Origin: a virus
Length of the DNA: 37,377 nucleotides
Direction: 5' to 3' (one strand)
Virus record (IMG/VR): IMGVR_UViG_3300043395_001285
Coordinates: 1 to 37,377 of that record
Position numbers and translations under genes: made by a program. This document shows positions 1 to 37,377 of the stretch, piece by piece; positions within the stretch are counted from its first letter, which is position 1; every line of letters begins with the position of its first letter. The notes beneath the pieces are model-generated. The model worked only from the letters and a program-made list of their open reading frames with translations. It had not been told where the DNA came from and made no database searches.

Positions 1-1
1 T

Positions 2-874
2 GACCCCAACGAGCGTGGTCAGTGGCAGGAGGAAGGCAAGATTCCCGGGGCTATCAAGATTGGTGGTCGCTGGACCTCTCTCCTTGGCCTGCTCGGGCCG
101 CAGGCGCAGTTGGTCATTATGGGTTCGCTTATGCGCAAGTACATGGAAGAGGACTCCATGGGCCTGCTAAGTTCGCTTGGTCTGTCTACTATTGCTGGCG
201 GCGCATCAGCCTTTATGGACACTCCGGCCATGCAAAGCCTTGAAAACGTCACTGACGTTGTCTCGGCCGCTCGGCGAGGGGACCGTGAGGGCCTTGCGGA
301 GGCAGGAAAGGCCATGGCGACCTCTCAGGTTTCTGGCTGGATTCCCGGCGTGGTTCAGCAGATTGCCTCGATGGGCGATGTCGATGAAAACGGCGACATC
401 ATTATGCGTGAGCCTATGGGCGCGGAGACGCTTGCCGGTCAGGTTGGCGGCATCCTCCGGTCTGGGACGCCGGGCCTGCGACAGGGCTTGCCGGAAAAGG
501 TGTCTCCGTTCGGCCGGGTTCGCACTGGCAAGTCCGGAGGCGTGATGTCGCTTTTGTCGCCTTTCCAGACCTCGCGTAGCTATGAGTCTCCCCTAACGCA
601 GGCGCTTGATGAGGTTGGCTATTTCCCTGCTCCCGCTAGGCGTGGCGCTGGCGAGGCCCCGACTGACTTTGTGTCTCGGCGCAAGGAGGAGGGGGCGCAG
701 GAGCAGGTGTTCTTGCAGGAGTTGCTGTCTGGTAGCCCGTGGGCATGGCAGTTCGTTTCTAACGATGCTCGCGACAAGTTTGAGGAAACTGGCGACAAGG
801 CCGCACTTGTTCGGTCTGCGCTTGCCAGCTACAAGTCCGCTCGCACGCGGGAACGCAAAGCCAATACTCAATAG
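2..874 (+). CDS. C-terminal part of a large virion/ejection protein (large polyvalent protein type), cut by the window edge
   Basis: The frame is open from base 2, so the gene starts outside the window; 290 residues and the stop are visible. The visible part opens with a glycine/tryptophan-rich segment (GGRWTSLLGLLGP), then helical Ala/Gly/Met-rich segments and a basic C-terminus (KSARTRERKANTQ). This resembles the C-termini of giant phage proteins with 'large polyvalent protein associated' domains, which are typically virion proteins ejected with the DNA. That family assignment is from memory of the pattern and is not certain. The lysis cassette follows 9 bases downstream, and the other end of the window carries small virion-like genes, which fits a late-gene position. 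An internal ATG at 110 is not needed as a start because the frame extends upstream. No enzymatic motif can be seen in the visible part. Confidence 0.7.
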   Translation, partial: DPNERGQWQEEGKIPGAIKIGGRWTSLLGLLGPQAQLVIMGSLMRKYMEEDSMGLLSSLGLSTIAGGASAFMDTPAMQSLENVTDVVSAARRGDREGLAEAGKAMATSQVSGWIPGVVQQIASMGDVDENGDIIMREPMGAETLAGQVGGILRSGTPGLRQGLPEKVSPFGRVRTGKSGGVMSLLSPFQTSRSYESPLTQALDEVGYFPAPARRGAGEAPTDFVSRRKEEGAQEQVFLQELLSGSPWAWQFVSNDARDKFEETGDKAALVRSALASYKSARTRERKANTQ

Positions 875-883
875 GTTATTTTT

Positions 884-1165
884 ATGGTCGAACATCCTGC
901 CCCATTACTGATTGCCGCCGTTACCGGAGCTAGCGCTACGGTCATGCAGTCGGCAGTTCAGGCAAGCCCTGCTGTGTCTATGCTTGTGCCTATTATCTCG
1001 GCTGTGGTTGGTGGCGCCATCAGTTACGGCATCCTGAAGGGTGCCGTGCATTCGATGGAACGCGAGGTGTCTCGTATGCGCAGTGACCTCGGGCAGGTGT
1101 ATGACTTGATTCGCGAATTCTCTACCCGCATCGGGCACATTGAAGGCCGGTTGGACGAGCGCTGA
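884..1165 (+). CDS. small membrane protein with C-terminal coiled coil, first gene of lysis cassette
   Basis: 93 residues. An N-terminal soluble stretch of about 25 residues is followed by a hydrophobic Ala/Val/Ile segment (about 28-52), then a charged amphipathic helix (about 55-90) with heptad-like spacing (MEREVSRMRSDLGQVYDLI). The layout fits a membrane-anchored accessory or holin-like protein, but no holin family is recognisable. The stop overlaps the start of the next gene as TGATG, which implies translational coupling within the lysis cassette. The ribosome site before ATG 884 is poor, so expression may depend on readthrough from the large upstream gene. Confidence 0.65.
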   Translation: MVEHPAPLLIAAVTGASATVMQSAVQASPAVSMLVPIISAVVGGAISYGILKGAVHSMEREVSRMRSDLGQVYDLIREFSTRIGHIEGRLDER

Positions 1166-1353
1166 TGCTTACTCGCTTTGGTGGCCGCAAGTTCGTGCTA
1201 TCTGTGCTTGGGCTAGTGACGGTTATGTGCTTGTCTCTGGGAGGAGCAGACGCCGCTAGCTATGGCGCGGTAGCTGTTATCGTCGGCGCATTTAGCGGGG
1301 CCAATGGGTATATCGAGGGCCGTCATGCAAGGCAAACTGGAGATTCGCCGTGA
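1165..1353 (+). CDS. putative holin (two-membrane-segment small protein)
   Basis: 62 residues with the pattern GGRKFVLSVLGLVTVMCLSL (first membrane segment, about 6-27), a short turn, then AASYGAVAVIVGAFSGANGYIEG (second, about 31-52) and a hydrophilic tail. Short proteins of this shape, beginning GGRKF and ending near an N-Y-x-x-G motif, commonly lie beside endolysins in tailed phages and are called holins. Its start overlaps the previous stop by one base and its stop overlaps the amidase start (GTGA). Holin is the best call for the cassette, but the gene before it is a competing candidate. Confidence 0.6.
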   Translation: MLTRFGGRKFVLSVLGLVTVMCLSLGGADAASYGAVAVIVGAFSGANGYIEGRHARQTGDSP

Positions 1354-1802
1354 GTTTGACCAACCCGAGTCCGAACCATAACGTACGCGGCAACAAAGAA
1401 GTGCGTGTCATTGTGCTACACGCCGACGCCTCTCCCAACGAGAAGGGTTGCCTGTCGTGGATACAATCTTCCGAATCCAAGGTCAGCTACCATGCGCTCA
1501 TTGGGCGCGATGGCGCGGTGTACACATGCGTCCCATACGACCGCCGTGCGTGGCATGCAGGGAAGGCAGTATGGAATGGCGAAAAGGATGTCAATGGCAT
1601 CTCCATTGGCGTGTCCTTCTCGAACCGGAACGACGGCAAGGAGCCGCTGACGGAGAAGCAGAAGGCGGCGTGCAAAGAGTTGCTGAAGAGCATTCGGGCT
1701 AAATACGGGAATTTGCCAGTGACGACGCACGCGAAAGTTTCCCCGGGTCGCAAAAACGACCCGGAACTGGTGCCCGGTTTCAAGCTTGAGGACTACCAGT
1801 GA
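1350..1802 (+). CDS. endolysin: zinc-dependent N-acetylmuramoyl-L-alanine amidase (Amidase_2 / T7 lysozyme-like)
   Basis: 150 residues, the usual size of a single-domain T7-lysozyme-type amidase, which cuts the bond between MurNAc and L-Ala in peptidoglycan. The expected active-site pattern is present: His24 in VLHADAS and His127 in TTHAKVSPGRK, with Asp137 in KNDPE as zinc ligands (AmpD-style Asp instead of the T7 Cys). Tyr47 (SYH) and Lys135 lie at the positions of T7 Tyr46 and Lys128. AWHAG at 67-71 is the other conserved loop. There is no signal peptide, so export would need the holin. The start is GTG 1350, overlapping the previous stop as GTGA. Confidence 0.93.
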   Translation: MSLTNPSPNHNVRGNKEVRVIVLHADASPNEKGCLSWIQSSESKVSYHALIGRDGAVYTCVPYDRRAWHAGKAVWNGEKDVNGISIGVSFSNRNDGKEPLTEKQKAACKELLKSIRAKYGNLPVTTHAKVSPGRKNDPELVPGFKLEDYQ

Positions 1803-2227
1803 AGTATCTTCTGGCTATATTGCTTGCCGCGTCGCTCTTTGTTTCGGGATACACCATGGGGAAGAAGCAATTACAACCCGCTGACTATCGGTTGCGCGTT
1901 GACACGCTAGTGCGCGAGTCCGTGCGTCTCGATACCCTGTGGCGCGAGGTGCGCGCAAAGTACGACAGCGCGATTATCCAGTATGACACCGTTCGGATGT
2001 TGAACACTGTCGTAAAAAATGACACTGTTTACATTCCCCGCCCAGTGGCTGACTCCATTGTGTTTGCATGTCGTGCCGTGGTCAATACCTGTGAATCGCA
2101 GAAAGCCAACCTGACGGCTCGGCTGGCGGTCGCAGAGCACACCATATCCGAGCGCAACACCAAGCGAAACATTGCCGTCTCTATCGGCGTCGGTGCCGGG
2201 GTCCTGATTGGCCTACTGATGAAGTAG
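1799..2227 (+). CDS. putative spanin-like lysis protein (membrane segments at both ends)
   Basis: 142 residues. The N-terminus MKYLLAILLAASLFVSGYTMG is a signal anchor. A long periplasm-type helical middle follows (RVDTLVRESVRLDTLWREVRAKYDSAI), with two cysteines (CRAVVNTC). A second hydrophobic segment lies at the C-terminus (NIAVSIGVGAGVLIGLLM). Placement directly after the amidase with a GTGA overlap matches Rz-type spanins, which link inner and outer membrane at the end of lysis. A C-terminal membrane segment is not typical of Rz, so this may be a different spanin architecture or a simple membrane protein. No separate Rz1 lipobox was noticed. Confidence 0.5.
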   Translation: MKYLLAILLAASLFVSGYTMGKKQLQPADYRLRVDTLVRESVRLDTLWREVRAKYDSAIIQYDTVRMLNTVVKNDTVYIPRPVADSIVFACRAVVNTCESQKANLTARLAVAEHTISERNTKRNIAVSIGVGAGVLIGLLMK

Positions 2228-2246
2228 ACTCTACAGTAGAGTCTAC
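2224..2246. repeat. tandem pair of GTAGA-S-TCTAC dyads forming a 23-bp palindrome
   Basis: GTAGACTCTAC (2224-2234) and GTAGAGTCTAC (2236-2246) are separated by one base. Each 11-mer is itself a dyad (GTAGA / TCTAC) around one C or G, and together they form a perfect inverted repeat. The element overlaps the stop codon of the spanin-like gene. The same pair in the opposite order is at 14397-14419. It could be a protein-binding site or the stem of a terminator; no T-run follows it. Confidence 0.7.
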
Positions 2247-2273
2247 GCCGAAATGACGCTGGCATGGGTTTTG

Positions 2274-2334
2274 CTAACTACTACTACCGTAGTTAGTAGA
2301 CCTAACTATCTGTTACCTAGATATATCTACGTAA
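2274..2334. promoter_or_regulatory. cluster of inverted repeats in the AT-rich island before the early operon
   Basis: CTAACTAC (2274-2281) is matched by GTAGTTAG (2289-2296). TAGTTAG (2290-2296) is also matched by CTAACTA (2302-2308), giving three alternating half-sites. Next comes the 12-bp perfect palindrome TAGATATATCTA (2318-2329), extended on both sides after one mismatch by TTAC (2313-2316) and GTAA (2331-2334). The composition is more AT-rich than the coding DNA on either side. The cluster lies just upstream of the early promoter. It could be an operator array or a replication origin; the sequence does not decide between them. Confidence 0.6.
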
Positions 2335-2378
2335 GGATAGAAAACTACATACACGGCGCGTGAAGTTTCGCGACCCCC

Positions 2379-2407
2379 TTGACGTAACCGGGACGGGCCA
2401 TTATGTT
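2379..2407 (+). promoter_or_regulatory. sigma70-like promoter for the rightward early operon
   Basis: TTGACG (2379-2384) and TATGTT (2402-2407) are separated by 17 bases. The first gene of the early operon begins at GTG 2437, about 30 bases downstream of the -10 box, with AGGAGG at 2427-2432. This is the only obvious promoter before a run of about 7 kb of overlapping rightward genes. Confidence 0.65.
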
Positions 2408-2436
2408 ATGGGCTCACCTTGTCCCTAGGAGGGGCC

Positions 2437-3009
2437 GTGGCACAGAGCATCACCATCGAGAAGGGCCAGCATCTTACGCTACTCGTCCGGAGCGTCGAGG
2501 AGACGCCGTCCAAGAACCCGGCGTGGGACTCGCGTTGGAAGGTGTCCGGCGCGGCGAATGGCGGGGTCGAGGTCGCGACCTACATCGGCAACAAGGCGAT
2601 GACCCAGCAACTCGGGCGCAAGGGTATGGACTCCCCGGATGCGCTCGTGGGAAAGAATTGGACGCTGGAGCGTACGGCCGAGGGGTACTTCAATCTCATT
2701 CAGGGCGGCGGCAAGACCAAGACGGAGCATGTCGCCGTTGAGGCGTCTGCTCCGGCGAAGCCCAAGGCCATGCCGTTCGACGAGCCTGTCGACGAAGAGG
2801 CCGCAGAGGCGATGGCGGAGAAGCTGGAGGCCATCCGCGATGAGAAGCGGCGGCGCGTGAGCGAGGACCTGATGTGGGCATTCTCGCTGGCGGATTCGAT
2901 GGTTGCGGCGGCGCTGGCGAATCGCGAGGTCGAGTATAGCGTAGACGCTATGCGGTCTGTGGTGGCGCTGGCGGCTACCATCCACATCTCGTACAAGGAG
3001 GCGCGTTAA
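2437..3009 (+). CDS. hypothetical early protein, first gene of the early operon
   Basis: 190 residues from GTG 2437, chosen over TTG 2419 because AGGAGG (2427-2432) lies at normal distance from the GTG. The first 90 residues are beta-rich and polar (ITIEKGQHLTLLVRSVEET...WKVSGA...VEVATYIG) and end around a Lys/Thr stretch. A charged acidic linker follows (PFDEPVDEEAAEAM), then a helical C-terminal half. The N-terminal part could be an OB-like nucleic-acid-binding fold, but this is only a secondary-structure impression. As the first early gene after the promoter it may act in DNA binding or host takeover. No family is recognised. Confidence 0.75.
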   Translation: MAQSITIEKGQHLTLLVRSVEETPSKNPAWDSRWKVSGAANGGVEVATYIGNKAMTQQLGRKGMDSPDALVGKNWTLERTAEGYFNLIQGGGKTKTEHVAVEASAPAKPKAMPFDEPVDEEAAEAMAEKLEAIRDEKRRRVSEDLMWAFSLADSMVAAALANREVEYSVDAMRSVVALAATIHISYKEAR

Positions 3010-3215
3010 TGCCAAAGCCCGAGAAGCGCCGGATTGGTCGGCCATTCAAGTGGCCGTGGATGGACACCAAGGTCGGCGGGTCGTTTGTCCTTACGGCGCT
3101 GACGATTGAGTCGGCGCGGTCGGCAGTCAGTCGCGCGGCTCGACTCTGGGGAGTCAGGTACACCATCAACTCGCACCCGGACAAGCGCAAGTACCGCCTC
3201 CGGAGGACGGCATGA
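3009..3215 (+). CDS. small basic DUF7303-like protein
   Basis: 68 residues. It begins KPEKRRIGRPFKWPWMDTKVGGSFVL and ends with a basic KRKYRLRRTA tail. The pattern of an R-G-R-P-x-K-x-P-W opening, a V-G-x-S-F element, a helix with spaced Ala/Arg and an R-x-Y-R-x-R ending resembles small phage proteins assigned to DUF7303, of unknown function and probably nucleic-acid-binding. ATG 3009 overlaps the preceding stop (TAATG) and has AGGAGG at 2996-3001. Confidence 0.7.
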   Translation: MPKPEKRRIGRPFKWPWMDTKVGGSFVLTALTIESARSAVSRAARLWGVRYTINSHPDKRKYRLRRTA

Positions 3216-3607
3216 ACTTCCCGGACGCCGAACTCAGGGCTGGGGTTCAGCCGCTAGAGGAGTTGCTCGATGAGCACAGGCACATCCGGAAGAAGATGTC
3301 CGCGCTTTGGGCGAAGTACGGGCCGGGAGGGGTAGCCGAGCATCTGCGAAAGGCGGAGTTGGCGCGCATTATCGAGTACCTCCGGGCCATGGCAATTGCA
3401 GAGGAGCGCAAGGTCACGGAGTCGGCGTTAGATGCCGCCGCTCACAGCCACAAGCACTACCTTGACTTTGTCGCTCAAATGACTCAGGAGCGCGCGGAGT
3501 ATTTTGAGCTTCATGCGCAGTTGCAAGAAATCGAGTGGAAGGTCAATCGTGGACAAGCCATGATTCGGTATTCGACTATTGAGATGCAGGGGGCTGGACA
3601 GGGATGA
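3212..3607 (+). CDS. helical hypothetical protein
   Basis: 131 residues, almost entirely predicted helix, with long charged stretches (PLEELLDEHRHIRKKMSALWAKYG and AQMTQERAEYFELHAQLQEIEWKV) that suggest a coiled coil. The start ATG 3212 has a strong CGGAGG site and overlaps the preceding stop by four bases. The stop overlaps the next start as ATGA. No family recognised; its place before the replication-initiator-like gene suggests an early DNA-metabolism role at most. Confidence 0.7.
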   Translation: MNFPDAELRAGVQPLEELLDEHRHIRKKMSALWAKYGPGGVAEHLRKAELARIIEYLRAMAIAEERKVTESALDAAAHSHKHYLDFVAQMTQERAEYFELHAQLQEIEWKVNRGQAMIRYSTIEMQGAGQG

Positions 3608-3777
3608 TGAATCACCCGGAGGTAATGCACTTCGAGTGCGATGAGTGCGGTGCTGTCCTCTCGCGATATGAGGTCGAGGAGGGGCGGTGCGTGGAGTGCA
3701 ATGCCAAGAACACGGCGATTGCGGTGTTCTTCCCGGTGTCCGACCCACAGCCAGCCAGATTCCACGATGCCGACTAG
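3604..3777 (+). CDS. small zinc-ribbon protein
   Basis: 57 residues from ATG 3604, which overlaps the preceding stop (ATGA). Two CxxC pairs (FECDECGAVL and GRCVECNAK) are spaced as in a zinc ribbon, followed by a hydrophobic strand and a short polar tail. No function can be assigned. The C-terminus overlaps the start of the next gene by 11 bases in another frame. Confidence 0.65.
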   Translation: MMNHPEVMHFECDECGAVLSRYEVEEGRCVECNAKNTAIAVFFPVSDPQPARFHDAD

Positions 3778-4426
3778 AAAAAACGGCATCACCATCCCGG
3801 CTGACATTGCCTCTCGTTCTCGCGTGATTAGCCTAGGTCTCGCATGTGGCGGTATGCATATCAGCGAGGCCGTGTACGTTGTTGTCAAGGCGTTTGGAGA
3901 GCTTGCCAAAGTTGGCGGAGATGCGTCGAAGATGGTGCTAGACCTTCCGGAAGAAACCGTCAGAGCCTTTTCCGAGTACATGCTTGACAATGGGCGATGC
4001 CCGTTGTATGATGAGTATAACGGGGCGCGCGACCGTCATCGAGCAAGGTGCCGTGAGACTGCCGCGAAGTATCGCGGGAAGAAAGTTGTCAAGGCAGTGA
4101 AGCAGAAGGATGTCTCCGTGGCATCTGGGTTTGATGCGGCGTGGGCTACGTACCCCAAGCGGTCTGGCGGGAATCCGAGGACGCTGGCGGCAAAGGCGTG
4201 GGCGGCGAGGGTGCGAGAAGGCGTGTCGGAGGCAGAGCTAACGCTGGCGACCAAGAACTATGCCGCGCACTGCGATGCCGAAAAGAAGTCTGGGACGCCG
4301 TATGTCATGCAGGGAGGGACGTTCTATGGGCCATCCCAGCGGTGGCGCGACTTCATGTCTGCCCCGGTTGATTCGGAGATGGACGAAATCATGGCGGAGA
4401 TTCGCCGAAACTTTAGGGAGGATTGA
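3767..4426 (+). CDS. replication initiation / helicase-loader-like protein
   Basis: 219 residues from ATG 3767 (MPTRKNGITIP). A longer frame starting at 3641 only adds a shadow of the zinc-ribbon gene. The C-terminal 80 residues match a pattern often found in phage replication proteins related to lambda O or DnaD types: FDAAWATYPKRSGGNPRTLAAKAW, then tolerant helices, then GTFYGPSQRWRDFM. The N-terminal half is helical with no clear winged-helix signature. In other phages such proteins bind the origin or load the DnaB helicase, and a DnaB-type helicase lies 1.8 kb downstream in the same operon. The specific role is inferred from this domain and context. Confidence 0.7.
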   Translation: MPTRKNGITIPADIASRSRVISLGLACGGMHISEAVYVVVKAFGELAKVGGDASKMVLDLPEETVRAFSEYMLDNGRCPLYDEYNGARDRHRARCRETAAKYRGKKVVKAVKQKDVSVASGFDAAWATYPKRSGGNPRTLAAKAWAARVREGVSEAELTLATKNYAAHCDAEKKSGTPYVMQGGTFYGPSQRWRDFMSAPVDSEMDEIMAEIRRNFRED

Positions 4427-4989
4427 TGCTGGAGCACGAGCAGATTCTTGAGGCCATCAAGGCCAAGCAGACAGCGCGGATGGGCGGCTTCGCGACGACG
4501 AAGGAGCGCAATGCCGCGATTGCTGAGGAGTATGAGAAGGGGTCGCTATCCCCAGCGATTGCCGCTAAGTATGCCATCTCCCGGCAACGGGTCTGGCAGA
4601 TTCTCAAGGCGCGTGGCGTCGAGCCGAAGTTCAAGACGGTAGCGTCAGGCGAGGAAATCATTCGCGCCATCGAGGAGAATCAATTGCTTTCCATCGAGCT
4701 TGTCGCCGCATACTTCTCCACTACGCCCAACCGCATCCGCGACCGCGTGTCGCGCCATAGTGCGTGGCCTGATGTGCGCCGTAAGATGCGCGAGTGGCGG
4801 AAGGAGTCGCGCCGTGTAGTGTCCCGGGCTATGGTGATTCTGGAGTATCGCGCGCTTGCCGAGAGGCTCGGCCGTCCAGCCAGCATCAAAGAGATGGTTG
4901 AGGCGAAAATTTTCACGGCGACCCTGTCTCGCATTTACGGGAATAACTACGTGAAGAAATTCCGCGAGGATGTTGGTGAGGTCAGCTAA
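4426..4989 (+). CDS. helix-turn-helix DNA-binding protein, possible regulator
   Basis: 187 residues. ATG 4426 overlaps the preceding stop (TGATG) and is preceded by AGGGAGG. A clear HTH lies at about 30-66 (AAIAEEYEKGSLSPAIAAKYAISRQRVWQIL), resembling sigma region 4 or resolvase-type HTHs. A second HTH-like segment lies at about 88-108 (SIELVAAYFSTTPNRIRDRV), and a third possible one near the C-terminus (ASIKEMVEAKIFTATLSRIYG). Three recognition-helix-like units in one small protein suggest binding to long or repeated DNA sites. It is the best candidate here for recognising the palindromes in this window, but that link is inference. Confidence 0.7.
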   Translation: MLEHEQILEAIKAKQTARMGGFATTKERNAAIAEEYEKGSLSPAIAAKYAISRQRVWQILKARGVEPKFKTVASGEEIIRAIEENQLLSIELVAAYFSTTPNRIRDRVSRHSAWPDVRRKMREWRKESRRVVSRAMVILEYRALAERLGRPASIKEMVEAKIFTATLSRIYGNNYVKKFREDVGEVS

Positions 4990-5431
4990 GTCCTTCAACC
5001 GAATCTATGGCTCAAAGGAACGAGTCGCGTGGATTCAGGACATGCCGTCAGTAGTCAGCGGCAGGACTCCGTGCGTCAATGCACACACGCAGAGCGGTGG
5101 AATGGGGCGCAAGGCAGACTACCACACGATTGTTCCACTCACGGACGCCGAGCATCAGGAGCTACACCGGATTGGCGTGAAGTCGTTTGAGGCAAAGTAT
5201 TGCATTGACTTGCGGCAGTTAGCCGTGAAGGTGCAGGAGAGGTGGCTCAGACATCTAACCGGAGGTAGAAGTGACAAGTACGGTCATTGGGTTTCGCAAG
5301 ACACTGGAATCGACGGTGCCGGAGCAGGTGAGGGACATTCGGTCGAAGGTGCTTCGCCTGACGGAGGAGTTGGAGATTTGCCGGGAGGACGAGGCATACC
5401 TTGTTGCGATAGCCAAGGTAGCTGGGATTGA
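4970..5431 (+). CDS. HNH/DUF968-like putative nuclease with an overprinted C-terminal tail
   Basis: 153 residues. The core reads CVNAHTQSGGMGRKADYHTI, VPLTDAEHQELHRIG and VKSFEAKYCIDL, as in DUF968/Ref-like HNH proteins, where the first CxxxH, the xxHH-like segment and ELH form the metal site. In this copy the central 'HH' is AEH, so the metal site may be altered. The start is ATG 4970, or GTG 4976 if GAGG at 4966 is the ribosome site. The last 53 residues are Gly/Ser-rich and unlike the core, and they are encoded in the same DNA as the next gene (5271-5495). Confidence 0.65.
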   Translation: MLVRSAKSFNRIYGSKERVAWIQDMPSVVSGRTPCVNAHTQSGGMGRKADYHTIVPLTDAEHQELHRIGVKSFEAKYCIDLRQLAVKVQERWLRHLTGGRSDKYGHWVSQDTGIDGAGAGEGHSVEGASPDGGVGDLPGGRGIPCCDSQGSWD

Positions 5432-5495
5432 CCTAGAGAACATTCACGAGAACGCTGGCTCGGCAACGTGTGGGGAAGAATGGCATGGCGATTGA
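5271..5495 (+). CDS. small helical hypothetical protein
   Basis: 74 residues from GTG 5271 with CGGAGGT ideally placed before it. The sequence is a charged amphipathic helix (PEQVRDIRSKVLRLTEELEICREDEAYLVAIAKVAGIDLE). It overlaps the 3' end of the HNH-like gene by 161 bases in another frame. The strong ribosome site and ordinary composition make this frame the more certain of the two in the overlap. No family recognised. Confidence 0.65.
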   Translation: MTSTVIGFRKTLESTVPEQVRDIRSKVLRLTEELEICREDEAYLVAIAKVAGIDLENIHENAGSATCGEEWHGD

Positions 5496-5715
5496 TTCCC
5501 TGCGAACGACAGCGTTGAAAGTGGAGCGCGCCGTTGCCGCACTTCCGCAGACATCGGTGATTCGGGATGCCGATGGTCAGCCGCTTATTGCCATCACAAA
5601 TATCAAAGCGACTGAGTACGTCGATGGTGTGATTACCGCGAGTGACCTGTACGAATTGGCTACCGCTGTTCTGTATCTCAAACTTGAACGCAAGGGCAAG
5701 GAGGGGGAGATATGA
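5485..5715 (+). CDS. small hypothetical protein
   Basis: 76 residues from ATG 5485 with GGGGAAG just upstream; an in-frame GTG at 5470 would add five residues. The middle (VIRDADGQPLIAITNIKATEYVDG) looks like paired beta strands, followed by a helix (TASDLYELATAVLYLKLERKGK). It overlaps the previous stop by 11 bases and the next start as ATGA. Function unknown. Confidence 0.65.
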   Translation: MAIDSLRTTALKVERAVAALPQTSVIRDADGQPLIAITNIKATEYVDGVITASDLYELATAVLYLKLERKGKEGEI

Positions 5716-5876
5716 GTGGGCGCATTTCGACGATTGCCGACATCCTCGGCACTATCGTGTTCATCCTGATTTTTACGCCAGCATTTGTACTGCTGTCCAT
5801 CAGCATCGTGCCGTTGGCGGTAACGCTACGATTCCTGCGCTGGTGGAATAGCCGCGACGAGGTGCGCCGTGTTTGA
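5712..5876 (+). CDS. small membrane protein
   Basis: 54 residues from ATG 5712, coupled to the previous gene by an ATGA overlap and preceded by GAGGGGG. Residues about 7-38 are continuously hydrophobic (IADILGTIVFILIFTPAFVL then LSISIVPLAVTLRFL), enough for one long or two short membrane segments, and a basic cytoplasm-type tail follows (RWWNSRDEVRR). Its early position suggests a host-membrane or superinfection function, but nothing identifies it. Confidence 0.65.
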   Translation: MSGRISTIADILGTIVFILIFTPAFVLLSISIVPLAVTLRFLRWWNSRDEVRRV

Positions 5877-6051
5877 GGATACCAGAACCGACGCCGAGTT
5901 TTTTCTGGATTGTATTCAGGCTGGGTATCTTGTGTGGGATGCCAACGCGAAGCGCTGGATTTTCACCGGGCGAGACATCAAAGTGTACAACGAGCCGACA
6001 TGGGAGTCGATGATTGACCGACTTTCTGGATTCCGGCTCTGGAGGGTGTAG
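5869..6051 (+). CDS. small hypothetical protein
   Basis: 60 residues from GTG 5869 with GAGG at 5859, overlapping the previous gene by eight bases. The sequence is compact and aromatic (AEFFLDCIQAGYLVWDANAKRWIFTGRDIKV) and could form a small globular domain. No family recognised. Confidence 0.6.
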   Translation: MFEDTRTDAEFFLDCIQAGYLVWDANAKRWIFTGRDIKVYNEPTWESMIDRLSGFRLWRV

Positions 6052-6053
6052 TT

Positions 6054-6233
6054 GTGGCTGGCGATTTTGACATGAGCGATGAGGACTGGGAGGACGCTAC
6101 GCTGTTGCGTGAGCGCAAGCGAATCCTGAAAAGACTCGCAGATATGCGTATCGTGCCGGAGCTTGGGCAGTACGAGGCTGGATGGAATGATGCGCTGGAG
6201 CGCATAGAGCAGTGGGTGCAGGAGCGGATATGA
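6054..6233 (+). CDS. small acidic/helical hypothetical protein
   Basis: 59 residues from GTG 6054 with GGAGGG at 6041-6046, two bases after the previous stop. An acidic N-terminus (DFDMSDEDWEDA) is followed by two helices rich in Arg and Glu, with a conserved-looking G-x-x-E-A-G-W-N-D-A-L segment. The stop overlaps the ATG at 6230 as ATGA. Function unknown. Confidence 0.65.
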   Translation: MAGDFDMSDEDWEDATLLRERKRILKRLADMRIVPELGQYEAGWNDALERIEQWVQERI

Positions 6234-6472
6234 ACGGCAAGGGCAGTGGACGCCGTCAACAGGCGGTTGGTGAGCAGGAGATGGAAGCTCGGTGGCTGGC
6301 AACATTCGGCAAGACAACCCCCCATACCGGAGAGCAGGACGTTGGTTCCACACGAGAGAGAGAGTCTGGAGCGAGCGATTCTTTGCGCTTGCCTGACGGA
6401 CCCGGAGGCTCCAGCACAACTGGTGCGAGACGGGATTCTGACGAGGACGTTGTTTTCCCAGAAGAAGTCTGA
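6230..6472 (+). CDS. overlapping frame at the helicase 5' end (possible true helicase N-terminus in another frame)
   Basis: 80 residues from ATG 6230, which is coupled to the previous stop (ATGA) and has GGAGCGG upstream. The first 30 residues (MNGKGSGRRQQAVGEQEMEA, then RWLATFGKTT) look like real protein; after the run of six Cs at 6318-6323 the frame becomes Gly/Ser-rich filler. A single-base shift in that C-run would join this start to the helicase frame. It is therefore either the helicase leader separated by a frameshift or sequencing error, or a short overlapping gene. Confidence 0.35.
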   Translation: MNGKGSGRRQQAVGEQEMEARWLATFGKTTPHTGEQDVGSTRERESGASDSLRLPDGPGGSSTTGARRDSDEDVVFPEEV

Positions 6473-7670
6473 GGTTTTGTGGCGCGCTATCTCTTCGATG
6501 GCGCGTCTGAAGATGCGAGTAGACCCGCTGACGGTGTCGGCCTACCTGCGAGAGCATGGCGCTGACAAGTTTGTTCCGGGAGAGTACATCGGCGAATTGC
6601 TGAACGAAGTCATCGTGCCATTGCCGATGATTGAGTACGCCCGGGGATGGGTGCTGGCACTTCGTTCGCTGGTATCTGCGCTGGAAGATTCGCTTGGCGC
6701 CAAGCAACGGCATCAGGTGATTGCCGCGAGAGACCTGTTGACCCGTGATGGGTCGGCGGTCATGACCTACCCCATCATGACCCTTGCCGGGTTGCGGGGT
6801 GGGTGGATGCCCGGCGAGGTCGATGTGCTAGCGGCGGCAAGTAATAGCGGCAAGACCACCCTGCTGTCCACGTTCGCCCGGCGTTGGGTGGCAGATGGCA
6901 AGCGTGTGTATTACGCCGGATTCGAGTTACCTGCGGCGAATCTGCGGCTCCAATGGGCGGCGCATGAGGCCGGATTCATGCCCGGTGACATCGTGAGTGG
7001 GGAGTACCTGACACGCCCTGATGCTGAGCGTGTAAAGGAGCGGGTGCGAGATGCGCTGGCCGTGCAGGAGGAGCGCGTAGACTTCCTTCGGTGCGCTGAC
7101 GCATCGTTCGTAGATGTCAAGTCTCTTCAGGAGATGGGGCGTGAAGCGGCGGCGTGGGGTGCTGATGTTTTTATCATCGACCACATCGACCACGTATCTG
7201 GGTCGGGCGACCTGCACGCCCAGTCTCGGCAAGTGGTGTCCACCGTCCTAGAGCTTGCCAAATCAACCGGTGTGCGGTATCTGGTGGCTACCCAGCTAAA
7301 CCAGCAGGGACTTGCCCAAGACACCCTTCGGTCACACCGTCCTGTGCGCGAGGAGTTCATCAAGCAGGGAGGCCACAAGAAGGAGGTGGCTACGTTCATG
7401 ATGGGGCTAGCCAGAGCCATCAACCCTGACGCCAATCCTGACGATGTGAAGGCTGTGCGGGACCGCCGCGCCAGCGTCACCACCATCGAGGAGCCGTATA
7501 CCTCACAGGTCAACGTCATGAAGCATCGGCACTACGGGGACAGGGTCGGCAAGTCTCGCAAGTTGACATGGGAACGTGGCGAGTATACCGACTATCTTTC
7601 TGACGAGGAGCGCAAGGCCAGTTCGAGGGTCTTGCGCCGCAACGATTTGCACTTGCAATCCGTAGACTAA
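6246..7670 (+). CDS. DnaB-type replicative DNA helicase
   Basis: Up to 474 residues. The recognisable fold begins near residue 33 (VPHERESLERAILCACLTDP), the N-terminal DnaB domain, followed by a RecA-type motor. Walker A is AAASNSGKTT (196-205, Lys203), Walker B is VFIIDHIDH (308-316) and motif H4 is VRYLVATQLNQQG (343-355). The C-terminal strand MKHRHYGDRVG carries conserved basic residues. In the family it unwinds DNA as a hexameric ring at the fork. The start is uncertain: GTG 6246 has a weak site, TTG 6342 would give a canonical N-terminus after GGAG, and the ATG at 6230 would join through a one-base shift at the C6 tract. It is in the same operon as the loader-like gene at 3767. Confidence 0.92.
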   Translation: MDAVNRRLVSRRWKLGGWQHSARQPPIPESRTLVPHERESLERAILCACLTDPEAPAQLVRDGILTRTLFSQKKSEVLWRAISSMARLKMRVDPLTVSAYLREHGADKFVPGEYIGELLNEVIVPLPMIEYARGWVLALRSLVSALEDSLGAKQRHQVIAARDLLTRDGSAVMTYPIMTLAGLRGGWMPGEVDVLAAASNSGKTTLLSTFARRWVADGKRVYYAGFELPAANLRLQWAAHEAGFMPGDIVSGEYLTRPDAERVKERVRDALAVQEERVDFLRCADASFVDVKSLQEMGREAAAWGADVFIIDHIDHVSGSGDLHAQSRQVVSTVLELAKSTGVRYLVATQLNQQGLAQDTLRSHRPVREEFIKQGGHKKEVATFMMGLARAINPDANPDDVKAVRDRRASVTTIEEPYTSQVNVMKHRHYGDRVGKSRKLTWERGEYTDYLSDEERKASSRVLRRNDLHLQSVD

Positions 7671-7682
7671 ACCTTCATTTTC

Positions 7683-7818
7683 GTGGTATAGGCGGGGCGC
7701 AACAGCGTTGTCCCCGGGTAGGCTATGTACCTCCGGATAGCCGACTCTCTCCCCGGACCAGTCACGCTCCACTGCGCTCGTAAGGAACGCCACACGGAGT
7801 TCCTCGCGCCTATACCAC
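7683..7818 (+). ncRNA. predicted structured RNA (or DNA cruciform) closed by a 12-bp stem
   Basis: GTGGTATAGGCG (7683-7694) pairs perfectly with CGCCTATACCAC (7807-7818). Three hairpins lie inside: 7695-7714 (eight pairs, one bulged C, AGC loop), 7721-7742 (GGCTAT with ATAGCC, ten-base loop holding ACCTCC) and 7783-7804 (AGGAAC with GTTCCT, ten-base loop). The whole forms a multi-branched domain filling the only sizeable gap in the early operon. The G-U pair in the first hairpin favours the + strand. The phosphoesterase start at 7835 follows by 16 bases and lacks a Shine-Dalgarno site, so a 5' leader role is possible. No known RNA class is recognised. Confidence 0.6.
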
Positions 7819-7834
7819 CCCTCCCCCAATCAGC

Positions 7835-9199
7835 ATGCCACTTCGCAACGACCATGTTGGGTGGTCTCCAGAGGAATACGCTCGGCTTTGTGTGCTGTCC
7901 GCCCGTGGAATGGCGGCATCGCGTGTTGCCGCCACCCTGAACAACGAGTTTCACGGCGGCAAGGATATACGCACAGAACGCTCCGTCTCGATGAAGCGCA
8001 CCAAGACAAAGGTGCGAGTGGCAAGAAATCTGACGCCACCTCATTCTGGCAACCGCATGGACCAAGAGGTCGAAGTCACCGAGGGGCAATCGGCAACAGA
8101 GGCTCGGTCGGTCGGCAAGCGAATCAAGACAGTCGATGATTTGCTTAAGCATATCAAGGCTGACATGAAGCGCTTCGAGATTGAGAAAAGCGAGGCGACG
8201 AAGTATGAGACTGCTACGCGAGACCCAGAGACTGGCAAGGCCAGTGTCACCGAATTGCACCGGGTCTTCGTTCGACTAAAGCCCAAGGCCGGGCCATCTA
8301 TTATCGAGGCGGTCGAGGCGGTGATTGCCGGGGCCATGTCCTCGCGCACCAATATCCCAGCCCACAAGAAGGCTCCGCCGGACGGAGTTATGCAGGTGCT
8401 GGTAATTGCGGACCCGCACGTTGGCAAGTATGCGTGGTCGCACGAGACCGGCTGGGAAGATTACGACATCTCAATCGCCGTGAAGTTGCTTCGCGACAGC
8501 GCGTACGAACTGCTGTCTGATGGCAATAGCCGTGGAATTAGCCGACGGGTCATCATGCTTCTCGGCGATTACTTCCACTACGACACCCCGCACGGCGCAA
8601 CCACCAAGGGCACTCCGCTGGACCGGGACGGGCGTGTCGAGAAAATGCTGGAGGCTGGGTCGGCGGCGTTGTTCGACATCATCGAGGCGAGCGCCAAGTC
8701 TATTCCGACAGAAGTGATTCTCGTCCCGGGCAACCACGATGCGGTGCTGACCGTGGCCCTCAGGCAAATCTTGACAGCCCACTTCAGGAATGATAAGCGG
8801 GTCGTGGTTGATGCTCGGGGGACTAGTCGCAAGTACATCGAGCATGGTCGGTGCCTTATTGGGATGACGCATGGCGACAAGGCGCGGAAGCGATTGGGCG
8901 AACTGATGGCGGCTGAAGCCAGCGAGGCGTGGGGCAGGAGCCGTTACCGGGAGATACACACAGGTCACCTGCATAGCGTGGCCGAGGTCCAGACCATCGG
9001 AGGCGTGGTTATCCGCACGGCCCCGGCGCTATGTCCTCCGGACGGCTGGCATGCCATCGAGGGGTATGTGGGAGCGCCGAGAGGAATGGAGAGCTATTAT
9101 TATCATACCTCCGGTAGTCTGGTCGGTATGACAATGTCAAGCCCTGATTCCAATGGCAAAGCCGCGCAAGTCAAACGTCTTCACAAACCGAAAGGCTAG
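7835..9199 (+). CDS. calcineurin-like metallophosphoesterase with N-terminal HTH-like segment
   Basis: 454 residues. All five metallophosphoesterase motifs are visible: ADPH (Asp193, His195), LLGD (Gly244-Asp245), PGNHD (299-302), THGD (His346) and TGHLH (377-380). The first 55 residues (WSPEEYARLCVLSARGMAASRVAATLNNEF) resemble a Myb/SANT-like HTH, so the protein may be guided to DNA. Family members cleave phosphodiesters with two metals, and Mre11/SbcD relatives act on DNA ends; the exact substrate here is unknown. ATG 7835 has only a C-rich stretch upstream, which is unusual next to the structured element. The gene overlaps the next start by 47 bases. Confidence 0.85.
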   Translation: MPLRNDHVGWSPEEYARLCVLSARGMAASRVAATLNNEFHGGKDIRTERSVSMKRTKTKVRVARNLTPPHSGNRMDQEVEVTEGQSATEARSVGKRIKTVDDLLKHIKADMKRFEIEKSEATKYETATRDPETGKASVTELHRVFVRLKPKAGPSIIEAVEAVIAGAMSSRTNIPAHKKAPPDGVMQVLVIADPHVGKYAWSHETGWEDYDISIAVKLLRDSAYELLSDGNSRGISRRVIMLLGDYFHYDTPHGATTKGTPLDRDGRVEKMLEAGSAALFDIIEASAKSIPTEVILVPGNHDAVLTVALRQILTAHFRNDKRVVVDARGTSRKYIEHGRCLIGMTHGDKARKRLGELMAAEASEAWGRSRYREIHTGHLHSVAEVQTIGGVVIRTAPALCPPDGWHAIEGYVGAPRGMESYYYHTSGSLVGMTMSSPDSNGKAAQVKRLHKPKG

Positions 9200-9437
9200 C
9201 GTCTCTATTCACCGGAACGGGCTGTCCATCGAGATTGCCGACGTTCCGGCGGTGGATGCTGGAGTGGTGGCAAAGGAGTTGATGGACATGATTCGCCAGC
9301 TTCAGCGCGTCGGCTATGACGAGTTGATTGCCGATGCTGGCGGGGTGCATGGCGGAGTTCTCGAAGTCCCGGACGAGATTGACGGGGACGACTTCGTTCT
9401 TCCGCCTGAGGCCAAGCGCATTGGGTTCGTCCGGTGA
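9153..9437 (+). CDS. small hypothetical protein
   Basis: 94 residues from ATG 9153, overlapping the phosphoesterase 3' end. A basic N-terminus (AKPRKSNVFTNRKASVSIH) leads into short strands and a helix (AVDAGVVAKELMDMIRQLQRVG), then an acidic C-terminal half. It ends in a GTGA overlap with the resolvase-like gene. No recognised family; close linkage suggests it works with one of its neighbours. Confidence 0.6.
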   Translation: MAKPRKSNVFTNRKASVSIHRNGLSIEIADVPAVDAGVVAKELMDMIRQLQRVGYDELIADAGGVHGGVLEVPDEIDGDDFVLPPEAKRIGFVR

Positions 9438-9793
9438 ACCTGACAATCCCCTACGCTTTGCTCGCCAGAGATAACGAGCGGATTGGCGGCATGATTCGCG
9501 GTCGGCTCCTGCTCTCCAAGAAGTACCGCAAGAAGAAGGAGATGGCGGGGCTGTCGGCCATGAGCCAGTACAAGGGGGACCCGATTGATGGTCCAGTACG
9601 GCTAGAAGGCGTGGCCTACTGGCCTGACCGTCGGCGGAGAGACCTGCTCTTTTTTGCGAAGGCTCTGCACGACGCACTCGAAGGCGTCTGCTATGTAGAC
9701 GATAGCCAGATTGCAGAGGTGTCGTATCGGGTCGGGGGAATCGACCGCGACAATCCCCGGGTAGAGTTAGCCATAGAAAGCATCAAGGGGTAG
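9434..9793 (+). CDS. RusA-like Holliday junction resolvase
   Basis: 119 residues, the normal RusA size, from GTG 9434 (GTGA overlap). The diagnostic segment is WPDRRRRDLLFFAKALHDAL followed by GVCYVDDSQI, where RusA enzymes have R-R-D-x-D-N and D-D-S catalytic elements. The second Asp of the first element appears to be Leu72 here, so activity or metal binding may differ. RusA relatives resolve four-way junctions before packaging. It is the last gene of the early operon, and its stop lies inside the stem-loop at 9783-9814. Confidence 0.72.
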   Translation: MNLTIPYALLARDNERIGGMIRGRLLLSKKYRKKKEMAGLSAMSQYKGDPIDGPVRLEGVAYWPDRRRRDLLFFAKALHDALEGVCYVDDSQIAEVSYRVGGIDRDNPRVELAIESIKG

Positions 9794-9814
9794 GACTTAT
9801 GTCCTACCCCTTGA
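9783..9814. terminator. perfect 14-bp stem-loop between converging operons
   Basis: TCAAGGGGTAGGAC pairs with GTCCTACCCCTTGA around a TTAT loop. It covers the stop codon of the resolvase-like gene and lies six bases from the last stop of the leftward cluster. It is well placed to stop transcription from both sides, although neither arm is followed by a U-run, so it may act in mRNA 3'-end protection or with a factor. Confidence 0.75.
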
Positions 9815-9820
9815 CCGTGC

Positions 9821-10021
9821 CTAGCACTCTTGGTCTACGCATTCTCCCATTTCGTATAGCTCTATCACGCCGTCTCCGCCGCTAGCGGCCCAGCCACAGT
9901 AGCATCTGACTAGCCCTTCGTGGTTGCCGCACCGCTCGTCATCGCAGACGAACACTCCACACGACTGACTCTTGAACGACTCCCCTCCGCACTCGGAGCA
10001 GTTCTTGGCATCGTCCGACAT
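9821..10021 (-). CDS. small cysteine-rich zinc-binding protein
   Basis: 66 residues from the ATG at 10021-10019, chosen because it overlaps the upstream gene's stop (TGATG) and lies seven bases after GGAGG; an in-frame ATG six bases earlier would sit against the ribosome site. CSECGG, then CGVFVCDDERCGNH, then RCYCGWAASGGDG give at least six cysteines that could hold one or two zinc ions. The C-x-x-x-x-C-G-N-H ... C-x-C-G-W pattern is common in small viral proteins of unknown role. Confidence 0.65.
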   Translation of the reverse strand: MSDDAKNCSECGGESFKSQSCGVFVCDDERCGNHEGLVRCYCGWAASGGDGVIELYEMGECVDQEC

Positions 10022-10242
10022 CAGCATACCTCCCGGGAAGCGGTGGATTCATGGCGCAGAACGGATACGAAATCTTCCAGCCCAAGCATATCGGCTCCGC
10101 CTTCGTACTTCAGCACGGCATGTTTCGGCGATAGGATGACATCGTTCACCTTGCGCCAGCCAGACTCATCATCCACAAGTACGAAGTCTCCGACGATAAC
10201 TTCCCGGCCCTCAACGATTCGGTGCAGTGGGATGGCGTTCAC
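10021..10242 (-). CDS. small beta-rich hypothetical protein
   Basis: 73 residues from GTG 10242, preceded by GGAGGA and overlapping the previous gene's stop (GTGA). The pattern VEGREVIVGDFVLVDDESGWRKV then HAVLKYEGG suggests a small barrel similar to short KOW/SH3-like folds, but no family is recognised. It is coupled to the zinc protein downstream. Confidence 0.6.
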   Translation of the reverse strand: MNAIPLHRIVEGREVIVGDFVLVDDESGWRKVNDVILSPKHAVLKYEGGADMLGLEDFVSVLRHESTASREVC

Positions 10243-10628
10243 GGCTCCTCCGGCTCGACGTTGATGACATTGACACCCGCCTTGATGTTAGCCACGGCGG
10301 CTCTTGACAAACGCTCCAGCATATCCTGACGGCGCGGACGCTCGGCGACCAGCGCCACGATGATGTTGTCCATGACATCTCCGGGGCACTCGTTCTGCTC
10401 GTCTCTGGCAATCGCCGCCACAAAACAGACAGCCTTGAGCGCACCGTCAAAGCTGGGGTGCCGGAACGGAGACTCTTCGTCCTCCTCTGCCGACTGACGG
10501 GCAAAGTCCCCGATGGTCTTGTACATGGTGCCCCAGACATTCTCCGTCCGAGAGTCGATGAACTTACCCTCCCGCAAGGCTTCGATGACGGAGTCAATGC
10601 CATCGTCAATCTTTTTCACTTCTTCCAT
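10239..10628 (-). CDS. hypothetical protein, paralogue of the gene at 10807
   Basis: 129 residues from ATG 10628, chosen over ATG 10679 because it follows GAGGAAG and overlaps the upstream gene by only 13 bases. The C-terminal half shares a pattern with the gene at 10807-11247: LKA, then a hydrophobic helix ending A-x-ARDE, P-x-D, and finally NI-K-x-G. The N-terminus differs. Both are acidic helical proteins of unknown function, apparently from an old duplication. Confidence 0.6.
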   Translation of the reverse strand: MEEVKKIDDGIDSVIEALREGKFIDSRTENVWGTMYKTIGDFARQSAEEDEESPFRHPSFDGALKAVCFVAAIARDEQNECPGDVMDNIIVALVAERPRRQDMLERLSRAAVANIKAGVNVINVEPEEP

Positions 10629-10810
10629 GGCTTCTTCCTCGGCGTGATTGGTTTGACAAACTTGGCATCGCTCATCCACTGAATCAAGATAGCCCGGGCA
10701 TCTTCACGGGATAGCTCGAACTTCCGCTCCAACTCCGCGCCAGCGGCGTACATGTTGACCTTGCCACTGACGCGGAGCTTGTCAAGAAATCTGTGATACT
10801 TGTCGGTCAC
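10616..10810 (-). CDS. small basic helical protein
   Basis: 64 residues from GTG 10810. KYHRFLDKLRVSGKVNMYAAGAELERKF is followed by SREDARAILIQWMSDAKFVKP and a basic tail (RKKPWKK). The helix spacing could be a small HTH. It overlaps the genes on both sides and lies between the two paralogues. Confidence 0.55.
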   Translation of the reverse strand: MTDKYHRFLDKLRVSGKVNMYAAGAELERKFELSREDARAILIQWMSDAKFVKPITPRKKPWKK

Positions 10811-11247
10811 GCCAGATGGTTCCCCTTGCGGATGTTGTCAAGCGCTAGCTTGGCATAGTGATTGCGAACGTCGGAGTCAAAGATGCTCTTGAAAAGAGCG
10901 GCCGCCATATCCCTCGGAGTGTGCTTCTCCTCGTCCCGAGCAAGAGCCATGACTACCGCTCCGGCCTTGAGGCGCTGGTCGATTGCGTCCGGCAAGTCTC
11001 CGTCCTTGAACTCGACGCGATTGCCATCCTCGTCGGAGATTTCCGCAAGGTCCAGAGCGTACATGCCCTCCATGATGTTCCGAGCCAGCACATAGATAGC
11101 CGCCGTGGCAAGCTTGGTGTGGTCATCCGGCTCCTTGCCAGCGTCGAACGCCGCCTTCAAGGCATCGGTCATTTCGTCGGCAATGTTGCGGGTCTCATCG
11201 GAGATGCCGTTGGCGAGCAACTGCTCCACAATCTCTGCGTCGGTCAT
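10807..11247 (-). CDS. hypothetical protein, paralogue of the gene at 10239
   Basis: 146 residues from ATG 11247 (MTDAEIVEQLL). A longer frame from 11340 would swallow the ribosome-site hairpin and overlap the gene at 11267-11440. The protein is helical and acidic, with LKAGAVVMALARDEEKHTPRD and LALDNIRKGN as the parts shared with its paralogue. The ribosome site lies inside the inverted repeat at 11250-11266. Function unknown. Confidence 0.65.
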   Translation of the reverse strand: MTDAEIVEQLLANGISDETRNIADEMTDALKAAFDAGKEPDDHTKLATAAIYVLARNIMEGMYALDLAEISDEDGNRVEFKDGDLPDAIDQRLKAGAVVMALARDEEKHTPRDMAAALFKSIFDSDVRNHYAKLALDNIRKGNHLA

Positions 11248-11249
11248 GG

Positions 11250-11266
11250 TCAATCCTCCGGATTGA
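11250..11266 (-). promoter_or_regulatory. ribosome-binding site inside a 7-bp hairpin
   Basis: On the minus strand TCAATCC-GGA-GGATTGA is followed by CC and the ATG at 11247. The Shine-Dalgarno GGAGG forms the loop and 3' arm of a perfect hairpin, the same design as at 15117, 15396 and 15595 with changed but still paired stem bases. Confidence 0.65.
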
Positions 11267-11440
11267 TTAGTTGAAGAGGGAAACTTCTGCAATTGGATTG
11301 AAATCCCTAGCATTGCCGCCAGCCTGAATGACTCTGTCATACTCCTCGCGACTCACAATCACGATTGAGCAACCGTGCACATCGGTGTAAGTCTCTCCGT
11401 CGTTGAGCACGACGATGGTAACGTGACCGCTCTCGTTCAC
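11267..11440 (-). CDS. small hypothetical protein
   Basis: 57 residues from GTG 11440, which overlaps the upstream stop (GTGA) and is preceded by GGGAGGAGAA. The sequence GHVTIVVLNDGETYTDVHGC is followed by SIVIVSREEYDRVIQAGG, an alternating strand-strand-helix pattern like a small ribbon fold. No family recognised. Coding support rests on the ribosome site, the clean overlap and ordinary composition. Confidence 0.55.
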   Translation of the reverse strand: MNESGHVTIVVLNDGETYTDVHGCSIVIVSREEYDRVIQAGGNARDFNPIAEVSLFN

Positions 11441-11640
11441 TTCTCCTCCCGGGTAGCGTGGTAGTGGTCGAGTGCCTCGGTGATGGCCTTGCGGAGCATC
11501 TTCAGGTAGGTGGTCGATTGTATCGGGATGGTGATGGTATCATTGCTCTCCGGGTCTTGAATGTGCAGATTCGACAATGTCTTGTCATCAGACAGCCGGA
11601 CGTTCAGCTTCAGGCCATCGGCATACAGGGTGTACAGCAT
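11437..11640 (-). CDS. small hypothetical protein
   Basis: 67 residues. MLYTLYADGLKLNVRLSDDK and NDTITIPIQSTTYLKMLRKA give two beta hairpins and a C-terminal helix (ITEALDHYHATREEK). The start at 11640 is preceded by the hairpin at 11642-11654. It is coupled by GTGA to the gene downstream. Function unknown. Confidence 0.6.
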   Translation of the reverse strand: MLYTLYADGLKLNVRLSDDKTLSNLHIQDPESNDTITIPIQSTTYLKMLRKAITEALDHYHATREEK

Positions 11641-11641
11641 A

Positions 11642-11654
11642 CATCCTCCGGATG
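11642..11654 (-). promoter_or_regulatory. ribosome-binding site inside a 5-bp hairpin
   Basis: CATCC-GGA-GGATG on the minus strand, followed by T and the ATG at 11640. It is a shorter form of the hairpin seen at four other leftward starts. Confidence 0.5.
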
Positions 11655-11659
11655 ATGAG

Positions 11660-11980
11660 TTAGCCTACAGGATAGACAGCGCCAAGCAACAGCCCGATGT
11701 CGGAATCGCGCATCGGCTCCGACTCGCCGGTGTCTGTGTTGCCGCAGACGGCAATGAGATTGCCAGCTAGCGGGTGATTGTCAATGGCACGGATGTAGCG
11801 GATTGGAAGCTCCTGCAACAGCCCCTCGCCGTTGCAATAGATGTCAATCGTGATTCCCTTCCGGGAAGACGGCACCCGGATAGCGGTCTCGATGTAGCCA
11901 TCCACCACCTCCTGCATCTGCTCCAGCGTGGGGACTCCATCGTGTAGGCGGAGTCCTTCGGCGGTCAGGGTTGCGTACAT
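11660..11980 (-). CDS. DUF3846-like protein
   Basis: 106 residues from ATG 11980, after GGAGG and in a TAATG overlap with the upstream stop; the longer frame from 12019 has no ribosome site. The pattern PTLEQMQEVVDGYIETAIRV, then ITIDIYCNGEGLLQELPIR, then HPLAGNLIAVCG with a terminal D-S-D-I helix follows the DUF3846 family of phage and plasmid proteins (Q-x-x-V-x-G-Y-I-E ... Y-C-N-E-x-x). Its function is unknown. Confidence 0.65.
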   Translation of the reverse strand: MYATLTAEGLRLHDGVPTLEQMQEVVDGYIETAIRVPSSRKGITIDIYCNGEGLLQELPIRYIRAIDNHPLAGNLIAVCGNTDTGESEPMRDSDIGLLLGAVYPVG

Positions 11981-12258
11981 TAGTCCTCCCACTCGGTTTC
12001 GAGGACGAAGTCGGCGCAAGCCACCGCGTCTTCGTCGGCCTCGCCCAGAACGTCCACGCTCTCAACTTCCGCGTCGCGCTGGTCGAGGTCGTCGTAGTTG
12101 CTGTCGTCGGCGGCGTCCCAGAACTCGTGGCTGTGCTCGTTGACGTAGTCCTCGACCGAATCCTCCGGAACGCTCATGGGAACGGCGACCTCGATGCGGC
12201 GGTTGTACGTCACGTTGCGGCTGACGTAGACATCGACCATCCGAAACTTGTCCGACAT
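11980..12258 (-). CDS. acidic hypothetical protein
   Basis: 92 residues from ATG 12258 with GGAGG at normal distance. A beta-type N-terminus (FRMVDVYVSRNVTYNRRIEV) is followed by a strongly acidic half (YDDLDQRDAEVESVDVLGEADED). High Asp/Glu content could mean DNA mimicry or binding to a basic partner, but there is no direct support. It is coupled to the DUF3846-like gene by TAATG. Confidence 0.6.
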   Translation of the reverse strand: MSDKFRMVDVYVSRNVTYNRRIEVAVPMSVPEDSVEDYVNEHSHEFWDAADDSNYDDLDQRDAEVESVDVLGEADEDAVACADFVLETEWED

Positions 12259-12337
12259 TGCATCCTCCTTGATGGTGGTGTGGCGGGATTGCCACGGGGC
12301 GTTGCGACAACAACGATACAACGAGCCAGCAATTCTG

Positions 12338-12559
12338 TCAACCCTCAGCTACGCTTCCTGCGTCACGCTCTCCTACGTGTTCGTGTGGTCCGGTGATGCG
12401 CTTGTGTATCACAGATGCGTTGTTGATGTATGCGCCGGGAGACTGCAAGTCTCGCCAGTGCATCCCGAAGAGCATATCGAGCGTTGCCTCGACCCTCTCT
12501 CCGGCTAACTCTCGGCTAGCGGCGTCAACGTGAAACGTGACGGGCACGGAGTATCGCAT
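12338..12559 (-). CDS. small hypothetical protein
   Basis: 73 residues. MRYSVPVTFHVDAASRELAGERV opens like a short strand-helix unit and recalls the opening strand of the acidic gene downstream. CCGGAGG lies upstream of ATG 12559. The 78 bases between this gene and the next start hold no further frame of note. Function unknown. Confidence 0.55.
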   Translation of the reverse strand: MRYSVPVTFHVDAASRELAGERVEATLDMLFGMHWRDLQSPGAYINNASVIHKRITGPHEHVGERDAGSVAEG

Positions 12560-12570
12560 ACGTCCTCCGG

Positions 12571-13476
12571 TTATGCCGCGACCGGGAGCGACCCGGTCAC
12601 GGCATGAAGGGTGGCGCGGATATTCTTGATGGCGGACTTCTCGTCGAATGCTTCGCCGATGACTACGGCATCCGGGTTCATGACGCCGATGTCTGCAAGC
12701 TTGCGGACGGAAGCGGAGATTTCCGCGACCGAGCCTCGGCTAGTGCCGAGCGAGTCATTGACCTTCGTTTCGAGCAAGGTGGACATCTCGAAGACGAAGG
12801 TGCGGAAGACTCCGGCATGGGCGAAGATGCTGGCAATCTGGTCGATGCGAAGCGGCTCTCCGGCGCGCTTGGCGGTAATACAGTTGGCGCCAGTGACAGA
12901 GTCACTGGAGTGGAACGAGTTAGACATGCCGATGACTTCGCACTGATAGCCAGCCGCTTCGAGGAGGTCGGAGACCACGGCAATCTGAATGCCATTCCAG
13001 AACAACTGCTCCGCAGTTCTATTGCAGTTGCCGCCGAAGGCGCCGACGATGGTGACAATCCGTGTGCCGTTGGTCCGCAGGAGGCCAGTGGACTGGAAAG
13101 CTACGTCCCAGTCTCCCCGGAGGGCACGGTCGGTGCAGAGCATGTCACCCTCGTCGCCCCACCGGGGACGGCGGCGGATAGACTCGACAGCCTCGATGGT
13201 GCCCTGAAGGGAGAGCGACACGCCGGAACTACGCTCCGTCCCTTCGACCCACCCGCCGTCGATGATGCGCGCCGCTTCCTCCTTGGAGGAGAACCCGCCG
13301 AACCACCTAGCGTCGCCGGAGGCAATGCGGTTGGGGTCGCAAATCGTGTCGAACACTTTCTTATTGTACTCCGGAGGAGTCTGGAGGCCGGAGGAGGTGA
13401 TGTCCTCGAAGTCGCAGAGGACAGCGGCGAAGCTCTTGGCCCGGTCCTTTTTCCCGTCGTGGTACTTGCGGTACAT
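12571..13476 (-). CDS. partner protein of the AAA+ ATPase (DUF7192/CobT-like, tentative)
   Basis: 301 residues from ATG 13476. It contains GGFSSKEEAARIIDGGWVEG, a central R-R-P-R-W-G-D-E-G-D segment, and IQIAVVSDLLEAAGYQCEVIGM, a strand-helix pattern as in alpha/beta (vWA-like) domains. Similar proteins sit next to CobS/MoxR-like ATPases in phages, where they have been called DUF7192 or CobT-like; this match is from memory and tentative. In MoxR-type pairs the ATPase remodels complexes through the vWA partner. A large stem-loop (12573-12605) covers its last codons. Confidence 0.55.
   Translation of the reverse strand: MYRKYHDGKKDRAKSFAAVLCDFEDITSSGLQTPPEYNKKVFDTICDPNRIASGDARWFGGFSSKEEAARIIDGGWVEGTERSSGVSLSLQGTIEAVESIRRRPRWGDEGDMLCTDRALRGDWDVAFQSTGLLRTNGTRIVTIVGAFGGNCNRTAEQLFWNGIQIAVVSDLLEAAGYQCEVIGMSNSFHSSDSVTGANCITAKRAGEPLRIDQIASIFAHAGVFRTFVFEMSTLLETKVNDSLGTSRGSVAEISASVRKLADIGVMNPDAVVIGEAFDEKSAIKNIRATLHAVTGSLPVAA
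12573..12605 (-). terminator. large stem-loop over the 3' end of the ATPase-partner gene
   Basis: ATGCCG and GACCGGG pair with CCCGGTC and CGGCAT around a five-base loop, with a single mismatch between the two stem parts (13 pairs). It ends at the stop codon, a few bases before the ribosome site of the next leftward gene. It could attenuate transcription, protect the 3' end or limit translation downstream; no U-run follows. Confidence 0.6.
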
Positions 13477-13492
13477 GTCTGTATACTCCGGA

Positions 13493-14680
13493 TTAGGCGA
13501 TGCCGCAGAGCTTGCGGTCGGCGTCGTTCCAGTTAGCGGTGGCGACCTTCAGGGCGTCCGGCAGGGAGTCTCCGACTGCGAGGACAAGGGAGCGGACCAT
13601 GCGGAGCATCCGGGTGCCGACGATGCGGCGGAGCTTATGGTCGGACACCGACTTGCGGAGGGCGAGGATGGCGTCGCGAATCTCGTCCTCGGGACAGAGG
13701 GACTTCTCAAGGTCGGCGTCGTAGTCCATCATCTCGATGACGAAGCGGTCAAGGGTCGCTCCGTCCAGAGCATTGCGGCCTACGTAGACCTTGTCGGCTC
13801 CGGTGCCCAAGGTGTTCATCGAGCCGATGACCACGGTGTCGGGGTGGCGATTGACGCGCTCCCCGGAGGGGAGATACATCCAGCCGTTGGCGAGGAAGGC
13901 ATTGAGCACCGTGACCACGGAGGGGTCGCCGTTGTCAAGCTCGTCGAGGAGAACGACGCCGCCGGAGCGGTAGGCCCGGATAGCCGGGGACTCGACGTAT
14001 GACTCCGTCCCGGTGGAGATATTCGGGACGATGCGACCCAGAAGCTTCGCTTCTGACATGCCGGGGCTGAAGGACAGCGCGGCAAAGTCAAGGCCGAGCA
14101 CCTTGGAGACTTGCTCCGCAAGGTAGGTCTTGCCGGAGCCAGCCGGGCCGATGAGCAGGACGTTCTTGTCGGAGACGTTGGCGGCAATCAACCGGAGGAC
14201 GCGCTTCAGGAGCTTGTGCGGGGTGCCTTCGACTTCGACAGGCGGAAGGTCTCCGACCTGCACGACCACCGAGCCGGGGGCGGAGGACGGCATGTCCTTG
14301 AGCTTCTCCGCGACCTTGGCGCTAACGGCCTCCTCGATGGCATTCTTCAGAATCTTGATGAACGAGTCCATGGAATCCTTCGGGGTCGGGGTGTCGGTAG
14401 AGTCTACGGTAGACTCTACAGCGCTGGGCTTCTGCGTCGTTCCCTTGCGGTTGGCACCGAAGTTGGGACGGGGACCGTCGATGTGAACGAACGGGGGCTT
14501 GCCGGGGACTACGGAGTAGTCCTGCGGACCCAGCCGGGCCATAAATCGCTCGGTCTTCTGGGGATGGATGGTGAGCACGGTGATGTATCCATCACCGTGG
14601 ATGGTCTGAACATCGCCGTAAGTGATGCCATCACGGAGAAGGGATTCCGCGACAATCTTGACTCTCTGACCGATACGCAT
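13493..14680 (-). CDS. MoxR/CobS-type AAA+ ATPase
   Basis: 395 residues. A small N-terminal region (1-60) resembling an RNA- or DNA-binding barrel and a Ser/Thr/Pro linker (80-105) precede the AAA+ core: Walker A IGPAGSGKT (177-185), Walker B VVLLDELDN (242-250), sensor 1 GSMNT (286-290) and the arginine-finger segment LDGATLDRF (305-313). Such ATPases work with a vWA-type partner, here probably the next gene 16 bases away. Possible roles are remodelling a host complex or a metal-chelatase-like step; none is proven. ATG 14680 follows GAGG and the promoter at 14734-14763. The linker codes through the palindrome at 14397-14419. Confidence 0.85.
   Translation of the reverse strand: MRIGQRVKIVAESLLRDGITYGDVQTIHGDGYITVLTIHPQKTERFMARLGPQDYSVVPGKPPFVHIDGPRPNFGANRKGTTQKPSAVESTVDSTDTPTPKDSMDSFIKILKNAIEEAVSAKVAEKLKDMPSSAPGSVVVQVGDLPPVEVEGTPHKLLKRVLRLIAANVSDKNVLLIGPAGSGKTYLAEQVSKVLGLDFAALSFSPGMSEAKLLGRIVPNISTGTESYVESPAIRAYRSGGVVLLDELDNGDPSVVTVLNAFLANGWMYLPSGERVNRHPDTVVIGSMNTLGTGADKVYVGRNALDGATLDRFVIEMMDYDADLEKSLCPEDEIRDAILALRKSVSDHKLRRIVGTRMLRMVRSLVLAVGDSLPDALKVATANWNDADRKLCGIA
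14397..14419. repeat. second tandem pair of GTAGA-S-TCTAC dyads, inside the ATPase gene
   Basis: GTAGAGTCTAC (14397-14407) and GTAGACTCTAC (14409-14419) are separated by one base. This is the same unit as at 2224-2246 with the central bases swapped. It encodes part of the VESTVDST linker, where codon constraint is probably weak. Confidence 0.7.
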
Positions 14681-14733
14681 CGAAGCCTCGCTGTGAGTGA
14701 TTAGCCAGTGGCGTCATTGCCGCTAGCCATTGA

Positions 14734-14763
14734 ACGATAACACACCGACTACACCCCAGTCAA
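14734..14763 (-). promoter_or_regulatory. leftward promoter for the ATPase operon
   Basis: On the minus strand TTGACT (at 14763-14758) and TATCGT (at 14739-14734) are 18 bases apart. The same arrangement with the same spacing is at 16207-16236. The start codon of the ATPase gene is about 55 bases downstream. The -35 box lies inside the palindrome at 14752-14786. Confidence 0.7.
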
Positions 14764-14786
14764 TAGTTTACCTATTGACGGGGGTG
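14752..14786. promoter_or_regulatory. 35-bp operator-like palindrome overlapping the -35 box
   Basis: Half-site CACCCC-A-GTCAATAG is mirrored by CTATTGAC-G-GGGGTG; 15 of 17 pairs match. The A/G mismatch sits at the same place as in the palindrome at 16224-16264, and the core CCCCAGTCAATA is shared. If transcribed leftward from the upstream promoter it would also form a strong RNA stem-loop. Confidence 0.7.
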
Positions 14787-14788
14787 AT

Positions 14789-15112
14789 TTAGCGGTAGAA
14801 GGTGATTCGGGGGGTGGCCTCCTTCCCGTTGAACGTGCCCGTCTCGATGAGTACATCCCCGGGGGCTGGGGTCCAAGCCTCCGGCTCGCTCGTGAATCCG
14901 GGAGCACCGCCCACCGGGATGTCGATGGGCTTGCCGGAGGCCGTGTAGGCGGCGTATAGGTCACGCGACCCGCCATCCCAGTAGGAGCGGAGCTTGACAG
15001 GGCTCCCAGAGGGAGCCTCCGCGATGAAGCACTTCCGCTTGCGGGTGCCAACGCTCCGAAGGAGCGTCGAGACGTACGGGTCAAAAGGGGCGGAAACTAG
15101 GGTGGCTCGCAT
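14789..15112 (-). CDS. hypothetical protein
   Basis: 107 residues from ATG 15112. The sequence is beta-rich and Gly/Pro-rich (CFIAEAPSGSPVKLRSYWDGG, then GKPIDIPVGGAPGF, then PRITFYR), a compact fold with no recognised family. The ribosome site lies in the hairpin at 15117-15133. Two perfect triloop hairpins (15001-15017 and 15051-15067) lie within the coding sequence. Confidence 0.65.
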   Translation of the reverse strand: MRATLVSAPFDPYVSTLLRSVGTRKRKCFIAEAPSGSPVKLRSYWDGGSRDLYAAYTASGKPIDIPVGGAPGFTSEPEAWTPAPGDVLIETGTFNGKEATPRITFYR

Positions 15113-15116
15113 TTCT

Positions 15117-15133
15117 CTAATCCTCCGGATTAG
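15117..15133 (-). promoter_or_regulatory. ribosome-binding site inside a 7-bp hairpin
   Basis: CTAATCC-GGA-GGATTAG on the minus strand, nine bases from GGAGG to the ATG at 15112. It is identical to the element at 15396-15412 ahead of the previous gene. Confidence 0.7.
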
Positions 15134-15149
15134 TGGGTGGGTTGGACTT

Positions 15150-15392
15150 TCAGTTTGGTTGCCTGAATGGAGAGCAGTTTTCGCAGACTCCGTTCTTGTC
15201 TCCTTCCTCTGGAAGTAAAGTGCGAAGGACTGTCAGTCCGGTTTCCCGAAGGGAGCGGTACTCTTCGAGATGCCCAACTCCTGTCATCATGGGCTTGTGA
15301 CAGCCGAGGCAGTTCTCGATTCCGCAGGCTACCACTATCCCTCCGGGATAGCGGTAGGCGTGGGTATATCCGAGGCTGTGTAGGTAGCTCAT
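15150..15392 (-). CDS. small zinc-finger-like protein
   Basis: 80 residues. CGIENCLGCHKP near the N-terminus and CENCSPF near the C-terminus give five cysteines that could form one zinc site. Between them is a charged helix (GHLEEYRSLRETGLTVLRTLLPEE). ATG 15392 is eight bases after GGAGG in a perfect hairpin. Function unknown. Confidence 0.6.
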   Translation of the reverse strand: MSYLHSLGYTHAYRYPGGIVVACGIENCLGCHKPMMTGVGHLEEYRSLRETGLTVLRTLLPEEGDKNGVCENCSPFRQPN

Positions 15393-15395
15393 TGA

Positions 15396-15412
15396 CTAAT
15401 CCTCCGGATTAG
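15396..15412 (-). promoter_or_regulatory. ribosome-binding site inside a 7-bp hairpin
   Basis: CTAATCC-GGA-GGATTAG on the minus strand ahead of the ATG at 15392. The hairpin overlaps the stop codon of the preceding gene. Confidence 0.7.
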
Positions 15413-15591
15413 GAGTGAAGGTGAATGGTGTGGCTCTCTGGGGTCGAGCGGAGCTTGCGGACTCTGTCGAGCGTCACGGCGCAGTCGGCATCGCCGACCA
15501 AAGCCTGCCAGTCCCAGCTACCGATGTCTGTCTCATCGACGGAGTCGATGTGCGTCAGGGTCAGAGTCACTTGAAAGGTCTTCATAGCCAC
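15409..15591 (-). CDS. small hypothetical protein
   Basis: 60 residues from GTG 15591, chosen over the ATG two codons later because its distance to GGAGG (eight bases) is better. TFQVTLTLTHIDSVDETDIGSW is a beta-type opening, and VTLDRVRKLRSTPESHTIHLHS follows. Function unknown. Confidence 0.55.
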   Translation of the reverse strand: MAMKTFQVTLTLTHIDSVDETDIGSWDWQALVGDADCAVTLDRVRKLRSTPESHTIHLHS

Positions 15592-15594
15592 GGG

Positions 15595-15611
15595 TAAATC
15601 CTCCGGATTTA
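15595..15611 (-). promoter_or_regulatory. ribosome-binding site inside a 7-bp hairpin (covarying form)
   Basis: TAAATCC-GGA-GGATTTA on the minus strand before GTG 15591. Compared with CTAATCC/GGATTAG, the outer and third pairs have changed on both arms, keeping the stem intact. Confidence 0.7.
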
Positions 15612-15629
15612 GGGATGTGAAGGGGTTGC

Positions 15630-15651
15630 GTAAGTGATGGGAATCACTTAC
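15630..15651 (-). terminator. 9-bp stem-loop at the 3' end of the Lys/Ser/Pro-rich gene
   Basis: GTAAGTGAT and ATCACTTAC pair perfectly around a four-base loop and overlap the stop codon at 15648-15650. No U-run follows, so a 3'-end or attenuation role is as likely as full termination. Confidence 0.5.
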
Positions 15652-16145
15652 TTTGCGTCGTCGAGAAGGGGGTTGGCGTGCAGAAACTCCTCGTGAAGGT
15701 GGAAGTGCATAAGCAGGGAGGCGGAGTCCTTATCCGGCGTCCAGTTTTCCCCCTTCTTTCCAAGAAGGTGGGAAGCGGCGGCGATGGCAGACTTCAGTCT
15801 GACGATGTCCTTCGACCGAAGGTCGGCGTAGACATCCTTCGGAAGCTTGATGTCGCCGTTCTCGGCCTCCTTACGGAGGGCAAACGCAACCTCTCGGAGA
15901 GAGGTCGGCTCGGAAGCCTTCGGCTTGCTGGAAGCCTTCGGCTTCTTGACGCTGGGCTTCTTCGAGGGCTTGACGGGGGTCTTCTCCGAAGACTTACGCA
16001 CGGCCTTCTCCGAAGGCTTGGGGCTGGTCTTGACAGCGGCGGGTCCGAAGGACCTGAAATCGACGGCGAAGCCGTTTTCAGCGGCGAAAGCCAAAGCCAT
16101 CTTGATGGCTTCGCGGGGGGAGTTAGCGTCAATCCGAACGAGCAT
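15648..16145 (-). CDS. hypothetical protein with a basic Lys/Ser/Pro linker
   Basis: 165 residues, the first gene after the leftward promoter at 16207-16236. A short folded N-terminus (MLVRIDANSPREAIKMALAFAAENGFAVDF) leads to a low-complexity linker (about 38-76) with KPSEKAVRKSSEKTPVKPSKK-type repeats, like histone H1 tails. A helical C-terminal domain follows, ending HLHEEFLHANPLL. The linker suggests DNA or nucleoid binding, possibly host takeover, by inference only. The linker-coding DNA contains several of the perfect triloop hairpins. Confidence 0.65.
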   Translation of the reverse strand: MLVRIDANSPREAIKMALAFAAENGFAVDFRSFGPAAVKTSPKPSEKAVRKSSEKTPVKPSKKPSVKKPKASSKPKASEPTSLREVAFALRKEAENGDIKLPKDVYADLRSKDIVRLKSAIAAASHLLGKKGENWTPDKDSASLLMHFHLHEEFLHANPLLDDAK

Positions 16146-16206
16146 AGGTCATTCTCCGTCGAGGGTGGCGTCATTCGGTGGCAAAGGTGCCGCCGTTGAC
16201 AATTGA

Positions 16207-16236
16207 ATGATAGCTCGGCAAACTACCCCCAGTCAA
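16207..16236 (-). promoter_or_regulatory. leftward promoter for the 14789-16145 genes
   Basis: On the minus strand TTGACT (16236-16231) and TATCAT (16212-16207) are 18 bases apart, followed by TTCAAT. This closely matches the promoter at 14734-14763. The first gene starts about 60 bases downstream. Confidence 0.72.
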
Positions 16237-16264
16237 TACGGTAGTACTGTATTGACGGGGGGTA
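16224..16264. promoter_or_regulatory. 41-bp operator-like palindrome between leftward cluster and terminase genes
   Basis: Left arm TACCCCC-A-GTCAATAC-G-GTA is mirrored by TAC-T-GTATTGAC-G-GGGGGTA; 18 of 20 pairs match around a central G. It contains the -35 box of the leftward promoter, and on its other side a rightward TTGACG (16252-16257) without a convincing -10. The shared core with 14752-14786 points to one DNA-binding regulator. Confidence 0.72.
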
Positions 16265-16308
16265 AATCCCCGAAGAAGGGCCGAACCGATGGGGGTCGTG
16301 GGCGTCAT

Positions 16309-16971
16309 ATGAAGCGTGGAACTACCCCGCAGAAAGTCCCGCACGGAGCTAAAGCTCCCCGCGAGGACTTGACGCGAGCGCGTGTGGAATCCCGCGCAGA
16401 GCCTTCGGCTTCCCGCGAGGATTGGGAAGACTGGGAAGACAGCGAAGACAGCCTAGAATCCCGCGCAAAGACTCCGTCTTCCCGCGAGGATTTACCGGAA
16501 GAGGGGGACAGCGGTACAAAACTCCCAGCAAAGCTGGGGAGGCCGCGAACCCTCGATAGGCTGGCAATTGTCAAACAAGTTTGCCGCGCTATCTCCAAGG
16601 GAGATAGTGTGAAAGACGCTTGCCGGGAGGCTGGAATCCGGCCAGCTAGACTGCACGAGTGGACCCGTGAGGACTCCGTCCTTGCGGCCGTGTACGCACG
16701 CGCGAGGGAACAGCAGGCTCACTCCCTTGCCGAGCGCGCCATCGCGGTATCGCGGGAAGCCTTCGGGCGGGATACGGCAGGCGTGCAGGCGGCAAGGCTG
16801 GAGGTGGACACCCTCAAGTGGTACGTGTCCAAAATCGCTCCGCGATTGTACGGCGACCGGCTAATCGTCGAAGACGAGGGCGAGAAGGTCGTCCGGGTTG
16901 TTTTCGAGGACGCCGTACCTCCGGTACGAGAGGCCCCCATCGAGGCCGACTGGGAAATGGCAGATGGCTAG
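16309..16971 (+). CDS. terS: terminase small subunit
   Basis: 220 residues from ATG 16309. A longer frame from ATG 16207 would run through the operator and the leftward -10 box, so it is less likely. A short frame (ATG 16289, seven codons) ends over this start as ATATGA and may couple translation. Residues about 10-62 are an acidic/basic repeat region. From about 75 comes the small-terminase DNA-binding part (KLGRPRTLDRLAIVKQVCRA, then KDACREAGIRPARLHEWT), and then the oligomerisation core (YARAREQQAHSLAERAIAVS and the TLKWYVSKIAPRLYGDR motif). It recognises viral DNA for packaging. The stop overlaps the large subunit start. Confidence 0.85.
   Translation: MKRGTTPQKVPHGAKAPREDLTRARVESRAEPSASREDWEDWEDSEDSLESRAKTPSSREDLPEEGDSGTKLPAKLGRPRTLDRLAIVKQVCRAISKGDSVKDACREAGIRPARLHEWTREDSVLAAVYARAREQQAHSLAERAIAVSREAFGRDTAGVQAARLEVDTLKWYVSKIAPRLYGDRLIVEDEGEKVVRVVFEDAVPPVREAPIEADWEMADG
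16337..16492 (+). repeat. three repeats with different hairpins inside terS (packaging-site candidate)
   Basis: Units at 16337-16369, 16390-16423 and 16459-16492 start TCCCGC[A/G]C and end CCCGCGAGGA[C/T]T. Between the constant flanks each holds a different small palindrome: GGAGCT-AA-AGCTCC, AGCC-TTC-GGCT and AAGAC-TCC-GTCTT. A nine-base tandem repeat (GAYTGGGAA type) lies between units two and three. The encoded peptide repeats are loosely SRAxxxSRED. In several headful phages the pac site lies inside terS. Confidence 0.65.
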
Positions 16972-18391
16972 CCGTGGCGCACGGCGACGCGCGCCGTCGG
17001 AGACCACGCAGGTCGCCGCGCGTGACGGCGCGCGGAGGACGGAGGGCGGACCACCCAGTTCTATGGCGCGTGAGTCTCTATCACCATCTCAGCAAGCGTC
17101 AAGTCCCCAGAAATCTGGCTCTGCTGTCTCGTTGCCCGGTCTGCATAGTGGGCAGAAGCGAGTAGAGGACATGCTGGATTCCCGGCGGTTTGTGGCCCTG
17201 ATGTGTGGGCGGCGGTGGGGGAAGACCAAGTATGGGGTCCGCCGGGCGGCTATCGTGGCCTTGAACGGGGGGTCTGTGGGCTGGTTTGCGCCTACCTACA
17301 AGATTGCCGGTGAAGCGTGGCGCGAACTGGTCTCCCGGCTTACCCCTGCCGCACTCCGCATCCATCAGGACGACAAGCGCATCGAGCTAAAGGGCGGCGG
17401 GACGGTGGAAGTCTGGACCATGGACGCCCCTGACCCTGCTCGCGGTAGACGCTACCACTTCGTCGTTATCGACGAGGCCGGAATCGTCAAGGGCCTGCTC
17501 GGAATCTGGCAAGCCGCTGTCCGTCCGACCCTGACCGACTTCCGTGGTAAGGCCCTATTTCTGGGCACCCCCAAGGGCCGCTCAGGTGAATACGCACGCC
17601 TCTTTGCAAACGCTGAACGCGGCGAAGACGGGTGGGGCGCTATCCGGGCAGAGACGCTTGACAACCCGTGGATTGACCCAGAAGAAATTGACCTTGCCCG
17701 TAAAGAGCTACCTGAGGAGATTTTTAACCAAGAATACAGGGGCATTCCGGCAGACGACGGAGGAAATCCTTTTGGCCTAAAGGCTATCTCGGACTGCCTT
17801 GTCCCACTTTCTAAAGAAAAAACAGTCGTATATGGCATTGACTTGGCACGCGCCGCCGACTATACCGTCGTGATTGGGCTAGACGCTCACGCCCGGGTAT
17901 CATTTATTGACCGCTGGCAAGCACCTTGGATAGACACGCGCCGCAAAATCTATGAGTTGGTAGACTCTACTCCGTGCGTGGTAGACGCTACAGGAGTTGG
18001 CGACGCCATTGTGGAAGATTTGCAGACCATGGGTGTACTAGCCACAGCGTTCAAGTTTACCCAGCCGTCTAAGACTTTACTTATGCAACGCCTGATTACG
18101 GCCATCCAAACCCGCTTCTTGGGGATTGCCAATGAAGGCTGGCTAGTAGGCGAGTTGGAGATGTTTGGCTATACCCACACGCCAAACGGCGTCCGATATG
18201 AGGCGCCGCCGGGAATGCACGACGACGGCGTCATGGCCCTTGGGCTAGCCGTGTATGGCTGGGACCGGGTTCAATGCGCCAAGCCGACGGCAATGGCAAG
18301 CATCACCGTTCCAGACGACAGGAGGCTTGCCTCAGCCACGGAAGACTTGCATCTTCCGGGGTGGAGTTCTCAACTTCCGAATGGATGGTAA
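16964..18391 (+). CDS. terL: terminase large subunit (ATPase and nuclease)
   Basis: 475 residues from ATG 16964, overlapping the end of terS by eight bases; the longer frame from 16898 lies within terS. A Ser/Arg-rich leader of about 55 residues precedes the motor: Walker A CGRRWGKT (81-88), Walker B VVIDEA (167-172) and the coupling motif LGTPKG (about 200). The nuclease domain has Asp293 in VYGIDLA, Asp341 in VVDATGVGD and Asp420/421 in HDDGV. It powers DNA translocation into the capsid and cuts the concatemer. The GC-rich leader DNA (about 16980-17040) contains inverted repeats. Two GTAGA-type motifs lie at 17960-17991. Confidence 0.95.
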   Translation: MASRGARRRAPSETTQVAARDGARRTEGGPPSSMARESLSPSQQASSPQKSGSAVSLPGLHSGQKRVEDMLDSRRFVALMCGRRWGKTKYGVRRAAIVALNGGSVGWFAPTYKIAGEAWRELVSRLTPAALRIHQDDKRIELKGGGTVEVWTMDAPDPARGRRYHFVVIDEAGIVKGLLGIWQAAVRPTLTDFRGKALFLGTPKGRSGEYARLFANAERGEDGWGAIRAETLDNPWIDPEEIDLARKELPEEIFNQEYRGIPADDGGNPFGLKAISDCLVPLSKEKTVVYGIDLARAADYTVVIGLDAHARVSFIDRWQAPWIDTRRKIYELVDSTPCVVDATGVGDAIVEDLQTMGVLATAFKFTQPSKTLLMQRLITAIQTRFLGIANEGWLVGELEMFGYTHTPNGVRYEAPPGMHDDGVMALGLAVYGWDRVQCAKPTAMASITVPDDRRLASATEDLHLPGWSSQLPNGW

Positions 18392-18524
18392 CGTGGAAAA
18401 GAAGCAGATTGTCGTCATGAAAAAGAAGGACGCCGAAATGGAGTCCGAGGACATGTGCGAGTGCCCGGAGTGTGGGCATAAGTTTGCGCCGGGCGGCGAG
18501 TACGAGGAAGAGGACGAAGACTAG
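18381..18524 (+). CDS. small acidic zinc-ribbon-like protein
   Basis: 47 residues from ATG 18381 (overlapping the terL stop by 11 bases), or 43 from GTG 18393, which has GGATGG nearby. A basic start (VEKKQIVVMKKKDAE) leads to CECPECGHKFAPGGEYEEEDED, one CxxC knuckle and an acidic tail. One knuckle alone is half a zinc site, so it may dimerise. A small hairpin (GTTGC/GCAAC, 18529-18544) follows the stop. Function unknown. Confidence 0.5.
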   Translation: MDGNVEKKQIVVMKKKDAEMESEDMCECPECGHKFAPGGEYEEEDED

Positions 18525-18564
18525 TCAACGTTGCGCATTTGCAACCAAACTGATTGAGGAAGTC

Positions 18565-18918
18565 ATGGCAGAGTACGCAGGTCGGTTCATTGCGCAGTGG
18601 ACGGTTGTGGCAACGCAAAATTCCAATACTGCCGCCACTGCAACTAAGGCTGGCGTGGGAATTGGGCGTCATTTCATTACCGGCTATTCGGTGTCGTGTA
18701 GCGCGGCTCCAGCGACAACGGTGAGCCTGTCGCTGACGAATGGAGCAACAACGGTTGAGCGAGTGGAACTGCCTGCCGCATTGTTTGCACCAATCGTGGT
18801 AAATTTTCAGGCACCTATTCGGTGCGATATTAACTCGGCGGCGGCAATTTCGTGTCCGGCGGTTGGCGGAACGACGCGGTCCACGGTGACGCTTCGCGGC
18901 TTTACGACGTACGAGTAA
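18565..18918 (+). CDS. beta-rich structural protein (unidentified)
   Basis: 117 residues from ATG 18565 with GAGGAAG upstream; the longer frame from 18472 passes through the previous gene. Alternating Ser/Thr/Ala/Val strands (TGYSVSCSAAPATTVSLSLT, then VERVELPAALFAPIVVNFQA) suggest a beta-sandwich as in head-decoration or fibre-tip proteins. Its position between terL and portal fits a virion protein. No family recognised. Confidence 0.6.
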   Translation: MAEYAGRFIAQWTVVATQNSNTAATATKAGVGIGRHFITGYSVSCSAAPATTVSLSLTNGATTVERVELPAALFAPIVVNFQAPIRCDINSAAAISCPAVGGTTRSTVTLRGFTTYE

Positions 18919-19184
18919 TGCTGATTCACGTACTCTGGGCGGCGGTGGCGATATACGCCATTCACCGCATGAGCACGGCAATAGAGCAGTTTGCCCCGGC
19001 AAAGCACGAGGCAAGCGCAGAGGAGCCAGCGCCGGAAGTGCCGGATGACTTGGTCGCCTATGCGATGTCGTTTAGCGAAACATGGGCGCAGGAGGACGCG
19101 ATGCGAGCCATACAACAGTCATATGAGCAATGGAAGGACTGGAATCGTGTCCGAGCGGCTATGGGAATTGGGGGTATTGACTGA
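18918..19184 (+). CDS. small membrane-anchored protein before the portal
   Basis: 88 residues from ATG 18918 (TAATG overlap). One N-terminal membrane segment (MLIHVLWAAVAIYAI), then an Ala/Pro/Glu linker (APAKHEASAEEPAPEVPDD) and a helical C-terminus. It is coupled to the portal gene by TGATG. Small anchored proteins at this place occur in other podovirus-like genomes, but the role is unknown. Confidence 0.6.
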   Translation: MLIHVLWAAVAIYAIHRMSTAIEQFAPAKHEASAEEPAPEVPDDLVAYAMSFSETWAQEDAMRAIQQSYEQWKDWNRVRAAMGIGGID

Positions 19185-21424
19185 TGGCTAATCCGCCGCT
19201 GGATGACGATATTGCCATGGCGTTGAACATGGCGGCGTTCGTCGACATGCCCGAGGAGGAGGACGAATCACCAAACGACAAGGTCGCTCCTAACCCTCCC
19301 GAGGCAGACGGTACGAGCGCCGACGAGCGCAAAAAGGCAATGATGAGCGCGCTGTATGGTGACGACTTCCCGCTCATCAATGACGACGGCGATGATGCGG
19401 CGTGGTCGCGCTGGGCGCGGCGGCTATGGAATTCGCGCCGTGCCGCTGTGTCCAAGCATATGTATCTGGTCCAGCGCAATCGCATGATGCGCTCCGGAAA
19501 CCAGTGGGTTTCGTCGTCTAATGGCGCACCGTGGTCTGAGCCACCGCGCCCCAAAGAGGCCGCTCGGCTTGTCTATAACATGATTGACAAGGCGCTTGAC
19601 CAGCGCTTGCAGATTATTACGGACCAGCGCCCGGGATTTTCCATTTCTCCGGCTACGCAAGACCCAGATGATAAGCGTAAGGCGTACGCCCGTCAGCTAG
19701 CGTGCGAGTTTCAGTTTGAGCAAATGAGCATGGCTGGCAAGGCCCGTGAGGCGGAGTATTGGGCGCAGACTGACGGCATTTCGTTCTGGCATATGTTTTG
19801 GAATCCGGACAAGGGGCCGTGGGACGAGCGCATGGGCGACAATGGAGAGTCCATGCCCATGGGCGATTTGGACGCCCGTGTCCTGCGCGTTGAGCAGGTG
19901 CGTGTTAGCCCAGAGGCTACGTCAACTGTAGCCCCGTCGTGGATGGTGGTGCGCGATGTTATTCCTAAGGCCGAGGCAGTGGGTCGCTGGGGCTATATCG
20001 GCGCTCAGGCGGCTGATGGCGTGAATTATGTGGGCACGGCGAATCAGGACGTTATGGTCGGCGGGACTGATTTTAACGAGGATTGGGTCCTCAGCTATAC
20101 TGCTGTGGGTGAGGGCGAACGTCTCCGGGACACGGAGACGACTGAGCGATATACGGTTTATTTGGCCCCTCAGCCCGAGATTCTCCCCGAGGGTCTTGAG
20201 GTTGTCGTGGTCGGCGACAAGGTCGTCTTTGGCTATACGGACCTTCAGTTCGGCGTGATTCCTGTCGTTCCTGTGCGCGATGGGTCGTCTGACCCGTCGT
20301 ACTATCCGCGCCCGATTATGGAGCAGTGGATTGATTCGCAGGTCCGCATTAACGCCCTGCTGTCCAAGTGGTACGAGAACATCCGCGTAAACTCCGGTGG
20401 TCGGTTTTTTGCTCGACCGAATACCGTGGTAACTGAGACCTTCTTGGGTGGCGTGACCTCGATGATTGAGGTGAAGGGCGCTGGCGGTCTGTCGGATAGC
20501 ATCCAGCCCTTTAACGGCTTTTCCGTTGGCAACGATGTAAAAGAAGCGCTGGCGCTGGAGAAGGCCGCTTTTGAGGATGCCTCTGGCTATAACGCAGTTA
20601 GCCGTGGGCAGGTGACTGGCGAGTCCGGCCGAGCCATTATTGCCAGCCGCGAGCAGTTGGAGCGCGTGTTTGCACCGCCTGTGCAGGCGCTGGCTAATGC
20701 ATTTACTGACTGGTGCAAGGTCGCGCTGGCAATCATGTCATGGGGCTATGACTTGCCGCGTTCGCTGGGCACGGTCGGCCGCTCGCGCCCAGACCTTGCC
20801 CGGGATATTACTGGTCAGGACTTGGACGGGTCAATCGACGTAAAGGTCGAGGCCGCGACCATGATGCCGATGCCACTCAGCTTCAGGCTGTATATGCTTG
20901 ACAACTGGGTGCAGTCTGGTGTAATTGACATGAAGGAGTATCGTCGGCGTCAGATGTTTGCCGTTACGCGAGACATTTCAACGCCGGACGAGGACCAAGA
21001 AGCACGGGCTAGGCGCATCAGTGATGCCATTCTGCGTGGCATGAAGGTGCCCCCTATCCGGTGGCAGGACAACGAAGCGATTCATCAGGATGTGCTTGAG
21101 CGCGACATCATCCTTCAGGACGACCTCCCGCAGAACGTTATTGCGGCGGCAGAGGAGCGATGGATGGCGCTGGCACAGCAGGCCCAGCAGAAGCTGGCAC
21201 AACAGCAGGGTCCGATGCCGGGTATGCCGAGTGGCATGCCCGAAGGAGGACAGGGCGAAGTGGGCGCGGCCCTAGACAATGCGTCCGCCCTCCCACAGGG
21301 TCAAGTTCCGCTGGCCGCATCGAACCCGCCCGTCGGAGCCGCTCAGGTCGTTTCTCAGATTCTCGGCGGTACCCCCGACGCAGAGCAGGCCGCGCGTGTC
21401 CGCGAGACGCAGACCATTTCGTAA
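19184..21424 (+). CDS. portal protein (large podovirus/P22-like type)
   Basis: 746 residues. The N-terminal 100 residues are acidic. The core pattern (QRNRMMRSGNQWV, then ARLVYNMIDKALDQRLQIIT and RPGFSISPATQDPDDKRKA) matches large portals of the P22/N4 size class. The crown and C-terminal part is rich in Gln, Gly and Met (QAQQKLAQQQGPMPGMPSG), typical of portal tails. It forms the 12-fold ring through which terminase pumps DNA and to which the neck attaches. Its place between terL and scaffold supports the call. Confidence 0.88.
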   Translation: MANPPLDDDIAMALNMAAFVDMPEEEDESPNDKVAPNPPEADGTSADERKKAMMSALYGDDFPLINDDGDDAAWSRWARRLWNSRRAAVSKHMYLVQRNRMMRSGNQWVSSSNGAPWSEPPRPKEAARLVYNMIDKALDQRLQIITDQRPGFSISPATQDPDDKRKAYARQLACEFQFEQMSMAGKAREAEYWAQTDGISFWHMFWNPDKGPWDERMGDNGESMPMGDLDARVLRVEQVRVSPEATSTVAPSWMVVRDVIPKAEAVGRWGYIGAQAADGVNYVGTANQDVMVGGTDFNEDWVLSYTAVGEGERLRDTETTERYTVYLAPQPEILPEGLEVVVVGDKVVFGYTDLQFGVIPVVPVRDGSSDPSYYPRPIMEQWIDSQVRINALLSKWYENIRVNSGGRFFARPNTVVTETFLGGVTSMIEVKGAGGLSDSIQPFNGFSVGNDVKEALALEKAAFEDASGYNAVSRGQVTGESGRAIIASREQLERVFAPPVQALANAFTDWCKVALAIMSWGYDLPRSLGTVGRSRPDLARDITGQDLDGSIDVKVEAATMMPMPLSFRLYMLDNWVQSGVIDMKEYRRRQMFAVTRDISTPDEDQEARARRISDAILRGMKVPPIRWQDNEAIHQDVLERDIILQDDLPQNVIAAAEERWMALAQQAQQKLAQQQGPMPGMPSGMPEGGQGEVGAALDNASALPQGQVPLAASNPPVGAAQVVSQILGGTPDAEQAARVRETQTIS

Positions 21425-21433
21425 GGATGAGTA

Positions 21434-22537
21434 ATGGCACAGTTTGAGGACCCCATCACCTCAGAGATTGACAACGTCACATCGGAAGTGATGAAACAGT
21501 TCATCCCGCAGGATGACACTGAGACCCCCGCCCCCGATACACCCGAGGTCGCAGAAGAGGAATCTTCCGACGACCACGAAGGTGCCGAGGAGGAGGTAGA
21601 AACGTCTGAGGAGTCTGAGGAAGCGTCCGAAGATAGCGACGAAGAGTCAGAGGCCGAAGATAAGGTGGAATTGCCGGAAGGCATGGTCGCGGTCAAGACC
21701 ATTGCCGACAAGCTCGTGACTGAGTTTGTGGTCAAGGATGATGGGGGAGAGGAGGTTGAGCCGCCTGCCCTCATGATTGAGTACAAGGCCAACGGCAAAA
21801 TGCGGAAGGACCGACTGGACCAAGTCGTCAAGCTGGCCCAATTCGGGGTGTATAATCAGGAGCGCGAGCAGAACCTGCTGGCCCAGCAGGATGAAATGAC
21901 CAAGGAGGTAGAGTCTATCGCCGAGCAGTTGTCGGTCCGTGAGGACCAGCTACGCAAACTGCTTGAAGACGAAGAGGCTTATCTCAAGGTCCGCGAGCGT
22001 TACCTGCTTGAGAACGCGCCTGAGCGTCGAGTTGAGCGTGCTGAGTCCGAGGTCAAGGAGCTTCGGCAAAAGCAAGTCGACGAGCGTCGAGTGGCGCAGG
22101 CAGAGCAGTTCTACGTCGGTACGGTGATTCCGTCGCTTGAAAAGATTGCGTCGGAGTTCCCCGAGGTGGAGCTTGAGGAAGTGTCGGCGCAGTTCAGCGC
22201 GGCCCTTGTGCCGGTAATGAAGAACGGCGTCGTCCCTGCCGAGTTGTATCCGCAGGTTGAGCAGTATATCGAGACTGTTCTGCGTGAATGGGCAGAGCAG
22301 AAGCATACCGCCCGTGTAACTCGCTATCAGGGCGAGAAGGCCAAGGCGGAGAAGGAGGCTGAGGCCGCGAAGGTGGCGGCGGCTAAGGCTAAGCGCAGTG
22401 CGGCGACGGCGGTTCGTCCGGCAGTCCGGTCAAGCGCCAATGTCACTAAGGCCACCACCAAACCCAAGGCTAACATGTCGGTTGAGGACGCCGAGGAAGA
22501 CGCCCTCAATTCCGTGCTAGCATCACTTCGTACTTAA
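21434..22537 (+). CDS. capsid scaffolding protein
   Basis: 367 residues. The first 85 residues are very acidic (ESEEASEDSDEESEAEDKVE). A long coiled-coil middle follows (EREQNLLAQQDEMTKEVESI, then REDQLRKLLEDEEAYLKVRE), and the C-terminus is Ala/Lys-rich (KAKAEKEAEAAKVAAAKAK), the common make-up of scaffolds that bind capsid through a basic helical end. It sits directly before the major capsid gene. It may also carry an unrecognised protease role, but no catalytic motif is seen. Confidence 0.82.
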   Translation: MAQFEDPITSEIDNVTSEVMKQFIPQDDTETPAPDTPEVAEEESSDDHEGAEEEVETSEESEEASEDSDEESEAEDKVELPEGMVAVKTIADKLVTEFVVKDDGGEEVEPPALMIEYKANGKMRKDRLDQVVKLAQFGVYNQEREQNLLAQQDEMTKEVESIAEQLSVREDQLRKLLEDEEAYLKVRERYLLENAPERRVERAESEVKELRQKQVDERRVAQAEQFYVGTVIPSLEKIASEFPEVELEEVSAQFSAALVPVMKNGVVPAELYPQVEQYIETVLREWAEQKHTARVTRYQGEKAKAEKEAEAAKVAAAKAKRSAATAVRPAVRSSANVTKATTKPKANMSVEDAEEDALNSVLASLRT

Positions 22538-22550
22538 CAGGATATAGACA

Positions 22551-23891
22551 ATGCCCGCTCCCGTTGTTATCGGCGACGCAGAGCTGACTGGCCTGCTCAA
22601 GCAGGTGTACAGCCAGTATCGCGTGAAGGTTCAGAACCTTGTCACCCCGCTTCTTGCTCAGCTTCAGACTGCCAAGGCTGGCGGTCCGCGCAACATGCGT
22701 TGGGGTGGTCAGGGTGTGTATTTTGATGTTGTGGTTGGCCGTCCGGCTGGCTCGGTGTTTTCGTCCGCTGGCTATTTTCCGTCGGACACGACTGCGACGG
22801 AAAAGCAGGCCAACGTTGGCGTGACCCGTGCGTACACCACCCGGCAGATTGACGGGCTGGCGTTTGCTGGCACTCGCTCCAAGGAGGCCGCGTTTGAGAC
22901 CATCGCCAAGAAGACGATGGAGGAAATCCGCGAGGCGTCCAGCCAGCTTATGCAACAGGCGCTTCACAACAAGCCTGATGGCGTCATGGCCCTTATTGGG
23001 ACCTCTGGCGTTACCAGCACCACCGAGATTGTCGTCACTTCGCCTTATGGCGTGGCTGGCGCTGGTCAGGGTGGCCTGCTCCTGACCGTTGGCGATAGCA
23101 TCGCGGTCCTTAACGGGTCCACGAATGCAGTGCGTGGCCGGGCGCAGATTCAGACCATCACCAACTCTGGTGACAATGCGACGCTTACGCTCAGCGCCGC
23201 GATTGCTTCGATGGCTGATGCCGACAAGATTGTCAAGATTACGGCGAATACGTCTGATGCGTACTCGACCTCGTATGCCATGAACGGTCTTATCAACATC
23301 ACCAACCGTGGCAACTCTGGTGGCGGGACGGCGTACAACGAGCTTCATGGCCTGTCGTCGGCGACCTACGCCATTTGGAACGCCACGCAGATGGTTGCTG
23401 GCACGGATACTCCGGATGCCGCTCAGCCGACCGAGTCGGACATTTGGGACCTCATCCAGCTTATTGCCGCGCGGTCTGGCAAGGATGCCTCGAAGCGTCC
23501 GGGCGAGTTCCTGCTCATGACGACTCCGGGCATCGCCAAGAAGCTCATGGAGTCGATGGTCGGTCAGCGTCGCTTTACGGCTGGTGAGATTTCGACCACC
23601 ATCAAGGGCGGGTACAAGGCTGTCGAGATTTGCGGCATCGCCTGCGTGACCGACCCGTATGTGCCTGCTGGCACCATCTATCTCCTCCATGTGCCGTCCC
23701 TCTCGTGGGTCGATGCCAAGGATTGGGGCTATGTGGAGTTCGAGGGCGCCGGGCCGTGGCGTTGGCTTCAGGGGCGTGATGCCTTTGAGACGACCTACTC
23801 GTGGTACGGGAACCTTGCGTGCCTCCAGCGCAATGCGCACGGGAGCATCATCGGGTACACCGACACGAAGCGCTACACCCACGTTGTCTAA
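22551..23891 (+). CDS. major capsid protein
   Basis: 446 residues, following the scaffold gene. It opens with a helical N-arm (AELTGLLKQVYSQYRVKVQNL). A P-domain-like part includes an E-loop-type segment (YFDVVVGRPAGSVFSSAGYF), and the A-domain-like part is Gly-rich. A helix (FETIAKKTMEEIREASSQLMQQAL) lies at the expected spine position. The C-terminus is aromatic (WVDAKDWGYVEFEGAGPWRW). The HK97-type fold is inferred from size and layout. A GC-rich stem-loop just after the stop would keep its mRNA abundant over the next genes. Confidence 0.82.
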   Translation: MPAPVVIGDAELTGLLKQVYSQYRVKVQNLVTPLLAQLQTAKAGGPRNMRWGGQGVYFDVVVGRPAGSVFSSAGYFPSDTTATEKQANVGVTRAYTTRQIDGLAFAGTRSKEAAFETIAKKTMEEIREASSQLMQQALHNKPDGVMALIGTSGVTSTTEIVVTSPYGVAGAGQGGLLLTVGDSIAVLNGSTNAVRGRAQIQTITNSGDNATLTLSAAIASMADADKIVKITANTSDAYSTSYAMNGLINITNRGNSGGGTAYNELHGLSSATYAIWNATQMVAGTDTPDAAQPTESDIWDLIQLIAARSGKDASKRPGEFLLMTTPGIAKKLMESMVGQRRFTAGEISTTIKGGYKAVEICGIACVTDPYVPAGTIYLLHVPSLSWVDAKDWGYVEFEGAGPWRWLQGRDAFETTYSWYGNLACLQRNAHGSIIGYTDTKRYTHVV

Positions 23892-23904
23892 CCTCTGACC
23901 GTGC

Positions 23905-23928
23905 GGGGTGGGGTTTCGGCCCCACCCC
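23905..23928 (+). terminator. GC-rich stem-loop after the major capsid gene
   Basis: GGGGTGGGG pairs with CCCCACCCC around TTTCGG. No U-run follows; the ribosome site GGAGG and start of the next gene come within 20 bases. It most likely limits readthrough or blocks 3' exonucleases, giving more capsid than downstream product. Confidence 0.65.
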
Positions 23929-23943
23929 CCATGGAGGAATCCA

Positions 23944-24372
23944 ATGGCTTTTAATTTCTTTAGCCCGAAGCCGGGGCGCTTTGGTATTGCTACGACGTTG
24001 TTGGTCGGGCGGTGCCAGACGACCATGGCGAATGGCGTTACGTATCAGTTCGGGTCGCACCCGGCAAAGTGCCTGATTAGCCGGGCAGTTGTGTCGGCCT
24101 TGACGGTTCCTGTGTCTAATGCTGGAACCATCACTGGCGTTCTCCAGAAGTACGATGCGTCTGCGAATGCGGCCGTGACCCTTACTGGGAACGTCAATCT
24201 TGAGGCACTCACCGCCAAGGAGGGCACCGCTGTGTCACTCCTGACGACTCTGACTGACGCCCAGAAAACGCTTGATACTGGCGACACGCTTCAGTTCGTT
24301 ATTACCAGCGGCACCGTGGATACCCAGCCGGTTGACCTGATGGTCAATACCGAGCTTCTGGTGCTTGAGTAA
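23944..24372 (+). CDS. putative head-decoration/minor head protein
   Basis: 142 residues from ATG 23944, directly after GGAGGA; the longer frame from 23908 would include the terminator stem. MAFNFFSPKPGRFGIATTLL is followed by a beta-rich body (VSALTVPVSNAGTITGVLQK, then AVTLTGNVNLEALTAKEG). A position right behind the capsid gene and a small beta-rich sequence suit a decoration or head-completion protein. No family recognised. Confidence 0.6.
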   Translation: MAFNFFSPKPGRFGIATTLLVGRCQTTMANGVTYQFGSHPAKCLISRAVVSALTVPVSNAGTITGVLQKYDASANAAVTLTGNVNLEALTAKEGTAVSLLTTLTDAQKTLDTGDTLQFVITSGTVDTQPVDLMVNTELLVLE

Positions 24373-24377
24373 CATCA

Positions 24378-24824
24378 GTGAGCGTTATACTTTATAACGC
24401 TTCTGGCAATCCCGAGCCGTCGCCTGAGATTCAGCGGCGGCTTCGGGCGCTAGATAGCCGTCTGTATCTAGAGTTTTTGCCTGACTTCAATAAGCATTGG
24501 GTTGTCAAGTGCAGGTGGAAGGATGGCGACCGTCGCTGGGAAAGGGTGCGAACTGGGGCAATTAGCGAGTCTCAGGCATCTGACATTGTCGGTTGGTTGC
24601 CAGTAGATTGTTCCGTGGACGAGGCTCCTGCATATCTTGAGAAGTCTTTGGGTATCTTTAGTCATCGCACTGCAGACCGCGTTTTGTTTGATGTGGAGCG
24701 CTGGAATGGTACGTCGGCAGGTGAAGGGCAAGTAGACGATGTGTTGCGCGATTTGGCTGACAATAGGTACGGACAGAACGAGTCTCGCGTGACTGGCAAT
24801 AGGACGCGGCATGTAATCGCGTAA
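24378..24824 (+). CDS. conserved virion-region protein of unknown function
   Basis: 148 residues from GTG 24378. The N-terminus (PSPEIQRRLRALDSRLYLEF) and WKDGDRRWERVRTG look like a small alpha/beta domain, and a helical acidic-basic end follows. It lies between the head and neck genes and may be a head-completion or assembly factor. The ribosome site is weak, so coupling to the previous stop is likely. Confidence 0.6.
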   Translation: MSVILYNASGNPEPSPEIQRRLRALDSRLYLEFLPDFNKHWVVKCRWKDGDRRWERVRTGAISESQASDIVGWLPVDCSVDEAPAYLEKSLGIFSHRTADRVLFDVERWNGTSAGEGQVDDVLRDLADNRYGQNESRVTGNRTRHVIA

Positions 24825-24834
24825 GGGGGTTGGC

Positions 24835-25533
24835 GTGGCCGTATTGACGATTAACGAGATTGTTGCACAGACGCGCCAAGTCATGGACGCCGTCGGCTCT
24901 GACCGGTGGAGCGACGACGAAATTGTCGCCTCCCTGAACTATGTGTATGATGCTGAGTGGGGTCGCTTGCTATCTGCGGCTCCATATTATCGCTTTAATA
25001 AACTGACAATTACTCCGAATAACGACGGTACCTTCCCGTTGTCTTCGTTGAGTTCTGGGTCTGGCAATAATCAGAAGAACTTTTTCCGCGTACTGTCCAT
25101 CAACGATGGAAATGTTCAGTACAGCGAAACGCGGTTTCAGGACATTCCGCTTGCTACGTCATCGTCATACATGCCGTATCTGCGGAAGATGTTCTACCTT
25201 GCTGGAGAGAATTATCAGGTTCTTCCGGCCGCGTCGACCACGCTGACGGTCGTTGTCAATTACAAGCCTACGTCGATTCGCGACTATGTAAACGACGGGG
25301 TGATTGACAAGTGGGACATTCCCATTGACTGGCCTGAAAATAACGAAAATGTGTTGGTGTATTTGACGGCTGGTCGCCTAATTGCTAAGGGCGGAGCCGA
25401 GCTTCAAGCGTCTGCGACGTTTGCCAGAATTGGCGACGAGGAGCGTGCTGACATGCTTGACGAGATTCGCCGTCGCACCATCAACCCGACGCGCATGGCC
25501 TACCCCGACACTGCGTCTGATTGGGGTGGGTGA
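24835..25533 (+). CDS. head-tail connector / tail accessory protein
   Basis: 232 residues from GTG 24835 (GGGGG upstream). TINEIVAQTRQVMDAVGSDR, then WSDDEIVASLNYVYDAEWGR is the typical opening helix pair of phage adaptor proteins (P22 gp4 and T7 gp11-like), which bind below the portal. The later LTAGRLIAKGGAELQASATF and ADMLDEIRRR helices fit the adaptor's helical barrel. It overlaps the next start as TGATG. Role from pattern and position. Confidence 0.68.
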   Translation: MAVLTINEIVAQTRQVMDAVGSDRWSDDEIVASLNYVYDAEWGRLLSAAPYYRFNKLTITPNNDGTFPLSSLSSGSGNNQKNFFRVLSINDGNVQYSETRFQDIPLATSSSYMPYLRKMFYLAGENYQVLPAASTTLTVVVNYKPTSIRDYVNDGVIDKWDIPIDWPENNENVLVYLTAGRLIAKGGAELQASATFARIGDEERADMLDEIRRRTINPTRMAYPDTASDWGG

Positions 25534-27053
25534 TGCGTGACGCCCAAGCAAGTTTTGCCGGTGGGCTGAATACCGTATCGGATGACATTGCCCTTCAGCC
25601 AAATCAGGTTCGGCTGGCGCAAAACGCGCGCTTGACCGAGTATGGAGCTATCACCAAACGGTACGGTAGCATTGTATTGGCGACTGCCGCACTTCCTGCA
25701 ACTCCGCGAAATGGCTATAGCTGGTTTCGGGATAATGGAGATGTGCAGGGAATGGCTGTTGCTGGCTCAACACTGTACACCATCAACATGCTGGCGACTC
25801 CGGGGTCGGCGGCATGGACGGCGCGCACTGGGGTGCTGTCTAGTACTGTCGTTCCTAGCTTCGCATCATTTATCAGCAATGGGTCCGCAGATGTGGTATA
25901 CATTGCCGACGGCGGTTTGTTAAATAAGTGGACTGGAACGACGCTTTCCGAAATCAATAACACGCAGGATTGCAAGTTTATCAAGGTGCATAATCAGCGG
26001 CTTTGGGGTGCTGGTTCTTCCACCTATCCTGACTCCATTTTTTACTCCAAGCTGAACGACGGCGACGAGTTTGGGTATGGTCAGGGCGGACAGATTGTTG
26101 TGCGGACATTCAGCCACGAGCGGATTGTTGGGCTGGCTTCCGTTGGCTCGTCCTTGCTAATTTTTCATCGGCGTGGAATTTCTCGCTTGACTGGATTTGG
26201 GCAAGACGACATTACCGTCCAGCCCGAAGGGGTATCTACGCAAACTGGCACGATTGCTCCTCAGTCTATTGTTGAGGCTGATGGCGTTGCGTTTTTTGTG
26301 TCTGACCGTGGCGCGTTCATGGCAAGCGAGGGAAGCGTTGCGCCTCTCGGCACTCCGACTTCCCCTGACCCAATTCTTCCGCTGGTCCGTAGCCTGAGCA
26401 CTACGTCTTTGGCTGATGTGCGCGGTGTCCTAAGCCGAAAGACGCAGGAGATTTGGTGGTTTATCCCGGGGTATGGGGTGTATACGTATCACCTAATTCT
26501 TCGGGCTTGGTCAGGGCCGTGGATTGGAGAATACGAGACTACCGCGTGTATGTGGCAAAGTCTAGCTGGTGGTTCGGCGGAAGACTTTGTTATTCGTGGC
26601 GATTCCAGTGGCGCTGTGACTGTGTCTGACTATTACGGCTCGCACAGTGACGGGGCGACGATTGCCGATTTGGATGGCGGAGACCCGATTGTCATGGCCG
26701 TGCAGTTGCGGCGCCTGTACTTTGGCGACGACTCTATTGCCAAGATGTTTCGATATGGGTATCTGACGGCCGTTATCCCCGGGGAGTCCACCGTTACCGT
26801 TGACTGGGCGAGCAACTTTGGGAACTATCCACAAAGGACCATTACGTCTGGCAATGGTGGAACGTGGGATGCTCCGGGCGCTAAATGGGATGTTGCCGGA
26901 GATGTGTGGACGGATTCCGGTGGTTCTCAGAATTACAGAGTCCAGCTTTCAGGCTCTGGCTATTATGTCGATGTAACGCTTGGGCATTCAGGATTTAACG
27001 AACCAATCATCAGCCGTTGGCAGATTGACGGCGCACCACTAGGCAGGAGATAA
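25533..27053 (+). CDS. beta-propeller tail/neck protein (P22 gp10-like, tentative)
   Basis: 506 residues from ATG 25533. The opening QASFAGGLNTVSDDIALQPN then QVRLAQNARLTEYGAITKRY is common to phage proteins that coat the neck or tail and are predicted beta-propellers. Repeated strands follow (VVYIADGGLLNKWTGTTLSE, VSDRGAFMASEGSV, IVMAVQLRRLYFGD). P22 gp10, the DNA-stabilisation protein, has the same size and fold and follows the gp4 adaptor, as here. Homology is not visible by eye, so the name is tentative. Confidence 0.65.
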   Translation: MRDAQASFAGGLNTVSDDIALQPNQVRLAQNARLTEYGAITKRYGSIVLATAALPATPRNGYSWFRDNGDVQGMAVAGSTLYTINMLATPGSAAWTARTGVLSSTVVPSFASFISNGSADVVYIADGGLLNKWTGTTLSEINNTQDCKFIKVHNQRLWGAGSSTYPDSIFYSKLNDGDEFGYGQGGQIVVRTFSHERIVGLASVGSSLLIFHRRGISRLTGFGQDDITVQPEGVSTQTGTIAPQSIVEADGVAFFVSDRGAFMASEGSVAPLGTPTSPDPILPLVRSLSTTSLADVRGVLSRKTQEIWWFIPGYGVYTYHLILRAWSGPWIGEYETTACMWQSLAGGSAEDFVIRGDSSGAVTVSDYYGSHSDGATIADLDGGDPIVMAVQLRRLYFGDDSIAKMFRYGYLTAVIPGESTVTVDWASNFGNYPQRTITSGNGGTWDAPGAKWDVAGDVWTDSGGSQNYRVQLSGSGYYVDVTLGHSGFNEPIISRWQIDGAPLGRR

Positions 27054-27054
27054 C

Positions 27055-27660
27055 ATGGCTACCGAAGTTGGCGGACATTCAATTCCAAGTTTTGTCACTC
27101 CGGGCACCGGGTCGTCTTTGGCGTCATCTGTGGTGCGCGGGAATTTCAATACCATTCAGGCCGCGTACGTTGCGCATGATGCCGACCCCGGCATTCACCT
27201 TCAGTCTGGCACGTTGCCTGCGGCTGGGTCTACTGGGGCGAAGTTTATTACGGCGACCACTGTTGGCTCGCGCGTCCAGTACAAGTTGCTATACGATGAC
27301 GGCGCAAACTGGCAAGAAGTTACTGGCCTAACGTTTGCCGTTACGAATGGTCAGCCCGGCATCCACGAAGCCGGGAATATTGGCTCTGGCCTGACCATCA
27401 ACTGGAACAACGGCCCAATTCAGCGAGTCACGCTGAATGCAACTGGGCAGACGCTCAGCTTCTCGAACGCGGTTGCCGGGAGCACCTACACGCTGATTCT
27501 CGTGCAGGACTCTGGTGGCGGCAAAAGTGTCACGCTGACTGGCTGGGACTTTGGTGACAACACTCCGCTTTACAATACCAGCGGAAGCAAGAAGAATGTG
27601 GTGTCGGCAATGTATGATGGCACGGAATATCTTGCGGCGTTTGCCGTTAAGGGTGCCTAA
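27055..27660 (+). CDS. tail/fibre-associated structural protein
   Basis: 201 residues. A Gly/Ser-rich start (GTGSSLASSVVRGNFNTIQA), then a beta-rich domain (RVTLNATGQTLSFSNAVAGS, then YTLILVQDSGGGKSVTLTGW). The second half resembles fibre head or adhesin domains. It is one base after the propeller gene's stop and overlaps the next gene as TAATG. Confidence 0.62.
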   Translation: MATEVGGHSIPSFVTPGTGSSLASSVVRGNFNTIQAAYVAHDADPGIHLQSGTLPAAGSTGAKFITATTVGSRVQYKLLYDDGANWQEVTGLTFAVTNGQPGIHEAGNIGSGLTINWNNGPIQRVTLNATGQTLSFSNAVAGSTYTLILVQDSGGGKSVTLTGWDFGDNTPLYNTSGSKKNVVSAMYDGTEYLAAFAVKGA

Positions 27661-28046
27661 TGCTTGTCCCGCGCTTCTTTGTCTCTAGTGCGTATGGCTC
27701 GACTAACATCGAGTCATTGACTGCGGCAACGTCTCGCGTAATGTCGTGCGCAAGCTCGTGGCAAATCACTGCTACGTGGGCCATTCACAATCCGAACAAT
27801 ACGCTGTATTCGTTATCGCTGTATCTTGTACAGCCATCGTCGACGCTGTTGCTTTCCAATCAGACATGTGCCTCTGGCAACTATGTCTACGAAACCAACA
27901 TGTACGGCAATCCGACGTTTGTGATTCCGTACAACACGACCAACATGCAGTTTGAGATTCGCTTGATTCAACGTTCTAATAGCTCGGTTGTTCAGTCGCT
28001 CACATCGAACGTTGTTTCTGAACAGTGGACCGCCTGCCCCCCGTAA
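27660..28046 (+). CDS. small beta-rich tail protein
   Basis: 128 residues with strand-rich Ser/Thr/Tyr/Asn content (SWQITATWAIHNPNNTLYSL, then NTTNMQFEIRLIQRSNSSVV). It carries several cysteines and no recognised domain. It is probably a fibre- or tail-associated protein because it lies directly before the long fibre gene, three bases away. Confidence 0.6.
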   Translation: MLVPRFFVSSAYGSTNIESLTAATSRVMSCASSWQITATWAIHNPNNTLYSLSLYLVQPSSTLLLSNQTCASGNYVYETNMYGNPTFVIPYNTTNMQFEIRLIQRSNSSVVQSLTSNVVSEQWTACPP

Positions 28047-28049
28047 GCC

Positions 28050-31000
28050 ATGGCCGTTGGTGACTACGACCTAAAGCCGTTTACGTTGCCCGTCGGAGAA
28101 GTCAAGGCAACTCAGGCGCGCAATAACGACAATCTCCTACGGTCTAAATTTGTTGACCATCAGGGAGATGTTGTCGCCCATCCGACCTCTGGCGCGGCGC
28201 TTCCGGGGACTGGCGAAGAGGGGCAGATTTTTGTTGATACGAGCACCTCGACCATCTACATCTGGCACGACGGAGCGTGGGAATCCCTCAGTGGCGGAGC
28301 CAGTAGCATTGGTCACTACGGGGCATTCTCGGACTTTACGGACCAGTATGCGGCGGCGGCAAATACCGCCTATCCCATCACACTGGACACGACCGACCTG
28401 TCGGCTGGCGTGTCCGTGGTCAGCAGTTCCCGCATTACGGTCACCTATGCGGGTATCTACAACATCCAGTGGAGCGGGCAGTTCGTTAATACGGACAGTC
28501 AGATTCACGATGTAAACATCTGGATTAAGATTAACGGGACCAACGTTGCTGGCTCGAACGGGCAGGTCTCTGTTCCAAATCGGCACGGAAGCGTAGACGG
28601 TCACGTCTTGCCGTCGTGGAACTTTGTTTTGTCTCTGAATGCCGGAGACTATGTCCAGTTCTACTGGCAGACGACCAGCACGTCGGTCTCCATCCAGACT
28701 CTTCCGGCAAACAATCACCCCACGACCGCCTCCGTTATCGTCACGGTAACCGAGCAGGCTGGTGGGACTGGGCCACAGGGAAATCCCGGCATTATGGGTC
28801 TTCCGGGGGCACAGGGACCGTCTGGGCCATCTGGACCGCAGGGTTCCTCTGGGGCTTCTGGGGTGCCGGGTATTATGGGCCTGCCGGGGGCGCAGGGGCC
28901 GTCCGGGCCGTCAGGTCCGCAGGGCGTCTCCGGTGTCTCTGGTGTCCCCGGAATTATGGGCCTGCCCGGAGCACAAGGCGCGACGGGACCTTCTGGCCCG
29001 CAGGGTGTCTCTGGCGTCTCCGGTATCTCAGGCGTCCCCGGTATTATGGGGTTGCCCGGCCCGCAGGGGCCTTCCGGCGTATCCGGCGTCTCAGGCGTGT
29101 CCGGCGTGTCCGGAGTATCTGGCGTGTCTGGCGTACCCGGCATTATGGGTCTGCCGGGCACGATTGGACCGAGCGGTCCGAGTGGCCCTTCTGGTCCGTC
29201 TGGGGCTACCGGTCCATCTGGTCCATCCGGTCCTTCTGGTCCGCAGGGCGTCAGTGGCGTCTCCGGCGTCTCTGGCGTCTCAGGCGTTCCGGGGATTATG
29301 GGGTTGCCCGGCGCACAGGGTGCGACCGGTGCGTCCGGGCCGAGCGGTCCGTCTGGACCTCAGGGTGTTTCCGGTGTGCCGGGAGCAACTGGGCCTTCTG
29401 GACCTGCTGGCCCGACTGGCGCAACCGGTCCGTCTGGCGTTTCTGGTGTTCCGGGGATTATGGGCTTGCCGGGCGTCTCTGGCGCGTCTGGCGTGCCGGG
29501 AGCCTCTGGTGTGCCCGGCCCAAGTGGGCCGTCTGGCCCGAGCGGCCCTGCCGGTTCAACGGGTCCGTCTGGCCCGTCTGGGCCGAGTGGTCCCGCTGGC
29601 CCCTCCGGCCCGTCTGGACCTGCCGGCGTCTCACCGTGGTCCCTCAATGGCACCAGCGTCTATTACACCGCAGGATACGTTGGGATTGGTACCAGCATAC
29701 CGGGGTCACCGCTTGAGGTGATTGGCGATGCCACGGTCAGTGGCGATTTCGTCGCTGGAAGCAACTTGCTCCGCACGCGCAACTCGACCAGTCGGGTTGG
29801 CGTCAATACGGCAACCCCCGGATACACGCTGGATGTCAATGGCGATGCCAATGTCCGGACGGGTTTTGTCTATCGCATTAACGGCACCAGCGTCTTGTCG
29901 GCCACCACGCTTGGCAGTGGTGTCACGGCGTCATCGTTGACATCGGTTGGGTCGTCGCTGTCTATCAACGGTAATACGGCACTTCATACTGGCAATTACG
30001 GTTCGTACAGCACGTTTGGCGGTAAGGTAATCTCCGGCGGTAACAACGGTTTTGCCAACGATGTGTATTACGTCGGAGTCCGGAATCCAATCTGGTCGTT
30101 TGGCAATGCTTCTTCATACGGCATAAGCTATTACCAAGGGGCCGCTGGCATAGGCGGAGTGGACACCATTGGTTTCTCTGTCAATGGGACAACGTCCGCT
30201 ACGTCAAATAATTTTGCGATTGCACCCGGCGCGTCCTACGTCAACAACAACGTCATCCTTCACGCTGGCAACTATACGTCGTACTCGCCATCGTTGACGG
30301 GTAGCGGCGCGAGTGGAACGTGGGGCATCAGCATCTCGGGTAATGCAGGAACGGTAACGAATGGTGTCTACCTGTCCGGAACGCAGGCCATTACTGGCGT
30401 GAAGGAGTTCAATGTTCCGGCTGGCGCAACATACGGAGGCGCGTCCGGCAACAACGTTCTGACGGTGTACCAGCCAACCGCTGGAGCCGACGCGATGATG
30501 ACGTTTCACGTCGGTGGTGACTGGGCTGGCTATTTTGGACTTGGCGGTGCGGAGAATGACCTCGTCTGGACGGGTTGGTCAGTAGGCTACTCGCGTTGGC
30601 GCATTCTGCATTCTGGCAACTATAGCTCCTACGCGCTCCCGTTAAGCGGTGGGACGTTGACTGGTAATCTGACGTTTGCCCAGAGTAGCAACCGTGTGAT
30701 TCAGTACGGAAGCGCCTCAAACTGGGCGTACTATCTCGCCAGTGAAGGCGACAATTTTAGGTTGTACGATGCGCAAAACACCACGTTTTTGCACGCCGTG
30801 TATAATGGTGGCGGGCCTGCAAAGTATACCGAACTCAACGGCACACTTCGCGTAACTACTGGCGGAAGTGCAACGGTTGGCGGCAATACTATTCTTAACG
30901 CTGGCAACTATACCTCGTATGTCAACTACGGTGCGCCGAACCTTCGAGGCACCTATCAAATAAGTAATTGGAATCAGACGACATATCCAAACTCGCACTT

Positions 31001-32798
31001 TTTGTCGTCGGAAAGCGGTACAACTAACGCTCCAACCGGGGATTATACCTACGGTATTCAGTATTGCTTTCATCGAGATGGAGCTTCGTATCGAACGCAA
31101 ATGGTTACGTCGCTTTACAGTGACTTAAACATTTGGGTTCGTAATTCACGCGATAGCGATGTGTTTACTAGTTGGAAGGCATTGTTGCATTCTGGCAACT
31201 ACACGTCTTACGCGCCCTCGCTAACGGGTAGCGGTGCGAGTGGAACGTGGGCCATCAACGTTACTGGAAGTGCTGGAAGCGTGGCGTGGAGCAACGTGTC
31301 AAGCAAGCCAACGGATATTATGTATTACGCTGGCAATACGCTTGACGCTAACACGATGCCAGCAAATAGCACTGGCTTTACCTATGTTAGCAACGCTCCA
31401 TACTATGGGCCGATTGTTCGCTTTAGCAGTTGGCCGTCAAGTTCTGGTGCATACGATTTGTGGTTGAATGCCGCATATAGCGGAGGTGGCAATCAACTAT
31501 CGTTTAGAACAAGAAATGGAGATAACTCTACTTTTAATCCGTGGAAAAGTATTCTCCACGATGGAAATTATAGCTCATACGCTCTGCCGTTGAGTGGTGG
31601 GACGCTGACGGGAAATGTGAACTCCAGCGGCAACATCACCGCAAATGCATTCCTACTGAATGGTGGATTCACTATCTCAGCGAGTGGCGCTTATGGTGCT
31701 GTAAATAACTGGATTCAGCTTAACGGAACCTATGGGTTGTATGCGCCATCTAATAACAACGCGCATTTTTACCCTAACGACGCAGACTATGGTTCTTGGC
31801 GTATAGCCGGAACGCGAAACGGGTGGTACGGCATCTATTTCGATAGCGGTTCCACCCTAATGATGAACAGTAGCGAGGTCGGCTTTCATCGCTCTGGCTA
31901 CGGCTGGCAGATGCGTTGGATGGCGGGAACGGGCTATGTGCATAAGGGAAATCCCGGCGGTGGAACCGAAGCAACCATCCTTGATTCTAGCAACTACAGT
32001 TCATACGCCCTTCCGTTAAGCGGTGGGACGGTGACCGGAGTAACGTACTTCCTTGGCAATATGGGAAGTGGCGTGTATTCTGGAAATACGGCGAACGCGA
32101 GACTTCAAGCGTTTTCTAACGACGGTGGCACGGCGATGATGTCATTTCATCGTGCTAATGCATACGCCGTCAATATGGGCCTTGACCCGGACAACGTACT
32201 GCGTATTGGTGGATGGTCTGCTTCGGCAAATCGTTGGCAGTTGGATATGTCCGGAAATATGACCGTTGCTGGTAGTTCGACTGCGTCTAATACGATGTAC
32301 TCGTACAACTGGTTCCGTTCATACAACGCCACGGGTTGGTATAATGAGACGTATGGCGGCGGCATCTGGATGTCCGACTACACGTGGGTGCGCGTATATG
32401 GAACTAAGGACTTTTACGCGACGGCGGCGATTGCGGCGGTTGGCAACATCACGGCGTACTACTCGGATGAGCGGCTTAAGACCAAGGTTGGCGACATTGA
32501 CAACGCGCTCGCCAAGGTGCGGAAGCTCTCTGGGTTCCTGTACGTTGAGAATGAACTGGCTCGCAAGGTCGGTTATAAAAACACCAAGCAACAGGTCGGT
32601 GTTTCGGCTCAACGGGTTCGTGAGGTATTGCCAGAGGCCGTGTCGCTTGCACCGTTTGACATTGAGACTGACCGCGAAACTGGCGAGTTGTTGTCAAAGT
32701 CTGGCGAGGAATACTTGACGGTGGACTACTCGCGCCTTGTGCCGTTGCTGATTGAGGCCGTCAAGGAGCTTGCCGATATGGTGGAGGGGAGGCACTAA
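28050..32798 (+). CDS. long tail fibre with collagen-like region and C-terminal S74 chaperone domain
   Basis: 1582 residues. The N-terminal 238 residues probably form an attachment domain (EGQIFVDTSTSTIYIWHDGA) and a TNF/C1q-like beta domain (TLDTTDLSAGVSVVSSSRIT). Residues 239-528 are collagen-like Gly-x-y triplets. The shaft then has about seven ILHSGNYSSYALPLSGGTLTG-type repeats. The C-terminus is the peptidase S74 intramolecular chaperone: YYSDERLK with Ser1472 as the predicted self-cleavage site, then GVSAQRVREVLPEAV and YSRLVPLLIEAVKEL. Such domains trimerise the fibre and cut themselves off. The mature fibre would end near residue 1471. It is probably the main receptor-binding protein. 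Confidence 0.93.
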   Translation: MAVGDYDLKPFTLPVGEVKATQARNNDNLLRSKFVDHQGDVVAHPTSGAALPGTGEEGQIFVDTSTSTIYIWHDGAWESLSGGASSIGHYGAFSDFTDQYAAAANTAYPITLDTTDLSAGVSVVSSSRITVTYAGIYNIQWSGQFVNTDSQIHDVNIWIKINGTNVAGSNGQVSVPNRHGSVDGHVLPSWNFVLSLNAGDYVQFYWQTTSTSVSIQTLPANNHPTTASVIVTVTEQAGGTGPQGNPGIMGLPGAQGPSGPSGPQGSSGASGVPGIMGLPGAQGPSGPSGPQGVSGVSGVPGIMGLPGAQGATGPSGPQGVSGVSGISGVPGIMGLPGPQGPSGVSGVSGVSGVSGVSGVSGVPGIMGLPGTIGPSGPSGPSGPSGATGPSGPSGPSGPQGVSGVSGVSGVSGVPGIMGLPGAQGATGASGPSGPSGPQGVSGVPGATGPSGPAGPTGATGPSGVSGVPGIMGLPGVSGASGVPGASGVPGPSGPSGPSGPAGSTGPSGPSGPSGPAGPSGPSGPAGVSPWSLNGTSVYYTAGYVGIGTSIPGSPLEVIGDATVSGDFVAGSNLLRTRNSTSRVGVNTATPGYTLDVNGDANVRTGFVYRINGTSVLSATTLGSGVTASSLTSVGSSLSINGNTALHTGNYGSYSTFGGKVISGGNNGFANDVYYVGVRNPIWSFGNASSYGISYYQGAAGIGGVDTIGFSVNGTTSATSNNFAIAPGASYVNNNVILHAGNYTSYSPSLTGSGASGTWGISISGNAGTVTNGVYLSGTQAITGVKEFNVPAGATYGGASGNNVLTVYQPTAGADAMMTFHVGGDWAGYFGLGGAENDLVWTGWSVGYSRWRILHSGNYSSYALPLSGGTLTGNLTFAQSSNRVIQYGSASNWAYYLASEGDNFRLYDAQNTTFLHAVYNGGGPAKYTELNGTLRVTTGGSATVGGNTILNAGNYTSYVNYGAPNLRGTYQISNWNQTTYPNSHFLSSESGTTNAPTGDYTYGIQYCFHRDGASYRTQMVTSLYSDLNIWVRNSRDSDVFTSWKALLHSGNYTSYAPSLTGSGASGTWAINVTGSAGSVAWSNVSSKPTDIMYYAGNTLDANTMPANSTGFTYVSNAPYYGPIVRFSSWPSSSGAYDLWLNAAYSGGGNQLSFRTRNGDNSTFNPWKSILHDGNYSSYALPLSGGTLTGNVNSSGNITANAFLLNGGFTISASGAYGAVNNWIQLNGTYGLYAPSNNNAHFYPNDADYGSWRIAGTRNGWYGIYFDSGSTLMMNSSEVGFHRSGYGWQMRWMAGTGYVHKGNPGGGTEATILDSSNYSSYALPLSGGTVTGVTYFLGNMGSGVYSGNTANARLQAFSNDGGTAMMSFHRANAYAVNMGLDPDNVLRIGGWSASANRWQLDMSGNMTVAGSSTASNTMYSYNWFRSYNATGWYNETYGGGIWMSDYTWVRVYGTKDFYATAAIAAVGNITAYYSDERLKTKVGDIDNALAKVRKLSGFLYVENELARKVGYKNTKQQVGVSAQRVREVLPEAVSLAPFDIETDRETGELLSKSGEEYLTVDYSRLVPLLIEAVKELADMVEGRH
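28764..29632 (+). repeat. collagen-like coding repeat with seven GIMGLPG modules
   Basis: Gly-x-y triplets run without break. Seven copies of a P-G-I-M-G-L-P-G unit divide blocks made of GPSG, GVSG, GATG and GPQG, so the DNA contains seven near-copies of an ATTATGGG-centred segment. One block has a GVSG run repeated six times. Such arrays often change length by slippage or recombination. Confidence 0.88.
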
Positions 32799-33313
32799 TG
32801 GCACTTCCATCTTCAGGCACGATTTCCATTAACTCGATTCGTGTCGAGCTTGGTGTGCCATCTGCCACCAGTCTGTCGATGATTGATTTGGCGACTGGCG
32901 CTGTGGTGGCAATCAATCCGTGGTCAGCGTCACGTCCGTCAACGAGTGCGCCGTACTTGATGTCGGCGTGGTATAACTACAATCACTCCGCGACGGCTCC
33001 GAGTATTGCCAGCTTCTATGTGTATGCGACAACCTCTCCGGAATACGGTGGATATTACGCCGTCTGGTCGTATGGAAGTGGCACCAGTGTCAACATTACA
33101 GACACCTACTTGGATTATAGCTTCAACTATGGCTCTTCGTGGGGAAATCTGTACTATTTCTCAGGGACAGGCACAACGTCGGTAAGTGACTCGGTTGAGG
33201 GCCTGTCTGGCTTTACGTCGCTTGACAACACATATTTTCGCCTCCGTGCCTATTCCAATGGCACGCAAGTTCCCAGTTCACCAATCGTTCGCTACCCACC
33301 CTTTCCGTACTGA
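32798..33313 (+). CDS. small virion protein of the MALPSSG type
   Basis: 171 residues. MALPSSGTISINSIRVELGV is a start motif seen on many phage virion and fibre-accessory proteins. A beta-rich Tyr/Ser/Gly body follows (GYYAVWSYGSGTSVNITD, then FNYGSSWGNLYYFSGTG), and a Pro/Tyr end. It overlaps the fibre stop (TAATG), so it may be a fibre chaperone, tip or second fibre. Function inferred. Confidence 0.65.
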   Translation: MALPSSGTISINSIRVELGVPSATSLSMIDLATGAVVAINPWSASRPSTSAPYLMSAWYNYNHSATAPSIASFYVYATTSPEYGGYYAVWSYGSGTSVNITDTYLDYSFNYGSSWGNLYYFSGTGTTSVSDSVEGLSGFTSLDNTYFRLRAYSNGTQVPSSPIVRYPPFPY

Positions 33314-33316
33314 CAA

Positions 33317-33688
33317 ATGGCTACCGTTTTTACCACCAAAATCACTGGCTGTCGCGTGACCACGCAGGGTGACTTGACTGACGTTGTGAAGGATGTCAAC
33401 TGCGACATCACTGGCACGGACGACGTGTACCCCAAGGTCACGTTTACGCTTCCCATCATCGTGACGTTTGGCCCTGCTGACCCTGCGACCTTCACGCCGT
33501 TTTCCTCGATTACCGAGGCTGAGATGCTGGGGTGGGTCAATGCCCAGACGGAGCAACTTGCTCCGACGCAGGCGCACATTGACTATGTGGTCCAGCGGGA
33601 TGTGAAGGTGGCTCAGCTTGAGCCGCTTCCCCTGCCGTGGGCACCCCCGACGCCTCCTCCGGCCACCTCCCCGGCCGCACCGGCGTAA
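33317..33688 (+). CDS. small virion-region protein (DUF7936-like, tentative)
   Basis: 123 residues. A short beta domain (VVKDVNCDITGTDDVYPKVT, then FTLPIIVTFGPADPATF) leads to a helix (EMLGWVNAQTEQLAPTQAHI) and a Pro-rich tail (PLPWAPPTPPPATSPAAPA). The opening and the later W-V-N segment recall a small phage domain listed as DUF7936. It may belong to the fibre system; no function is known. Confidence 0.55.
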   Translation: MATVFTTKITGCRVTTQGDLTDVVKDVNCDITGTDDVYPKVTFTLPIIVTFGPADPATFTPFSSITEAEMLGWVNAQTEQLAPTQAHIDYVVQRDVKVAQLEPLPLPWAPPTPPPATSPAAPA

Positions 33689-33733
33689 CCTATATTGCAG
33701 TTGCAGTCAACCCCAACCCAACAGGAGCGTGTT

Positions 33734-33874
33734 GTGAATTATCTGATTTCGCAGGAACTGCTGAACGGCATCCTTCAGTACCTTGCCGCCCGTCCGTATG
33801 CTGAGGTAGCGCAGGCGATTGACGCCCTCCGTCAGCTTCAGCCTGCCGAGAAGCCGGAACTCATCAAGGAGTAA
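33734..33874 (+). CDS. small helical protein
   Basis: 46 residues from GTG 33734 with ACAGGAG just upstream. MNYLISQELLNGILQYLAAR followed by AEVAQAIDALRQLQP is a typical small phage protein of the tail-fibre region. It is probably two helices. Function unknown; it may bind the neighbouring virion proteins. Confidence 0.65.
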   Translation: MNYLISQELLNGILQYLAARPYAEVAQAIDALRQLQPAEKPELIKE

Positions 33875-33877
33875 GTT

Positions 33878-34792
33878 ATGGCGCGGTTTTACGCGACGTT
33901 TGACAACAGCACGAACTCGTCCATTGAGGCAACGTCTGGGAACAACTACTACCAGCGCCTTGCCATCACCAATGGGACGACGCTCAGAAGTGCGCTGGTC
34001 GCGGCGCGTGACGCGCTTTCGGCGGCGATGTACGGGCAGTTGAATGCCGCCAACCAGAACGGGTCGCTGGGTGTGACCATCCCGACGGATGGCTTCACCA
34101 TCGGTGGAGGAACGCTGTCTGGAAGCAATGTCTATACCAACGCGCAGGCGGTATGGCAGAGCGACCCACGGGCCGTCAAGACTTCCGTGTCTACGGTGAC
34201 CGATATTACCGTGGCGAACTCGACGGCGGTCAGCCCAGCAGACCCGTTTTCCATCTCCTCGACGCTCTACACGGACGCAACGACGGCCGTGCAGAATGTG
34301 CTGAATGGCATTGCCGCGCCGTCCGGGTTCAGCGGAAATGGCCCGTATGCGCGGCTTGGACAGTACCCGTGGCGGACACTGGCGTCCATCTGGACGGATT
34401 TCCCGCTGACGTTTATCGCGTGGGATGATTACAGCCCCGGTGCGCCCAGTACTTACACGCCGACCCAGCCCGCCTCGCAGTCTCGGACCCTTCCGCTGAC
34501 CATCACCCTGCCGTGGGACTGGCAGTTTACGGCCGACCGGGCTGGGAATGCCATCATTTATGCGCGGCTTGACAAAACGGATGGTGGCTCAAACTTCTAC
34601 GTCCTCGCCAACAACATTTCCACGGCCGCGAGCACGGGGTACTACAATGTCACCCTTCCGGCGAACTCGTTGCCAGTGGGGACGTATCAGTTGAACTACC
34701 GACTGAAGTTTCAGGACCCGTATATCACGACGCATTACGGGGACCAGATTGAGTACTTCAGCGGCAACAACTTCGTCACCCTGACGGTGTAA
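33878..34792 (+). CDS. virion-associated protein (unidentified)
   Basis: 304 residues. A Ser/Asn-rich helical first half (ATSGNNYYQRLAITNGTTLR, then SALVAARDALSAAMYGQLNA) and a beta-rich C-terminal half (LPLTITLPWDWQFTADRAGN, then GYYNVTLPANSLPVGTYQLN) suggest a fibre or tail accessory protein. It overlaps the glycosyltransferase start by one base (TAATG), and the pair may work together, for example as acceptor and enzyme. No recognised family. Confidence 0.6.
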   Translation: MARFYATFDNSTNSSIEATSGNNYYQRLAITNGTTLRSALVAARDALSAAMYGQLNAANQNGSLGVTIPTDGFTIGGGTLSGSNVYTNAQAVWQSDPRAVKTSVSTVTDITVANSTAVSPADPFSISSTLYTDATTAVQNVLNGIAAPSGFSGNGPYARLGQYPWRTLASIWTDFPLTFIAWDDYSPGAPSTYTPTQPASQSRTLPLTITLPWDWQFTADRAGNAIIYARLDKTDGGSNFYVLANNISTAASTGYYNVTLPANSLPVGTYQLNYRLKFQDPYITTHYGDQIEYFSGNNFVTLTV

Positions 34793-35877
34793 TGCGCCTG
34801 CATCTCCTTGGCCTCCCGCATACCGTGACGCGCCCAGCGTTTTCGCACTGCGCGTTTACGGGGAAGGTGCAACGGTTTAGCCCGATGATGCGTCCGTTCG
34901 GGTATGAGCTTGTGCATTACGGGGTGGCGGGAGCCGAGAGTGGGGCTAACGAGCAGGTGGACGTGATGACGGAGGCCCGGCAACACCAGTTGCTGGGGCA
35001 CGCCTTCGAGGATAAGAGCCGCCTGTACGAGACAAACGTGGCCGTGGATAGCCCGTTGTTCCGCGAGTTTAACGCCGCGCTTAAGACCGAATTGGAGCGC
35101 CGCGTCGAGCCGGGGGACATAGTCCTAAATACCTATGGGTATGGGCACTATGAGGCGGTGCATACCCATCGGGGCATTAACATCGAGTCTGGCATTGGGT
35201 ATCCTGACTGCTATTTGCCATTTAGGGTTTACGACTCATATGCGTGGCAGGCGTTCCAGCAAGGCAAGCACGGCTGGGGAGGCTCCTCATATGAGTGGGT
35301 CGTGCCGAATTATTTCGATGTTTCCGAGTGGCCCGTCACACTATCTCCCCAAGGGTACGTCCTTTACTTTGGCCGCATAGGCAGGCACAAGGGTTGCCAC
35401 GTTGTTTCTGAGATTGCCCGGAGTATGCCGGAAACAATGTTTGTTTTGTGCGGCCAAGGAGACCCAACGGAATTCTTGACAAGCCCAAACATTGAGTACC
35501 GTCCTCCCGTCAGTGGCCTTGACAGGGCCGCGTTACTTGGTAATGCCAGCGCGGTGCTGATGCCTACGCAATACATCGAGCCGTTTGGCAAGGTTGCCGT
35601 AGAGGCCATGCTTACCGGCACCCCGGTTCTGGCTAGTCCATTCGGCGCCTTCCCGGAGATTCTGGAGGCTGGCAAAACGGGATTTTTGCCACGGGTATTA
35701 GCCGAGTGGGTCCATGGAATTCAGCTAGCACCAAGCCTTGACAGGCGCTACATTGCTAACAGTGCGCGGGAGCGGTACTCCCTAGAAGCTGTTGGTCCGA
35801 TGTATGACACTGTGTTTCGTCAACTCCACGGCCTACATAGTGGACGCGACTGGTACTCCTATCCGGGCAGGTGGTAG
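34792..35877 (+). CDS. GT-B glycosyltransferase (family 4 type)
   Basis: 361 residues. YFGRIGRHKGCH (192-203) opens the nucleotide-sugar-binding half, and EPFGKVAVEAMLTGTPVLAS (263-282) is the E-x7-E signature of retaining GT4 enzymes (Glu263, Glu271), followed by PFGAFPEILEAGKTGFL. It transfers a sugar from a nucleotide donor; donor and acceptor cannot be seen. It lies in the late operon between virion proteins, which favours glycosylation of a virion or surface component over DNA modification. Confidence 0.85.
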   Translation: MRLHLLGLPHTVTRPAFSHCAFTGKVQRFSPMMRPFGYELVHYGVAGAESGANEQVDVMTEARQHQLLGHAFEDKSRLYETNVAVDSPLFREFNAALKTELERRVEPGDIVLNTYGYGHYEAVHTHRGINIESGIGYPDCYLPFRVYDSYAWQAFQQGKHGWGGSSYEWVVPNYFDVSEWPVTLSPQGYVLYFGRIGRHKGCHVVSEIARSMPETMFVLCGQGDPTEFLTSPNIEYRPPVSGLDRAALLGNASAVLMPTQYIEPFGKVAVEAMLTGTPVLASPFGAFPEILEAGKTGFLPRVLAEWVHGIQLAPSLDRRYIANSARERYSLEAVGPMYDTVFRQLHGLHSGRDWYSYPGRW

Positions 35878-35878
35878 T

Positions 35879-36166
35879 ATGGCGAAGAAAGCTGTATTTA
35901 CTAGGGCCGGTGAAAGCTTTTCTGGCTATAACAAGCCAAAGCGCACGCCCGGACACCCGACCAAAAGCCATGCGGTTCTTGCCAAAGAAGGCAATACCGT
36001 GCGCGTTATTCGATTTGGTCAGCAAGGCGTATCTGGAAGCCCCAAGAAAAAGGGCGAAAGTGAGTCGTACCGCAAACGTCGCGAGTCGTTCAAGGCTCGC
36101 CATGCCAAGAACATTGCCAAGGGCCGCATGAGCGCGGCATACTGGGCAAACAAAGTCAAGTGGTAA
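35879..36166 (+). CDS. small basic DUF6321-like protein
   Basis: 95 residues from ATG 35879; the longer frame from 35792 overlaps the glycosyltransferase. MAKKAVFTRAGESFSGYNKP, then KRTPGHPTKSHAVLAKEG, then VIRFGQQGVSGSP and an end in KGRMSAAYWANKVKW match a family of short basic phage proteins (DUF6321) usually near tail genes. Many Lys/Arg suggest binding to DNA or to an acidic partner. Its function is unknown. Confidence 0.7.
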   Translation: MAKKAVFTRAGESFSGYNKPKRTPGHPTKSHAVLAKEGNTVRVIRFGQQGVSGSPKKKGESESYRKRRESFKARHAKNIAKGRMSAAYWANKVKW

Positions 36167-36172
36167 TTCCCT

Positions 36173-36367
36173 ATGCCGATTAAGAGCAAGGCGCAACAGC
36201 GCGCGATGTATGCCGCCGCATCTGGCAGTGGCAAGACGGACATCCCGAAGAAGGTGGCCGAGGATTTTATTGAGGCGACGCCGAAGTCGGCATATAAGGA
36301 TATGCCCGAGCGAGCCAAGAAAAAGAAGCGCGTGGCGATGCGCCGTAGAAACCGGGGAGGGAACTAA
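36173..36367 (+). CDS. small basic protein (KSKAQQRAM type)
   Basis: 64 residues. MPIKSKAQQRAMYAAASGSG then KTDIPKKVAEDFIEATPKSA is a common small phage protein pattern, related in style to DUF3008 proteins, with a very basic C-terminus (AKKKKRVAMRRRNRGGN). It probably binds nucleic acid or is packaged with it. Six bases separate it from the preceding stop. Confidence 0.68.
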   Translation: MPIKSKAQQRAMYAAASGSGKTDIPKKVAEDFIEATPKSAYKDMPERAKKKKRVAMRRRNRGGN

Positions 36368-36369
36368 CT

Positions 36370-36966
36370 ATGGCATTGCTCCAGAAGGCTGGTCGCTGGC
36401 TTGCCGCTCGTACTCAGGGAACTCAGGGAACGCAGAAGTATGATGCGTGGATGCAGAGGAACCCCGGATTTCGCAACGTGCTCGGCGCCGGTGATTTGGC
36501 GCTTGCGTTTTATGGCCCGGGGCTTATTGGCAGGGGTCTTCAGGGCGTAGGCAGTGCAATGGGCGCTGGCTCGCGGATTGGGCAGGCGGCAACGTCCGCT
36601 GGCAACTTTCTTGCTGGCACTCCTGCCGTTCGCTATAGGGGCCCCGGTACTGTCGGTCGTGGCGCAACTAAGGGAATTTATGGTCGCATTGGGCAGAACC
36701 TTATGGGTAGCGTCACAAGCCCGGGTCCTATTCCACAAATTGGGAAGGCGCTTGGTGCCGCTGGCCGCTATGCCATGGCTAATCCAGAGGTGACAGGGGC
36801 CGTAATTCAGGCCGTTCCTGCGCTTGCCTCTCAGAATGCCGCCGCTCAGCAGATGCGCGAGGCCAATGCGCTGGCGCTTGAGGAGACTAAGCGTCGGGCG
36901 GCTCAACGAGAGGAAATTATGAATCTCCTCCGCCCGATGTTCATTCGGCTTCAGTCTGGAGGGTGA
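36370..36966 (+). CDS. putative internal virion protein
   Basis: 198 residues. The middle is Gly/Ala-rich (GDLALAFYGPGLIGRGLQGV, then GSAMGAGSRIGQAATSAG), and the C-terminal helix is rich in Gln, Ala, Glu and Arg (AQQMREANALALEETKRRAA). Proteins of this composition next to large ejection proteins are often small internal virion proteins in podoviruses. Assigned by composition and place only. Confidence 0.55.
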   Translation: MALLQKAGRWLAARTQGTQGTQKYDAWMQRNPGFRNVLGAGDLALAFYGPGLIGRGLQGVGSAMGAGSRIGQAATSAGNFLAGTPAVRYRGPGTVGRGATKGIYGRIGQNLMGSVTSPGPIPQIGKALGAAGRYAMANPEVTGAVIQAVPALASQNAAAQQMREANALALEETKRRAAQREEIMNLLRPMFIRLQSGG

Positions 36967-36967
36967 T

Positions 36968-37377
36968 ATGGCCGAGCAGAATCCACTAGCCAAATACCAG
37001 CTTCAGAAGTTTGGTGGCGCTGGTCGCCGGAATAACGAGGGCATGTTCACCAATGTGAACGGGAATGCGTCGCGCGATGCGCGTCGCGCGGCTCGACGCG
37101 AACAGCGGCCAATGACGTTTGCCGAGATGCAGTCGGATGGCGTTGCTCGCCCTGCACCTGACATGACCACCATGTTTACCGGTGGGCAGTCAAATCTTGA
37201 GGGACTTGGGCTGGTAAATGTTGGTCCGACGTATGTCCCGCAGTCTGGGCTGGATGACCTGACGCGCACTGGCGATGCCACGCCTCCCGTCAATCCTGCG
37301 TCACCTTCTAGCCCTAGTCCCACTGGCGGCTCAAGCCTTTCCACGTATGAGGCCATGCGCCGTGCGGCGCTTGCCAA
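36968..37377 (+). CDS. virion-region protein, cut by the right edge
   Basis: 136 residues are visible from ATG 36968, and the frame is open to the edge. The N-terminus is basic (LAKYQLQKFGGAGRRNNEGM), then DARRAAREQRPMTF, then a Pro/Ser/Thr-rich stretch (PVNPASPSSPSPTGGSSLST). It may be the start of the next internal virion protein or a separate small gene. The gene must continue into the part of the genome not shown, towards the large protein at 1-874 if the genome is circular. Confidence 0.7.
   Translation, partial: MAEQNPLAKYQLQKFGGAGRRNNEGMFTNVNGNASRDARRAARREQRPMTFAEMQSDGVARPAPDMTTMFTGGQSNLEGLGLVNVGPTYVPQSGLDDLTRTGDATPPVNPASPSSPSPTGGSSLSTYEAMRRAALA

Follow-up and report, generated by a model that had tools for sequence, protein, structure and literature searches.

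A conserved structured RNA, absent from Rfam, located just past stop codons in several groups of phages

Does a strongly structured gap between two phage genes hold a conserved RNA, and if so, what would that RNA do? The question arises at positions 7671-7834 of the window, the whole stretch of viral DNA analysed here (37,377 nt; IMG/VR record IMGVR_UViG_3300043395_001285, positions 1-37,377). On the plus strand, this gap separates the gene for a DnaB-like replicative helicase (6246-7670; PHROG 19, Pfam DnaB/DnaB_C) from that for a calcineurin-like phosphoesterase of the DNA repair exonuclease family (7835-9199; PHROG 704, Pfam Metallophos). It contains a putative structured RNA element of about 136 bases (7683-7818, plus strand), whose closing stem P1 begins 12 bases after the helicase stop codon. 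A first-pass annotation had described a perfect 12-bp stem around three further hairpins, ending 16 bases before a start codon that lacks a ribosome site. Stem and spacing are as it described them: 7683-7694 (GTGGTATAGGCG) pair perfectly with 7807-7818 (CGCCTATACCAC), the ATG stands at 7835, 16 bases past P1, and no Shine-Dalgarno sequence precedes it (CCCCTCCCCCAATCAGC). Two inner hairpins with 10-base loops were likewise found (loops 7727-7736, GTACCTCCGG, and 7789-7798). The three hairpins, however, really make up two arms on a three-way junction: P4 and a compound P2/P3 arm, which contains a nested hairpin.

The whole window contained two perfect inverted repeats of 12 bp whose arms lie within 140 bases, versus a mean of 0.33 in shuffled sequences. 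Besides P1, there is a palindrome between convergent genes (9783-9814, TCAAGGGGTAGGACTTATGTCCTACCCCTTGA) that is terminator-like on the minus strand and has a counterpart of different sequence at the same place in two related contigs (L001 and L003, near 6961-6991). Two similar double palindromes, GTAGACTCTACAGTAGAGTCTAC (2224-2246) and GTAGAGTCTACGGTAGACTCTAC (14397-14419), lie far apart in the window, the latter inside an AAA ATPase gene. The minimum free energy of the element was -61.9 kcal/mol (z = -3.97 against dinucleotide shuffles). In this GC-rich genome, however, its folding energy ranked only 63rd among 2,192 windows of equal length after GC regression, and the minus strand folded as well as the plus strand (-61.7). 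Energy alone is thus unconvincing, and the case for the element rests on comparison.

Related phage contigs were fetched through the downstream phosphoesterase. In three of them (L001-L003), a gap again separates helicase from phosphoesterase, in that order, and holds a diverged copy with the same closing-stem plan, GGGGYGCRACAGCG on the 5' side and CCACYGCRCTCGTAAGG on the 3' side. A motif search of the fetched contigs revealed that L002 and L003 each hold a second copy, on the opposite strand, and that L005 holds one. Pattern scans of IMG/VR then gave about 25 contigs with copies, 100-146 nt in size, from several phage groups; pattern matches in L023, L089, L091, L094, L097, L100 and L102 were judged to be chance or coding. 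Among 84,980 bacterial and archaeal species, a strict short-P3 pattern gave no genuine copy (one match, chance by inspection and unscored by the model), a scan that is blind to copies of the window type because their P3 arm is longer. Blastn against phages and plasmids returned chance matches only. No close isolate of the window phage was found, and the nearest isolate proteins are remote.

We aligned 13 copies, all from outside the lineage of the window (alignment A8), and trained a covariance model, R1, on this alignment alone. R1 matched the window at 7682-7819 with 39.0 bits (E=3.8e-5 in 0.96 Mb), the syntenic copies of L001 and L003 with 31.4 and 29.1 bits, and the second copy, in L003 and L098, with 44-49 bits. 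Since none of the window, L001 and L003 sequences had trained R1, their matches are an independent test. The first-pass annotation had proposed such a covariance-model search, together with a test for covariation, and had named relatives lacking the element as an observation that would count against it. Many phages that share the phosphoesterase do lack it, which shows a patchy distribution rather than an absence of structure.

The helices covary. RNAalifold recovered P1, P2, P3 and a compound P4 arm from A8, with ten pairs changing on both sides. For the named structure, 96.8% of the cells in A8 were paired and the covariation score was 0.255, compared with 0.123 in shuffled alignments (0 of 500 as high), and sliding the partner by 1-3 columns destroyed the signal. 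A second alignment of 12 sequences including the window (A10) was confined to the core, that is P1, P2, the internal loop, the base of P3, the junction and the base of P4. MAFFT could not align long and short copies through the interiors of P3 and P4, which A10 omits, so that its pair counts refer to the core; a CCTCG anchor placed the 3' side. Here 99.5% of the cells were paired, 8 of the 17 pairs changed on both sides, and the score reached 0.477 versus 0.189 in shuffles (again 0 of 500). The pairs of P1 vary fully (U-A, G-C, C-G, A-U), and pair 6 of P2 takes C-G, U-A, A-U and U-G. A chance fold of GC-rich sequence, to which only the modest energy rank would lend weight, is refuted by this covariation and by the match of the independent model; we consider its probability negligible.

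Nor is the structure likely to be a property of the DNA. All copies have G-U at pair 2 of P2, G-U cells outnumber A-C cells by 32 to 6 over all A8 pairs, and at one place R1 scored 144.5 bits on the sense strand versus 14.2 bits on the opposite strand. Together these observations point to an RNA of the sense strand and not a DNA cruciform. The first-pass annotation had entertained a DNA origin or cruciform beside a new phage RNA. An origin, cruciform, packaging or recombination site would fit the long inverted repeat, the adjoining terS gene in one group of phages, and two copies that look recombined inside the element, but it conflicts with the G-U pairs, the strand bias and the covariation of imperfect helices, and we regard it as very improbable. 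In these two copies (L106 3797-3927 and L107 10676-10806), the 5' half matches one terS-type subgroup and the 3' half another, and P1 is only partly paired; they arose either by recombination inside the element or through chimeric assembly, which would then have affected two contigs. A coding function was rejected as well, as no ORF overlapping the element has support and single-base indels distinguish the copies. The new phage RNA, in contrast, is strongly supported by covariation and by recurrence in other phages. By these comparisons, the element is genuine and a member of an RNA family that Rfam lacks, and we are highly confident that it is a conserved RNA.

The predicted common fold is a three-way junction, formed by the closing stem P1, an arm consisting of P2, an AC/CCAC internal loop and P3, a second arm P4, and the linkers GUA and CG. 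All parts of the window copy lie on the plus strand. P2 pairs GGGCGCA (7695-7701) with TGCGCTC (7773-7779) and is supported by covariation at pairs 4, 6 and 7 and by the invariant G-U at pair 2. It is followed by the internal loop, whose 5' side AC (7702-7703) is invariant in A10 and partly fixed by a search pattern, and whose 3' side CCAC (7769-7772) is also kept in the copies of L001 and L003 that were found by synteny. The P3 arm (7704-7768) is based on pairs between 7704-7708 and 7764-7768, seen in the fold and the core alignment, and has a variable apical part with the nested hairpin (7721-7742). The junction strand between P2 and P4, GTA (7780-7782), is invariant in A10. P4 (7783-7804) is a predicted AGGAAC/GTTCCT hairpin whose AGG/CCT base is kept in all copies, and the strand CG (7805-7806), placed by A10, leads back to P1. 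Between the window and L001 the arms differ and the core is kept. Overall, about 11 invariant unpaired bases cluster in the internal loop and the three-way junction, while the helices covary freely. The patterns that retrieved most of the terS-type copies fix GGGG.G..AC and CCAC..C.CTCGTAAGG, so that the invariance of the core bases is partly built in; P1, pairs 4, 6 and 7 of P2, P3 and the rest of P4 are free of them. Independent support for conservation of the core comes from L001-L003, which were found by synteny and have it too.

The nested hairpin carries the sequence ACCTCC (7729-7734) in its 10-base loop, which the first-pass annotation had called anti-Shine-Dalgarno-like. Bacterial sRNAs with anti-Shine-Dalgarno (CCUCC) loops are a known class, and the window copy and the terS-type copies share a loop of this type. 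The motif is indeed predicted to be unpaired in the window copy, and CCUCC is mostly so in L005, L095 and L104. Its syntenic orthologues in L001 and L003, however, have no unpaired CCUCC. Because the loop is paired or absent there, it is not the conserved function, and neither an anti-Shine-Dalgarno decoy nor the likeness to these sRNAs holds for the family.

We then compared the element with known RNAs. At the gathering score, Rfam release 15 gave no match in the window or in nine element-bearing loci. Even at E<=10, window positions 7600-7900 matched no family, ribozymes included, and in L095 there were only chance antisense matches. ARAGORN found no tRNA or tmRNA gene in the window; the first-pass annotation had recognised neither a tRNA nor a known riboswitch class. 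Rfam gave no match that would bear out the likenesses noticed by eye to the GCCACUG of cobalamin riboswitches, to a T-box motif and to the 16S 3' end, and these were dropped. A retron msr-msd RNA was rejected for lack of RVT_1 in seven element-bearing records (the control matched in three genomes), as was a guide RNA of the TnpB type for lack of PF07282, the family of TnpB/Cas12f-like nucleases that the search covered, in the same number of records (control positive). Among the titles and abstracts returned by searches of the open, non-subscription literature, none describes the element.

The phi29 packaging RNA (RF00044) is a phage RNA of about 120 nt with paired ends and a three-way junction. 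It shares with the element a general outline only, and several copies of the element adjoin the packaging gene terS. The differences are that cmscan with Phage_pRNA gave no match in the window or the element-bearing loci, that the phages concerned have TerS/TerL, and that the window copy lies between replication genes. A further RF00044 search was also silent, as was its control, so that this search is weak on its own. The nearest kind are GOLLD and ROOL, orphan phage RNAs of unknown function (PMC12286853). Like the element, they are phage-borne structured RNAs found by covariation, partly in metagenomes. They differ in being several hundred nt or more in length, often near tRNA islands, and in forming cages, whereas the element measures 100-146 nt, has another fold and no tRNAs in the window, and has no match in Rfam. 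Within this known kind of orphan phage RNAs the element is, as far as sequence comparison goes, a new family.

The copies are always on the strand of the preceding gene and start 0-24 bases past its stop codon, in several unrelated gene contexts. In the first, shared by the window and L001-L003, DnaB helicase and phosphoesterase flank the element, and the start of the latter is SD-less in the window and preceded by an SD-like GGAGAGG in L001. In L098 and L003, a gene with a DUF7192 homologue in the window is followed by the element, a promoter-like TTGACA-17-TATCAT and the gene of a 94-aa protein. In a third context, a small GKGDTPRPLSV protein precedes the element, and terS or a ParB/N6-N4 methylase gene follows. 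Where terS follows, in L095 and L104, a promoter-like site begins 2-3 bases past the element (TTGACG-16-TAGATT and TTGCCA-16-TAGATT, respectively); the ParB/methylase copies lie 23-30 bases ahead of the start codon. Finally, in L032 a 105-aa ORF is followed by the element, a terminator and a convergent gene. We found no promoter-like site ahead of the element in the copies scanned, and none in the window region. With next features that differ, what the copies have in common is the end of a gene upstream.

Two further observations concern these promoter-like sites. In L095 (425-466) and L104 (5872-5911), terS starts about 10-14 bases after the promoter-like -10, so that the terS mRNA of the terS-type phages may be nearly leaderless. 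On the minus strand of L003 (about 8838-8790) and at the same place in L098, what looks like an operator, the perfect inverted repeat CACCTATGTCAAGGGT...ACCCTTGACATAGGTG, shares bases with the -35 of a near-consensus promoter a short way past the element.

The first-pass annotation had also suggested a leader of the next gene. As a riboswitch, attenuator or translational-coupling bridge, the element would control the gene behind it, which in the window is the phosphoesterase without an SD. The helicase stop codon and the ATG of the phosphoesterase, 12 and 16 bases from the stem, are drawn together by P1, and the distance of the ParB/methylase copies from their start codon would also suit a leader. 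However, a leader should precede a constant class of genes, and the genes downstream are unrelated (phosphoesterase, TerS, ParB-methylase, 94-aa protein) or, as in L032, missing. A terminator or the next gene's own promoter-like site follows several copies, and L001 has its SD-like sequence. A leader thus fits poorly, and we consider it unlikely.

We tentatively favour another role, in which the element is a conserved phage RNA that is transcribed within the mRNA of its flanking genes and serves as a cis-acting module, at a 3' end or between cistrons. The constant end of an upstream gene, a next gene that is variable or missing and may have its own promoter, and two diverged copies in one genome favour a cis module over a leader. 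Cis elements would be expected to occur in this way, and L003 and L002 each carry two such copies, at different operon junctions. Recurrence, fold, covariation, strandedness and the position just past a stop codon can be read from the copies themselves; from these we infer transcription of the element and cis action on the upstream transcript. According to this model, the element would be transcribed as part of a phage mRNA from the strand of the flanking genes, and its folded core would either withstand 3'-to-5' exonucleases or be a recognised target of cleavage, whether by a nuclease of host or phage or by the element itself. The upstream message would thereby gain a defined, stable 3' end, separated from the next cistron; in the window, the helicase message would be uncoupled from that of the phosphoesterase. 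The RNase III processing sites of phage T7, structured intercistronic RNAs shortly after stop codons, may serve as a functional analogue. Unlike the element, these sites are irregular hairpins and have no conserved core at a three-way junction. Several points weigh against the cis module. A simple RNase barrier would need less sequence specificity than the core shows in its AC/CCAC loop, GUA/CG junction and fixed G-U. The element has no U-tract, and since P1 joins both flanks it is not by itself a transcript end. A short distance to the upstream stop codon is also the default expectation in a crowded phage genome.

The strongest rival to the cis module is a trans-acting noncoding RNA, which we rate as somewhat less probable. 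The module would be processed from the mRNA and persist as a small RNA. Through its conserved core it would bind a protein of phage or host, as scaffold or decoy, or else it would bind mRNAs through seeds in its loops. The discrete, compact fold, whose core is conserved while its arms change, and its variable genomic location are consistent with this, and among the terS-type copies the P4 arm, with its CUC-CUCC-GAG hairpin, varies no more than the core does. The element is also kept in phage groups that have unrelated head genes and share lysis, phosphoesterase and glycosyltransferase genes. Against a trans-acting RNA stand the lack of a promoter-like site of its own in the regions scanned, the two diverged copies in one genome and the CCUCC loop, which is not kept in the syntenic orthologues of the window copy.

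A more specific form of the cis module would be a self-cleaving ribozyme of a new class, cutting the polycistronic mRNA. Small ribozymes (hammerhead, twister-sister, pistol, hatchet and HDV-like/theta) are likewise compact, with a conserved unpaired core and variable helices, and some occur in phages; theta ribozymes are known from phage genomes (PMC10879173). The invariant unpaired bases among freely covarying helices resemble the make-up of such a core. However, Rfam ribozymes matched neither the window nor, beyond the chance antisense matches, L095. The topology is nested without the double pseudoknot of HDV, no known cleavage motif or nameable cleavage site is present, and the invariance is in part due to ascertainment, which makes a ribozyme doubtful. 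Taken more broadly, it is a long shot, if a somewhat better one, that the element is either a new self-cleaving class or a phage RNA scaffold capturing a host protein through the conserved junction, used by unrelated phages that apparently share a gene pool.

The phages of the first and third contexts have different head genes and share the phosphoesterase, the 94-aa protein, an amidase (70-78% identical) and a glycosyltransferase. In the window, these genes common to phages with unrelated portal, capsid and terminase lie at 1350-1802, 7835-9437 and 34792-35877. The gene content thus compared indicates strong mosaicism among these phages, and the shared genes suggest a shared host range. The window also encodes a 1582-aa protein with collagen-like GPSGPQG repeats (28050-32798), whose C-terminal region looks like a tail-fibre intramolecular chaperone.

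What emerges is an RNA family supported by covariation and absent from Rfam, carried by several phage groups at different operon junctions. Its clear helices and short conserved core make direct tests possible. Dense phage genomes keep structured RNAs between their genes, and annotation centred on proteins misses them.
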